Below are positions 1 through 64,000 of a stretch of 64,000 nucleotides of DNA, one piece after another. Positions within the stretch are counted from its first letter, which is position 1. Every line of letters starts with the position of its first letter. The stretch spans positions 5,646,000-5,709,999 of the forward strand of contig NW_027460346.1 of assembly GCF_050947875.1 (NCBI RefSeq). Direction: 5' to 3'. The DNA comes from Dermacentor variabilis. Its lineage: Eukaryota > Arthropoda > Arachnida > Ixodida > Ixodidae. Under the pieces are notes generated by a model. It ran no database searches. It had not been told where the DNA came from and saw nothing but the letters and a program-made list of their open reading frames with translations. The position numbers and the translations under genes were made by a program.

Positions 1-50
1 AATGCAGGAAAGTGACCGTTCCGCAATGCATTGCGCTTAATGTTCTCTCT

Positions 51-206
51 ATTTATCACGGGATTTAAGCCGTCTCTCGCACTGTTGCTTTAGGAGCCTG
101 CATGGGAACATTTCGGTTAGAGGCAGTATGACACTATGGAGCCTGGAACGCTTCAATGAATAACTTTCTACGAAGGATGTGATGAACCTACACAGAATAA
201 ACATAT
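51..206. repeat. Diverged direct repeat, copy A
   Basis: This stretch is similar in the same orientation to 3006-3155. Shared pieces include ATGAACCTACACAGAATAAA and CAGTATGAC. The two copies flank the decayed gypsy element at 207-2862. They differ at many positions and by small indels, so this is an old duplication and not a fresh target-site duplication. I recognise no coding content. Confidence 0.65.
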
Positions 207-244
207 TGTTACGGTGATGTTGGGAGTATAGAAGATTGTATTTG

Positions 245-305
<61 letters not shown>

Positions 306-401
306 GAGTCAGAGTAGTTAAGATGGCTGGCCACTAACAACACGCAGCAGCCAGCGTCCCCCGATCCTCTTCTTCCTCTCTTCTTTTATCCTTCCGTAAC
401 A
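207..401 (-). mobile_element. 3' LTR of Ty3/gypsy remnant (195 bp)
   Basis: The block is bounded by TGTTACGG at 207-214 and CCGTAACA at 394-401, the short inverted TG...CA ends expected of an LTR. On the - strand it follows directly after the pol remnant. No matching 5' LTR is present beyond the truncation near 2862. An (AT)n microsatellite at 246-303 makes up nearly a third of its length. The family is inferred from the adjacent pol homology. Confidence 0.6.
246..303. repeat. (AT)n microsatellite
   Basis: An uninterrupted run of about 29 AT dinucleotides lies inside the short LTR. It is probably length-variable. Confidence 0.97.
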
Positions 402-2862
402 GTACCCCCGGGTGGTGAAGCGCCGTCTCGGCGCATGGTAGGTGAAGAATTGCGAGCGAAGTATGGCTTCTGCCGCGAAACGTGGACGACGTCAACAGGC
501 GTCGAACCTGAGGATGCATCAAACTTTAGTGGCGCAATCTCGTAATTTACATCGTTAACTTGACGTAGGACTTCTTAAGGCCCTGTGTAGCGAGAGAAAA
601 GATTCTGGGAAAGGCCAACCCGACGACATGGTGACAAAAAGAGCACCCGAGCACCTGGCGCGAACTTGACATCGCGATGGCACTGGTCATAACGCTCTTT
701 TTGTATATGCTGCGAGGCTAATAAACGAGATCGGGCAGCTTGACGTGCCATGTGAGCGCGATTGATGATTTCACGAGCGTACTCTGTTGCAACACGTGGC
801 ACAGAAGGGAGGATGGTGTCAAAGGGCAATGTGGGGTCGCGACCATACAAAAGATATAAAAGGGTGAATATCCCGTGGTGACATGTCAGTATGCGCGAAC
901 GTCACGTAGGCCAGCGTGGCGTCCCAGTCGCGGTGATCGTTGGAGACGTACATCGACAGCACCTCTGTGATTGTTCGGTTGAGACGTTCCTTAAGACCGT
1001 TCGTTTGTGGGTGGTAGGCGGTGGACAGCTTGTGCTCAGTGGCACTAGAGAGGAGGAGGTCGTCGGCAACTCGAGACAAGAACGAGCGGCCGTGGTCTGT
1101 AAGTAACTGTCGAGGTGCACCGTGGTGGAGAATGACGTCGTGGAGGAGAAAATCGGCGACGTTTGGTTGCGCAACTAGTCGGCAACGCCTTCGTTATCGT
1201 GTAGCGTGTCGCGTAATCAGTAGCGACAGCGATCCACTTGTTCCCTCTAGTCGTCATCGGAAAAGGGCCAAGCAGGTCAAGGCCTACGCGAAAGACCGGT
1301 TCAGGGAACTTCAATTGCATGGAGTCGTCCGACAGGTGGCAAGGGAGGTTTCTCCCGGCGCTGACACAATTCGCAAGTTGCGACATAATGACGCACGGAA
1401 CGGTTGAGACCCGGCCAGAAGAACCGGCGTCGTACGCGGTCGTATGTACGCAAAACGCCAAGGTGTCCTGCCGTCGGTGCATCGTGAAGTTGTTCGAGAG
1501 CGACGGATCGCAGATGACGAGGAAGGACAAGGAGCAACTCAGGGCCGTCAAGGTTGATATTGCGGTGGTAGAGGATGCCGCCGTGCAGAACGAACATGCG
1601 TCACGTGGCGTCAGTGCTGCCAGATTGCACTCAGGCGATGATGGACTGTAAGGATTCGTCGCGTTGTTGTCCAGCGCGCATGTCGATCATGTCAGTAAAA
1701 GCCATTACGCAGGTCACCGGATCATGCGCAGCAGGATCCGGTAGCCTGGATCCGGGATCCACGGGATGACGAGAGACAGTCAGCGTCCTTGTGCAGACGT
1801 CCAGACTTATATAGTTGACAACAAACGAAAATTCCTGGAACCGCAAAGCCCAGCGACCAAGCGGTCCTGTCGGGTCCCGGTGGGAAGACAGCCAGCAGAG
1901 TGCGTGGCGGTCTGTAACGACCGAAAACGTGCAGCCGTACAAATATTGCCGGAACTTGGCGACAGCCCAAACTAAAGCCAAGCACTCCCGCTCGCTGATG
2001 GAGTAATTTCTTTCGGCAGGTGACAGCAGGCGACTGGCGTAAGCTATCACGCCCTCGGTACCATTCTGTTGTTGGGCGAGAACAGCGCCGATGCCATGGC
2101 CGCTTGCGTCAGTGTGGACTTCGGTCGGTGCAGATGAATCGAAGTGGGCAAGTATGGGAGGGGTGGTCAGAAAGCCGATGAGAGCGGCGAACGCGTGAGC
2201 CTGCTCCGGGCCCCATGAGAATGGCGTGTTCTTCTTTAGAAGATATGTCAAAGGCCGAGCAACGTCGGCGAAGTTTTTGACGAAACGGCGAAAGTAAGAA
2301 CACAGGCTGACGAAGCAGCGCACGTCAGAAGCGGAACGTGGCACAGGGAAACTACGTACGGCGCGAAATTTTTCCGGATCTGGTTGGACACCGGATGCGT
2401 CAACGAGGTGTCCCAACACGGTAATCTCACGGCACCCGAATTGACACTTCGTGGAGTTCAGTTGGAGGCCGGCTTTTCGGAAGACCGCAAGAATGGCAGG
2501 GAGTCGGGTAAGGTGGCTGCCGATTGTGGGAGAAAAACGATAACGGTCGTCAAGGTAACAGAGACAGGTGGTCCATTTGTAACCTCGCAGAAGAGTCCAT
2601 CATACGTTCAAATGTCGCAGGAGCATTGCATAGGTCAAAGGGCATGACTTTGAACTGATATAAGCTATCCGGCGTGATGAAGGCCGTTTTTTCGCGGTCC
2701 ATTTCATCAACTGAAATCTGCCAGTAGCTGGATCGAAGATCCATGGACGATAAGTATTTAGCTCCGTGGAAGCAGCCCAAGGCGTCATCGATGCGTGGTA
2801 GTGGGTAGATGTCTTTTCGCGTGATCTTGTTTAAGCGGCGATAATTGACGCAATTGACGCAC
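402..2862 (-). mobile_element. Decayed Ty3/gypsy pol (RT-RNaseH-integrase)
   Basis: The - strand carries remnants in the usual Ty3/gypsy order. Reading from high to low coordinates, the RT core is at about 2550-2860 (YRRLNKIT, MDLRSSYWQI, MPFDLCNAPATFERMMD). RT/RNase H follows at about 1800-2420 (MLGHLVDASGVQPDPEK, VHTDASGHGIGAVLAQ, SISERECLALVWAV, VVTDRHALCWL). The HHCC integrase zinc motif is at about 1310-1560, ending CELCQRR, and the integrase core at about 580-1300 (DLLGPFPMTTRGNKW, TAYHPQTNGLKERLNR, MYGRDPTLPFD). Frames shift repeatedly, so no functional polyprotein remains. The 5' end, including gag and protease, is lost at about 2862, where the RT motif stops abruptly. Confidence 0.9.
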
Positions 2863-2877
2863 CTATATATACTGTGG

Positions 2878-2995
2878 CGAGGAAAGCATATGTCGCCTTG
2901 AAGAAGACAAGTCCACTTGTCGAAACGTTGGCTCCTGCATTCACCTTGTTCACGTTTTGCTCACCGTCTTGAATTGCCATCTCCCGCATTCCCCG
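2878..2995 (+). other. Hairpin resembling a hammerhead-like retroelement tail
   Basis: GACAAG-TCCA-CTTGTC forms a perfect 6-bp stem. It is followed at once by GAAACG and preceded by CTTGAAGA. The order (CUGANGA-like, stem II, GAAAC) recalls hammerhead ribozymes in Penelope-like element termini, but the first core base differs (UUGAAGA). The pieces are visible in the sequence; the ribozyme reading is inference. It could simply be a repeat tail. Confidence 0.3.
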
Positions 2996-3005
2996 TCTTT
3001 TCTCA

Positions 3006-3155
3006 CTATTTTCTGGGAATTCAAAGTCCTTGTCTCGTGCAGTTGTTTTAAGAGTCTGGGAAACATTTCAATTAGCCGCAGTATGACGCCCTGGAAACCT
3101 TCAATGAGAGACTTTCTACAAAGGCTGTAATGAACCTACACAGAATAAATATGTA
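3006..3155. repeat. Diverged direct repeat, copy B
   Basis: This is the partner of 51-206. It keeps ATGAACCTACACAGAATAAA and the TTCAATGA-GACTTTCTAC block. It lies just outside the truncated end of the gypsy remnant. Confidence 0.65.
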
Positions 3156-3825
3156 TCGCTCGCCACTCAAAACATTGCTTCTTGCATCAAATAAATATAA
3201 ACACGGTGCCCAGCATTGTTTACTGAGGATACCGAGGGAAAACAACTAACGGCCGTGTATAACGCGTAAAGAATGGGAGAAGGCGAGTATTCAGTAACTG
3301 TTTTCAGAGTACACAAGCAACCTACACAGCTGAAATTTTCAGCACACGTCATCAAAGAGTGGCCCTCATTTTTTCAAGACATGAAATATCTGCTGTTTTT
3401 GCTCCTGCTGGGAAACAAGTAATAGTGTAGATCTTTTTTGGACACAGCCTGAAAATTACATCGATAAAATCAGAAGTGACACGTGCCTTTAAATAAAGTC
3501 GTCAGTGTTCTATTGGTATTGAAATGGTTCTGCACGTTCGACCAAGGTCAGTTTCACAAACATATCTACGATAAGTCAGGATTGCACAATGAATAACTTC
3601 GACATGTAGACCTGTAAGAGAGATTGAGACTGCAACGCATGAGGACTATCTTGGCGTAGATTCAATAGTTACAGCATTTGATAATCCAACGATTTCATGC
3701 CGTAAGGCACACCAGTCGTTAGGCGCGTGGCTGATTATAAAGAGGTATAGAGCTCAGCGGGTTTAGGGGAACAGCGGGTCCAGCGGGCGAGCGGAGACGC
3801 TACTGCGCAAGTACGGTGGGCTGAG
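3156..3825. other. Unassigned intergenic DNA
   Basis: AT-rich sequence with only short open frames. I see no domain, RNA gene or clear repeat. Confidence 0.6.
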
Positions 3826-3975
3826 GCGGCCAGCGTCATGGTTACGGAGCGGGCTGCCCGCCAGGGTTGCGAGATTGGGCTATTCATAATCAAATTGGGC
3901 TACTTTTTATGCAGGTTGGCGTCGAAAATTCTGAGTTGGTTACATGACTATATTTGGGCTATTTTTGTCTTAAGA
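3826..3975. repeat. Repeat arm with GCCAGGGTTGCGAGAT motif
   Basis: It contains GCCAGGGTTGCGAGAT followed by GGGCTATT and GGGCTACT blocks. The reverse complement of about 6640-6795 holds a similar series (GGCAGGGTTGCCAGAT, then repeated GTAGCCC/TAGCC). The pair could be opposite-facing copies of one dispersed repeat or the diverged ends of a 2.9-kb non-autonomous element. I cannot separate these. Confidence 0.35.
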
Positions 3976-4448
3976 CTTCCGTGTCCCGAGATCCACGTCA
4001 GCACTGACAAACTCGGGAACGCCGGTTTATGAAAACCCAAAGATCATTGTCTTTAAGCAATGTCGGCGCTGGATAGCGTTAAGTCATGGCTGTCATGTTT
4101 ATGCGTCATTCCAGCGCTCTCTTCGTCTTGTTTTGGGTTCGGCGCCATCTGCTGCCGGTTCACGCGCGATTCAGTAAGAAAAGCAATGGGGCTGTCCAGT
4201 ACGTGTTCCGTGGCGGCTGCTATACAGCAAACCATTATGCGGACTTACGCAACAGCTCAAGCGTACGCACGCATGTGGTGGCGCGTCATTTTCACCCGTG
4301 GTCCTTCATTGTTTATCAAGAGTTCTTCAAAGCCTACTGCTTGGTTTTCCCGCAAATCACCGCGCTATTTATTTAGCCAGTAACCTTAAGAAAAAAATCC
4401 TCAAGTCCCTTTAAACGAGAAACGCGACGGTTCGAGCCTTTACGTTCA
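3976..4448. other. Unassigned DNA
   Basis: Short frames overlap here on the + strand, but none shows a recognisable domain or clear coding bias. Nothing further is supported. Confidence 0.5.
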
Positions 4449-4591
4449 GTGCGCTCCGGAGGCAGCCAGCGACGTCTAAAGGTAGCTGCTGGGTTCGAAA
4501 TAAGAGGCGTGGGCACGCAGCGGCCGACGCATCTAATCTCGGGCCCAGTCACTATCGTTAGACGTTGCTGGCTGGCTGCGGAGGCGGCCAC
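4449..4591. repeat. Imperfect palindrome (foldback)
   Basis: The left arm (GGAGGCAGCCAGCGACGTCT...) pairs with the right arm (...AGACGTTGCTGGCTGGCTGC). Because of this symmetry both strands encode similar peptides: the + strand has LKVAAGFEIRGVG and the - strand LTIVTGPEIRCVG. These frames are a by-product of the palindrome and not genes. Confidence 0.7.
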
Positions 4592-6081
4592 CGTTCGTGC
4601 ACTCTACACAAGGGTGAAGCGCACTGTACATGCTCAACGAAGCGCAGTAGTCCGGACAGTCGATCAAAACAAAATATTCTGCTCCAGTATCACCAAGCAT
4701 CGCCAAGTTGTGGGCTAGCATCAGGAATCCAAAAAAAAAATAGTAATACAGTGCCGGAAATCCAATGTTCCCCCTGCTGTCTGAGTTTGCTTTGTCCCTA
4801 CTTGCGCTGCCTCTTTCGAGCGCAGCTGTAGAAAGCGTGTTGTTCAGCCAGGTTTCGTTGACAAAGAATGATCTGAGAAACGGCATGTCGAATGAGACAC
4901 TGCGTTAAGTTTGGTCTGGCAGAGAGTGGGGACTGCTGCAAAAATTTTCAGCCAGATGAACAGTTTCTGTCGCGTTTCAACTCTGCACTTCTATATGGTC
5001 CAAGTGGCAGTAGGAGTTAACTCAACTGGGGCTAGATTGTATATTTAATCCGTTTGCTTAAATCTCCAATGTGAGAATTAACTGGGATTCTGCGCAATGT
5101 TTCTTTTTTTCGTTGTTTGTTTTAGTCAAGCAGCTTCGTATTACGGGAAAGTTGCGATTGTTTCATGATACCTTTTGAGCGTTGCGTATTATTACACTGA
5201 TAAGCTCTGTAGATATATGAAAAGGATGTTCGTTCACAGTGAAGATGGCAAGGAAAATCACCAAAGGTCGGTGAGTGATTGCCTTGCCAGCGTCAGGGTG
5301 AGAACTCGTTGATTTTCATACCGTACTCCTGCGGCAATTTTTTTCCCTTTAAACTATCAGTGCACGAGTAAATGCGATAATGGTTTACGTTTAACGTGCA
5401 CGTACTTTATGAGCATTGTAATTCCTCTTTATTTGTCTTACTATTCATTACATTGTACTTTGCTCACGCGTATTTTCTAGATGTGATGAAAAGAAAAAAA
5501 TTGCGTTAGATATATACATAATAGGTGTTTGTGGTACTATTACGTGCATACGTTATTTTTGCCACGTCGCAGTGTTGGTTGGGCAAAGAGTTCTCGCCAG
5601 TTTGCAAAGGTGTATATAGTGTTCTACTGACTTCCTATTCTGATGCACAGTGCTTGAATTCGTTAGACAAAAGCGTTTGGGCTTTACTTCGTGACAGCCA
5701 TGCGCGACCCATAAAATAGATTTTGTGCGTTGCCTAGTGGAATTACATTTCTTTATTTTAAAAAAATTGCACTCGAAGCACGGTACATAGCCTCCCTAAG
5801 AAAATTGGTAACAACCGCATTCATGCCGGCATTCACAGAAACTTAAGTACAGGTTTTTCATATTGCAGAATCTTGTCAGAGAAATCCTGTTTAAATATTG
5901 CGCAGTTCAACTCTTTTCGATATTAATCTCACCTGAATTATTGCCAGCGCCGTAATTAATTCAAGTGGCAATTAAAACTATAAAGTTTAATTCACCTTTT
6001 TTTCTAATGGGCCAGCAGGTCGTTCTGTTTGTTCCCACTCAGAGACGAATTGCAGTCACAACTGCCGCTTCTTCGCACAAG
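4592..6081. other. Unassigned AT-rich DNA
   Basis: No recognisable coding or RNA gene. Only short open frames and A/T-rich stretches are visible. Confidence 0.6.
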
Positions 6082-6118
6082 GAAAATGCGTGAAGGTTGA
6101 AACCTTCACGCATTTTCT
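6082..6118. repeat. Near-perfect hairpin
   Basis: GAAAATGCGTGAAGGTT is followed after one base by its reverse complement, giving a 17-bp stem. There is no T-run behind it, and a bacterial-type terminator is not expected in this genome. Confidence 0.8.
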
Positions 6119-6186
6119 CTCGAGTTCAATGTGCCTCCAAGCGGCAGCATTCGCTAACTCAGCGTCGAGCTGCTTTTGAGTAAATT

Positions 6187-6470
6187 GAGAGAGAAAGAGA
6201 GAGAGCTGGAGGGACATAATATGTTTATTTTATAAATCAAGCCCATAGGAAAGGCATCCCTATATTAATGCCTTGAGTTCGGGCCACCTCTTGGGCACTC
6301 GATCGTGACCAGCCGAATCTGATCTTCGAAGTTGGAGCTGGCAATATGTTGCCCGACTCTTACAGAAGAATGCCTCGGGTAAAGTGAGGCGTGAACTAAA
6401 GTTAGCTCCGAACGTGGCTCAGTAAATACCACTAACGCCATGAGTAAATCGGAAAAGAAATTATTCGGTT
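6187..6470 (-). mobile_element. Possible retroelement 3' end
   Basis: On the - strand an open stretch of at least 58 codons ends with QIRLVTIECPRGGPNSRH and a stop. It is followed by a short tail running into a (CT)n/(GA)n simple repeat at 6187-6208. A coding end close to a simple-repeat tail suggests a 5'-truncated non-LTR insertion, but I do not recognise the family securely. Confidence 0.3.
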
Positions 6471-6639
6471 CATTGTAACCCTAAGTGGGTGTCTAAACCC
6501 ACGTCTGAGTGGAAACTCTCACTAGAATTCTTTACTCAGATCTTGAGGCCAATGTTGTGTTGGTTGCATGTGGCGGTAGCAATATTAGAGCGGGGAAAAA
6601 TACACGGGGAGATTTGGACACCCTCTACACCATCTAAAA
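6471..6639. other. Unassigned DNA
   Basis: No supported feature is seen before the repeat arm that starts near 6640. Confidence 0.4.
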
Positions 6640-6795
6640 GACAACTGCAGAACATCATCAAGCGTTTTGGCAATGTTCTTGGCTACTTTTCGCTCATGAA
6701 AAATTAGGGTTCGGCTATTTTTGGGCTACATTATGAGATCATTTTGCTGTTTTTTATTGGGAACATCTGGCAACCCTGCCGCTCTCTCGCATTTC
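6640..6795. repeat. Repeat arm, inverted relative to 3826-3975
   Basis: In reverse complement this reads GGCAGGGTTGCCAGAT followed by TAGCCC/TAGCC blocks, like 3826-3975. It lies directly upstream of the SANT-like reading frame. Confidence 0.35.
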
Positions 6796-6832
6796 CTCCC
6801 CAGCGGAACGCGCGCTGCGTACCAGCGTTTCT

Positions 6833-7213
6833 GTGAAACGAACATCATTCTATGGAAACATGACGACCAGCCGCACGAACAGCGGCAGGTCGTGGGCGCC
6901 GTGTTCACACGCGGCGCTGGCTCGCCCGCAGGCGAAAAAGCCTCGAAGGTGTTTCACCACTGAAGAGGATCTCTGTATTCTGTCAGAGTATAGTCTAGGC
7001 CCTATAGTTAGAGGTTTCAGCAAGGAGGCCGTTTGGCGACGATTTGAAGTGAATGACAGCGATCGAGAACCTGAAGCGAGCTTTACTGATATTTTCATAG
7101 TAATTCCAAGCTTGTTCGACAGGTGGCGCAGCAAAGCGCTCCGCTACGAAGACCCTGACGGACTCCGCGAAAAAATGAAGCATCGTGCTGGCAATCCTGT
7201 AACCTGGCAATAA
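6833..7213 (+). pseudogene. Myb/SANT-like DNA-binding fragment
   Basis: A 126-residue open frame contains a basic stretch followed by RRCFTTEEDLCILSEYSLG, the start of a Myb/SANT- or MADF-like helix bundle. It later has SLFDRWRSKALRYEDPDG, reminiscent of the final helix in transposon-linked Myb/SANT proteins. The tryptophan and spacing pattern in the middle is poor, which suggests an internal frame disruption. No neighbouring transposase is visible. It may be a remnant of a DNA-transposon accessory protein or of a host MSANTD-type gene. Upstream sequence is repeat, and downstream after 7213 is a SINE. The DNA-binding role is inferred from domain resemblance only. Confidence 0.4.
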
Positions 7214-7478
7214 TGGGTGATACTTAATGCATCAAAAGTGTTCCAAATAAATGTATTCTTTGCCCAGCTAAGACTTACAACACTTGTTTGTGGGCAGACC
7301 GTTTGTTTTACTCGCCTAAACAACGACTAGCTAGCTGAAACCATCGACACACCTTAAAGCCTAAATCACCACTAAATTTCATTATGGAAGAGCTCAATGT
7401 TCTTTCAATGAATTTGCTTCGAGATTCAGAGTGGACATTTATATAAGCAGTAACAACAGATTTGGGCAAGTAAACTAT

Positions 7479-7740
7479 AACGATGCTTCCAACCTGCCGT
7501 GGTTGCAAAGTCGTTATGGTGTTGGGCTGCTGAGCACGAGGTCGCGGGCTCGAATCCTGGCCACGGCGGCCGCATTTCGAGGGGGGCGAAATGCAAAAAC
7601 ACGCGTGTGCTTATATTTATGTGTACGTTAAAGAACCCCAGGTAGTCAAAGTTTCCGGAGTCCTCCACTATGGCGTGCCTCATAATCAAAAAGTGGTTTG
7701 GCACGTAAAACCCCATAACTTCTTTTAACGATGTTTCCAA
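7479..7740 (+). mobile_element. Ruka-like tRNA-derived SINE with 14-bp TSD
   Basis: The SINE body spans 7493-7726. Its tRNA-like head has an A-box region (GTGGTTGCAAAGTCG, diverged) and a B-box region (GGTCGCGGGCTCGAATCC). The tRNA-unrelated body has GTTAAAGAACCCCAGGTAG and ends GGCACGTAAAACCCCATAA. Flanks AACGATGCTTCCAA (7479-7492) and AACGATGTTTCCAA (7727-7740) form a target-site duplication with one mismatch. The name comes from resemblance to the Ruka SINE of Rhipicephalus ticks. Confidence 0.9.
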
Positions 7741-7912
7741 GTGTACAAAGCCCAATTATTACTTATGTCGTAAAGTTACGTGCGCGGAGTAAATGACGCA
7801 GACGCATACACACGAAAAAGAAAGCAATGTTCATGAAATTTATTTCACTTAAACTTCACGCCATCCTCAGCTCACTGACGGTGGTCGTTGTGTGCCGCTG
7901 AGAACGTTTTCT
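7741..7912. other. Short spacer
   Basis: A/T-rich spacer between the SINE and the LRR-type gene. No feature is seen. Confidence 0.5.
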
Positions 7913-9667
7913 TTAGTTGCGATTCCTCGGCCTTGCCACACCAATGTATGACGTGGTGCAACAGTAGCGGCCAAGGCAGGGGCTGTCGGTCAGAAGCTGG
8001 TCTTGCCAACGAAGCCTCTTGCCATTAGGCAGAATGTTCACAACTGCGTGGCGCTGGCTTATCCACGACATAGCCTTCAGCGAGGAGCTGGCAGCCAGGT
8101 AGTGCACGTGAACCTATTGCAGGAGCGGCAACTCTTCCACCAAGCCTGCGATGACATTCGACACTGCGGAATCCGCTACGTGAGCTCCGGTCAGGAGGCA
8201 CAATCTGCGTAGCGTCTTAGCTGCAGCGAGTCTAGCAATGAAGAAAGGGTTTTGCCCAAGCTTCAGGTGGCGTGCTTGTATGGTCAGCGTAGAGAGCCGT
8301 TCATTGGCGGAGAAGAGATTGCTAGGCCCGAAGTAGAAGACAGACCCAGCGTCGCTCACGAGGCTATCGAGGCTGAAGCGAATGTCACTGACATGACATC
8401 CAGGTAGGAACTTGAAGGACAGGATTTTCGCCGTTTCACTGATGCTCAGCCGCCAAAGCCTGGTCTTCGCGTGCAGGCACTCGAAGTCACGCCCTGTGAA
8501 CATCAAAGCCACTTTGCAGTCTGGGCACGGAAGAGTCTCGTTGTTGCTGACGTCCAGCTCCTCGAGGAAGCGGCAGCTTTGCGCCAGGCACTGAAGCGAG
8601 TCTTCACAATTCACGGCGCACGGTGGAAGGGCCAGCGAGCGCAGATGTGACAGCGCAGGGCCCACGACTGAGCAGAAGTTGCAGCCGAGCCAGAAGTGGC
8701 TCTTTGTCAGGCTGAGCTCGGAGATGGTAGCGAGGCACGTTTGGAGGAACTCCTGCATTTGTTTCAGGAAGTCGGCAGCTCAGGAGTCGCTCGAACCGGA
8801 TCTGTCGCGGTGACGGTAGCAAAAATAATGAGAGGGATCTGACATCGCTCCAGTGCTCCGCGTGCTTAGCGGCTCTGAGGAAGCGGCTAGAGGCTTCCGA
8901 ATCGGCTTCCACGGCCACGACAGCGCGGCGTACTCCCTGAAGCAACGCTCTCTGCTCACGGACGTCGTCAAATCGGACAAAGTTGTACGAGGCTTCGGGT
9001 GAGAGCAGGCCTGTGGGCGGAGGTGCCCGCTCGCAAGTGTAAAGGAAGCTGCGCAGACCGGGCCTGGGCGTCTGCAGCCTGATATTGGCGTCACCCATCT
9101 GCATTCCTACAACGTCCTTACGTATGGCGTGAATGTGCAGACTCTGAAGGTCCTGGCAATCATTCAAGACGCCCTCCAAAAAGTCGGCTGTCAGAGGCGT
9201 CGCTACAACTTCGACGTACATGTACTCTAGGTTTATCGTCTGCGGCTGGCATTGCGTACTTGTGCCCGCCACAGCGTCTTTCTCTAGCCACGACTCATAG
9301 TGGGAGTCCTCGTAGAGAGACCACTCTAGCTTCATCTTCGTGAGGCTTTGTGACAGTATTCGAAAAAGCGCCGGAGGCTCGGCGATGCAGTTCCGAACGC
9401 ACAGCTCCACGAGGTTCTCACAGCAGGCGACAAATGCTAGAAGAACCTCGGAGGCCATCGTCAGGCAGATGGTGAACTTCAGTTGCAGGACGTCCTTAGT
9501 GTTTACCTTCTCGCAGTATGCATTAAGCGTCCACTCATCCGTGTCGGAAGTAAACGCTACCGTCTCGACGACCCGCTTGCAGTCAGCGACTCCTTTAAGC
9601 TCAGTTGCTGCCTCGGTGAGAGCGAGGCGGCATGCGCCATCCAGGAGTTCGAATATCGATTCTCACG
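7913..9667 (-). pseudogene. Leucine-rich-repeat (F-box/LRR-like) gene with frameshift
   Basis: On the - strand a long coding stretch runs from about 9667 (after an in-frame stop) through Met at 9458 to about 8790, then continues one frame over from about 8780 to 8114. It has repeated LRR-type segments: NLVELCVRNC, LQSLHIHAI, VRSLSLFLL, ISELSLTKS, LRSLALPPC, LEELDVSNN, LRRLCLL. The frame switch falls near 8775-8785, where FERLLSC leads into DFLKQMQEFLQTC by a one-base offset. A stop at 8114 is followed in another frame by HYLAASSSLKAMSWISQRH. The likely parent is an F-box/LRR-type protein (substrate recognition in ubiquitin ligases), but I see no F-box upstream. A sequencing error at the frameshift is possible, yet the second break favours a pseudogene. 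No introns are evident, so a retrocopy is also possible. Confidence 0.6.
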
Positions 9668-10774
9668 CTGCACGCGGGAGTCCACTGATTAGCTCAGCAT
9701 CGGCGGATGGTTGTGGCATAGTGAATCACTTCGTTCACTACCTTGACGGTTGCCTTGGCTCGTGTATGGGATTTTTTGCTATTCGTAACAGGCCTGGTCA
9801 AACACGTTTTGAAAGAACCGCAACGGGGGGCGGAGTCATGTGCTCCACATGAAGTCTTAGTTCCAGTTGCTAGCCTTTCGTTGCAAGAAAACACTTCCCA
9901 AGAAGACGAGGCCTGTTGTGAAATAATCTCTTTTAGAATCACTGCCGACTTGCTGCTGACGATAGAAAATGTGAATGGACAGGGTGCTTATGGTGCCTTA
10001 GGTGAAACATCGCCAAGCTAACTTATTAGGAACTCTCCTGTCGTTAATATGCGCACACGTTTCATTAGGCTTACGGACGGCCCAATAACTGAACTATGCC
10101 ACAATATAGACGCAAAAGGCGCTCATATTTAGCGCTTCTGGTTAGTTTAGAGGAAGAAAATGCTGATTTCACGATTAATTGACATTCAACAATAACGAGA
10201 GCGCAGCCTAGGGACAACTTGCACTGAGGCGGAAGCCATGGGCCCTGCAACATTTGACCACGGTATTTCTCGGCCTAAGTAGCGAACACAAGCCACATAA
10301 ACCCAATAGCGTAGGCAGCGTAAGTAGTGAGAACAACTTTATGTAAGTAAAACATTTACGTTTGCTTGCAAGTGAAATTGTAAATACTTTTTTTTTTAAA
10401 TTATGCTGTAACATCATTGACATGTACCAACTTCCTATACAGAAGAAATGTCCTTATGTGGAAATGGTGTAACTCTGCGTGCGAGCGCATCTTCTGTTGC
10501 TCAGGGGTTTAGAGGGATCAGCCTCGTCTCACTCCCATACCCGAGGATATAACCCCTCTAATCCAGTAAATTAAGCCTCCGTTTCACGGCAAGAGCAACG
10601 AAAAGTATGGAAAGGATAATATTAGCAGCGCATCTTGCCTCCCCCCTCTCCCCCCCCCCCACTTCTATATCTATATACACTTCCAGGACCGCTGACGGGT
10701 ATAATGTTGTTTTTCCTCAGTGACCTGGCGCAACCCACTTTAGGGTATCAGCCATGAATCGTGCGGTGCAAGGG
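9668..10774. other. Unassigned DNA with C-rich tract
   Basis: No coding or RNA gene is recognised. A C-rich tract lies at about 10639-10662 and a T-run near 10389. Confidence 0.55.
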
Positions 10775-10839
10775 TTAAAAAAATACGAATACTAATTTTG
10801 AGGAGTATGATTTCAATAAAATCTGGTAATTTGAACTTG

Positions 10840-11250
10840 TGTAAATTGATATGTATGCGTTATAGATGTAAACTCTAGTGTGTCTACGTATTACGCAATA
10901 GGAAGTTTGAATTACAAAAGAAAAATAAAACGGAAAATTTTTGCGTTGAATTCCTATTGCCTCGCGCAGAAAATTGCAGAAGGCGTCAGAAACGTTCCCG
11001 TGGCTAAAACCCAGTTCGGCATTACCAAAGGAAAGGACCATCGGAAGAGCCAGCGTCAAGCGAAGTTTACGTAATAGTTCTTCAAATAATCGTTTTCTTT
11101 GAACCTTAAATCGGCGACATGACAAAATCAAATGTTCTAGAGATTCACTCTCATTGCAGAAGTGACACAATGGTGATTTCGGCAGACCAGGCCTATGAAG
11201 GTAAAAATTTAGTGGGGGGACTCGACAACGTACTCTCGTAAACGACACTT
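10840..11250 (-). mobile_element. LINE ORF2 C-terminal fragment (zinc motif)
   Basis: The - strand encodes TRVRCRVPPLNFYLHRPGLP, then the Cys/His motif CHFCNESESLEHLILSC and FSHGNVSDAFCNFL. The same arrangement occurs at 62620-62900 and, in part, at 25320-25390, so all three belong to one non-LTR family. The Cys/His motif is the nucleic-acid-binding end typical of I-type ORF2 proteins. Only the C-terminus remains and the stretch is 5'-truncated. Confidence 0.8.
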
Positions 11251-11663
11251 CTGAATTTCTAGTGGTTCCAAGAAAAAAATTAGGTGCGAATGTACAGAGG
11301 CAGACAATGAAGATTTGTGAAAGTTATTCTCAGTGGCAAATATTATAAATCGCGCCGCTGTTACAAACGCAGATGATGGTTAAATAAGGGTTATCGCGCG
11401 ACCATGTGATGCTATATTGGCCTCGAGCTCCACCACTGGAGAAGCTGCCGCCACCGTCGGCGTGATGTGCTATTAGGCATCACGTGGGCATAGCAGCCGC
11501 GTCGGCTGCTTCGGGAGCGCCGAAGCGAGCTGAAAACGAGAGTTTAAATTCCCTCGTACGCTGCGGTCCTCATTTAGTGGCGAGATTTTCCCGCTTCGAG
11601 TGTCTCCTCTACAACGCTTGACAGCACTACAATAGGTAGTGGCTGCCTTTGAAGGCGCGCAAC
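11251..11663 (+). promoter_or_regulatory. 5' region of THAP locus with CATCACGTGGGC
   Basis: ATTAGGCATCACGTGGGC at 11472-11489 contains a CACGTG E-box. Almost the same string, TAGCATCACGTGGGC, occurs at 43345-43359. In each case it lies about 180-190 bp before a THAP-domain start codon. This shows a shared 5' region; any promoter role is inference. Confidence 0.4.
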
Positions 11664-11927
11664 ATGGTAGGCTACTGCTCGGTGCCGCAATGCCGGACGT
11701 ACGCAACTGAGCCCGGTGTCAGCCTTATTCACACGTAGCCGCAGGACAAGAAGCTTCGTGAAGCTTGGCTCGCGAAACATAAAACTGGCAAACAGTCATC
11801 GGCTACAACTCGGGTATGCAGCAAGCACAGACGCGAGGAAGATTTCTGCTACGGCGCCGGTTCTGCAATGTTCGGAAAACGCGCACTGAAACGCTCGCCC
11901 GAGTCCGCTGCCCGACTAATGTCATGA
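11664..11927 (+). pseudogene. THAP zinc-finger domain with one in-frame stop
   Basis: Starting at ATG 11664, the frame reads MVGYCSVPQCRTYATEPG..., then a TAG at 11736. It continues as PQDKKLREAWLAKHKTGKQ and TTRVCSKHRREEDFCYG and ends at TGA 11925. The C2CH ligands of a THAP domain are all present: C-x4-C near residue 5 and C-x2-H in VCSKH. THAP domains bind DNA and are found in host transcription factors and in P, Kolobok and some Harbinger-associated transposon proteins. The stop sits where a short residue run before PQDK is expected. No transposase follows. It is a pseudogene of recent origin, or an exon using readthrough or an alternative start (unlikely). Confidence 0.75.
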
Positions 11928-11989
11928 CGGTTTGGTCTATGAACTTTTCGATGCAATAGATACTGGCAAATTTATTAGAGTGAAAAGGG

Positions 11990-13924
11990 AGCGGTAAGAA
12001 GCACATTTAGAGAAAGCATGCCATATGGTCATGTTTGTTTCATGAATTATTGCACTGGATTACAAAAAAGAAGCAGCGGGGAAATCGCACGCCGAGAATA
12101 CCGATAAACATACATTGCGACGCAACTCGAGAAATAATATTGAAATGTCCAAGAATTTAGAAGACAACAAAAGATTGAATCGTCGCGAAGGCACATCACA
12201 GTCTCCGTAGGCGTCGAAGTCTCTGCAATGAAATTATTTATGAACAGCTCTGATAGCCCCCACGCAACAATGGTTGCTTGTATACTGTCAAATGCTCATA
12301 TTCTGCGGCCTAAAGCTCATGGCACGGTGCGAAAACGCGCACGCGGCGAAAGTGAAACAGTGCGCGGACAAGCATGCAGACGCGCAGTCGGTCGCTGCGA
12401 ATCTGTGCGATCGCTGCATTGAGGCTTTATTCTATTACACTCCATTTAGTTATACAAACACTATAAGAACATATTTCACATAGCTTGCTCTCAGCGTTTA
12501 CCTACCTTTCACGCAAGAAGCCGGTGCGGGAAATTCCATCGCGGCGACCGCGCGCAGTGGCGTTCACTGTACGTATTCGGTAAAGAGATAGCGTCTGTAA
12601 ACGATTCTGTGCTTTCAGTTTGCCCAATATTATTATTTAGACAGTAAAAAACTTCTCTCGTTACGAAAGTACTCACACAAATGTCCGGGAGAGCTCGTGC
12701 GTGGTGTTTAAATTCAGTGATCGCTGACAGCAAAACCTATGAGGAGCGCGCCGCATGATCCCTCATACTACGCCAGAGAGGCGCTTCCGATAGATGGCGA
12801 CTCCGTAACTCCTCGCCACCAATACTGCTATAGTTAGTGATGCTATATGCTATAGTTCATTAGCAAATTTATTTAGTATTGGACCTTTGCTTCCCGACAC
12901 TGACACCAAACGAACGATGCCTAACTGTTTTGGGACGAAGTGAAGTCTTCTAATGCGTTTGATAAAGTAAAAGTGGTTAGGCAAATAGAGAGACAATCTG
13001 TTAAATTATAGCTGCTGACAAAGATGAAGGCAATTTACGTAAAGCAAAGCAATCATTCAGCTTGAAAAATAGGTGTCAAGACAGGGAGTCGGATTGAAAA
13101 ACACTAATTAAAAGAAGGTGATACAATGCCCACAACTGCTTTTCTTTACAGACTGAAGCGTCCGTTTCTATCACAGTTTTTTTATCTAGTTGTGGAAGGT
13201 GATCTTCTAAAACACCATTTAGGAATTAACAGGGCAAATTTAGCATTATTTTCAAAAAATATCCTCGAACTCACTCTTAGCTGTCGGAGGTAGAGCTGCT
13301 TATTAACTTTATCTCACAAAGGGGGACATTAAGGGGTCTAATAAAGTTTTCACAAACAACTAAATTTGAGAGCACCGTAAACGAGGCCACTGATATTTAA
13401 AAAATGAGTCCTACTCTTACTGAAAGCGTACTGAGATGTCCTCTGTGGGAATGCGTACATCTTTAGAAAAGTTTGCCCTGATAGGATATTCTTATTTTGC
13501 TTTTCACTATTATTCTGTAGTGCGTACTGCTCTCCGTTAGGGTAAGTTATCCCTGTTATTGGCTGGTCATGAGACGGTAATATGGAAGGGACAAAAATTG
13601 TACGAAAAATAAGATCACTAGATTAAGTCGACTCGGGCTAATTCAAAGGTCGCTGTTCGATTCAATTTCAGTTTGTGCGTTTTCACGGCGTTTTCTTTCT
13701 TTTTCTTACTTCTTACGGTAAAGATAGGGATAGCTTTGGTACCGCGACGCCTTCTCATTCACACCAAAAGTGATAACGTTTTAAGTTCAAACCACTAACT
13801 GGCACACGAAACGTGAAATAGTCGATGAAGATAGCAGACTTGAGCCACCGAAATGAACTCTGCCTTTCCCTGCCTTTCCAATGAAGCGCTTACTTTGATG
13901 GGTAGAACAATCCAGGCTTAAAGC
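11990..13924. other. Unassigned DNA
   Basis: No supported gene. The region is A/T-rich with short frames only. Beyond 12730 the composition becomes mixed, but no clear TIR matching the THAP locus could be found. Confidence 0.55.
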
Positions 13925-14015
13925 AGGAGGAACTCCACGGTTGTTGTTGATGATGACGATGATGTCCTTGATGAGTTTGGCGCTTACCCACTCGCGGGGA
14001 TTGGCCAAGAGTCGG
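13925..14015 (-). mobile_element. Minimal LINE 3' terminus
   Basis: On the - strand CTTGGCCAATCCCCGCGAG is followed by a GTGGGTA...GCGCCAA segment and then ATCATC/AACAAC simple repeats. The LINE at 62216-63155 ends in the same manner (CTTGGCCAATCCCCCACTG, GTGGGTATGTGCCA, then CAACAACAACA). This is therefore a severely 5'-truncated copy of only about 90 bp. Confidence 0.6.
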
Positions 14016-14324
14016 GAAGACTTTGCTTATGTGTTCAGAAAATGGAGGTAAAAATCTAAAATTTTTTTACATGAATTGTTGTTCTTCTTGCTGCACGGTC
14101 CATTGAATGCCCGTCGTTATCGTCGTCTGTTTTTTTCCTGTGCGAAGTGGCGCCGCCCCAATAGGTGGTTTGGCCCAGATTCAGTTTGCGTTAATGGAAT
14201 CTAGTGCGAAATAAAATTTAGAAACGCAGGAATACCAAGATTTTCACGGGAAATGATTAAGCGCCGCCAGCTTGAAAGCAAAGGGTGAGCAAATATAAAT
14301 GGGAATAAAAAAAAAGATGGAGGA
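14016..14324. other. Unassigned DNA
   Basis: No feature is seen in this short stretch apart from an A-run near 14308. Confidence 0.5.
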
Positions 14325-14924
14325 TGCTGAAGCTTCGCCTTTAAGAGTGGAAAGCGATAGCATTCAAAGATGCCTGGCTGCTTCTCGCGCTTCCCGGCAA
14401 GTGGAGCGTATGTACCAGTAATCTTTACCGGGAAACGCTGGCCGCGTACGCTATGCACGAAGGCGGGCTCTCTGGTAGAAACGCGCCCTCTTGCGTATGC
14501 CGCGATGTGGCGGAGACGAGCGCCATCTGGAGGTATTGCAAGGAACCGGTTGCGTCGCTTCGTGGCCCCCGAGATGCGCACGCGCTGGCGCGCAGAAATG
14601 GCGGACGCCGCCGCCGGTCTATGATTAGTAGGAACGCTGGAAAAGGGGTTTCTTTCATTTTTCGTGTAACGGAATTATGTTTTCTCGTATAGTCAAATTA
14701 CAATCCGACGCTGTCATGTCTGTAGGTTGTGTGTAAGTCGTACTTTATGGTTTTTCTAAGTATTTTAGCTCGAGAAATTGAATTAGTTCAGTAGCTTCCC
14801 TTGCGCGACATGGAGGGCCTTGGTATGGGGGGTTCGAAAATTTTTTTCGCTGAAATGATTTCCGACGCCGGACGCCGACACCGGATTTTCCCAGTCACGG
14901 GGCCCTTAACGCTGTCCTGTTAAA
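14325..14924. repeat. MITE-like repeat (~0.6 kb)
   Basis: The left end CTTTAAGAGTGGAAAGCGATAG resembles the reverse complement of the right end (TTTTAACAGGACAGCGTTAAG), so this may be a TIR pair. The interior is GC-rich and has no coherent coding frame despite several open ones. The call rests on TIR resemblance alone. Confidence 0.4.
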
Positions 14925-15247
14925 ACGCTGACGTCCGGCCTCGGAAAGTCCGCCGCTTCCGTGGCAGAGGTAATTGGCGCCATCCATCGGGAGGGCGGGA
15001 AAGCAACTCCGTTTCCCTTGCACGGCCTCTTAGATGGGCGCGCGCAGCGCGCGGCGATCCAGGAGGGTGTGCCCTTTCGCCCCTCCTCTCAACTCCTCTC
15101 CTTGCCCTCCCACGTAACTCCCTCACTTTCGACTGCCTTCGCGCGCGCCCGCCGGCACGGCGCCAGCTTAGCCGGCTGCATGAAGTTTCACGTTTGGCTA
15201 TCTGCTGTTATCGGGAAACGTGCGCTTCTGTGCGTTAACCGGCGTGG
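14925..15247. other. GC-rich flank of LTR element
   Basis: This stretch precedes the retrotransposon insertion point. GTGG at 15244-15247 is the left target-site duplication. The sequence continues after the element at 22105, so the two flanks were contiguous before insertion. Confidence 0.6.
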
Positions 15248-15912
15248 TGTTGTGCCATTACCACAAGCCCGGATTCCGAATCTGCAAGATGGAGAATTTT
15301 CCTGCGAGCGCCCTTTGGACAAACCCGGGGCTGCGCCGAAAGGCACAGCGCCCTAATTCTCCCTTGACAAGCCAAGATGCTGAGCCGTCAGGCAGTGGTG
15401 TCCTCCGGAGAAGCATCGGCGGGCAACATGTTCAAACGTGTCGCCAAGTGCCAGACAGCCCGGCGCCGTACATCCCCTTCCCTGGAGGTCACCGCGCCCG
15501 CCAGTTTTGAACGGGGTGGCGAGCGTGATCGCTGGTTGGACCCCCTCCGACGACCGTCGAGTGCTCACTTTGTATTGGGCCGTTTGAGTGACAATGGTTT
15601 CTGGGGGCTTATAAGCCGCAGCGCGCCGCCTGGAAAACCGGATCCGCCGACCCACCGGGAGCAGAGTGCCGCTCTCGACTGGAGTGAGATGTGTCACGCG
15701 CTTTCGCCGGACGTCGCCGTGCGAGAACAGTCGCGTTTGCTGTGAGCTCTCGGCCCCAGTGCCGATCCCTTCATGTCCTGTATAATGACCTGTATATAGT
15801 GTATAAAGTCCCTTTTGTTATTCTCACCGACGCCTGACTCGGAGTCTTCGCTACCAACGCTCTGTCACGAAACGGGTGACGAGCGCTACGGGACCACCTC
15901 AAAGTCGTAACA
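15248..15912 (+). repeat. 5' LTR (665 bp)
   Basis: It starts TGTTGTGCC and ends GTCGTAACA, and matches 21436-22100 with a constant offset of 6188 and no difference that I could find. Candidate promoter elements are a TATAA-like string near 15609 and GTATAAAG near 15800, but their use is inferred. Confidence 0.95.
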
Positions 15913-15913
15913 G

Positions 15914-15931
15914 TGGATGGCAGCTACGGGA
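15914..15931 (+). promoter_or_regulatory. Candidate tRNA primer-binding site
   Basis: TGGATGGCAGCTACGGGA begins one base after the 5' LTR. It starts with the TGG expected to pair with a tRNA CCA end. A second TGG four bases on (TGGCAGCTACGGGATT) is an alternative register. The priming tRNA was not identified. Confidence 0.45.
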
Positions 15932-16213
15932 TTGACCGGCATCAGCTACCTCGGCGCGGTGAGTGCCTGAAGTTTACCTCAAACACCAGACTTTCTCTGA
16001 CACAGGTTATAGTAGCTTAGGGAAGGATTTGGTGTTGCATTGTGATAACCTTGTGTGTTTCAAGCCTAGTAAGAGTGTTTTGAAAACCAGGGGATGCTGA
16101 GGGGGTAAACAGGGCAGTGTGTGAAATACTTGCATATGTCTTACTAGTAGCATTATAGTAGCGTACAGCAGGTATATTCAAAAAGGGTAAACAGCAGGAG
16201 GACAGTGTGAACG

Positions 16214-19200
16214 ATGGAGAAGTACAAGGTGAAGGAACTTCTCGAAATTTGTGAGGAGTTGGGCATTGAGTTGGGCTCAACCAAAAGAAAGAATGCGATC
16301 CTTGAGGTCATGAAAACTGGGGACGTAACGGCTGAGGAAGCCGCAGAGGCCTTGGCGGGTATCAATGAACGTCGTTGCGAGCAGGAAAGGAAAGAAAAGG
16401 AACGTCGGGAAAGGGAGGAGAAGGAACGTTGCGAGCAGGAAAGGAAAGAAAAGGAACGTCGCGAGGAGGAAAGGGAGGAGAGGAGAGAAAAGGAACGTCG
16501 CGAGGAGGAAAAGGAGGAAAGGAGAGAGAGAGAACGTCGCGAGCACGAGCTTAAAATGAAAGAGTTGGAGATCCGAAATAACTCGCCCGCGCCTAGTCTC
16601 ACTTCTAACGTTCCAAGAATACGCGATCAACTTCCACCCTTTGTCGTCGGAGAGGATATGGCCAAATACCTCGTGAAATTTGAGCACGTGTGCGAACGAA
16701 ATAGCATTGAGCGATCCCTCTGGGCACAGAATCTGTTAGCCTTGCTTCCTGGGGAGGCATCAGACGTAATAACTTGCTTATCGAAAGAGGCGTTTGAGAG
16801 CTACAGTGATGTGAAGGAAGCGCTACTGCGGAAGTACAAATTGTCGCCCGAAGCTTTCCGGCAGAGGTTCCGGTATGCAAAAAAGGGCAAGGAGTCGAAT
16901 GTTGACTTCGCGTTTCGTCTAAAAGCCGACTTGGTGGAATGGCTGAAGGGCGAAGAGGTTTACGACGACCGCGACAAAATTGTCGAATGCATCGCGTTGG
17001 AGCAGTTCTACCGTTGCATTGATGAGGATGTCCGGCTCTGGCTGCAAGATAGGCTAAAGGAGGTTAAGCTAAACAAGGCAGCAGAATTAGCGGAAGAGTA
17101 TTACACCCGCCGCAGCTTGCACAGCAAGGCAGTGCGCGTAGAAAAAGCAGATAGGAGAGATGGGTTTTCCGGGAAGCCCGACGAACGGAAGCAAATCACG
17201 CGTCGCGAGTTTCGGAAAGACGAGTCCCTAACCAAAGAAACTGTAAGGGAAGGACAGAATACATCTCAGTATGCTAACGATGGTCCCAAGCAGCGAAACG
17301 ATACGACGCGTTCTTTTGAAAAACGGAAGCCGTTAACTTGCTACAATTGCAAAAAGCAAGGGCACATCGCTGCGAGCTGCCCAGAGAAAATTGCTTTTGC
17401 AACAATACGGGAAACTAACAAAAACATACGACTCTTGGAGCCATATATGCGGGAAATTAAGGTAAACGGCAAGAAGTGCCGAGCACTTCGGGACTCTGCA
17501 GCAACTATGGACGTTGTCCACCCGTCTTTCGTCTCCTCGAATGATTTTACGGGAGAGTGCGCTTGGATACGGCAAGTGGCCGAGGAGGAGAGTGTCTGTT
17601 TACCGATCGCAACGGTTATCATTGAAGGAGAGTTTGGGAAACTGAACACAGAAGCCGCTGTGTCTGCCGCCCTCCCGGAGCACTTTCCCTACCTCTTCTC
17701 AAATAGCTCGGAACAGCTGCTGAAGGATCAGGGGAAATCATTCTTTGCCGACGTGGCGTACATGGCCCTCACGCGATCCAAAGCGCGCCAGCTGTCGAGG
17801 GAACTTGACTTTGAGTCGGTGAGCGAAAGGCGGTGCGGCACACGGACTGATCAAGGTAACTTGAGTGGCGAGCAGTCACGGGAGAGGCAGAGCTCGGAGG
17901 CTGGCCTAGGCGAGCGGGTCCTGGAAGTGAGTGGGAGTGACGCGTGCAGTGCTAGCCGCGATATGGACACGACGCCGCAGTTAGGCGACGCAGGCTCCAT
18001 ACTCGCTCCGGTTTCCGCCAGCTGGCAGGAGCTAGCTGCAGTTGAAAGAGAAACTCTGATTCGTGAGCAAAAGGAAGACTGTTCAATAGCCGATCTGATG
18101 AAGAGCGTCAAACTGGGAGTGGAAAAAAAGAGGGTTTCATTTTACGAGGAATCTGGCTTATTGTACCGCCGCTACACGGATAAGCAGGGTCGCAAATATG
18201 AACAGCTTCTGATTCCTCGGAAATATCGCCGACAGTTACTGGAACTCGCGCACGAAAACGCGTGGGCAGGGCATCTTGGCTTGAAAAAGACCAAGGCTAG
18301 AATGGCTCAGGAGTTTTATTGGCCGTATTGTTGGAAGGATGTCGAACAATTCGTGCGCTCTTGCGACACCTGCCAGAGAATCGGCAAATCCACTGACAAG
18401 TGGAAGGCACCGATGAAGTTGGTGCCAGTCATATCCGAACCTTTTCGGCGACTAGTAATCGATATTGTAGGCCCTCTGCCAGAATCAACGAACGGTTGTA
18501 GGTATGTTCTGACCACTCTGTGTGTCGCGACCAAGTTCCCCGAGGCAGTACCTCTTAAGGAGCTAAATTCCTCCCAGGTCGTGGACGCTCTGCTCTCAAT
18601 ATTTGCACGCGTCGGGTTCCCTTCCGAGATTCAGTGCGACAATGGCAGCGTCTTCACCAGCTGCCTAACTTCTACTTTTTTGGAAAGATGCGGCATTAAG
18701 GTAGTGCACAGTTCCATCCATCACCCGCAATCTAACCCAGTAGAGCGTATGCACTCGGTGCTGAAGCGAATATTGAGAGCCCTGTGCTTTGAGCGTCACT
18801 GTGACTGGGAGGCCTGCATTCCCGCCGCTATGTTCGCCTTGAGATCGGCTCCCCATGAGAGCACCGGCTTTAGTCCCGCGGAGCTTGTATATGGCCGGAG
18901 CCTAAGAACTCCGTTGCGCATGCTGCGAGAGTCTTGGGAAGGCAGTGACGACGACCCAAATGTAGTCTCGTACGTCCTTGACCTCCTCCAGAGGCTCGGG
19001 AAAACCAAAGATATTGTAGAGAGCCACATGAAGGCGGCGAAAACCTTGTCAAAGGAATACTACGACAAGTCAGCAAAAAAACGCACCTTCGAAGAAGGTA
19101 GCCAAGTGATGTTGCTGCGACCGTCGAAAAAAAACAAGCTCGAGGTTCATTGGGAGGGGCCCGCAAAGGTTGTAACTAAGCTTTCCGATACCAACTACGA

Positions 19201-20770
19201 AGTTAAATTAGGGAAACGGCACAACAAAATTTACCACAGTAACTTGATGAAACCCTACATTCAGCGTCGCGCGATTATAAGCATGACGATAAATGCTGAC
19301 GATGAGGAAGGGGCCGAAATCCTGACGACGGCTGATATGAAGGTATGTGGTTTAGAGCTAATGGTGGAACAGCTGACGTTGGAAGCGCGTCTAAGTGCCG
19401 CCCAAAAGGAGGACTTAAAGGGAATCATTTCAGAGTTTAGGGAGGTTTTTTCGAACCGTCCCGGAAGAACAACAGTCCTAGAGCATGACATCGAGTTAAC
19501 CTCTGATCAACCGATCCGCAGTAAACCGTACCGTTGTTCGCCCGTGCAGAAAAAAATCATGGCTGAGGAGATTCAGCGCATGCGTGACTTGGGGGTTATA
19601 GTACCAAGTGAGAGCGACTACACGTCGCCCTTGATACTAGTCCAGGCTCCAGGAAAAGATCCTAGGCCATGTGTCGATTATCGGCGTCTGAACGCGATAA
19701 CCCGAGATCAGACATATCCGATACCGAACCTGGAAGAAAGGGTAGAGACAGTGTCGAAGGCAAATTATATATCTACCCTGGATCTCGTGCGAGGCTATTG
19801 GCAAGTACCCCTTACGGAACGAGCTAGCCGCTATGCCGCCTTCGTTTCCCCGCTTGGAACGTTCCGGCCACTCATGTTGAGCTTCGGCCTCAAAAACGCG
19901 CCGTATTGTTTCTCTAGCCTGATGGACAGAGTGCTTCATGGTTTAGGCGAGTTCGCATTGCCGTACCTCGATGATGTTGCCATATTTTCGGACACTTGGG
20001 AATCACATCTGGAGCACTTGCGAGTCGTGTTGAGCCGGTTGAAAGAGACAGGTCTTACTGTGAAACCAGCTAAATGTCACCTAGGTTGCGGTGAAGTGAC
20101 TTATTTGGGCCATGTGGTGGGGCGCGGCCGGCGTAGACCGTCCGACATCAAGGTAGCTGCTATTTTGAACTATCCCCGGCCAACCACGAAGACGGATATA
20201 CGGGCCTTTTTAGGTTTAGCTGGATATTACCAACACTATGTGAGAGACTACTCTGACCTTGCCAGCCCGCTAACCGACGCACTTCGGAAGTCGGAGCCCG
20301 TTAAGGTGACGTGGGACTCAAAGAAAGAAAATGCGTTCCAAATGCTGAAGCGAGCATTAAGCCATAAGCCGGTTCTGACGGCACCAGACTTTTCGAAAGG
20401 TTTCATCATTCAATGCGACGCGAGTGATCGCGGCATGGGAGCGGTACTATGCCAAGAAGATGCTAGTGGTCATGAACGACCAATTTTGTATTTAAGTCGC
20501 AAACTAAGTTGTAGAGAAGAGGCATACAGTACCTCTGAGAAAGAGTGCGCCTGCGTTGTGTGGGCCGTTCAGAAGCTGGCTTGTTATGTCTCCGGTTCTA
20601 AGTTTGTTGTGGAAACAGACCATTGCCCTCTAACTTGGTTAAGTAGCATGTCCTCTAAAAGCGGCCGTTTGCTGAGATGGAGCATGACCCTCCAGCAGCA
20701 CAGCCTCGTTGTCCGTTATAAGAAGGGAAGGTTGAACGCGAACGCTGACGCTCTAAGTCGTGCATTCTAG
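16214..20770 (+). CDS. Gag-pol polyprotein, integrase before RT
   Basis: One frame of 1518 residues. Residues 1-53 form a SAP-like helical start, and 54-115 an E/R/K-rich coiled-coil-like repeat. The gag capsid-like region spans about 140-320, with a CCHC zinc knuckle (CYNCKKQGHIAASC) at 376-389. The protease-like motif RDSAATMDVVHPSF has D at 427, with DSA in place of DTG/DSG. Integrase follows: an HHCC zinc motif from H680 (HENAWAGH ... CDTCQR) and a catalytic core with D750, D809 and E844 (34 residues between the last two). RT has YLDD at 1251-1254 and GYWQVPL. RNase H has D1402 (CDASDRGMGAVL), SEKECACVVW and ETDHCPLTWL, and ends near NANADALSR. The ATG at 16214 is the first in a long open frame. 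The protein would make particles, reverse-transcribe and integrate the element. All catalytic residues named are intact. Confidence 0.95.
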   Translation: MEKYKVKELLEICEELGIELGSTKRKNAILEVMKTGDVTAEEAAEALAGINERRCEQERKEKERREREEKERCEQERKEKERREEEREERREKERREEEKEERRERERREHELKMKELEIRNNSPAPSLTSNVPRIRDQLPPFVVGEDMAKYLVKFEHVCERNSIERSLWAQNLLALLPGEASDVITCLSKEAFESYSDVKEALLRKYKLSPEAFRQRFRYAKKGKESNVDFAFRLKADLVEWLKGEEVYDDRDKIVECIALEQFYRCIDEDVRLWLQDRLKEVKLNKAAELAEEYYTRRSLHSKAVRVEKADRRDGFSGKPDERKQITRREFRKDESLTKETVREGQNTSQYANDGPKQRNDTTRSFEKRKPLTCYNCKKQGHIAASCPEKIAFATIRETNKNIRLLEPYMREIKVNGKKCRALRDSAATMDVVHPSFVSSNDFTGECAWIRQVAEEESVCLPIATVIIEGEFGKLNTEAAVSAALPEHFPYLFSNSSEQLLKDQGKSFFADVAYMALTRSKARQLSRELDFESVSERRCGTRTDQGNLSGEQSRERQSSEAGLGERVLEVSGSDACSASRDMDTTPQLGDAGSILAPVSASWQELAAVERETLIREQKEDCSIADLMKSVKLGVEKKRVSFYEESGLLYRRYTDKQGRKYEQLLIPRKYRRQLLELAHENAWAGHLGLKKTKARMAQEFYWPYCWKDVEQFVRSCDTCQRIGKSTDKWKAPMKLVPVISEPFRRLVIDIVGPLPESTNGCRYVLTTLCVATKFPEAVPLKELNSSQVVDALLSIFARVGFPSEIQCDNGSVFTSCLTSTFLERCGIKVVHSSIHHPQSNPVERMHSVLKRILRALCFERHCDWEACIPAAMFALRSAPHESTGFSPAELVYGRSLRTPLRMLRESWEGSDDDPNVVSYVLDLLQRLGKTKDIVESHMKAAKTLSKEYYDKSAKKRTFEEGSQVMLLRPSKKNKLEVHWEGPAKVVTKLSDTNYEVKLGKRHNKIYHSNLMKPYIQRRAIISMTINADDEEGAEILTTADMKVCGLELMVEQLTLEARLSAAQKEDLKGIISEFREVFSNRPGRTTVLEHDIELTSDQPIRSKPYRCSPVQKKIMAEEIQRMRDLGVIVPSESDYTSPLILVQAPGKDPRPCVDYRRLNAITRDQTYPIPNLEERVETVSKANYISTLDLVRGYWQVPLTERASRYAAFVSPLGTFRPLMLSFGLKNAPYCFSSLMDRVLHGLGEFALPYLDDVAIFSDTWESHLEHLRVVLSRLKETGLTVKPAKCHLGCGEVTYLGHVVGRGRRRPSDIKVAAILNYPRPTTKTDIRAFLGLAGYYQHYVRDYSDLASPLTDALRKSEPVKVTWDSKKENAFQMLKRALSHKPVLTAPDFSKGFIIQCDASDRGMGAVLCQEDASGHERPILYLSRKLSCREEAYSTSEKECACVVWAVQKLACYVSGSKFVVETDHCPLTWLSSMSSKSGRLLRWSMTLQQHSLVVRYKKGRLNANADALSRAF

Positions 20771-21435
20771 GCCTCGCTTCTTTCAGTGGCCTACTCGTTC
20801 CTACTCGTTACTTGCCTTCTCTTGCTTCGCGACGACCTGTCCTGTTCACAGGGAGATCGGGGGAAAAATGAATGACCTCATTGGCTTCCTCAGTAGTATG
20901 TTTTCGGTCCAAGTGATTTCAAGGGGACCATTCTAATTTTCATTGTTATTGCTGATTATTAATTGTTCCTGATCTTTTGGGTGTGTTGTTCATTTGAAAA
21001 AGGGTTGTTTGAGCCTTGTATACTAGATCGTACACCTGCCTCTTGTTGCAGCGGGAGCAAAAAGGGGGATAGCAATTCAGTTAGGTTGATTTGGATTATA
21101 GCCTTGTCTGGTGTTTGACGGGAGACAGAGGGCACTTGTTCGTGTTGGGTGTTGCCTTTTGCCGGTCGGTTTTGCAAGCTGCAGAACGACCAACCGGGAC
21201 CAGTGGCGAGAAGCAAGGGCTTAGGAACGACCCGAGCGGAGCTGGTTGAGGTGCCTTGGCGACAACGCGGTGAGCCGAGCTCCTGTCCTGGCGAGTGGGA
21301 CCTGGGCACGTGAAGTGACCTGGCGTCCCGACACTGGACGTAAACTTGGACGAGCCTGACGAACGTGCGCGCCTGGCATCCGAGCCACGTGGAGGCAGCT
21401 CGTCTTCCCGGCGCCTTATCTGAGGGCGGGGATGC
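20771..21435 (+). other. 3' untranslated region of LTR element with polypurine tract
   Basis: No env or other conserved frame is seen; an antisense open frame here has no recognisable domain. GAGGGCGGGGA at 21422-21432 lies just upstream of the 3' LTR and is the likely polypurine tract. Confidence 0.7.
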
Positions 21436-22100
21436 TGTTGTGCCATTACCACAAGCCCGGATTCCGAATCTGCAAGATGGAGAATTTTCCTGCGAGCGCC
21501 CTTTGGACAAACCCGGGGCTGCGCCGAAAGGCACAGCGCCCTAATTCTCCCTTGACAAGCCAAGATGCTGAGCCGTCAGGCAGTGGTGTCCTCCGGAGAA
21601 GCATCGGCGGGCAACATGTTCAAACGTGTCGCCAAGTGCCAGACAGCCCGGCGCCGTACATCCCCTTCCCTGGAGGTCACCGCGCCCGCCAGTTTTGAAC
21701 GGGGTGGCGAGCGTGATCGCTGGTTGGACCCCCTCCGACGACCGTCGAGTGCTCACTTTGTATTGGGCCGTTTGAGTGACAATGGTTTCTGGGGGCTTAT
21801 AAGCCGCAGCGCGCCGCCTGGAAAACCGGATCCGCCGACCCACCGGGAGCAGAGTGCCGCTCTCGACTGGAGTGAGATGTGTCACGCGCTTTCGCCGGAC
21901 GTCGCCGTGCGAGAACAGTCGCGTTTGCTGTGAGCTCTCGGCCCCAGTGCCGATCCCTTCATGTCCTGTATAATGACCTGTATATAGTGTATAAAGTCCC
22001 TTTTGTTATTCTCACCGACGCCTGACTCGGAGTCTTCGCTACCAACGCTCTGTCACGAAACGGGTGACGAGCGCTACGGGACCACCTCAAAGTCGTAACA
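21436..22100 (+). repeat. 3' LTR (665 bp)
   Basis: It has the same ends and length as 15248-15912. GTGG follows at 22101-22104 as the right target duplication. Confidence 0.95.
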
Positions 22101-22184
22101 GTGGGCAGTTTCGTCACTGTCATGGTCCTCGATAGCTGTGTGCTTGTGCTCCGCATGTTTCACCCGTTTCACCACTCTCACGGC

Positions 22185-22400
22185 TCGTGCATCGTGCAGT
22201 GGTGCACGAATACCTCAAAAACAAGCCCTGCAAGGTTCTTCCAGGTGCTTAAAGACAAGTGAGCGCACAGACCCAAGGACAACAGAAAGCGCACGTACAG
22301 GAACACGGCTCTCTGCATGTGTGTGCTCCATGAGTCTCCGGACGTCGTTGCGCCTTCACTGTGCTACACGTCCCTCTTACCGGTAGAGAAAGCTGACAAA
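22185..22400 (+). pseudogene. Possible degenerate THAP domain
   Basis: The frame reads SCIVQWCTNTSKTSPARFFQ then VLKDK before a TGA at 22260. C-x4-C followed by a phenylalanine-containing strand and KDK resembles a THAP N-terminus. Beyond the stop, shifted frames have only weak C/H candidates. The LTR element inserted about 85 bp upstream. This is the weakest of the four THAP loci. Confidence 0.35.
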
Positions 22401-22950
22401 TAGATGCTCCTCCTCATTGTCACCTGGTTTATTACTTGTATTTCTGTGCCAAGTCTCATTCTGCAACTTGAATAACTCGCCCAGCCTTCCATTCCGCCCT
22501 CAGTGCTTTTTCTGTGTGTCACCGTTCTACAAACATATTAAGAGCTGAAAAATTACCGTTCGTGTTTATGTATTATCTCAGTAATTGCCGATGGGAAAAC
22601 CGCGCGAACATTCTTCATGTGTAGGCATGAAACGCTTTCTTTTTTTTTTTTCAGGAAAGCTTCAGCATTGCAAGTGCCCTATGTGCAGATATTTGCAGTT
22701 CGTGTTTATTACACAAAAGAGTGCCCAGTAGGTATGACTTAGTGCCTTAAGTGACGTAATTTTGCAGCTAAGCATTGCATTCTTGGTGAAAGAAAAGTCT
22801 TGTTTTCGGCTTATTTCACCTGGTCTTTGAATGAAGAATAGACCTTTTTGCGAATGTTTTTATGTGCTACTACGAAAGCTGACTACCTTCTGCTCTAAAT
22901 CTGTGGCCAAGTGCAAATTTAATGCGATAATTTACATGAAATGATATGAG
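22401..22950. other. Unassigned DNA
   Basis: A/T-rich, with a T-run near 22641. No gene or repeat is recognised. Confidence 0.55.
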
Positions 22951-23239
22951 TTAATGATATCTTTGTTGAAATCAAGAAAAAGAAATGGGCATGGGCCGGA
23001 CATGTAATGAGGAGGGAAGATAACCGATGGTCACTAAGGGTTACGGACTGGATTCCAAGGGAAGGGATGCGTAGCAGGGGGCGGCAGAAAGTTAGGTGGG
23101 CGGATGAGATTAAGAACTTTGCAGGGACAACATGGCCACAATTAGTACATGACCGGGGTAGTTGGAGAAGTATGGGAGAGGCCTTTGCCCTGCAGTGGGC
23201 GTAACCAGGCTGCTGCTGCTGCTGCTGATGATGATGATG
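22951..23239 (+). mobile_element. RTE-type LINE 3' end (5'-truncated)
   Basis: It encodes KKKWAWAGHVMRREDNRWSL and VTDWIPREGMRSRGRQKVRW, ending FALQWA before a stop. A (CTG)n(ATG)n tail then follows. The same tail sequence occurs at 30389-30697 and at the 3' end of the long copy ending at 37496. The C-terminal motif and trinucleotide tail are typical of RTE-like elements. Confidence 0.85.
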
Positions 23240-24784
23240 TATATTTCTGTTTTTAGTACAATGTTATTTTGTTCTGCCATGCATTTTTCATTTGTTCAGT
23301 AGTAATGAACATATCACGCATTTCATATACTTTTGTGCAGGTTTATAAGTAAGCTCTTCTTTTTTTTGGCATGGCTGTCAATAAAACAATCTTAGCATTT
23401 TATTCCATTTTTTAGGTATTTTGCAAGTGATTGTTCTTGCCATTAGCAGTGATTTTTCCCTTTCTTCAGTTGTCATGTCTATGTCATACACGTCGTCCAG
23501 CTTTGTGCAATATTTCCGTGAGTACATCAGAAGCTCTCAGTGTGCATATCAGACTCTCTTCTACACTTTGGTCTTTAGAGAATAAATCTGTTATATGTGT
23601 GTACATGAAAAGGCCTTCGCGTTCTCTCGAGTTTTATTTTTTTTATTTCACTCTGTGAATTTTTGTGTTGTTTAGTAGTCATGTACATGTCATGCCTTTT
23701 TCACTTTTGTTTATTTTCTGAGCGTGTATCATACCAAGTTATGCGCAAATATTTGTTTTCGGAAACGGAACTCAATAAAACGAGGCCATAGATCTGTTGT
23801 GTTGGAAGTGGAATTTCTATACGCTCTAGCATATGCTGACATACTCAAAGTATGGACAAGACTGCGTGCGTGCTAACGCATAAAGAACCCGCGGCGCACC
23901 ACTCGCCAGTTCACAAACCATGCCTGGAGTAGCGCATGCACACGCGCGATAAAAGAAATTAAAAAAATACGCGCCGCAGACAGGCAGAGAGAAAGCAAAA
24001 GTAAAGGCGCGCGGGGCATGGGGAAGGTAGGAGAGAGGGTGTGGAGCGTATCGGCGTAATAAAAACAACAAGAAAAAAAACGCTAGAAAAAGGAGGCGCT
24101 GCGCGGCTGCTGTTCCTGTTGCCATGACAACGTAAGCAATCGTGTGTGCCGCCATTTTGCTAAAGCATCGCCCTCCTGTTAGGGCCGTAACTGAAGGAGA
24201 CGCTGGCGCTAGCGTCGAAAGGGTGCCTGCTTCAAACAGCCACTGGCAGCCATGCGGAGATTCACCCCTGGGCTGACGTGATGAGCGACATCGGAGCCAG
24301 CTGTGGAAGATGACGAAGGCGAATGCGCGAGCACTTGCACGAACGGGATCGCACGGTGATGCCCAGGGACGCCGAGGCTCAATTCATGAACGAGCGCCTA
24401 TGAGCTGCGCTCTAAAACGAGGAAAACAAAGCCTTAAATTTAGGGAACAAACAGTCCGGAATAAGGATGAATAAAATAATATTTACCTAAAGACACACAT
24501 ACACACACTTATGCAATCAGATTCTTAGCATTTCCCACTTTTGCTGCGTCTCAGCTAATTCCTCGTATTTGGTAAAAACCGATGTTTTCCGAAAGAAGAA
24601 CGAAAAGTCGGCAGAAATTCGAATATTCGAGATGTAATTCCATCAACTGAATCAAATCAGAATATTAAGATACAATTTGATGTTTTCCCCCGAAACCCTA
24701 ATTTTCAATCAGCCACGTTTTTAAAAAACCTGCTCCAACATTACATAGTACATGTAAAACCAAATAACATAATATTAATAACAT
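23240..24784. other. Unassigned A/T-rich DNA
   Basis: No supported gene. The section 23940-24180 is more GC-rich and contains tick-repeat-like strings, but I could not define element ends. Confidence 0.5.
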
Positions 24785-25395
24785 AAATAACATGATAACC
24801 ACAGACGCTTCAGGGAACAACAATAAGGCGGTCGTAGGCACTTTCTCGCTTTCGCTTGGCTGGTCATTCTCTTTGAGACTGTCAGATTTCACTCCCCTTT
24901 TTGAAGCCGAGCTTTTAGAAATGATTTTAGCCCTTCGGAAACTGCCTTGGAACGCAATAAGCGCGGTAATTATAATATATTCCCTTTTTGTCTGTATTTC
25001 GCGTACAGTTTCATCCAATTCTCCGAATCTAAAGACGTTTCTATCATTAGTTCGTCCACAGTTGAATTTACTAAAACTGTTACGGGTACCAGGCCACTGG
25101 ATTACGTGCAAATGAATTGACAGACTCATTAGCGCGAGCATCACTGAGTGGACCTATAATGCCGGTTCTTGCAGCAGTGGCGCCCATAGCAGCAATTAGA
25201 TATTTGAAATATTCAATTCATAGAGATGTCATTGAATCAATAACAAAATGGACAGAATTTCAGCACCTAAAATTTTCGTGAACGATCCAATGGTGTCCAT
25301 CAAGACAATCGGAAGTAGTGATCACCAGATTACGCAGCCGTGTCCCACCATTAAAGCTATATTTACACAGGACCGGTCTGACGTTATCGCCACTA
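24785..25395 (+). mobile_element. LINE ORF2 RNase H-to-C-terminus fragment
   Basis: It encodes ITTDASGNNNKAVVG, FEAELLEMILALRKLPW and LLRVPGHWIT (RNase H motifs), with frame breaks. After a shift comes ITRLRSRVPPLKLYLHRTGL, the start of the C-terminal zinc region. The same pair of blocks occurs at 62216-62900. It is a decayed, 5'-truncated copy of an RNase H-bearing (I-type) LINE. Confidence 0.8.
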
Positions 25396-25958
25396 CTTAA
25401 AAAATGACTACTTAAAAAAATATTGGCGATTGTGGTACGTTTTTTGGAAATTACATTGGCGGTTAAAGGGTTAACTGACTCGGCCACGGATTCCAACGTT
25501 TCCGCAAGTGATGAGCTCAGCTTTTTGTAGATACCACGTGAACTTGCACAACTGTGTGTCAAAAATCGCTTTTGGGAACAGTGTTACGCCATGTGTAGAG
25601 AGTCGAGATAGGCATCAATCGAAAGCCGAGTCTCCGGACTACATACGCTGCAGCGACTTTTACGATAGACGCCGTAGTTTTATCACAGCCTACCGTTTCT
25701 GTCTCGGAAATCGAGTACAAATTTTTGTCGTTTCCACAGGCTTCTATTGCTGAATCTGTAACCGCTCTTGGAACAAAACTCCTGCTTGCCACAGCGTGAT
25801 CACTGCATTTGGCTTGTGTGGATTGTTTTCCAGAAGATGTCTGTCTCCTGCCTTTTTCAAGAATCGACCTGCAGTTTTTGTTATTCGCGAAAAACCCGCT
25901 CGTTCCATTGAAGACGCGTTAGCTTCGTGCCGGGGCCGCTTGGAGCGCGAGTTGGTAC
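25396..25958. other. Unassigned DNA
   Basis: Short frames overlap here, including one ending RLERELVRVQKSWICNACERL at about 26000. No family is identified. Confidence 0.4.
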
Positions 25959-26322
25959 GTGTCCAGAAAAGCTGGATATGTAACGCGTGCGAGCGCCTTT
26001 AGCGGGGGCCCTCGGGGGGGTGATCGTTCAGCAGACAAGCACGATGGTCCAGAGCCAGAACGCAGACTCGGAAACAAAACGAGTAGCACCAAGGTGCGCT
26101 GGGTAAATGTGGTGGCCTCCCCTTCCCTCACGTTGGCTGATGAGAAATTTTGGGCTGAGAACGAAAGTATCCGGCTAGAAGTACAAAAACTTACAGGGAA
26201 GACCGCAGGGAACGATCCAGGGAACCTTGGAACACCGCAGGTGCCCTCCGCACAGGTGATGGAAGAGGACAACCCTCCGCAGCCCCCGTCAGGTGGTGGG
26301 ACCACGTTTGTGGTGGGACCAT
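25959..26322 (+). CDS. Hypothetical frame, possible LINE ORF1 remnant
   Basis: An open frame of about 120 residues before the repeat at 26324 includes SSTKVRWVNVVASPSLTLAD and EKFWAENESIRLEVQKLTGK, then a Pro/Gly-rich tail (NPPQPPSGGG). The charged, heptad-like middle resembles the short coiled coil seen in some LINE ORF1 proteins, but no zinc knuckle or RRM is present. I do not recognise it securely. It ends in the direct repeat that borders the DNA-transposon remnant. It may be a decayed retroelement or a chance frame in GC-richer DNA. Confidence 0.25.
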
Positions 26323-26323
26323 G

Positions 26324-27115
26324 TTCTTACCATGTTTGTGTTCTCAGAGTCCTAATACCTCTGTCACACGGCACGTGTGATGTTACTCACAGCAAATGAC
26401 ATTCATGCCGAACGTCATTACGGTCTTGCGTTCCCTGTCAACACGGGTATACAAAATGGCATTCGCAATTGATGGCGATGTCTTGCGTACGCAGGCACTC
26501 GGCGATCGACATATACTATACTTTCAAGGTTGCGCTTCACCCTGCGCAAATCGGTGAGGTGGTCTTCCCACACTTTCAGCAGCGCGCGCGTCTTGTCGTC
26601 GCTCCAGTGCGCTTTGCGCTTCTTATTCTCCGCTGACGAAGCCGCAGAATTGGCTTCCATGGTTGGTGGATAGGCTTTAGCGCGGCACCAATTTGAAAAA
26701 AAAAAGAAATATGCAGAAATGAAAAAAAAAACTGACGAGCGTTTGTTTGTAAACATGGCCGACAAGAGGAGCTAGCGTCCAGTCGAGGCTCCATGGGAAC
26801 AAGAATATAGTTGCACAAACTAGTTAAACTATCGTGCTGCACGTCATAAAATTATTAGAAAGTTCACAACAGCAAATAATGAGAACCTTTACTCTAATTA
26901 CATTTCGTTCTAACTTCTCGATTTTGTATTTTTTTGACAAGACCCTGTCGTCGAGGTTACACAAGTCACGCTTGCATGAGTTCGGGAAAGTCATTCTACG
27001 GGCGAATGCCATTAGCTGTGAATGTCATTCACTATATACCCATTTTGCGACACTAGACTACAGCCAGGAAGCAGCAACCTTTCTTACCATGTTTGTGTTC
27101 TCAAAGTCCTAAAAC
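26324..27115 (-). mobile_element. DNA-transposon remnant with MSANTD-like domain
   Basis: TTCTTACCATGTTTGTGTTC and the bases after it occur at about 26324-26354 and again at about 27084-27114, a direct repeat of about 31 bp with one visible difference. Inside it, CACAGCAAATGACATTC (about 26389) is inversely matched by the reverse complement of 27003-27025 (CACAGCTAATGGCATTC), a TIR-like pair. The interior encodes a Myb/SANT-like protein on the - strand. Together this suggests a Harbinger-type or related non-autonomous element; the superfamily is not proven. Confidence 0.45.
26418..26660 (-). CDS. Myb/SANT-like DNA-binding protein fragment
   Basis: From a Met at 26660 the - strand reads MEANSAASSAENKKRKAHWS and DDKTRALLKVWEDHLTDLRR. 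The W-x8-L/V-x-W spacing and basic lead-in fit the first helices of the Myb/SANT-like (trihelix) domain. That domain occurs in Harbinger accessory proteins and in host MSANTD proteins. About 80 residues remain; the rest (HRHQLRMPF...) no longer fits the domain, so the frame has probably shifted. An upstream Met at 26765 adds a hydrophobic Phe-rich lead coded by an A-rich stretch and is unlikely to be the real start. No transposase frame lies beside it. Confidence 0.5.
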   Translation of the reverse strand: MEANSAASSAENKKRKAHWSDDKTRALLKVWEDHLTDLRRVKRNLESIVYVDRRVPAYARHRHQLRMPFCIPVLTGNARP

Positions 27116-28041
27116 ACGCATTTCAATGAGCACATAAACGAGCTATGCATAATGAAGCCCTCAATAAAATTTGATTGTCAAGCCACTAGAAGTACAAGTG
27201 TCTACGTCTTGTATCAGTAGTGCCTTCCTTTTCCTATTCTGAAGTTTCATAAAGCACGTAACGCTACAGCGCCAACCTAACACACTTAAAAAACCGAGGT
27301 CCAAACGGTCAAAACATGGTCTTTCAGCGTTTACGACGCTGTCGCTTTCTTGTCAGGGCTTCGACACCACACCGCTACACAAATATTGTCCAAGCCGCCG
27401 TCCCAGCGCGCTATCGCCACTTCGAGCAACAGAACAAAGGCAGGGAGCTTTGCGTTGCACTGTCCCACTGCAGGTTATAGCAAGTGCGTTTGGAGCGAAA
27501 CCAAAACTGCCAAAATATACTTGTAGACTAGTTTGCCAGTCACAGAATGCCAATCCGTAGACTGTACTTCCCATCATTCCCATGATGGTTGAACGATCGC
27601 AGCGCCACATTTCTCTCGAGTTATACTAATATGAAACTCTATGGCACCTCAAACGGTGTACATTTGTCGAAGAGTGTACACTCTGTCTTGCTTGCGTTTC
27701 CTTTCTTGAAAACGCTGCGCTCGCTACTTTCCTGTCGAGAATGCTCTGTCATGCTGATAACGCGCATGCCGTTCCTGACTTGGAAGTACCGGGCTCGCAG
27801 CGTTAAAGAAAGGAAATGCGGGCAAGACAGATGACATTGCTTGGGGACGAAATACAACCGAAAGGGTGTAAATCTTTTTTAGAGTGTAGCGGGACAGCAT
27901 GGCAACGCCGACGCCAACGGCGACGCCACAAGTGCGCCTCGAGTCTCCTTATAATTTCTATCGCAGTGACAGAAAAGAGAATAAGTTCGTTGTAATACCG
28001 TTATGTGCAGAAGTTAGCTGGTAACAAGGTGAACACAGCAC
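27116..28041. other. Unassigned DNA with possible MITE
   Basis: ACGGTGTACATTTGTCGAAG at about 27654 and an opposite-facing AAAGGGTGTAAATC near 27858 hint at a small MITE of about 230 bp. The evidence is weak and no gene is seen. Confidence 0.3.
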
Positions 28042-28123
28042 GAGAACGACGACACATAGAAGGAGAAACACACACCACAGGCACAGCTGTGGTGTGTGCT
28101 GCTCCTTCTCTGTCGTCGTCTTT
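28042..28123. repeat. Inverted repeat (GACGACA...TGTCGTCGTC)
   Basis: AGAAGGAGAAACACACACCA plus CAG pairs with the following CTGTGGTGTGTGC...CTCCTTCT, and outer GACGACACA with TGTCGTCGTC. The arms are about 35 bp each. The style (GTGTGTTT...TCCTTCT) resembles the end of the Penelope-like element near 46080-46120 and the insert at 31226-31358. Confidence 0.7.
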
Positions 28124-29888
28124 TTTTTGCACTGTTGTTATTTTTTTTCATAAGGACTGTGCTAAATCAACTAGCCCAGCATTGCACACTTCTGTAGTTA
28201 AGGGCCACAAGACTGATGCTAGCCGATACGACTTGAAAGCGCATCTTTTTTCTGCACGACACGAACTTAATATATGTGCTAACTCTCTCGTTGCCGCTAG
28301 AAAGGTGCTCGTTTTCGGTGCTTTTATGTTTTATACGTTTATTTAAAGGCGTAGTAGTCGCAGCGTACACTGCGATACACTGAATTATAGCTTGAACATT
28401 TAAGTTTTGAATGAATGTATAGCAATAATAATTTCTCGGCCAATTTTTGAGACTTCTTCGGTGAAACTTCAAATAAGCACCTCAGTGAACACGAATGAAA
28501 GTAGTGCCAAGAGATTTATTATCAACGGGCGCATGCGAATGGGTAGCAGTCACAAGCGTTCTGCCAAGGACAGCAACCACGGGCTCAGACCAGTGGTGAT
28601 GCTGCTGAGGCGCAGGCTATACTCTTCTTCGTTACAGTAGTATTGTTTGCTATCTTTAGTATAATACTGAGAGTAAAAATAAATAGGAAATTTACACAGT
28701 ATGCATCTGGTTCCGAGTTACTTACTTTTGCGGGGCAGATCAGGCAGAAAGATGCTATAAAAATTTGTTTGCGGTAATACTAGCCTATAGTGGTGCCCAT
28801 GCTATGATGGAAACGAGTAGCTTCGCAAATGTGAAAACGGGTCAGTTGATGTTGTACAGGGAACATTTGTTTTTAACTCGTTGCAGCAGGCACGCGGCTT
28901 GTTCTTTTTTTACTGCATTCTTTAGGCTCGCGAAGCAAAGGTTGTCAGGTCAGCGAGCATGACAATGCCTCCTCACACTTGATCATTGCGTTCGATCGAC
29001 TTTTTCTGTACGCGTTCAATTGGTGCTGGAGCCCCAACATGCATTGCTCATTCCCTGTACGTTTTTTTTTTTTTTGCAGTAACAATATTGCACAATATTG
29101 TGCAATAATGAATGGGGGTACTTGCACAGAAGGAGATCAAAATGCGAGAGATTAGACTGCTAGTCAAGCTTCGATTAAAGGTCGGTCTGGAGTCGACTGC
29201 TTGCTTTTGTTTGAGTGAAAACCCCACACGGGACCGGAAGGATTGCTCGTGTTCATTTGTACGTACGCTGTCAAAGCGCCCGGACGGATAACAGCAACCC
29301 ATGGTGAGCAAAATGAAGTTGTACTTGATATTAGGCGAACCCAATTGTCAAAATAATACGGATTCATGAGCATCTACCGGGATTTAACGCGTCATTAAAA
29401 GAGCATGTACGTCGGATCGGAAATTGACAAGCCGAGAGAAGCTTGTCTCCACTGCGGCGGTCACTTAAAAATTTGTTTTGTATTTTCTTTAATTTCAATA
29501 AATTGCACTGCTAAAATTTTTATGTCGAGTTCTTTTTTCTCATTGAATTTTTGGTGTATTCTATTTTTATCAATTGCCCGTACCCCCCCCCCCCCCACCC
29601 CTTTAGGCCTACTTTGTATACATGAATCAATAAAATATAATTTTTCTATATCTTCAAAATCGGAGGAACCTTTTGTGTATACTATACATCATGTTTACAT
29701 AACTCCTGCATGTCTTCAGGTTAATCTGTAAACTTTGTAAAACACCGCACATGCCCGGTGGTTCCTCACAGTCAATATTTAATTAACTTTATCTATATTG
29801 CATAGGGTGATATTTGTAGACGCTGAAGCCACACTTCATATCTGTAAAATTAACTACAAGGAAGATCGTAAATTATTGGCTTTAAGAA
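28124..29888. other. Unassigned A/T-rich DNA
   Basis: No supported gene. It includes T-runs at about 28121, 28141 and 29062 and a C-run at about 29584-29596. Confidence 0.55.
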
Positions 29889-30038
29889 ATTTGGTTCTCA
29901 CGTGCCGAAACCATGCTCTGATTAGGATGTAGTGGGGGACTCCGGATTAATTTTGATCACGTAGCTTTTTTTAACGTCCATCCAATTCCCGCTGCAGGCG
30001 CGTTTTTGCATTCTGCTGCAATCGCTATAGGCTCGTCA
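29889..30038 (-). mobile_element. Ruka-like SINE fragment, diverged
   Basis: Read on the - strand it contains GCAAAAACGC, GACGTTAAAAAAAGC, AATCCGGAGTCCCCCACTAC, then AATCAGAGCATGGTTTCGGC and CACGTGAGAACC. This is the 3' body of the SINE at 48441-48674 in diverged form. The tRNA-like head is absent. Confidence 0.7.
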
Positions 30039-30289
30039 TTTGTCTAAGCTCACGTGACTACTCAAATTCTCACTCTATGGGGGGTATATTGAAACCGCTT
30101 GATGCATGGCGACGAAAACCAACCTCCTTAAGGAAGGAACGTTGAGAAAGGACAAGACAATTACGGTTTATATGCAGTCATCGTGGTGTCCTTTTGTTTC
30201 GTTGCTGTTCGTCTCGCCTTTTAAGTGCCGCTGTTGCTTTTTGTTATAATCAGTTTTTTCCAGCTGTTGCAAATGCTCTAGTAGCACTT
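30039..30289. other. Unassigned spacer
   Basis: Nothing is recognised between the SINE fragment and the foldback element. Confidence 0.4.
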
Positions 30290-30385
30290 TTAAGAATACA
30301 GGGTGTGTTTCTTTTAGGTGCACCAAAATTTTTAAGGATTGCCCATGGCAGATAGCACAATTCTAACCTTTGATCTAAATTACTT

Positions 30386-30697
30386 TGGGTGAGGGAACAA
30401 ACGCGGGTAAATGACATCTTAGTTGAAATCAAGAAAAAGAAATGGGCATGGGCCGGACATGTAATGAGGAGGGAAGATAACCGATGGTCATTAAGGGTTA
30501 CAGACTGGATTCCAAGGGAAGGGAAGCGTAGCAGGGGGCGGCAGAAAGTTAGGTGGGCGGATGACATTAAGACGTTTGCAGGGACAACATGGCCACAATT
30601 AGTACATGACCGGGGTAGTTGGAGAAGTATGGGAGAGGCCTCTGCCCTGCAGTGGGCGTAACTAGGCTGATCATGATGATGATGATGATGATGACTT
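30386..30697 (+). mobile_element. RTE-type LINE 3' end inside foldback arm
   Basis: It encodes TRVNDILVEIKKKKWAWAGH through SALQWA and a stop, then a (GAT)n tail. It is nearly the same as 22951-23239. The short ACTT flanks on both sides (before about 30385 and after about 30694) may be the target duplication. Confidence 0.85.
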
Positions 30698-31225
30698 GAT
30701 GAGGCGGCCATTACTTCTGCGAGAAATCAAAATGTTGAATTGAATGATTAACGTAATTACGATAATTAACCATTTAATTAATTATTTCCTGCCATATATT
30801 TCAATAAGCGGATTATAGCCGCTGAGTTCGCACGGCGTATCCACTTGGAACGAATTCTCTGAACAGCACCAGTTCTGAGATATTACTTTCAAAGTGTCAG
30901 ACGAAATGCATGGGCATTCCAGTTACTTGATTAATAAAACACTGTTTTATGTACTTAAGCACAAAAGTAAGTGGAACACCAATGCATTTCGACGGACACT
31001 TTTAAAATGAATGTATCGGAACTGGCGCTGTCCAGAGAATTCGTTCCAAGTGGATACCCCGTGCGTACTCAGCGGCTAGAATTCGTGGATCGAAATATAT
31101 GGCGAAAGTAATTAATTAAAAAGTTAATTAGCGTAATTGCGTTAATTATTCAATTGAACATTTTGATTTCTCGTAGAAGCAATGGCCGCCTCATCGAGTG
31201 ATTTAGATCAATGGTTAGAATTGTT

Positions 31226-31358
31226 GAGTACTAGGCGCGAACACACAGAAACAAGAAAGGAGGCGGCGTTCTGTCCCGTCTCCTTCCTTGTTTCTGTGTG
31301 TGTTCGCGCCTACTACCCAGGATGAATTGTGAACTCGCCCAACAAGACGTCCTTGTAA
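31226..31358. mobile_element. 133-bp insertion with internal hairpin and 12-bp TSD
   Basis: GTTAGAATTGTT occurs at 31214-31225 and 31359-31370. Between them GGCGCGAACACACAGAAACA...GGAG pairs with CTCCTTCCTTGTTTCTGTGT...TTCGCGCC, followed by CAACAAGACGTCCTTG. The direct repeats mark a separate insertion into the foldback arm. Confidence 0.65.
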
Positions 31359-31435
31359 GTTAGAATTGTTCTATCAGGCAATCTTTAAAAAAATTGGTGC
31401 AGCTAAAAAAAAATAAACACCCGGTATATGTTTTC

Positions 31436-32700
31436 CAACTGATCTTACGGCTAGATCGTGTCAATACCTTATGCACAAATCCGCATAATAATCAACTGAC
31501 ATGCGTACATGTTCTGTCACCACAATTGTTTAGTTACAGAAGAACATGGAGAACTATAATATTTAGTTGCATGCCGACAGAGCCTTGTAGATAAAGACGC
31601 AATATTCCATGCCATACTTTCAGGAAATACGCATGAAATAATTCATACAGTTCATAACTTTGTTTATTATTGAGAAAATGAGGAGACTTCCGCACCATTA
31701 TTCGCGCCGGCTGGTTCTTTTCGCAGTGCAAGCAAAACTAAAAGCACAGAAAGGGATATGCACTGATGACAGTCAAATAACACGAACATTTGCAAAGTTC
31801 TATATACACAAGAAAGTAAAAAGCAAACTAGGAGACACGGTTCTGTGAACAATTGAAAGTGTACAAAAGAGACTGAAAACACGCGCATAAGTTAAGCTCA
31901 TATGTACATAACTAGGAACATAACATATAATAACGCCAGACATGAGATATACACACATACGATATACTTCACGACCGGCTGTATTCAAAGGAAATGTAAT
32001 AACGGGGTCAACCGGAATATGTTAGGAACCTTGTATATTTGTTTTCGCTAAAGAGATTTGAAAAGCCGCAATTTCCCTTTTGTGCAGCTCTATTGTTGGC
32101 AATGGGCCAAGTATTTTTGTCAAAGTGAAAGATCTATGGTGTAATATCAGGAGGAGCCCGTTGGCTTTTCACTTGTCCACTATCCTGGCCTTACGACTAA
32201 TATGTAATTATCTTAAATAACTGTGACACCTGCCGTCGTCGATTCGTGTGTATAGCTATTCCACGTAAATATGAATGATTTCAGTTTAATCATTTGTCTA
32301 GAAGTAGCTCGCCTTCCGCCTTGCTGGGGGACGCCACTACGCTCGGGTGATGCCGTTCAATACGGGGAGGTTCCAGCAGCAGGGTTCATTACGGCAAAGC
32401 TTTGGCGACATAGCGCGCTCGTATACATTTGTCAACAGGCTTTTCGTGTAACTGAATATACCTAGCTGCACACTTCGCGAGGAAGGTAGGCGGCATCAAT
32501 AAGCCCAAACTTTCCACGAAAGCTAAGCACATACCGCAGTCCTGACGTTTCGCAACCCTTGACACCAGTCTCGTTCTTTTATTTCACAGCACTCCCGATT
32601 TAGAAGTAACACGACGCGCATACGTCTGTTTTGGTTTTTTTTCCCCTTCTTTATTCTCCACGAGCATACGCCTGTTGCTGCCCTTGCGCGATAAACATGA
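31436..32700. other. Unassigned DNA upstream of GGT-like exon 1
   Basis: No gene is recognised. The 5' part is A/T-rich. The proximal promoter of the GGT-like gene is expected near the 3' end of this stretch, but I see no clear TATA or initiator to place it. Confidence 0.5.
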
Positions 32701-32916
32701 TCCCCAAAGAAAATGAAATCAAAGGAAGCTGTCCGTTATCAAGCCTGTGCTTTCTTTTATTCTGCCTCTTTTATGTTTTTTTTTCTCGGAGCTTATCGCA
32801 TCCTTTATCGGCGCGAGCAGAAAAACAAGAGCCGGGGTCCGAGTTCATTCCAACTGCTGCTCGCAACGGGGCAGAAGCCGTCGACGACGCGCAAACAGGG
32901 TCTCGCTCGACGCAGT

Positions 32917-33010
32917 ATGGCGGGGCCGTACACGTCGCGTCGGTCGCCCGTGCTGTCGCTGGGCGGCGGAGCCAGCACCGACGACCCGCTCGCCACTGCC
33001 GCGGCCATCG
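32917..33010 (+). CDS. Gamma-glutamyltransferase-like protein, exon 1
   Basis: The first coding exon of a GGT-family (YwrD-like glutathione hydrolase) protein, which would cleave gamma-glutamyl bonds of glutathione-type substrates. ATG 32917 has A at -3 and G at +4. It encodes MAGPYTSRRSPVLSLGGGAS, TDDPLATAAAI and one base of the next codon, then donor GTAAGC at 33011. Y/F-TSRRSPV followed by a DPLA-type segment is the conserved N-terminus of YwrD-like enzymes. The open frame continues upstream to 32713, but the run before Met32917 is hydrophobic, then basic, and not family-like. The frame joins exactly to 47753 (ATC-GAG). No signal peptide is evident from this Met, so cytosolic or non-classical location is possible. 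Confidence 0.82.
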
Positions 33011-33424
33011 GTAAGCACGTTCCGAGCGTTCCTCGAGCCCGTCTTGCTGTGACAGGCGTGCGCTGAGCCTGCATATTCCACGCTACGCGTAGTGTATCGA
33101 CGGCGCATACGCCGAAGGAAGTTGCCGAATATACGGGCTCTGTACCATATTTCGCCGGACTGTATCGCGAGGGACTTGCGTGATATCCTTACTCGAATCC
33201 GAGACATCCGGGACAGTTTTAAGTCCTTGCGAGTGTTTGCACGAGTGAGTCTGACTGAACGGGCGTCATTGTGAATCTCGCTGAGCGTGCGTTGGAGTAT
33301 ATGCGGCGTTAGTCACCGCGTTACAGTCTCGCACCACTCGACGCGCTGCGGCGTAGTGACGCCGCACTCTATGGCTCGATTCCTTTCGTGGCATATATGG
33401 GGCATCTGGTCAGTGGTTAGTATT
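33011..33424. other. Intron 1, 5' section
   Basis: No repeat or RNA gene is recognised in the first 400 bp of the intron. Confidence 0.5.
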
Positions 33425-33760
33425 CGTCAACGGTATTAAGGCACTCGAACCCGCGTCCTTTGGTGGGAGGCGTACTCTCGCTCTTTGGGGTAACGAATAT
33501 TCAATGATATCAAAATTGATGGTGCCACCATTGATGTCGAACCTACGACAATTGTAGGGAGTCGAACCTACGACATTTGGTTGGAATCGCACCCTCCACC
33601 TTTGATGGACCGAAATTCAATGGCACCAAAATTATTGGCGCCACCATTGATGGTCGAACCCGCGACCATTGTGTTTATTAAGGCACAGTTAATAAAGTTG
33701 AAGTCACGCAATTAGGACACTCGAACGTACGACCTTTGGTGGGCGAAACCAAATAGGAAT
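33425..33760. repeat. Degenerate tandem repeat
   Basis: Variants of CACTCGAACCCGCGTCCTTT, such as GTCGAACCTACGACATTTGG and CGAACCCGCGACCATTG, recur with ATTGATGG and GGCGCCACC-type blocks between. Unit length is irregular (about 30-60 bp). It is a decayed minisatellite of unknown role. Confidence 0.6.
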
Positions 33761-34138
33761 TAACAACCCATTCCGATGAGAAGGGCAAGTAATCCAATTA
33801 AGGTCTCGTGAGCGCGCAGGCTTTCGCCTTCATCCTATGTAGCGTATGCTAAAGTGACTCAACTTTTTTTCCTGAGTTACCTGGTGACAAGCCAGTGACA
33901 CGCCATATGCATACGCCATGCGTCAGACACGCCACCGATGCGAGCGAGGCTAGCTGCGCATGTGAGCGTTCGGCCGCTCGGCGTCCTGTTTCTCTTTGTG
34001 TGGTATAAAGGTTGATGTAGCTCTGGTCTCTTGGGCTCTCGGCGTACTTTTGCGTTCCTGCTGCACTGTGACACGGCAATCTGCGCTATTGGACTCCGGC
34101 AAGGTGAGAAGTTTTGTTTGACAGTCTGCGCTGCATTT

Positions 34139-34281
34139 GAAGCAATTTAGGCTTTTGGCATGTCACCGAGCGTTGCGACGCAGCTAGCCAAACACAACTC
34201 GCCGTTGTGGCGAGTTATGCGTGTACTGAATTCTACTGGGACATGTTTGTGACGTTTTCTATGGGCCCCAACATTATTGTA
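34139..34281. repeat. Tandem repeat unit 1 (host of TIR element)
   Basis: GTTGCGACGCAGCTAG, GTGTACTGAATTCTACTGG and GGGCCCCAACATTATTGTA match 38262-38385 in the same orientation. The TIR element inserted at the TA that ends this unit. Confidence 0.75.
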
Positions 34282-34751
34282 CAGTCAACAGCAAAAGATT
34301 GCGGGATGCGCGAGCGTGTGGCAAAGCGACCCTCCTCCCCTTCTAGCGGTGAACCCCTGGTGTCGAGACCGACGCCTGCACGCATGCGCGTCCCTCCGAG
34401 TCTGCAAGCGTGCATGTTTCCGCGCTTCCTCTTTGCGCGCCGGTGATATCCGAACAACCTCCTATATGAACACAACCTTCTATATGAATACAACAATCGA
34501 ACCCCGGCCCTCAGTCCCCAGCAGCCGCGAAGCAACTGACCACGGCGGCGGTCAGACCTGTGACGCATGCAGAGGGTGCTAAGAATCCCTGGCTCCGAAC
34601 AGGCTGCCATTGGAATCGGAACCTGGCAACGTTTAACGTTAGCACGTTATCTAGTGAGGCGAGTCTAGCAGTGTTATTGGAGTAATTAGAGGGAAGTAAA
34701 TGGGATATAATAGGGCTCAGTGAGGTTAGGAGGACAAAAGAAGCATATACA

Positions 34752-35237
34752 GTGCTAAAAAATGAGCACGTCCTGTGCTACCGGGGCTTAGCGGAGAGAC
34801 GAGAACTAGGAGTCGGATTCCTGATTAATAAGGATATAGCTGGTAATATAAAGGAATTCTATAGCATTAACGAGAGGGTGGCATGTCTTGTTAAACTTAA
34901 TAAGAGGTGCACATTGAAGGTCGTACAGGTCTACGCCCCTACATCCACTCATGATGACCAGGAAGTGGAAAGCTTCTATGAAGACGTGGAATCGGCGATG
35001 GGTAAAGTCAAAACAAAATACACTATACTGATGGGCGACTTCAATGCCGAGGTAGGCAAGAAGCAGGCTGGAGACAAGTCAGGGGGGGAATATGGCATAG
35101 GCTCTAGGAATAGCAGGGGAGAGCTATTAGTAGAGTTTGCAGAACAGAATAATATGCGGATAATGAATACCTTCTTCCGCAAGCGGGATAACCGAAAGTG
35201 GACGTGGAGGAGCCCAAAGGGCGAGACTAGAAATTAG
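34752..35237 (+). pseudogene. RTE endonuclease domain
   Basis: This frame reads GVGFLINKDIAGNIKEFYSI, VVQVYAPTSTHDDQEVESFY, ILMGDFNAEVG and NTFFRKRDNRKWTWRSPKGE, matching the AP-type endonuclease of non-LTR elements. Earlier residues (WDIIGLSEVRRTKEAY, about 34695-34750) lie in the same region before this Met. The stop at 35235 cuts the expected DYIL...SDH segment, which continues in another frame (GLGKVRCSDHMMVRTRI, about 35282). It nicks target DNA during retrotransposition in intact relatives. It is broken here. Confidence 0.85.
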
Positions 35238-35275
35238 ACTTCACACTCTGCGCTAACCCTGGCATCATACAAGAT

Positions 35276-37124
35276 GTGGACGGGCTCGGCAAGGTACGCT
35301 GTAGTGACCATATGATGGTAAGAACTCGAATTACCCTAAACTTGAGGAGGGAATGGAAGAAACTGGTACATAAGAAGCCAATCAATGAGTTAGCGGTAAG
35401 AGGGAAACTAGAGGAATTCCGGATCAAGCTACAGAACAGGTATTCGTCTTTAACTCAGGAAGAGGACCTTAGTGTTGAAGCAATGAACGACAATCTTATG
35501 GGCATCATTAAGGAGCATGCAATAGAAGTCGGTGGTAACTCCGTTAGACAGGATACCAGTAGGCTATCGCAGGAGACGAAAGATCTGATCAAGAAACGCC
35601 AATGTATGAAAGCATCTATCCCTACAGCTGGAATAGAACTGGCAGAACTTTCTAAGTTAATCAACAAGCGTAAGACAGCTGACATAAGGAACTATAATAT
35701 GGATAGAATTGAACATGCTCTCAGGAACGGAGGAAGCCTAAAAGCAGTGAAGAAGAAACTAGGAATAGGCAAGAATCAGATGTGTGCTTTAAGAGACAAA
35801 GCCGGCAATATTACTAATATGGATGAGATAGTTCAAGTGGCTGAGGAGTTCTATAGAGATTTATACAGTACCAGTAGCGCCCGCGACGATAATCTGAGTG
35901 AGAATAGTCTAGAGGAACTTGAAATCCCACAAGTAATGGTGGAAGAAGTAAAGATACGCCTTGGGAGCTATGCAAAGGGGGAAGGCAGCGGGGAAGGATC
36001 AGGTAACAGAAGATTTGTTGAAGGATGGTGGGCACATTGTTCTAGAAAAACTGGCCACCCTGTATGCACAGTGCCTCATGACCTCGAGCGTACTTGGAAG
36101 AACGCTCGAGAAGAACGCTCGAGAACGCTCGAGGGAAGAATCTTGGAAGAACGCTAACATAAGCCTAATCCATAAGAAAGGGGACGCCAAAGACTTGAAA
36201 AATTATAGACTGATCAGCTTACTGTCCGTTGCCTACAAACTAAGGTAATCGCAAATAGATTCAGGGACACCTTAGACTCCTGTCAACCAAAGGACCTCAA
36301 CAATAGGCTACTCAACAATAGACCATATTCACACTATCAATCAGGTGATAGAGAAATGTGCTGAATATAACCAACCCTTATATATAGCTTTCATTGATTA
36401 CGAAAAAGCGTTTGATTCAGTCGAAACCTCAGCAGTCATGGAGGCACTACGGAATCAGGGTGTAGACGAGCCATATGTAAAAATACTGATAGATATCTGT
36501 AGCGGCTCAACAGCCACCGTAGTCCTCCATAAAGAAAGCAACAAAATCCCAATAAAGAAAGGCGCCAGGCAGGGGGATACGAACTCTCCAATGCTATTCA
36601 CAGCGTGTTTACAGGAGGTATTCAGAGACCTGGAGTGGGAAGAATTGGGGATAAAAGTTGATGGAGAATACCTTAGGAACTTGCGATTCGCTGATGATGT
36701 TGCCTTGCTTAGTAACTCAGGAGACCAATTGCAACGCATGCTCACTGACCTGGAGAGGCAAAGCAGAATGGTGGGTCTAAAAATTAATCTGCAGAAAACT
36801 AAAGTAATGTTTAACAGTCTCGGTAGAGAACAGCAGTTTACGATAGGTAGCGAGGCACTGGAAGGGGTAAGAGAATACATCTACTTAGGGCAGGTAGTGA
36901 GCACAGATCCGGATCATGAGACTGAAATAACCAGAAGAATAAGAATGGGCTGGGGTGCGTTTGGCAGGCATTCTCAAATCATGAACACCAGGTCGCCACT
37001 ATCCCTCAAGAGAAAAGTGTATAACAGCTGTGTCTTACCAGTACTCACGTATGGGGCAGAAACCTGGAGGCTTACGAAAAGGGTTCTGCTTAAATTGAGG
37101 AACGAGCTATGGAAAGAAGAATGA
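35276..37124 (+). pseudogene. RTE reverse transcriptase, frameshifted
   Basis: Three overlapping frames share the RT. 35276-36157 is the linker between endonuclease and RT. 35961-36248 has [20 protein letters not shown] and [20 protein letters not shown]. 36345-37124 has IAFIDYEKAFDSVETSAVME, ARQGDTNSPMLFTACLQEVF and the catalytic LRFADDVALL box. The gap at 36249-36344 holds the weakened region 2a. A triplicated AACGCTCGAG at about 36101-36132 accompanies one frame change. The protein would prime cDNA synthesis at the nicked target. At least two frameshifts make this copy inactive. Confidence 0.88.
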
Positions 37125-37453
37125 TGGGTGTAACGTTAAGGGATAAGAAAAGAGCAGATTGTGTGAGGGAACAAACGCGGGTTAATGACATCTTAGTTGA
37201 AATCAAGAAAAAGAAATGGGGGGGGGGGGGGCATGGGCAGGACATGTAATGAGGAGGGAAGATAACCGATGGTCATTAAGGGTTACGGACTGGATTCCAA
37301 GGGAAGGGAAGCGTAGCATGGGGGCGGCAGAAAGTTAGGTGGGCGGATAAGATTAAGAAGTTTGCAGGGACGGCATGGCCACAATTAGTACATGACAGGG
37401 GCAGTTGAAGAAGTATGGGAGAGACCTTTGCCCTGCAGTGGGCGTAACCAGGC

Positions 37454-37496
<43 letters not shown>

Positions 37497-37841
37497 ATCC
37501 GAATGTAGCCGCGAGGTAGCCCCCTTGCGATATGCGCCGTGGCGGTTTCAACGGGCAGAACTTCATTTCTACAATGGAAATCAGTTGTCCATTTTCGTCT
37601 TGCCGGTCTCATTCTAAAGAGCGCGTTTTGTGCCGCGCTCATCTGCGGTAGAACGCACCGTTTGGAAAAAGAAACAACGAAGATTGGCCACGAAAAGGTG
37701 CAGCCCAGAAAAAAAGACTTGTTGCGTTCGCCACCTGGCTGTCAGCGTTCAGCGCTCGTGCGCCACTATGCGTCAGCGCTCGTGACTCGACAAAAAGCGG
37801 TCGCAGTAGCGCCCTCAAGTTCACGCTTCTAAACACGTTTC

Positions 37842-37975
37842 CAAACGCCCGTGTACTTAGATTTAGGTGCACGTTAAAGAACCCCAGGTGGTCGAAATTT
37901 CCGGAGTCCTCCACTACGGCGTGCCTCATAATCAGAAAGTGGTTTTGGCACGTAAAACCTCATAATTTAATTTTT
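37842..37975 (+). mobile_element. 5'-truncated Ruka-like SINE with 10-bp TSD
   Basis: Only the 3' body is present (CGTGTACTTAGATTTAGGTG to CCTCATAATTTAATTTTT). AACACGTTTC at 37832-37841 and 37976-37985 is the duplication, so truncation happened at insertion. Confidence 0.88.
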
Positions 37976-38221
37976 AACACGTTTCACACAGTCGCCCGTC
38001 GAAGACGCCACAGCGCATATCGCAAGAGGCCTACCTCGCGGCTACATTCGGATATCGCCGGCGCGCAAGGAGGAAGCGCGGAAACATGCACGCTTGCAGT
38101 CTCGGAGGAAGGCGCATTCGTGCAGGCGTCGGTCTCGACACCAGGGGTTCACAGCTAGAAAGGGAGGAGGATCGCTTTGCCACGCGCTCGCGCATCCCGC
38201 AGTCTTTTGCTGTCGACTGTA

Positions 38222-38485
38222 CCTTATTTCGGTACTTTTAGGGCAAGCTGACCGCACAGGGCGTTGTGACGCAGTTAGAGAAAAACTACTCGGCCATTGT
38301 GGCGCAATTAGTTTGGCATGTACTGAACCATGCTAGGATATGTTCGTGACGCTTTATATGGGCTCCAACATTATTGTAACTTATTTCTGTGATTTTTGGG
38401 ATACATTTTGGGCAGGCTGGCTGCACAAAGCGCTTTTGTGATACAGTTAGCGAAAGTCGGAGTTGATGCGGCGCACCATGTTTAA
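38222..38485. repeat. Tandem repeat units 2 and 3
   Basis: Unit 2 carries GTTGTGACGCAGTTAG, GGCATGTACTGAACC and GGGCTCCAACATTATTGTAAC. A diverged third unit starts near 38400 (GCAGGCTGGCTGCACAAAGC, GTGATACAGTTAGCG). The unit length is about 165 bp. Confidence 0.65.
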
Positions 38486-38895
38486 CCTTTGTTAGTTTCG
38501 TGTTTTACGAGTTTACGGTGCAAGTTTGGACCGCTTTTTATGCCCTTCTTCCCCCACCAACAACATATACCTTCTTTCGGTACTCACGGTTGTCGAAAAC
38601 GCGATGAGCGATTGCTCCGACCGATAACTTCGCTGGCACAGGCGGAACGCGCAAAGGAATGCCGCGGAGTTCAAGAATAATGAGCTTGTAACTCCGAAAT
38701 TACGTCTTTTAGACGACTGAAAACAGGCGTTGCACCCACGCATGTCTTGAGTTCGAATAGAAGGCATTCTGCGAGCGTCTAGCATGGTCTGGCTGGGAGC
38801 CTGTGCAGTGGCTACTATTGTGTATGTGGCGTTCTATCGCGTCGGCTGAGGCCAATTTGTGTTGAAATCGTGCACTCGCCCTTGGATTTGTGCCC
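38486..38895. other. Intron DNA, unassigned
   Basis: No repeat or gene is recognised before the TTAA-flanked element. Confidence 0.45.
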
Positions 38896-39291
38896 TTAAA
38901 GGGAAGCTGAAACGGTTTTCAATTTCCATGAATTGCTGGGATTGGGAAGAACAGACCTAATAATTTACGGTTCCGAATTTTTTTCTTCGTTTTGTTATTA
39001 TAAGGGGCGGAAATCGCTTTCTAAATCACCCCCGCGGACACGCCCCCATCGCTTCCCGGAGCGCCGGGTGAGGTGGTTGCCAGAGGAGAGAACCGGCGAG
39101 AGTGACGTCATTCGCGGGGACCGAGCTGCCGGACCGGCGTGCTGGCATGCCTCTTTCCGTCCTGCGCTTTACTGAACGACGCTACGAGAGATCTGCCGCC
39201 GCCGCCGCTCACGTTTGTTTTCTTTTGCGATTTTCGTAAACTGTTCTTTCCTTCTGTGCTGCGTGAGTGCCTACAGCCAAAGGCGCCCAAC

Positions 39292-39648
39292 ATGCCCTCG
39301 TTCTGTGCAGCATTCGGCTGCGCGAACACAGGCGGGCGAGACGATGTGGTGTTTCACAGGTTCCCGAAGGACAAGAAGCTTGCAGCGCAGTGGGTCCGTG
39401 CGGTGAGGAGAGATAAGTTCGTGCCGACGAAATCAACTGGGCTGTGCTCGGACCATTTCCGCGATAGCCGGATAGCCTTACGACAAATGCGGAAACGTGT
39501 TGTTGCTAGCGTTGCTACACTCCGTTTCATACATCAGGTGCACCGCTGTGGAGGCTTGAGATACTTCTTGCAGTGGCTGCGTTCGCACTTAGAAAAAGTT
39601 CGGTGTTTCTTGACCCGATTTTTCAGAAAATTTTCTTATGTGAAATGA
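39292..39648 (+). CDS. THAP-domain protein fragment in TIR element
   Basis: From Met 39292 the frame reads [40 protein letters not shown] and [12 protein letters not shown]. This has C-x4-C, FHRFPKD and C-x2-H, as expected of the DNA-binding THAP zinc finger. After DHFRDS the sequence ([11 protein letters not shown]...) no longer resembles a THAP protein. Either an intron begins there or the gene is truncated; a stop follows at 39646. The frame is open upstream to 39139, but the Met chosen fits the family start. In a complete element this domain would recognise the transposon ends. An A-rich ATGAA repeat follows. Confidence 0.72.
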
Positions 39649-39745
39649 AAAAAAAATGAAATGAATGAAAAATGAATGAAATTAGAAATTATTAATGAAA
39701 TGAATATGAAATATATGAATATGAATGAAAAAAAAGAATTTACCC
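39639..39745. repeat. (ATGAA)n-like simple repeat
   Basis: An impure run of ATGAA, TGAAA and ATATGAA units directly follows the THAP frame. Confidence 0.85.
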
Positions 39746-40911
39746 ATAGAAACAATCCTTGTACTTATACGGCTGCTAACACGTTCTTTTAAATCTATTT
39801 TCTTTTCGGCATTTTTAATTGCAGCCCGTCGCGGCAGCTTCACGTGCATGCTCGCGCGAGCAAACGCCGCTGGCACGCTGCGAAGCATAGACGGAAACGC
39901 GCGCAGTAATAAATTTTGGTGACCGGACTTCGTGCATAGCTTCCACAGCGTTGCACCTGAGGTATGAAATGGAGTATAGGCTATCCTAGTGACATTCGAC
40001 GTACGGTTGCAGTTATCGTGTTTACCACACGGCGGTGCTAAAACTGCCTAATATCTTTATGTCAACACTAGCATGGAGCACGCATAGCGATTCTTGATCG
40101 AGCCACAATCGCAAAGTCGTCGAACCATAGTATGAATATTGCACATATAATACCTCTGGCCATCTCTAGATGTGTATGATAAGCAACTTCCATGACTGTA
40201 CCTCGCAGCACTGCATGTGCGCGCTTAGAAACGCGGCCCTTATGTTCCCGATCGTGTATCAACACTCAAAAAACCACGGGACTTTAGACAAGCAGCAGCA
40301 AGGTGCTTGACATCGCGAAATTGCAACCGTGTTTGCAATCTAATGAGAAGTTAGTGCTTCGGCATTCTTCCAGGAGCATGTTCCCAGTGAGACTTTAGCG
40401 CATTTTTTCTCCCGTCATTGGAACGTGCAGCTATATGAAAAAAAAAACATACGTACGAGCTAAAATTTCCAACGCGCGAGAAGGTGCAGACATCGCTGTC
40501 GCTGTTGGCACACTCAACATCGTCGTTGCCGCCGTTGCCGCCATCGTTTTCCGTATCGGCTGTCGGTTCGAACATGTACGGCGAAAATACAAGCTGTCCG
40601 AGACAGCGAGAACGTTCCATAATGCTTACAACTCAGCTATGAAGCCAGAACAGAACAGCGTGCTACGCTCTGAAATGGCGGCGCCGACCGGCGACTGCCG
40701 CGAATGACGTCACAGCGGCCCCGACCAATCACGGGCAACAGCGGCGTTCGCGCGATGCCCTGAGGCGCTGGTGCGCGTTTTCATGAAAAAACAGCCGCTT
40801 GCGTTTGTTTCCGCCCTTTTTGAACCAGATATTCGTGTTCAGGGGACTCAAAACTGTAGAATGCCGCAGAGAACTCATTTTTTTTCGAAAAGTGTTTCAG
40901 CTTCCCTTTAA

Positions 40912-41418
40912 AGAGCAGGAACTAAAGTACCGGGGGAATTCTTGGAAATCAGATGTTTTCGTCATCTTTTATGTATGGTAGTGTTTGGTAAGTCAGGGAT
41001 TTTCTGCGCCATGCTTGTGAAAGCTAATTACCTTTTTTCGTAATGTTGCCTTTCACCACTTCCGCATGTTTCGCCTCTAAAAGCAGTTTTCTTAGAAAAT
41101 GTAAATACCACAATGACACGTGCTCGTAATTACTTTTTTTCAGCTGATGCCGTCCGGTGGAGCTTCGGGCGGGAACTACTGCTGCTTACTTGGTGCCGCA
41201 ACATTGGTTGAACGCACCAAAAGTACAGAATAAGCTTTTACATATATCAATCAAAATAAACATTTCCTCATTTCACAAGGCGTCTTGCGTTTACATTCTG
41301 AAATAGCTCGTTCTGAGTCATATTTATTTTACCAAATAAAATTTCCGCACCGAAACAGTGCGCGGTTCAGCGATAAAAGCAAGTTAACGCATGCCGCGCC
41401 GATCAGTGCAGCCGGCCT
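40912..41418. other. Intron DNA, unassigned
   Basis: A/T-rich between two DNA transposons. No feature is seen. Confidence 0.45.
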
Positions 41419-41849
41419 AAAGGTACGCCTACACTAGCAGCAAGAACGCGCGCGGTGCTGTCGCGCGCGGCAAGATTTACGAAAAGCGGCAGCAACGCGC
41501 GGCAAACGCGCGAATGCGTGCGAGACCCATTTTTTCGCGGCAGCCGCAGAACGAGCACCAATAAGAAGCGAGCCGCGCTGTTGTGGCGCGACCTGTCGCC
41601 TAAGCAAAGAACCATAATCTAAAGGCTCCGAGTTTGAACAGTGACACGCACGTCGTAAAAATCTCAGAGGCCGTTTCCATTCAAGGGGGCTGTTTTTGTT
41701 GAGGCTTCCACACCGCCACCGAGACATCGACGAAGAAGTCGCCTCGCAGTGGAGGCGTTTTTGGAAACCGTTCGCGGATATGCGTGCCTCCATGACAAAT
41801 CGAACGTCGATTTTAAGGAGCTGCGCGCCAACCGCTGGCACATTATTGG

Positions 41850-42044
41850 CAATGGCGTAGCTAGGTCGTCTGGCACCCGGGGCCCATAGGTCTTCTGTCA
41901 CTCCCCCCCCCGCCCCGGGTGTAGCCGGCGGAAAAAGGGGTGTCTTCAGACGTATATGACACGCCCCCCCCCCCCCCCCCCGCCCACTGGCTCCTTGCAC
42001 CCGGGGCCTACGGCCCCCCGGCCCCACCTGGTGCTACGCCACTG
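41850..42044. mobile_element. hAT-type MITE with 8-bp TSD
   Basis: CAATGGCGTAGC at the left end and GCTACGCCACTG at the right form TIRs with 11 of 12 bases paired. ATTATTGG is repeated at 41842-41849 and 42045-42052, the 8-bp duplication typical of hAT. It has a C-run near 41966-41982 and no coding capacity. Confidence 0.88.
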
Positions 42045-42052
42045 ATTATTGG

Positions 42053-42257
42053 GCAGCAGTTTAGCATGACAGGTGAGTAATTGGTGCAGGCGGGGATGCA
42101 GAGTGTGCGCCTGGCCCTCAGTGCCCCCGTACCGCCAGATAGGGCGCACCCAAAACTTTCTCGTTCGCTTTCTGGCACGTCGGCGTCGCACAAGTAAAGA
42201 ACAAATAAGTATTATAGTGTTCACAGTTGCCAGTAGCTCCTCGTCCGTATCCGACAT
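42053..42257 (-). pseudogene. Harbinger transposase N-terminal fragment
   Basis: From Met 42257 on the - strand: MSDTDEELLATVNTIILICS, LLVRRRRARKRTRKFWVRPI and WRYGGTEG. The basic stretch followed by FWVRPIWR is characteristic of the N-terminus of PIF/Harbinger transposases, which precedes their DDE nuclease. Soon after (CHAKLLPNNQ) the frame meets the hAT MITE. Beyond it, short frames at 41434-41840 give no DDE motif. The frame continues upstream to 42308, so the start is uncertain. It is not functional. Confidence 0.6.
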
Positions 42258-42486
42258 GCCTGAGGGTGGCCGGCAGTGGCGCAAAGAAACACATTTCCGA
42301 TGGAACACGAAATCGGCAGAACGGAGAGCGCGTTGTCACGAGAAGTATCGAATGGAACGAGACAACGCGGGACACCACGCGCCGCAAAACGCGACTGTGG
42401 ACTTGCCTGTGCGCGTATGCCGCGCGGGCGCTTGCCGCGTGCGGCGTGTCGCGCGCGTTTTTGTCGTTAGTGTGGACGTACCTGTT

Positions 42487-42924
42487 GTGTCTTCAAGTAC
42501 GCAGCAGCCTACTTTCAAGAACATATGTTTATTGCCACTTGCAATACAAGGGAAAAGAACCACAAGGCACTTACGTGGCCGTCTTATATAGCTATACAGA
42601 GCCACTAATCAGTGACATCACAGACACACACACAAGCACGTGCGCTGTATCTAAGATAGACAATTCAAGACTTCAGTGCCGTCAGTGTGCCACTACAGGT
42701 TCTAAGAGGTGATGACACAACAGTACCTTAACGCGTATGAACCAGCGTTCGAAACGCGCGCGCCCGAAACTGAAATTGGAAGTGTGGTTCAGGTTTCCAC
42801 ATCAGCCGCCTAGTGCGCTACAGTAATTCGGCCGCTGGGTTCTCAGTGTGTCCGCTCTTGTTGAATGACTTTCTCGGTTGCGCTACGCTATTAGCCCCGA
42901 GATCTTTGAGTGGCGCCCTCTCGC
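42487..42924. other. Intron DNA, unassigned
   Basis: Nothing is supported here apart from a short (CA)n stretch near 42624. Confidence 0.4.
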
Positions 42925-43030
42925 GTGTTGCATTAGAGATTCGACCCTGGTCGCCGCGGCCAGGGTCGAATCGGCGACCTCAAGCTTAACAGCGCAATGC
43001 TATAGCCACTGGGTTACCACATCGGGTGGT
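42925..43030 (-). mobile_element. tRNA-like SINE head, diverged
   Basis: On the - strand GTGGTAACCCAGTGGCTATA, then GCTTGAGGTCGCCGATTCGA. This resembles the A- and B-box region of the Ruka-like head (CAGTGGCTATGG, GAGGTCGCGGGATCGA). GATTCGACCCTGG and its reverse complement flank a short loop at 42940-42974. No SINE body follows, and it does not fold as a complete tRNA gene by eye. Confidence 0.5.
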
Positions 43031-43344
43031 GATGCAGCAGGTACCTTAAATATACGTTTGTTGTCTTCCTTATGCTGTCATTTATAGAACTAAAACTAGG
43101 AAGAAATACATACTGTAATCGTAGAACACTGTGCTACACGAGACGCAGTCATAGCGAGAGAAAACGCATGGAAATGAAGCTATTCTATAGCTGGAGCGTA
43201 GCAGACGACAAAGTTAGTTCCCCCGAGAGGCGTCTCCGGAGCGTAAGGCCCATTAAATTTGTAATGTAGCGCCACGCTTTGAAGAATGCCGCCTCCTCTT
43301 CGCGCGCTCTGGCCGAGGCCGACGCCGCGTCGTTATTGGCCTAA

Positions 43345-43359
43345 TAGCATCACGTGGGC
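43345..43359. promoter_or_regulatory. TAGCATCACGTGGGC shared upstream motif
   Basis: It lies about 180 bp before the THAP start at 43539 and matches 11475-11489 before the other THAP locus. It contains a CACGTG core. Common ancestry is clear; function is not. Confidence 0.4.
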
Positions 43360-43538
43360 CCTCGCGCCCGCTTCGTTTGTTTAGCGCTTCAGCACCATTT
43401 TTGCTTGAGAAGCGTTTGCGGAGTGGCGAGGAGCGCACGTTGGCGCCGTTGCTTATCTGTATCGTTTTGATTTGCGAACGCCTTGAAGTAAGTTTTGTGT
43501 GGAATGTGCGACGTCGCTTCGCGGCATTTTCTGTGACC

Positions 43539-43715
43539 ATGACCTGCTGTGCCTTCGGATGCCAGAGTAGCTTTAGCAAAGGCGAGAAGCTCTTCCCGAT
43601 ATTGTCCGGTAAGCGCTACGGGTTAAGAAAGACGTGGATTCATCGAACTGGGAGGGTTAACTTCAGACCTACACTCTGCACACGACTGTATGAGGGAGTT
43701 GCGAGTATATCATAG
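43539..43715 (+). pseudogene. Degenerate THAP domain
   Basis: MTCCAFGCQSSFSKGEKLFP, then RKTWIHRTGRVNFRPTLCTR and LYEG. C-x4-C (CAFGC), a short strand before FPIL, and RVNFRPT-x3-RL fit a THAP domain. The final C-x2-H is lost (LYEG where a cysteine-containing LCE-type turn is expected) and a stop follows at 43713. The frame is open upstream to 43377, but the start shown matches the family. It shares a 5' motif with the locus at 11664 and probably has the same transposon origin. Confidence 0.6.
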
Positions 43716-43989
43716 TATAGTCCAACACGAAGTGCACTTTGCTTATATAAGCAGTATGTGGTCGTATTCGGTGCGCATAATCGTATTGTACGCCAACAGG
43801 CTTGAATTCGCGGGCACGTGAGGCTGCGTGCGAAAACGTGATTACGAAACCTTTAGGATTCAGAGAAAATGTGAGGCTCGAGCGTGAAAACTCATCTTAG
43901 GACATCAACTCTCTGCATTCTGCGGTTGCTAACCAGCCTTGTTTAGAGCGAATAGCTTTGTTTGCCTCTTTTCTTCGTGTTCGTCATTG
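43716..43989. other. Intron DNA, unassigned
   Basis: No feature is seen between the THAP fragment and the Penelope-like element. Confidence 0.4.
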
Positions 43990-44519
43990 GCGGTCACCCA
44001 GTGGATTTACGATACAGTACAGACTCATTTTTTTTGCACATTTCAATAGCTTTTGCTTGGACTTTAGCTAACGAGACGCTTTTATGTTGCCTAAACACGC
44101 CTGAGATGGCTTCGTTAGCCTTAGAGAAAAACACCCATGAGTCATGACTGCAAAACCACCCTCCTTGTTGGCGGTTGCTACACACAATGAATTATCTACT
44201 AAATACGAAGCTACGCGACGTACAAATACCTTTAAGGTTGAGGCTTACAGCGTTTTAGAGCGTCGACCTCTTCAGAGATGTCATGACTCATGCGTATTTT
44301 TTCTCTAAGGCTAACGAAGCCATTTCAGGCATGTTTAGGCAACATGAAAGCGTCTCGTTAGCTAAATTCCAAGCAAAAGCTATTGAAATGTGCAAAAAAA
44401 AATCAGAATAAGGTTGTAAAAGGCATTGAGAAGAGTAGCGGGAAGTGTTTAGATATATTTTTTAGCGCTAAGACACACGAAAGTAACTTCCCCTTCAGGA
44501 TTAGTGTGTCTAAGAAGAG

Positions 44520-45271
44520 ACCTGGCAGAAGGAAATAGCCACCTACCTGCTCAAAACATCATATCTTCTCGACATTAATGACCCCTTCTTTGTGAAGCGT
44601 TTAGACAAAGTTCTAGAATTTGTTAAAGTGCACTCTAACGAAGGGTTGAACGTTTTCTCCACTGACATAAAATACCTTTATTACTCTATTCCTCAATCTG
44701 ACCTGTTAACCTGCGTTGAAGAAAGCACTGACGAATTTGGTTCTGTGCAGTTTTGCAATGAAGCCGCAACTTCAGTTCAGAGTTTTTTTTAGCATTACTC
44801 AAGCAATATGGGACCTCAATGTTTATCCAGTGGAATAATGTTCCGTTTCTACAGAAGCAAGGCGTATGTATCGGGTCTTGTTTGGCACCCGAACCCGTAT
44901 CTTGCAAAACTAGAGTCTTGGCAGAGAGGTTCAAAGGAGCCTCAGTTTACAGAGCATTCCGATACCTTGATGATTTCCTTTTATTTCTTGACTGCACTTC
45001 TCAATGTTTTCAAAAAGAATATGAAGGTGTTACAAGCATAATTTTTGAATATCTTAGTCCCCTTGATGTGTCCTTCGAAATGCTAATAGATACGAGCATC
45101 CGATTACTCGATCTACAACTTGTATTGTCTGACGATCACATCTGCTGGTGTTACCAACCTAGAGCTAATAAGCCTCTTTTATCGTACAGTTCTGGTCATT
45201 CCAAGCTTATTAAAAGCGGCATAGCGAAAATGTGTCTGAACATTGCACTGAAGAAGTCGTACCCTCATTGA
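44520..45271 (+). pseudogene. Penelope-like reverse transcriptase remnant
   Basis: Pieces in more than one frame are WQKEIATYLLKTSYLLDIND, FFVKRLDKVLEFVKVHSNEG, NVFSTDIKYLYYSIPQSDL, then FLQKQGVCIGSCLAPEPVSC and AFRYLDDFLLF. GSCLAP and YLDDFL are the catalytic motifs of Penelope-like RT. The ending RLLDLQLVLSDDHICWCYQP fits the thumb region. A stop at 44790 and a frame change near 44815 inactivate it. In intact relatives the RT extends DNA at exposed ends with the nuclease encoded downstream. Confidence 0.85.
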
Positions 45272-45335
45272 ATTTCTTCCAGTTTTCAACAACAGGTAGT
45301 GCGGTTGAGTGAGGCTGGTTTTCCAAACAATTTAA

Positions 45336-45949
45336 TTGTCAGTTGCTGAAGCGATGCTCAGAGCAATGCAGTCGGTCGAGTCTCGTTCCTCGACGTCAGC
45401 CAGCGCAGGGTCTGGAAGAAAGAAAAACTTCGCCGTAATTCCTTACATCCACCGATTATCACATAACCTGAAGAAGATAGGACAACGTGGAAAAGTTGAC
45501 GTAATATTCACTGCCCCAAACAAGCTTGTCAGCTTGTGTGCATAAACAAGACCATATAGCAAAATAAAGGACGCGTGCAAAAAGCAGCTCAGAAAAGCGT
45601 ACGCTAACTGTAGGACCTGTGTTATTTACCGAATTCCATTGCCCTCTGGAAAGAGTTATATAGGGCAAACCGGCAGATGCATTAATGATAGGCTTAGAGA
45701 GCACTCCCTATAAAGTTAACAAGGCTTCGCCGGATGGCTTCCTCGCAATTCGCTGTCATAAGTGCGGATGCGTTCCGCGATTCAATGATAGTTATTATCG
45801 GGAGAAGCAAAGGCGAATTCACTCGTCTCATCATTGAAAGGGCTCATATTGAAGAGTTTGGCAATGCTTGTGTTAGCAATTCGTCCTTGTCACTATCAGA
45901 GTTGGAGTTCCTGCGCATGCATGCGTTAAACATAATAGTTTTTGTCTAG
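45336..45949 (+). pseudogene. GIY-YIG endonuclease domain remnant of Penelope-like element
   Basis: The linker KKNFAVIPYIHRLSHNLKKI leads, after a stop at 45543, into another frame: KDACKKQLRKAYANCRTCVI, YRIPLPSGKSYIGQTGRCIN and DRLREHS. The VIYRIPL and SYIGQTGR strings are the GIY and YIG motifs. After a further shift, the C-terminus reads FTRLIIERAHIEEFGNACVS and SLSLSELEFLRMHA. At least two frameshifts are present. The domain cuts target DNA in working elements. Confidence 0.85.
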
Positions 45950-46130
45950 TCTGCAAGTGAGCTGTACTATCATTTGCTCTGTTATCTTGTCAGTAGACAC
46001 GTTCTTAAAAGTGAGAAAATGTGAGGATATAAAAGTGGCGCCCATCCCGGAATAAAATTGTTGTTGGAAGTGGCCTGCGTGTGTTTGTTTTCTCTTCTGC
46101 GTCCTCGTGTTTTTGCGCAACAAGAAAAAC

Positions 46131-46930
46131 TGCAAAATGTTACACAAGCATGCCCAAATATCTACACTGGTGGTCTTGATAGGGCCGAAGCTTGTGCATT
46201 TCAACTTCGTAGGCACGTTTTAACTCACTGTTAGTGCGATCAATTATATATACAAGCGAAGGCGCTGTCGCGTTGTGAGTTCGATGGCCGGTAGCGCAGG
46301 GTTTGTCGAGCGTTGGTCGGCACGCTGATTTTGTCAGTACCGTGGACAAGAAAGCCCGTCTCAGTGCGACAACTCGCGGTCTTCGGTTGCGTCGTTGTCG
46401 GCCTGGTATGATAACATGCTTTCAGGGACGCACAGTACTCAATAGTCGGTCAATCATGGACGTGATCATCTTGTCGGTATCGTATCGACTCAGTTTTACC
46501 GCGCCTTAAACGAGACGAGTACGTGAAGTCGGGCACGCGCTGCCACCACCAGCAAGAGAGGGGCTACGCTGCGAGGTGACGTTATCAGCAACGTGATGTT
46601 TTCAAGTGTCGCTCAAGTGTAACGCAAGGGTTTTTCGTTAAATTTGCTAGCCATCAATGAAAGGTGACAACTACTTGACTCACGGTGCGGTCCGAAGTAC
46701 TCCGACGAAGCCCTGGCCGCTTTCTGTTTTAAAAGGCAGTTGCAGTCTTACGCTACGCACGTTTTCGGCACCGCAACGACGTCGAGCTACGAGTGGAGCT
46801 TCAACGCGGTACACGACACGAGTGTTTGCAGCAGCGCTACAGAACACATCTATAAACTTGGCAGCGCGCGTCCGAGCGCTTTTTTTTCCCTCGGGGGACT
46901 TTCCGGCGTGTGGCGACGCGTGCTACCGTT
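46131..46930. other. Intron DNA, unassigned
   Basis: GC-richer after 46500. No coding or repeat feature is recognised. Confidence 0.45.
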
Positions 46931-47562
46931 TGTAAGGATTTTCGTCTGACACCACGTGGCGACAGGTCATTCACCCTACCCTCTGGGCCGGAGCCCACGG
47001 GCGTCAGATCGTCCCCCCTTCCCCTCTACATGGTCGTGGCACCGTGGGTGCTACCTCATCCCCTTCACCTCTCATGGTCGTGGCACCGTGGGTGCTACCT
47101 CATCCCCTTCACCTCTCTTGGCCGGACCCCACGGCGCCGGAGAGGTCATTCACCCGACCTTCTCCCCGGATTCGTTGAAAAGAGGATCGACTTCTCCTAC
47201 CCGTGCTCGGTATTGCAGGAGGAGGGGCCCTCTCTCCGTGCCTGTCACGTGTCATCGACGGAAGCAAGATCCCGCCCACACTTGTAGAGAGCCTATTTAA
47301 GGGGCTCCGAAATGTACTTTTGTGATACGTCATACTTGATACTTCATGCTCGTCTTATTTTATTTCAACTACCTTTGAATAAACAGTGCAAGTTTCGCAC
47401 TAGCAAATCGTCTCGCCCCTGCTTGGTCGCCATGACCTACCGGATGCCTGCAGCCCGCCGATAACGCCACGCTACCCAATAAGTAATGTCGGTCGAGCTT
47501 CGATAGGCAGGCGCCGCTACTTCTCGGCAGCAGTACGGTACGCTACCCTGGAGTACGCAACA
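46931..47562 (+). mobile_element. Possible solo LTR
   Basis: The stretch begins TGTAAGG and ends ACGCAACA. It has a TATTTAAGGGG box near 47293 and AATAAA near 47380, in the order expected of U3, R and U5. A 44-bp tandem duplication lies at 47030-47117. No partner LTR or internal region is present and the target duplication is unclear, so the boundaries are tentative. Confidence 0.35.
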
Positions 47563-47752
47563 CCTTCCAAAACGTTTCGCGACTAATCCGCTAGGGCAGG
47601 GTGCAAGCGCCGTGGCGCCATGAAATAAAATGGATTACGGCGGTAAGGAATGAAGCGGGTTATCATTTCAACGAGTGTCGACGGCCAAGAAGCGCCGCCG
47701 CGGAAGTGTGAAGTCAGACTACTGCGATGTATTCTGTTGCTTTTCGCCGCAG

Positions 47753-47906
47753 AGGTGCTGAATCGTGGTGGGAACGCGGCGGACGCGGCGGTGGCAGCAG
47801 CGGCCGCGCTCCAGGTGCTCAAGCCGTACGCGACGGGCGTAGGAGGCGACTGCTTCGCCCTCTTCTACGACGCCCAGACGCGAGCTGTGCGCTGCATCGA
47901 CGGAAG
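47753..47906 (+). CDS. Gamma-glutamyltransferase-like protein, exon 2
   Basis: A 154-base exon between acceptor CCGCAG (47747-47752) and donor GTGAGG (47907). Joined to exon 1 it gives [40 protein letters not shown] and [12 protein letters not shown] plus two bases. [10 protein letters not shown] and TG-GGD-F are core conserved motifs of the GGT large subunit. The next codon (AG|N) would give the serine expected in NGSGR-type sequence. The catalytic threonine and the small subunit must lie on later exons. None was found in 48-64 kb, so the gene runs off the window. Confidence 0.88.
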
Positions 47907-48425
47907 GTGAGGACAGTAGCGGTTCACAACAACGCATTGAGATTACAAGAGCCACAAATATGGCAGCCATTCAAACAGAATTCGAATAAAAGTTCTGAAT
48001 GACTGGTAACGTATTATTGTATTTGTTGTGATATACTTTGCTTCGGTCGTTAGTGTATAATCTCCGCGATGAAGTCAAGTTGGAGGAACAACCGAGCACA
48101 GCTACCGCAACTAGGAATATGACGTAAGCATGATAAAAGACAGTGGCGCCACCACTTTAGAACTGTGCAACCATGCAGTCGTCTCTGTTAGAGATCTCAG
48201 TGAAAAAGATGTCAGTAAGGGTCCTTTTTTTTGCAATTTCACTCGTAAATGCGAAGCAGTGACGTAATAGGTCGCACAATATTATGCGCCGCATGTCTTC
48301 GGCTGTTTCTTGCGTTATCAGTAGTAAACTTTTGCAGATGCACACTTAGGGATCTCACCGCATTATTCACCTAAGCACATACACATTCGCACAGGTTGTC
48401 AACTCCATACACTTTCCTTTGTGGC
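47907..48425. other. Intron 2 of GGT-like gene, first part
   Basis: No gene or repeat is identified up to the SINE. Confidence 0.5.
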
Positions 48426-48689
48426 AAGCGTTTTGGAAACCCGCCGTGGTTGCTCAGTGGCTATGGTGTTGGGCTGCTGAGCCCGAGGTCGCGGGATCGA
48501 ATCCCGGCCACGGCGGCCGCATTTCGATGGGGGCGAAATGCTAAAACATCCGTGTACTTAGATTTAGGTGCACGTTAAAGAACCCCAGGTGGTCAAAATT
48601 TCCGGAGTCCTCCACTACGGCGTGCCTCATAATCAGAAAGTGGTTTTGGCACGTAAAACCCCATAATTTAATTTAAGCGTTTGGGACAA
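48426..48689 (+). mobile_element. Ruka-like SINE, full length
   Basis: The SINE is 48441-48674: CCGCCGTGGTTGCTCAGTGG head, GGGATCGAATCCCGG B box, and end CCCCATAATTTAATTT. Flanks AAGCGTTTTGGAAA (48426) and AAGCGTTTGGGACA (48675) look like a target duplication with two differences. Confidence 0.93.
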
Positions 48690-51600
48690 CTGGCAGATCT
48701 CGAGTTGCAGGAAAATTAGTATACTGCTAATATTATTGACTCCTTCATTCGCCTTAAAGGCCTGCTTTCGCAAGCACGTTACTGAATGTATGTAATTATG
48801 GTACAACGTTTCTGCAGGCTACATATATAATAGATCTCGCGTGGCACCTTAAAAAAGAGAGAGAGAGAACTCAAACTGGACCCGTACAAGCAACTGAACT
48901 TGACACAGTTCCACCACAACGCACCTGATTCACTCTCATGCTTGTAACTTTGCCCGCGTGTCACCTATACCACCTCTTCCCCGCGCCAATACGCACGCAC
49001 ATACGGCTTCCAATTTTCACCAAACTACGACATTGTTTTTCAGAGTGGTTTTCGCTTACGCGTTTTCCTAAACGTTTTGCAGCGCTGATAGTCGCAATAA
49101 CTGGAATACTGGAAACGACGGGCTATCTGATTATCTTTGCGTATTTGTCATCTCGCGGCACAGAACGGATACTCACGTACTCAGGACCGTCAGCTATCGC
49201 ACTAGCTTGATTTAATGCACGCGCTTAAGAGAAAGCTTTAACTCCAGGGTCCTGTGTAAATACATGGCAACAGGGGAATCGTTTTTCTCCGAAACCGCTG
49301 CACCGACTTCGGTTAGGTTTGTTGCATTTAGACGGAAAATCGAAAATCTAGTGACAGCAAGAAAGGAGTTTTGATTTAGACTGTCAATGTTTTTATAGAA
49401 ATTCTTGAAAATGTGATATCCGAAGATAGAAACTAAAGTATCCTCTTTTGCAACTCTGTAATGTAGCAACTCTGTAATGTAATGTAAGAGAAGAAATCAC
49501 AATTCTGTAAATTGAGCCTCATAACACATCTACACTCGCGGACGACTTTCGGTGGCAATAAATGGAAAGCTACGGGCGCGCGGCTGCTGCACGTGTGTTA
49601 ACGCGCCAAGTATTCCGGCAGCGTCTGACGGTGCTTTTGGTTGCTCGGAACAGACGCTGGATCGAGGCAGCTTCCACGTGCGACAGTTTCGCGTTTGCCC
49701 AGACGCGGAAGAAAAAAGCCGCAAAATAAGTAAACTTGTGCATTCAGCGGTGTGTTTTGGCCTGTTTAACTGCTGCTAACAAGGTGCTTGTCTTCCCGAG
49801 TTTAAACTAACGTGGACGAAAACACGTGACTCTTTTGAGAAGCGCTATCTCTTGTGCGTGCTTTGCCTCCGTAGCTTTCCCTTCACTGCCACAGAAAGTT
49901 GTCCGCGAATATAGAAGGACAAAATTGATGTATTATGCACCACTGTAAATTATACCTTTAGTTTGTGAGCAGTACTTTTGCGAAACCATCGTAGATGTAC
50001 TCACAATTTCACATATAGGCTGTAATTCTTTTGTATCAAGTTTGCCCGCATTAGTAGTTCTAACAGAGTCGGTTTACACAACTGCGATATCAATTATTGG
50101 GACATAGTTACGGATTTCTAAATTCCCTCATTAAATTTTTTTTTCAGCTTACCACTTTCTGGAAATTTTCCTACAATATTTGCGAGTCATAAAGCAAGAT
50201 ATTGCTTTTAAGAGTCACTAGTATTTAACTTCCTCAAGTACAACAAATTTCATTCGAATCGGCCCAGTAGTTTTCATGAACAGATTTTTTTCGTTTTACA
50301 TTTATTTGAGTAGGGAAATCGAAGTTGGCCCCGAGCTAAGGCTAGTTTTTACAAAACTATTACCGGAAGTGGTCCGCTACTTTTAACCGTCTGACTGTTT
50401 CTGGAGTTTCCCATGATCCACAGCAAAATAAATTATGCCTGGTGATCGTAGCGCACTGTTTTTCATATTTAGCGGCAGACGTACACTGATTCGTTTAGTT
50501 ATTTATTCAGTAATGTGTGAAAATTCACCAATTTCTTCTCACCAGGTAGTTCGTGAACCGCTTGCCTATTTTCCTGCACGGAATGCACGATTCTTTTCTT
50601 TCTTTGTCTGCTGGAGGCCTTGGTAGGGAAGCTTGACGCTGATAACAGGACGTAAGATAACCGCAAACGGCACGTCATGGAACTAAACCATTATACTGAC
50701 GTTATTGCCTTGGAATAGGGACAGAAAGCATCCTTACTCTGTGTAGATAATAGCCGCGTAATCTGGGCGCTGCTCGCGAAGGCCAAATTGTATGGACTGC
50801 CACTCTCGTTGAGAAGGTTACATTCCTTAGGTTGGCGCTTAAAGACGAACGAGAATGGCCACCGTGGCTCGTCGCCTTTGTTTGTCAATACTCAGTGCGC
50901 CTGTTGAAGGAATGCTTTGACACGACATTCTCGATTTGTGATTTCTCGCATTAAGTTGTCCAAAACCTTGGCACCACCGAAATGAAAAACTGGCAAACGT
51001 CATAGCACTACATAATTTATTATAGTACTCATATTTGTGACGCTCACTTTTGCGTCTCCTTTACGACTTGTCGTGTTCTCCATTTTTTTACTCAAATGAG
51101 AATAAATGAAACGTCTAGTAACCCTGTAATAGTGGCATATACTATATTTCGCGTAATAGTAACAACAACGAAGAGTATAAGATGAGAAGAAACGTTTACT
51201 ACGTTCGAAAAACCATACCAAAAAAAAAACAACGTTCGAAAAACCTGTAACAAAGACTTCTAAAAAGAAAGTAAATGAAGTTCATACACAGTCAAAGACA
51301 TACAAAACAAAAGGCGCGGACAAAAGGCGAGGATAAGTTGCACCACACAATGCACTGTGTTCCGGCATGTGCGCCCATACAGAGCTTGAAACACGTACAC
51401 GAGGCCGCGATTTCTGCTATCTGAAAAAGAGTAGCCGTCAGCATTATAGGGTGACTACATCTTTCTTTTATTTTCATTTCAGTAATAAAAAAAGAAGCCT
51501 GCGATGCGGCTTGGGATGAGCAGGTGCCCAGATGAGGAAGATGCATAGTGACTAATGCATATACAAAGATACGGCAGTCAAAAGCAAACGTAATCACACA

Positions 51601-51845
51601 AGACGCAAGAAAAAACAACCAAAAGAGAACGGCACACATTAGATACAAGCACACATAAATACAAATAGAGAAGTGGGCTGTGGTTGCGTTAGTCAGTTAA
51701 CTGCAGCACCTGGTGCACCTTAAGTATGCCTGTTTTTTTAAATATTCGAATGCGTTGGATGCTTTTTGCTATGTTCTTTTCGATGGCCAAGGACCCAGAA
51801 AGCTTGCACGTGAGAAAGGTCTTGTTCTTTGAAGAAAAATCTTCG
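48690..51845. other. Unassigned DNA (3.1 kb)
   Basis: No domain, RNA gene or defined repeat is recognised. A (GA)n run lies near 48856-48868. Short open frames occur in both directions without coding character. If the GGT-like gene continues to the right, this is intronic. Confidence 0.5.
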
Positions 51846-52720
51846 TCTGAGAAATGTCTTCAAATTTCCTGTATGCTAGGGTTAACCATATATGGTTAGC
51901 CAGCCTGGGTATCGGTTATAGTGGCAGCGCACAGCTGACGTGGGCGGGTGTTGTTGATCTGAAGACCTGTAGCGTAAACGGGCTGAGGTTGGTGGTGGAT
52001 GGTTCGCAATGCTACTCCCTCCCTCCCTCCTTCCCTCCCTCCACCCCCCCCCCCCCCCCACGGAAGAGAACTTCATGCCGCTATGGGTTCTCACGAGCCC
52101 CGATTTATTGATCGGCGTCTGAAAAGAGGTCGCACCGGTGCAGCCTTTCAATTGTCCTTTACAAACAGCATTGAAACATTCGCCAAGTATCAAGTAATAC
52201 ATAGTGAAGAAAATTTTCCAATGCGTAAGCTCTCTCCATTCTTGGTGACGAAATGCTTCACAAACACACTAGGAGAAGCTTACAAAGCCCCAAAAATGTT
52301 GAGTGGCCACCTCCTCCTGGAACATGAGCATGTCCAAAGGCTATCTGTCCAGTACCGATGATCCCAATTTGAGCACACCGCACACAAGTAGGAACGACTA
52401 TGTGAAGGAGACTTCCTACACCTAATAGAAGATGAACTACTTGATGGGTTCAAGCAGGAAAAGGTTATCAAATTCCAAAGAATGAGACTGCGACGAAATC
52501 TCGAAGAACGCCCATCAAAACATGCAATACATTTGACACCAGCGTACTGCCTAGCTCTCTTAATGCAGGTTATATTCAAATAAGCGTAACACTACATACT
52601 CCAAATCCGAGACAGTGCTTCAAGTGCCAAAGGTTTGTGAATTATCACAGACATGTAGTGGTAAAGCAACTTGTGCCAATTGTAGTGCCGGTGACCACCC
52701 ACCCGACTACGTTAAATAAC
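51846..52720 (+). mobile_element. Decayed LINE ORF1 region (I-type)
   Basis: KRGRTGAAFQLSFTNSIETF, KLSPFLVTKCFTNTLGEAYK and APKMLSGHLLLEHEHVQ align by eye with the intact ORF1 at 56.6-57.9 kb (KRGRTDEVFQFFGRQKESF, TISPFLVSKSLTEAFGPGYK). The region before it (GGGTTAACC, TTATAGTGGCA) also matches 56466-56525. Later pieces include RQCFKCQ at about 52614. Multiple stops are present. It carries a C-run near 52045-52058. Confidence 0.8.
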
Positions 52721-54812
52721 ATTTTATTTCATGACATCAGTGACGACGAATATGCTTTAGAGCTTGATGTAGAATATTTTTAATGCTTAGTAAATGTGAA
52801 CAACGTCGGTGCAGAATTCGACGCAGAACACTCACAGAAGCCGGAACACTCTAAACCACCTAAAGAACGAGAGAGAAGGTGTGCCAGTCAAGTATCGCAG
52901 GTATCTGCTCCCAAAAACTACGAGTGCAGTCAGTCATCGAATGGAAGAAGACATACAAAACTCAGCGATTCACAGATGATTCCGGCGTGCAACACGGGGA
53001 AATAAATTGCATTCCTCAGTGCAAACAACCGAAGGATCTAATACCACTAAAAATAATTTGTTATGAAGTTCCACAGCTTGGTAAAAATGCTTGTAAAAAA
53101 ATAAATGGTATGCTTGGCAAAACGGAAAGGTCTTCATAAGGTCGGCAGAAAAAAATGTAGGCATTTCTTGGTATCAACCTCGTGATGAATAATCACACCC
53201 TACCAACTCAAAGAAGGTAACCAACGAAGTGAACGGAAGATCAAAAATAAAATGCTACCATCCAGTGTTCTTTGAATTCCGGGACATTAGAATAAACAAT
53301 ACCTACATTAGCTACGTTAAAGTGCAAAATGCCGATGTCACTGTGTCCGCTCTGACCTCACTGCAGCTCTTCCAAGCAGTCGCACGGTATCTTATTCGAA
53401 AATGTTCAGTCGTGAGCGGAGCACAAGTCTTGCGCAGATGTACAGGTGCACAAGAAAGTCGACAAGGCCAGAAGATCCCGAACACGAAATTACAAAACCT
53501 CCCGGTCGGGAGAGGTGCACGAATTGTGTCAACTCGAAGCTTGAAAACCGCACATTTGCCTGCTGCAATGTTTGCAATGTTCACTTGTGCTAGCAAGAAA
53601 TTGCTTCATGGTAGGAGCAGCTAAGAAACACGCGTAAATATCCGGTTCCCTTAAGGTACATATAGGGACACATATGTCCTAGTGAGGAACACATAAGCTA
53701 TAAAAATGTATTTCTGAAAACCGTTGTATTATTCTTTGGAAGCCCCAAATAAAGAAAGCACTATGCATTGATAATTTCGCGGCTGATTTGCTTGTGTACC
53801 AGAGGAGGTCAACTCTTTCCCACAATACATAGATTATAATGGATATTATCCAGGGTATTTATTCGCCAGCCCTTGCTTGACGAAAGAGAAACAACAGCAC
53901 TCACAGTGAAAAAGAACATATATCTTTTTCTGTAGCAAGGAAACTGTTGTCCTACTGAGCTATACAAAACAAGCTATGCCGATGTGGCGTGACAGGTCTC
54001 GGCAGTTTATTGGGCTCGCGGAGAGTGGTCCCATAATGGCTCCTCCCACTGCCTTTGGTCCAGTGCGGCTACATTGTCATCAAAGATGGTTACGCAGGAC
54101 CCTAAACTAAACTGAACACCACGACGTCTCAGCCCTTAACTCTTCGTCCTCCAGCGCCTCTGCGATTGACGGAGGTCGTTCCAAGATCGCCGTCGACGGT
54201 GAAAAAGCAGCTCGGTATAAACGCCCAGTAGCTGCACCAAACAAAGGTCAGGTTATCTGAGTGGTTACGGCTCCTGTTAATACAGTATGTTAATTCGAAG
54301 ATACACACAAGATAAGCCACTTATAATTTTTTTAGCTTCTGTTCACAAGTAAGTAGGCTGTTTTATTATGACATCATTATTTTCGTCACACATTAGAATT
54401 ACAGAGGTCTCATACGCAATTTAGTTGACATAAAAGACATCCAGTTCTCGCCTGTAGACTTTTGCTTATAGGATGCGAGTCTAGGCCCCCAAAATAGTCA
54501 ATTTCTTAGAGGTTGCACCTTTGTTTGAATATGCCGCGAACACTCTAGCTGAGTCAGGAGTTAAGTTGTATAAGGCGACATTTCTACCCGAGAAATTAGA
54601 CTAAATACTCCTTTCAATGCTTAGCCTTATCTGTTTTATTGTTTAAAATTCTATTTTTCACTTTGAATTCCACCTCGTGCACAGGTCACTGCTATAGAAC
54701 TTGAAAATTAAATACAAGAGCTACCGGACCCTTTTCTTTTAGTGGGAGTTTTTAGTGCTCATTGTAATCTCCGAGGTAGCCATACAAGAGGCCAAAGAGG
54801 ACAACTTATTCG
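52721..54812. other. Unassigned DNA (2.1 kb)
   Basis: It may include more decayed LINE sequence at its 5' side, but I see no recognisable RT or endonuclease motif. No other gene is supported. Confidence 0.45.
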
Positions 54813-55082
54813 AGATTTTCTTTTTTTTACCCGCCGTGGTTGCTCAGTGGCTATGGTGTTGGGCTGCTGAGCACGAGGTCGCGGGATCTAATCCCGGCCA
54901 CGGCGGCCGCGTTTCGATGGGGGCGAAATGCGAAAACACCCGTGTGCTTAGATTTAGGTGCACGTTAAAGAACCCCAGGTGGTCGAAATTTCTGGAGTCC
55001 TCCACTACGGCGTGTCTCATAATCAGAAAGTGGTTTTGGCACGTAAAACCCCACAAATTTTTTTTTAGATTTTCTTTTTTTT
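54813..55082 (+). mobile_element. Ruka-like SINE with perfect 16-bp TSD
   Basis: The SINE runs from 54831 (CCGCCGTGGTTGCTCAGTGG) to about 55066. AGATTTTCTTTTTTTT occurs at 54813-54828 and 55067-55082. The body is full length, with B box GGGATCTAATCCCGG (one change from the 48-kb copy). Confidence 0.95.
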
Positions 55083-56091
55083 TCCTAATCACATTTGTCT
55101 TCTAAACTCAGGTGCACCAGCATATTTTTCATGGAGTTTGCGTAATTCTAGATGCCTTGATATAACTTTTTGGTCAACACATATTTTTTGTGACTTTAAA
55201 TGGCTGGCTCTCGACACATCCTGTAGTTCCACGCACCAAATGGCCCAGCAAAACCACACTACTAACCTCCTGTAGTGTCCGTTTCTCAAAGTGCAGAAAG
55301 ACTAATCGGAGAAGGGAAAAGGGGGGGGGGGTCTGCAGTGCGCAGTTTGGTGTGTTATAAAGCGCGCATCTAAGTATTTGAAAGTAGAGCGCATTTGTTA
55401 GGCTCCTGTGTATTGTCTGCCTAGTTTATCGACAACCTACCCACATCTAGTTCCCTAGCAGTAACTGTTCCACACTTATTTCTTAGCAGACACCGTTTAC
55501 CGAATAACACAAATGCGCAAAATGGTTGGTGCTCGGACTTTCACCACCCATACAAAGGCGCAGAGAGCTCGTGTTCGTGCGCAACCTAGTTGTGCGAATT
55601 CTTCGCCGAATGTCAACAGTAAATGTCAGACCTTCGATGCGAACGTATAGTTCTCAGAAACTTGTGCGTTCTACATGGGGAATATGCAACGGTAAAATTT
55701 TTCGCCAAATTTCGGTAAACGTCCAAGGCTATTGCGGAGGTTGTGAGAATATGCAGAGGGTGACAATGCGAAGGTAGCACTCGACTCCATTGTAGACATG
55801 CATTTGTAACATGGTCTGTACTGTGCGTCTAAGCGAACAGCCGGTCCTGCCGTCACGTGATGTCACTGCTGAGCTTTGAGGCGTCTGAAGTTTTAAGGTC
55901 AGACCACACGTACGCTTGCCGACGCGCGCCAGCTCGCGTCTACGCGCCTGCGCATGCGCACACGGTGCGGGACAGTTCTTGCGCGTCGAAGCGTGGCACG
56001 AGAGCGGACGTCTGTTCTAGACAGATAACGGTGCTATGGCGAGGAATCTTACAACTGTTCGGAAAGCGAACGGTTCCCTTCGTCGCTTGCC
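55083..56091. other. Unassigned DNA upstream of LINE
   Basis: There is a G-run at about 55321-55330. The GC-rich part after 55890 has no recognised repeat ends. No gene is seen. Confidence 0.45.
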
Positions 56092-56629
56092 TCAGTAGAT
56101 GCGCCCCCCGCAGGGGCGTCTGCGTAAGCAGGTGTTTGGTGTGTTGCGACACCACGTACCCGAGCACACGAGGGTTGGACCCTCCCGCGTGTAGCCGTGC
56201 GCGGCTTAGCCGTGTCCGGGGAAAGGGGGATCCTGGAGGTTGAGCCGATGCCGGGTGTTCGGACCTTTAAGGCCCCCCGGCGGAGGCAACACGCCTCTTT
56301 GGCCTCTGCTTCACGTAGACGGCACCCCCGGACTGACCCACCCGGGGGAAATCGGTAGTTGCCTTTTCCTGTCTCTCTCTCCCTATTACCTTCGTCTTTC
56401 CCTTACTTTCCGCCTTTCCTGTCTCCTTCTCATTTCTTTATTACTTCCGACCTTCCTGGCAGCAAGGGTTAACCTTGTGTGAGTAGCCAACCTTGGTTAT
56501 GTCATATTGGGTTATAGTGGCAACGTACAGCTGGCGTTTGCAGGCCCTGTTTTTCAGGCCCTGCAGCGTCCCCTTGTTGGACTCCATGGTGGGTGGCTGG
56601 CGTTGCTGCCGAAAACTACACGTCCACAC

Positions 56630-57925
56630 ATGGCTACTTCCTTCCCTTCACTACCTGATCGCCCTCAGAAAAGAGGGCGCACCGATGAAGTCTTTCAATT
56701 TTTTGGCCGCCAAAAAGAATCGTTCCCGCGTTTCCATGTTATCCATTCTGCAAAACCAGATAAACCAGTAAGAACCATCTCACCCTTCCTTGTTTCGAAG
56801 TCATTGACTGAAGCCTTTGGTCCTGGATATAAGGCGTCGAGGATGGCAAGCGGGGATCTCCTCTTGGAGCTCCGCGATCAAAAACAATATGAAAAATTGT
56901 CAACACTAGTGTCATTTGGGGAAACCCAGATAATTATAACCCCGCACCGCACGATGAACACCACCCGTGGTGTTGTCTCTGACGATGACTTGATGGAGCT
57001 CACTGAGGCTGAACTCTTGGAGGGCTTCAGTGACCAGAATGTTATAAATGTTAAACGAATTAAGATGAGGCGAGATGGAAAAGAGATCAAGACGAAACAC
57101 CTGATACTCACTTTCGGCTCAAGTGTCCTTCCCGAGTCCATCGAGGCTGGTTATATCAAACTTCGTTTTCGACCATACGTTCCCAATCCTCTCAGATGCT
57201 TTAAGTGCCAACGTTTCGGCCACAGTTCACAGAACTGTCGAGGCCGGCTGACTTGTGCCAAGTGCAGTGACAATGAACATTCCTCCGAAACGTGCCAGAA
57301 CACCCCACATTGTGTCAACTGTGATGGCGAGCATGCCGCATACTCGCGCGCCTGCCCGTCCTGGAAAAAAGAAAAAGAAATTATGACCATAAAAGTAAAA
57401 GAAAATATCACTTTCAAAGAGGCACGGAGGCGGGTGTCATACCTGTCTAAGAGCAGCTTTGCCGATGTGGCGCGTAAGGGGGCAGCGTCACAACGGCCTC
57501 CGGCGGCTGTCCGACCCACAAGCAGTGAGTCGGCAGTTACGCCATCTGCCCCCGCGGCGGTCGCAGCTAGCGCTGCTCCGTCAACACAGCAGGGGGGACC
57601 ATCGACCCCGAAGGTGGGCGCAGCTGAGGGTGCCCCAATCTCCCCGGCCCCTCCCAGCGCTGGCAACAGCCGGCGCAGCCAAATCCCGCAGGGTGCCCCA
57701 TCGACCTCCGGGCTGGTGGGCGCAGGGGTCTTGCCCTCCAAGGCGGGACCCTCTCGGGAAACTTCTCGCTCGCAAGAGCAGGTGTCCGGCGCCTCACAAG
57801 AGGCAATGGACACTACACCTATCCTCAAGGCGCACCAGGCGCCTAAGGAGCGGCGAGGTTCCCTCGAACGCTTCAAAAAGAGCAAAACCCCGGTTACAGG
57901 GCCTCGAAAGGGCTCTGTAATCTAA
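56630..57925 (+). CDS. LINE ORF1 protein (zinc-knuckle RNA binder)
   Basis: 431 residues from Met 56630 (MATSFPSLPDRPQKRGRTDE). An upstream in-frame Met at 56507 adds 41 residues without charge or conservation, so the later start is preferred. Middle: TISPFLVSKSLTEAFGPGYK, LTEAELLEGFSDQNVINVKR and IKLRFRPYVPNPLRCFKCQR. Three Cys/His knuckles follow: CFKCQRFGHSSQNC, CAKCSDNEHSSETC and CVNCDGEHAAYSRAC. The C-terminus is Pro/Ala/Ser-rich and low in complexity. It would coat the element RNA. ORF2 begins 46 bases after its stop. A decayed relative lies at 51.8-52.7 kb. Confidence 0.9.
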   Translation: MATSFPSLPDRPQKRGRTDEVFQFFGRQKESFPRFHVIHSAKPDKPVRTISPFLVSKSLTEAFGPGYKASRMASGDLLLELRDQKQYEKLSTLVSFGETQIIITPHRTMNTTRGVVSDDDLMELTEAELLEGFSDQNVINVKRIKMRRDGKEIKTKHLILTFGSSVLPESIEAGYIKLRFRPYVPNPLRCFKCQRFGHSSQNCRGRLTCAKCSDNEHSSETCQNTPHCVNCDGEHAAYSRACPSWKKEKEIMTIKVKENITFKEARRRVSYLSKSSFADVARKGAASQRPPAAVRPTSSESAVTPSAPAAVAASAAPSTQQGGPSTPKVGAAEGAPISPAPPSAGNSRRSQIPQGAPSTSGLVGAGVLPSKAGPSRETSRSQEQVSGASQEAMDTTPILKAHQAPKERRGSLERFKKSKTPVTGPRKGSVI

Positions 57926-57971
57926 GGCATCACTTCCGTTTCCGTAAGCACAGCACCAATTTACTTTAAAA

Positions 57972-60900
57972 ATGGATACACAAATAATTCAGTGGAATGT
58001 CCGAGGTCTTCTTAGAAACCTTGATGATTTGCAAGAACTCATCCACAAACATAATCCAAAAGTGCTGTGTTTACAGGAAACACACTTAAAATCCAAACAC
58101 ACAAACTTTCTCCGTACGTATCTTACTTTTCGCAAAGATCGCGATGATTCCGTCGCATCATCGGGTGGTGTGGCGATTCTCACTCATAAAAGTATAGCAT
58201 GTCAACCTTTACAGCTACGAACGCCTCTTGAAGCAGTGGCGGTGCGAGCTGTTCTGCTAAACAAACTCACTATATGCTCGCTTTATATACCCCCACATCA
58301 CAAATTAACTAAACATGAATTTCAATCCTTTATAGATGAATTGCCAGAACCTTATCTGGTTCTTGGCGACTTCAATGCACACAACTACCTGTGGGGCGAC
58401 CCTCGTATAGATGCGCGAGGACGTCTTGTTGAACAGTTCCTTTTCTCTTCTGGTGCTTGTCTACTGAATAAGAAGGAAGCGACATACTATTCTCTTGCAA
58501 ACAGAACATTTTCTTCAATAGATCTTAGCCTAGTCTCTCCGTCACTACTGTCTGAACTTGAATGGGAAGTAAACGACAATCCTTACGGAAGCGACCACTT
58601 CCCTATACTACTAAGAACATATAAAGAAAAGGAATGTCTACCACAGGCTCCCAGGTGGAAAATAGATACAGCCGACTGGGAGAAATTCAGAACTCTCACC
58701 AGGATCTCATGGAATGACATGGCCTCTTTAGAAATTGATGCTGCCGTTCAATATTTTACAGCCTTCATTATAGATGCCGCATCAAAATGCATATCTGAAG
58801 TAAGTGGTTTCGCATGCAAACGGCGCGTCCCGTGGTGGAACGACGAGTTTAGGACCGCCCGTAAGAAACAAAACAAAGCGTGGGGGTTGCTACGCGCCTC
58901 TCCCACTGCGGAGAATCTTATTAACTTTAAAAAAGCAAAATCTGAAGGAAGGAGAACGCGCCGACAGGCCAGAAGAGAGAGCTGGCAGAAGTTTTTATCG
59001 GGTATCAACTCTTATACAGAGGAGGGGAAAGTCTGGAACAGGGTTAACAGGATAAAAGGACGACAAACTTATTCACTCCCCCTGGTAAACACTCAAGGCG
59101 ATACCCTGCTTGAACAAGCAGACTCACTTGGGGAGCACTTTCAGAGCGTGTCAAGTTCCAACAATTACTCAAAACCCTTTCTCAAATATAAACAAATAGA
59201 AGAACGCAAGCCACTCATAAGAAAGTGTCGGCAGAATGAACCGTACAACCGCCCCTTTAGTATTGCAGAGTTGAGAGCTGCCTTGAGCGCATGCAAGAGC
59301 TCTGCACCGGGATCTGACAGAATCATGTATGAAATGCTGAAAAACTTACACAATGACACGCAACTGACACTACTTACACTTTTCAACACTATCTGGCACG
59401 CAGGGTACCTTCCGACCGCATGGAAAGAAGCCATTGTGGTCCCTGTTTTAAAACAAGGGAAAGATCCTTCCTCAGTTGCAAGCTACCGCCCGATAGCCCT
59501 CACAAGCTGCATGTGTAAGGTATTTGAAAAAATGATAAATCAGCGACTGATCCATTTCCTTGAACAGAACAAAATGCTTGATCCCTATCAGTGTGGCTTC
59601 CGAGAAGGGCGCTCCACAACCGACCATCTTGTACGTATTGAAGGAAATATCCGGGACGCATTTATACATAAACAGTTCTTCCTCTCGATATTTCTCGATA
59701 TGGAAAAGGCGTATGACACCACGTGGCGATACGGGATCTTGCGAGACTTATCGGAAATGGGCATTCATGGTAATATCCTAAACCTCATAGAAAGCTATTT
59801 GTCCAATCGCACATTCCGTGTAAAAGTCGGCAATGTGCTGTCACGTCCTTTTACACAAGAAACTGGTGTACCCCAGGGAGGTGTGCTCAGTTGCACACTT
59901 TTTATTGTTAAAATGACAACGCTTCGTGCTTCCTTACCACCAGCCATTTTGTATTCCGTCTATGTGGACGACATTCAAATAGGCTTCAAATCCTGTAACC
60001 TCACAGTATGCGAGAGACAGGTACAGCATGGTTTGAACAAGGCGTCACGGTGGGCAGAGGAAAATGGTTTTAAAATCAATCCTCAAAAGAGTTCTTGTGT
60101 GCTGTTTACAAGGAAGAGAGGCCTTGTTCCGGATCCTTGCTTACAAATGTGTGGACAACAGATACCTGTAAACAAAGAGCACAAATTTCTAGGTGTTATA
60201 CTTGACAATAGACTCACTTTCGTCCCACACATTAAACAACTCAAAGAAAAGTGTCTGAAAACAATGAACTTAATGAAACTTCTATCCCAGACTACGTGGG
60301 GTAGTGACAGGAAGTGCCTAATGAATCTGTATAAGAGCCTCATCCGGTCACGATTAGATTATGGTGCCGTGGCATATAACTCTGCCGCCCCGAGTGCGCT
60401 AAAGATGCTAGACGCTGTTCACCATCTAGGTATCCGCTTAGCCACGGGCGCTTTCAGAACAAGCCCAATTGAAAGCTTATATGCCGAATCCAATGAATGG
60501 TCTCTCCACCTACAGAGATCATACATCAGCGTTACATATTTCCTTAAAGTACGCTCCAATCCTGAACATCCATGTTTTGATACCGTTACCGATATGACGT
60601 GCGCTACACTTTTCAGCAACCGTCCCTCCATAAGACAGCCTTTTTCGCTGCGTGTGAAGCAGCTTAGCAATGAAATGCATGTCCCACTCCTCGAGCATCG
60701 CTTAATGCGCACAATCAAGCTCTTACCTCCCTGGGAGTGGCAGGTGATACAATGTGACATATCCTTTATAAAAGTTACAAAGCACGCTCCTGAGGCCGAA
60801 ATCAGAATGCATTTCCGGGAACTTCAGTACAAACACTCCTGCGCTGATTTCTACACAGACGCTTCGAAGTCAAATGCCGGGGTATCCTATGCAGCAGTCG

Positions 60901-61688
60901 GCCCATCCTTCTCGGAATCCGATGTACTGCATCCCGAAACAAGCATCTTTACGGCCGAGGCCTACGCATTACTCTCTGCCGTGAAGCATATAAGAAGATC
61001 AAAACTTTCAAAAGCAGCGATCTATACAGACTCTCTAAGCGTCGTGAAGGCCTTAAAGTCACTCTACAAACATAAAAATCCCGTATTCAATGAACTGTAT
61101 TCGGCATTATGTCAAGCGTACTCATCTAACCAGAATATCATAATATGCTGGGTCCCTGGCCATAGGGGAATCGAAGGTAACGTTCTCGCGGACGAGATGG
61201 CCACGTCAATCACATCGCAAGCTGTTAACCCTACCGCTGATGTGCCTGTCACAGACCTGAGGCCTTTCGTACGAAATAAACTGCGAAGTCACTGGCAGTG
61301 CACGTGGGACGCGCAAACAAATAACAAACTGCACGTTATAAAGCCCCGGTTAGGTTTTTGGCCCTCCCCAACAAAATCTCGGCGAACAGAAGTCCTATTC
61401 TGTCGCCTCAGAATAGGACACACATTTGGGACCCACAACTTTTTACTCACGGGAAACGATCCTCCAACCTGTGGTAGATGCGGTGAGAGGCTGACCGTCC
61501 TCCATGTCCTCTTGGAGTGTCGGAAAGCCGAACCTGAAAGAAAGAAACATTTTCCGCTCGCATACCGTTATTACATCCCTCTGCACCCGGCTATGTTTCT
61601 TGGTCATGAACCGCTTTTTAACACCAAGGCAGTCCTCGACTTCTTAAAAGATGTAGTTCTACACGTCATAAGCCCATTAAATTCGTAG
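57972..61688 (+). CDS. LINE ORF2 (endonuclease, RT, RNase H)
   Basis: 1238 residues. The AP endonuclease at about 1-220 has IIQWNVRGL, LCLQETHLKS, LVLGDFNAHNYLWGD and YGSDHFPILL. RT at about 420-720 has YRPIALTSCMCKVFEKMINQ, CGFREGRSTTDHLVRIEGNI, FLDMEKAYDTTW, GVPQGGVLSCTLF and YVDDIQIGF (YVDD from residue 664). RNase H has FYTDASKSNAG (catalytic D963), FTAEAYALLSAV, IYTDSLSVVKAL and CWVPGHRGIEGNVLADEMA. The C-terminal Cys/His motif CGRCGERLTVLHVLLEC starts near residue 1167. The protein nicks target DNA and copies element RNA. No break was found and all named catalytic positions are intact. Confidence 0.95.
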   Translation: MDTQIIQWNVRGLLRNLDDLQELIHKHNPKVLCLQETHLKSKHTNFLRTYLTFRKDRDDSVASSGGVAILTHKSIACQPLQLRTPLEAVAVRAVLLNKLTICSLYIPPHHKLTKHEFQSFIDELPEPYLVLGDFNAHNYLWGDPRIDARGRLVEQFLFSSGACLLNKKEATYYSLANRTFSSIDLSLVSPSLLSELEWEVNDNPYGSDHFPILLRTYKEKECLPQAPRWKIDTADWEKFRTLTRISWNDMASLEIDAAVQYFTAFIIDAASKCISEVSGFACKRRVPWWNDEFRTARKKQNKAWGLLRASPTAENLINFKKAKSEGRRTRRQARRESWQKFLSGINSYTEEGKVWNRVNRIKGRQTYSLPLVNTQGDTLLEQADSLGEHFQSVSSSNNYSKPFLKYKQIEERKPLIRKCRQNEPYNRPFSIAELRAALSACKSSAPGSDRIMYEMLKNLHNDTQLTLLTLFNTIWHAGYLPTAWKEAIVVPVLKQGKDPSSVASYRPIALTSCMCKVFEKMINQRLIHFLEQNKMLDPYQCGFREGRSTTDHLVRIEGNIRDAFIHKQFFLSIFLDMEKAYDTTWRYGILRDLSEMGIHGNILNLIESYLSNRTFRVKVGNVLSRPFTQETGVPQGGVLSCTLFIVKMTTLRASLPPAILYSVYVDDIQIGFKSCNLTVCERQVQHGLNKASRWAEENGFKINPQKSSCVLFTRKRGLVPDPCLQMCGQQIPVNKEHKFLGVILDNRLTFVPHIKQLKEKCLKTMNLMKLLSQTTWGSDRKCLMNLYKSLIRSRLDYGAVAYNSAAPSALKMLDAVHHLGIRLATGAFRTSPIESLYAESNEWSLHLQRSYISVTYFLKVRSNPEHPCFDTVTDMTCATLFSNRPSIRQPFSLRVKQLSNEMHVPLLEHRLMRTIKLLPPWEWQVIQCDISFIKVTKHAPEAEIRMHFRELQYKHSCADFYTDASKSNAGVSYAAVGPSFSESDVLHPETSIFTAEAYALLSAVKHIRRSKLSKAAIYTDSLSVVKALKSLYKHKNPVFNELYSALCQAYSSNQNIIICWVPGHRGIEGNVLADEMATSITSQAVNPTADVPVTDLRPFVRNKLRSHWQCTWDAQTNNKLHVIKPRLGFWPSPTKSRRTEVLFCRLRIGHTFGTHNFLLTGNDPPTCGRCGERLTVLHVLLECRKAEPERKKHFPLAYRYYIPLHPAMFLGHEPLFNTKAVLDFLKDVVLHVISPLNS

Positions 61689-62215
61689 AGCATCCTCGCT
61701 CCAGAGGATGCCGCTGCGATAATTGTTTTAAATAGCACATGCCTCCAGGCCCTTGTGTTTCAAGGGCTCTAAGGAGGCATTAGTGCTCTAGCATATCTTA
61801 TATAACCTGATATATCTTTAGACATATCATTCTTTTTAATTGTCTTATTGTTCATAGTACACTTCATAAGCCATCGCCATAATCTTATTATACAGATTTT
61901 ACGCACTTTAGCGCTACCATTTTTAAGGCCCCTCTACAGCCACGGCACACCAACTTCATAGTACTCATGATTTCACTGCAAACAAATTAACACGGACATG
62001 GCGCTCTTTGGCCATATCTGGCCCTTGCGCCACTAAACCACACACATCATCATCATCAGTAGATGCGCCGCCCCCAAGGCGGAGGTGGGAGAAGGGGAGG
62101 GCACGGCCAATAAACGAGAAGGTGCCACCTCTGAAGTGCACGTCATCGTATTGCGTGCTTGTAGAACAGGGGGAAGAAGACGAAGTGACTGCGAGCCAGG
62201 ACACGTCGCGTCGAG

Positions 62216-63155
62216 CTCTGACATTAGGCAAATTAGGACCATCAATTACGTCAGCCGTGATAGTCACTGATTCGTTATCATTGTGCTCATCCCTTACTGC
62301 TTCTAGTGATTCTCGCGTAATGAGGACATTTCATTCATTGGTACCTGGTTACTTGAGAAGCGTGCGTTTGATTTGGGTGCCTGGTCAGAGAGGACTAAAT
62401 ATAAGTGAAATTGCAGACTCTAGCCAAGGCATCGATAAGTGGCCCGATTCTCCCTTACTGCCCTTTGACTGCTCTTGTTACTGCTGCTAGATTTCGCAGG
62501 AGTGTCATGCAGGCAGTTCCAGGCTCCACAATTACCAACTCTGTGGATTACCAACACCACCTATACCCTTGGCACAGAGATTTTTGCCGAACACAGAAAA
62601 TTGAAGTGTCCATCACGAAGCTGCGCTGCCGTGTACCTGCATCGAACCCTCCACAGGTCTGGTCTGGTCCCCTCACCATTATGCTCATTCTGTGGCGAAG
62701 CGGAGACAATAGACCCTTTCTTGTTGTCTTGCCGACGTTTTTCTATTATAAGAAAACTACTACTCGAAATCGCGCTTCGATCTATTGGTCTAACTTTATC
62801 AGTGCCTGTGACCCTATCTTTTGGAGCCTCCATTATAGGGTTCAGCCACAGAAATGTTTGCTTGACAATCCAAAATTACCTCATTGAAACCAATCGATTT
62901 CCGTGTTAGATTGATCGTTCTCCCTCCCAACCATAGCTTTCTTTTATTTCTTATGTATTATTATTATTATTTAAAATCCGGTTTTCATCTGATTATTTCC
63001 TTTTTTCTCCAAACACAAAACGTTTACTTTTAAACTCCAACGCTCAAATTGTTAACTCCCTTGTTATCATTAATATTTTATGCACCTAATTGAACCACCC
63101 GATTCTTGGCCAATCCCCCACTGTGGGTATGTGCCACGGTCACTCAGGACAACAA
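62216..63155 (+). mobile_element. LINE ORF2 C-terminus and 3' UTR (5'-truncated)
   Basis: RNase H pieces are KLGPSITSAVIVTDSLSLCS, LIWVPGQRGLNISEIADS. After a shift come ITKLRCR and RTLHRSGLVPSPLCSFCGEA, ETIDPFLLSCRRF and SIIGFSHRNVCLTIQNYLI. It ends in CTTGGCCAATCCCCCACTG and a CAACAACAACA tail. Same family as 10840-11250, 24785-25395 and 13925-14015. It begins at RNase H, so it is truncated, and it is frameshifted. Confidence 0.85.
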
Positions 63156-63528
63156 CAACAGCTCCCGCAATTTGCTCAAATTAAGTGTGATTTTTGCGAA
63201 ACCAGTGTCATCCCACCGCGGCATCACGTTTATGAAGATATGTGCTTCAAGACCATTTTCGACCCTGTGAGTTTATTTTGTGCACTACCGCGAGGACTGC
63301 CCCAGGCGGGCGCTATGTCGGCCAAGCCTAACGCCGTACTCGCTGACGAGATCGCCGCTCGGACGGACGCTGGGGCTTTCGCCGGCACAGAGACATCTGC
63401 CCAAGTCTTGCCAACGGCACTACAACAAATTACGAAGTGATCGGCCGAGAAATCGGCCCCTCGGAGGTTTCCGTCAGGAACGGGTGGTGCGACACCGCCC
63501 CACGAAGAACGACCAAGCCTAAGTCTAA

Positions 63529-64000
63529 CCTCAACGTGGCTGCCAACGTGGCAGAGCGAAAGCACCCAAGCCCGTGTCGGTCCGTAAAGAAATTATCAAG
63601 GCAAGCAGAATGCCCTTACTCCCGCAAAACGACACCAAAGTAGTAATTCGCATCCGCCGCGGACTGAACATCGCCAAAACCGGACACGTGGGAATTGTGC
63701 AGGCCATTCAAGAAGCAGCCGGACTCGAACCGACGCAGTGCGACGGGGACACGATTTGCCCCAACCTCAAACAGAACATTATGGTCGTGAGTTCCCCGCT
63801 ACCCGTGAACGTCAACGGATATTTGAAAATTCAGGGCGTCACCATTGCCGGGCAGACGTACAAGGCCTTCTCCTACCAGGCTGCACCGGACGACACGTGC
63901 AAGGGAGTCATTCGCAACATTCCGCTCCAACACGCAAGAAACGATAATCAGGTCCGTCGTCAAACCGAGAAACCCACTCGCACTGGCGGCGAAGCGCATT
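63529..64000 (+). CDS. LINE ORF1 fragment, runs off window
   Basis: An open frame of about 157 codons reaches the window end. It reads RKEIIKASRMPLLPQNDTKV, VIRIRRGLNIAKTGHVGIVQ, AIQEAAGLEPTQCDGDTICP and NLKQNIMVVSSPLPVNVNGY, then TYKAFSYQAAPDDTCKGVIR. The RRGLNIAKTG start, the N-x-VVSSP-type strand and A-APDDTCKGVIRN are features I associate with the gag-like ORF1 of another tick non-LTR family. A TAA at 63526 ends the frame upstream, where earlier coding-like sequence (MSAKPNAVLADEIAARTDAG, 63315) lies in another frame. The 5' part is therefore broken or the true start is internal (Met 63610). The knuckles would lie beyond 64000. Confidence 0.6.

Follow-up and report, generated by a model that had tools for sequence, protein, structure and literature searches.

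A young integrase-first Ty3/gypsy retrotransposon of the tick Dermacentor variabilis and a Gag-protease-only derivative that is likely mobilised in trans

The window, a stretch of 64,000 nucleotides of the Dermacentor variabilis genome, holds a complete LTR retrotransposon on the plus strand and the remains of a conventional gypsy element on the minus strand. The features are as follows:

894..2852, minus strand: decayed conventional gypsy, RT-RNase H-integrase (tblastn pieces, Pfam RNase H matches)
15244..15247, no strand: target site duplication GTGG, 4 bp, 5' copy
15248-22100, plus strand: whole LTR retrotransposon (paired LTRs, duplication GTGG, single frame)
15248..15912, plus strand: 5' LTR, 665 bp, TGTTG...AACA, identical to the 3' LTR
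15914..15933, plus strand: primer binding site, a variant of the tRNA-Leu(AAG) complement (comparison of copies and tRNA genes)
16214..20770, plus strand: single gag-pol ORF, 1518 aa, one uninterrupted frame
16847..17110, plus strand: SCAN domain of Gag, capsid C-terminal type, residues 212-299 (PF02023, E 5.4e-11)
17336..17386, plus strand: CCHC zinc knuckle, residues 375-391 (PF00098, E 2.1e-5)
17426..17758, plus strand: aspartic protease, limits approximate, active-site motif DSA (DSAAT at residue 427)
18212..18382, plus strand: integrase zinc-binding domain, Integrase_H2C2, residues 667-723 (PF17921, E 7.6e-21)
18437..18727, plus strand: integrase core rve, as matched, residues 742-838 (PF00665, E 2.1e-11)
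19157..19255, plus strand: integrase C-terminal domain p58_C, residues 982-1014 (PF22938, E 4.7e-7)
19652..20116, plus strand: reverse transcriptase (RT) RVT_1, residues 1147-1301, YLDD at residue 1251 (PF00078, E 1.7e-27)
20387..20698, plus strand: RNase H, RT_RNaseH, residues 1392-1495 (PF17917, E 1.4e-36)
21422..21432, plus strand: polypurine tract ahead of the 3' LTR (read from sequence)
21436..22100, plus strand: 3' LTR, 665 bp, 0/665 mismatches with the 5' LTR
22101..22104, no strand: target site duplication GTGG, 4 bp, 3' copy

Pfam searches, run on the window ORF as three pieces, gave the domain order Gag(SCAN)-CCHC-protease-integrase-RT-RNase H. The integrase is of the gypsy type (H2C2, D-D-E), with residues H680, H687, C717, C720, D750, D809 and E844 in the window copy; D750 and D809 lie within the rve match and E844 (18743-18745) just past its end, at a D809 to E844 spacing of 34 residues. 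A first-pass annotation had described this single frame, with the integrase (680-844) before the RT (YLDD 1251) and RNase H, and was exact by residues and by Pfam order. The HMM check that it proposed for rve, RVT_1 and RNase H came out the same way, with rve preceding RNase H and only RVT_1 and gypsy-type RNase H families matched. The LTRs, the GTGG duplication and the Gag domains went unmentioned in that annotation. Matches in the frame to Rho_N, DUF5741, Prion, DDE_3 and SH3_Tf2-1 were under the Pfam cut-off and were set aside. The protease had no Pfam match on the pieces of the window ORF. The DSAAT motif follows shortly after the knuckle. Pfam recognises a protease at this place in homologues P0092 and P0111, gives a weak match in P0085 and none in P0047. 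The active site of the window protease reads DSA rather than DTG. A motif scan of the best 120 of 661 homologues found DSA in 29, DSG in 20, DTG in 35 and none of these in 36, and the presence of DSA in 29 of the 120 listed argues that such a protease may well work.

Paired LTRs, a target duplication, a primer site and a polypurine tract are all present, as in an LTR retrotransposon, and the absence of mismatches between the LTRs bounds their divergence at ~0.45% (rule of three). These identical 665-bp LTRs, together with the GTGG duplication and the full frame, bear out the earlier description of the copy as young and complete. Sequence patterns and LTR matches were searched across the 2.48-Gb assembly (605 contigs). 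Among the best 40 LTR matches were pairs ~6.1-6.2 kb and ~3.5-3.6 kb apart, and one at 5.3 kb; the closer-spaced pairs led to the short form described below. We read 34 copies at full length, 30 of them with two LTRs, and all 30 have 4-bp duplications. Six of the first 16 copies seemed to lack a duplication because their LTRs carry an extra 28-bp unit, after which the duplication lies. One or two such units of 27-28 bp, each composed of a primer-site-like stretch and the last U5 bases, occur in 10/30 copies, 9 of which have a unit in the 3' LTR as well. Near-identical siblings of the window element are present in the genome. The full-type sample comprised 23 of the 40 places that lack the deletion of the short form (4/23 without a clear LTR pair in the stretch); among the 19 full-type copies with two LTRs, only 8 have a frame that reaches 1496 aa or more. 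A minus-strand ORF at 20959-21534 was rejected as a genuine gene, as it has 1-7 internal stops in 17/30 copies and single-base length differences.

The tRNA-Leu(AAG) genes of the same genome end in the complement of TGGTGGCAGCGGTGGGAT after CCA addition. The exact 18-nt complement of this tRNA follows the LTR in 6/30 copies, a variant of it in 23 (the window copy included) and another variant in 1. An 18-nt primer match fits copying of the tRNA as far as the modified A58. The primer site of the window copy itself deviates from the tRNA-Leu complement. The first genome match for the primer tRNA (L051) proved to be a mere tRNA fragment and was discarded. The full element is inferred to be active.

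The gene order of the element was compared with that of its homologues. A search with residues 630-1518 returned 661 proteins at E up to 0.001, and in all of the best 120, which we examined, the integrase lies ahead of the RT. Sources named among those listed include Ornithodoros, Haemaphysalis, Ixodes, Rhipicephalus, Amblyomma, spiders, the beetle Onthophagus taurus, Xenopus, Pseudophryne, Chrysemys (turtle), Antedon (crinoid) and Saccostrea (oyster); many rows of the listing carry no source name. For contrast we took L050, a conventional gypsy of the same genome with the order RT-RNase H-integrase, and the RT comes first in 120/120 listed of its 6884 matches. The decayed gypsy of the window, in which the first-pass annotation had seen the ordinary order, does have it on the minus strand, with RT and RNase H at 2852-1811, the zinc domain at 1594-1358 and the integrase core at 1163-894. 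Trees were built from 33 integrase-first rows and 30 (RT) or 29 (integrase) RT-first rows, Ty3 included, most of them a subset, partly forced and partly random, drawn from 104 and 117 usable proteins. Against a conventional contrast of one lineage, the window's decayed gypsy and Ty3, the integrase-first rows formed one clade in the RT-RNase H tree and in the integrase tree (FastTree support 0.99 and 0.984; IQ-TREE SH-aLRT 98 and 94, the latter below the mark of 95). Each tree has one order change, and 0/500 shuffles were equally low. The root is unsure because the Ty3 branch is very long. Since RT-RNase H and integrase alike place the integrase-first elements in one clade, the gene order would most simply have changed once, within gypsy, with the integrase retained.

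That the order arose more than once, so that the 120 homologues are not one lineage, we consider improbable; the narrow conventional contrast leaves some room for it, and the single change on both trees and the outcome of the shuffles speak against it. Integrase before RT is also the order of copia, and the element could in principle be Ty1/copia, BEL/Pao or a chimera with a copia integrase that only looks gypsy-like. This is hardly credible, as the best solved relative is Ty3 for the RT-RNase H (E 2.4e-65) as well as for the integrase (E 1.6e-29), the Pfam families matched are RVT_1, RT_RNaseH and H2C2 with no copia-type RT family among them, and the RT and integrase trees each give one integrase-first clade. 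An integrase (residues 667-1014) lies upstream of an RT-RNase H (residues 1147-1495) of Ty3/gypsy type, and the RT tree groups the element with other integrase-first elements, against one conventional lineage. These data support its probable assignment to Ty3/gypsy elements of the Gmr1 arrangement; the earlier assignment to this arrangement agrees with the Pfam order and the gypsy-type RT.

The LTR pairs ~3.5-3.6 kb apart belong to a short form of the element, which lacks the following part of the window copy:

18232..20860, plus strand: stretch missing from the short form, 2629 bp (alignment ends alike in 11/11 short copies read)

Lost with this stretch are the integrase except its first residues, the RT, the RNase H and the stop codon. 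The joined sides encode R-R-E-K-stop, so that the short frame ends just inside the integrase zinc domain. All 11 short copies have the protein end PRKYRREK; the ORF spans 641-692 aa from the usual start in 10 and 551 aa in the remaining one, and two zinc knuckles are present in 8/11. LTRs are identical in 8 of the 11, differ by 1 mismatch in two and by 3 in one, and all 11 copies have 4-bp duplications; these features show recent movement without enzymes of their own. The deletion junction was found at 88 places in the genome (30-base pattern, up to 2 mismatches) and the undeleted 3' site at 40 (31-base pattern, up to 2 mismatches), with 0 matches for either reversed control. Hence the short form occurs at more places than the full form, as counted by two patterns that are not alike and that, at up to 2 mismatches, miss older copies. 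We read 11 of the 88 junction places at full length, and the open frames of the 11 are biased to young copies because these were chosen from the 40 best matches to the window LTR.

Beside the deletion (17288-18231, the protease side), short copies show 92-95% similarity to the window copy, and in a tree of this region (29 rows, with L023 left out for want of it) the 11 short copies formed one clade with support 100. Given one shared junction and one clade beside it, the deletion most likely happened once. In the gag region (16640-17287, 30 rows), on the other hand, the 11 short copies are scattered among the full ones and the AU test rejects a single clade (p-AU 4.6e-69), which it does not do for the short copies in the 3' untranslated region (p-AU 0.33). 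This mixing of short with full copies in gag indicates that the two forms recombined after the deletion, which would most simply occur by template switching between RNAs in one particle. The short clade has a stem of its own of ~0.028 substitutions per site, and no full-length parent with its protease-side variant was found among the 18 full-type copies that have that region. The normalised nonsynonymous/synonymous ratio of the protease side was 0.52 for the 11 short copies (71 nonsynonymous, 47 synonymous, p 5e-4) and 0.50 for 15 full copies, after three full copies with stops were omitted. Leaving out the mosaic copy L015 gave 0.56 for the short copies (p 0.0035), a core of 7 gave 0.53, and the pairwise ratios were 0.45 among short and 0.43 among full copies. 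By these codon ratios the short copies look as constrained as the full ones in this region, and part of that constraint could have been imported by recombination.

A protein search with the short frame of copy L012 returned 93 matches, of which 92 proteins were examined. P0125, a Dermacentor albipictus protein of 652 aa, shows 91% identity over residues 113-672, and its last 25 residues equal those of 8/11 short copies; the short form is possibly present across Dermacentor species. Nineteen of the 92 proteins, all from Rhipicephalus microplus, end in HRYRRLKVAG plus Y or C. Their matches are to Gag-protease and the integrase C-terminus, with none to the integrase core in any of the 19, and in 17/19 the RT start PYRCS stands before a stretch like the one ahead of the zinc domain. 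These are gene models, two of them isoforms of one gene, and P0133 and P0136 were inspected by eye; as modelled, their segment order is one that splicing of a collinear element would not give. Proteins P0126, P0128 and P0129 (Amblyomma, Haemaphysalis) were not counted as Gag-protease forms, as an intron of the gene model may account for their lack of an integrase core; at the sites used in P0126 and P0129, the window reads GT and AG.

Taken jointly, the results very probably describe a young, complete Gmr1-type tick element and a Gag-protease partner that was deleted once and is mobilised in trans. The RNA of the full element would be primed by tRNA-Leu(AAG), translated as a single Gag-protease-integrase-RT-RNase H polyprotein and cut by its own protease, and the element would be copied in particles and then integrated with 4-bp duplications. 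A single deletion of the whole integrase-RT-RNase H block, which is last in this order, would have given the second form. Because the two forms recombine, the short RNA most likely shares particles with full-length RNA and is copied by the enzymes of the full form, and its mobilisation in trans is likely. One other route to the short form, a retrocopy of a spliced gag-protease RNA fixed as DNA, was considered. Copia makes a gag-protease RNA by splicing out the very block that the short form lacks, and the gene order here is copia-like. Yet the removed stretch starts ACAG and ends CGG, with no GT-AG, and the short copies are one sequence clade instead of repeated fresh copies, so we rejected splicing as the source and regard a spliced retrocopy as very improbable.

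The short form may be a parasite, or debris, riding on the LTRs and packaging signals with a Gag-protease frame that has no role of its own, a possibility to which we give considerable weight, though short of an even chance. As the sampled copies are young, their frames could simply not have decayed yet, and packaging alone can be enough for gag sequence to be retained. Precedents exist in plant LARD and TRIM elements, which are non-coding (PMC5818461), and in cattle, where D-type ERVK without functional genes make up 85% of their family, predominate among new insertions and undergo recombination with complete copies (PMC10924933). Against a purely parasitic form stand the equal codon constraint on the protease side despite the stem of the short clade and the annotation of a protein with the same end in D. 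albipictus. Alternatively, the short form may be a standing partner that supplies extra Gag for particles, which would be wanted because the full element makes Gag and Pol 1:1 in one polyprotein. The pair would then be held by recombination and by the constraint on the short frame. We hold this to be unlikely; if true, the D. albipictus end and the separate amplified R. microplus family would represent a repeated solution in ticks.

Gypsy elements with the integrase upstream of the RT are known as Gmr1 (PMC3587641, PMC8220671, PMC6238403). Gmr1-like elements of crustaceans were termed the first in protostomes in 2013 (PMC3587641), those of the annelid Lamellibrachia followed in 2021 (PMC8220671), and a further report notes the clade in several phyla and did not find it in its own annelid set (PMC8556966). 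The tick element shares with this clade (cod Gmr1, crustacean, Lamellibrachia) the integrase before the RT and the gypsy-type RT, RNase H and integrase; it differs in its host, a tick, and the comparison with cod Gmr1 is by description, not sequence. A whole-word search of the available literature found no paper joining Gmr1, tick and gypsy, and one for Gmr1 and spider returned only the crustacean report, in the available text of which 'spider' is part of a crab's name (PMC3587641). The SCAN domain of vertebrate genes is reported to derive from a Gmr1-like Gag (PMC3424704) and is found in over half of the frog Gmr elements of one study (PMC4131045). Frog Gmr1-like elements have SCAN in Gag and the layout of the tick element; in Xenopus P0085, SCAN is followed by a weak protease match, the integrase, the RT and the RNase H, as in the window element, to which this protein is ~44% identical over the searched part, and the DSA protease motif belongs to the tick element. 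The first-pass annotation's phrase 'relatively few animal elements' is therefore out of date, given the crustacean and annelid reports and the integrase-first order of all 120 homologues listed of the 661; on this protein evidence the Gmr1 arrangement is not rare among animal elements. Nor can a single copy suffice to date the rearranged lineage, as had been hoped; ticks, spiders, vertebrates, a crinoid and an oyster are already among the animals that carry it. The window copy is an ordinary further member of the Gmr1 type and settles little alone; the pair of full and short forms matters more.

What this analysis adds is an animal integrase-first element accompanied by a Gag-protease-only partner. 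The integrase-first order gathers all the enzymes in one 3' block, so that one deletion leaves a clean Gag-protease element. The short form appears to have arisen once, persisted to several per cent divergence and kept exchanging sequence with its parent. It resembles the gag-protease subgenomic RNA of copia in keeping Gag-protease and lacking integrase-RT-RNase H, and in deriving from the same gene order, but the tick form is a genomic deletion lacking splice signals. Its composition, two LTRs and a Gag ORF with the pol enzymes absent and the protease retained, is otherwise that of plant TR-GAG elements, which have LTRs, one Gag ORF, no pol and a close autonomous relative, and one Arabidopsis case has been shown to move (PMC8704663, PMC5818461). 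The TR-GAG papers found were, by their titles and the openings of their abstracts, plant papers only; the tick short form differs from these elements in its animal host, its integrase-first parent, its protease and its recombination with the parent. An animal parallel is cattle ERVK[2-1-LTR], whose defective D-type copies are more numerous than the complete ones and move by trans-complementation. They also recombine with complete copies, which the authors of the study read as co-packaging; the same authors draw parallels with mouse ETn/MusD and IAP IDelta1 (PMC10924933). The tick short form likewise outnumbers the complete copies of its LTR family, by the pattern counts, and recombines with them. 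However, the cattle D-type, as described in the accessible text of that report, has no intact gag, protease, pol or env frame (PMC10924933), whereas in the tick form a constrained Gag-protease frame remains open and the deletion is clean, without replacement sequence. What the tick pair adds to the cattle case is this constrained frame kept beside a single-polyprotein parent, a natural system for studying how these elements meet their need for Gag and whether derivatives with Gag alone are helpers or parasites of their parents.

The LTR-internal junction and the places where the 3' end of tRNA-Leu(AAG) is clustered in the tick genome are as follows:

Window 15905-15933: LTR-internal junction of the window element
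G000:C3:79660680-79738435: large cluster of the tRNA-Leu(AAG) 3' end
G000:C4:124108005-124333807: large cluster of the tRNA-Leu(AAG) 3' end

One third of the copies with two LTRs (10 of 30; L011, L013, L016-L018, L021, L023, L037, L045 and L048) carried one or two extra units of 27-28 bp at their U5 ends, made up of a primer-site copy and GTCGTAACA. Thus, the LTR lengthens via partial tRNA-derived repeats. Plus-strand strong-stop DNA appears to have been mis-transferred repeatedly. A 22-base pattern of the tRNA-Leu(AAG) 3' end matched 162 places in the genome (≤1 mismatch), and both of the clustered places that we read were tRNA-Leu(AAG) genes.

The Gag region contains repeated charged Glu/Arg/Lys units (window 16373-16549), and alignments between otherwise close copies gap or break there. 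A different deletion, spanning approximately element positions 2100-2927, removed the knuckle-protease region from one full-type copy (L023), yet left a frame of 1223 amino acids:

G000:C1:141252900-141259900: L023, full-type copy with the deletion

The integrase core is skipped in the Amblyomma and Haemaphysalis gene models P0126, P0128 and P0129, which may reflect real splicing or a gene-model artefact; the window sequence reads GTCAAA and CTCCTCCAG at the positions that P0126 and P0129 use.

The window holds other features:

56507-61688: non-LTR element
34752-37124: a broken relative
48443-48515: tRNA-like match

The non-LTR element comprises a 472-amino acid frame without a match in Pfam, followed by a 1238-amino acid endonuclease-RT-RNase H frame. 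The tRNA-like match scored barely above the Rfam threshold (31.9 versus 29 bits) and ARAGORN called no tRNA there; it is possibly a SINE.

A search with the Gag-protease frame of the short copy L012 returned, among other hits, Anaplasma entries similar to tick retrotransposon Gag (P0176, P0178 and P0180), named as SCAN domain or hypothetical proteins. Borne on contigs of ~1.7-2.2 kb, they are probably tick DNA within bacterial assemblies.
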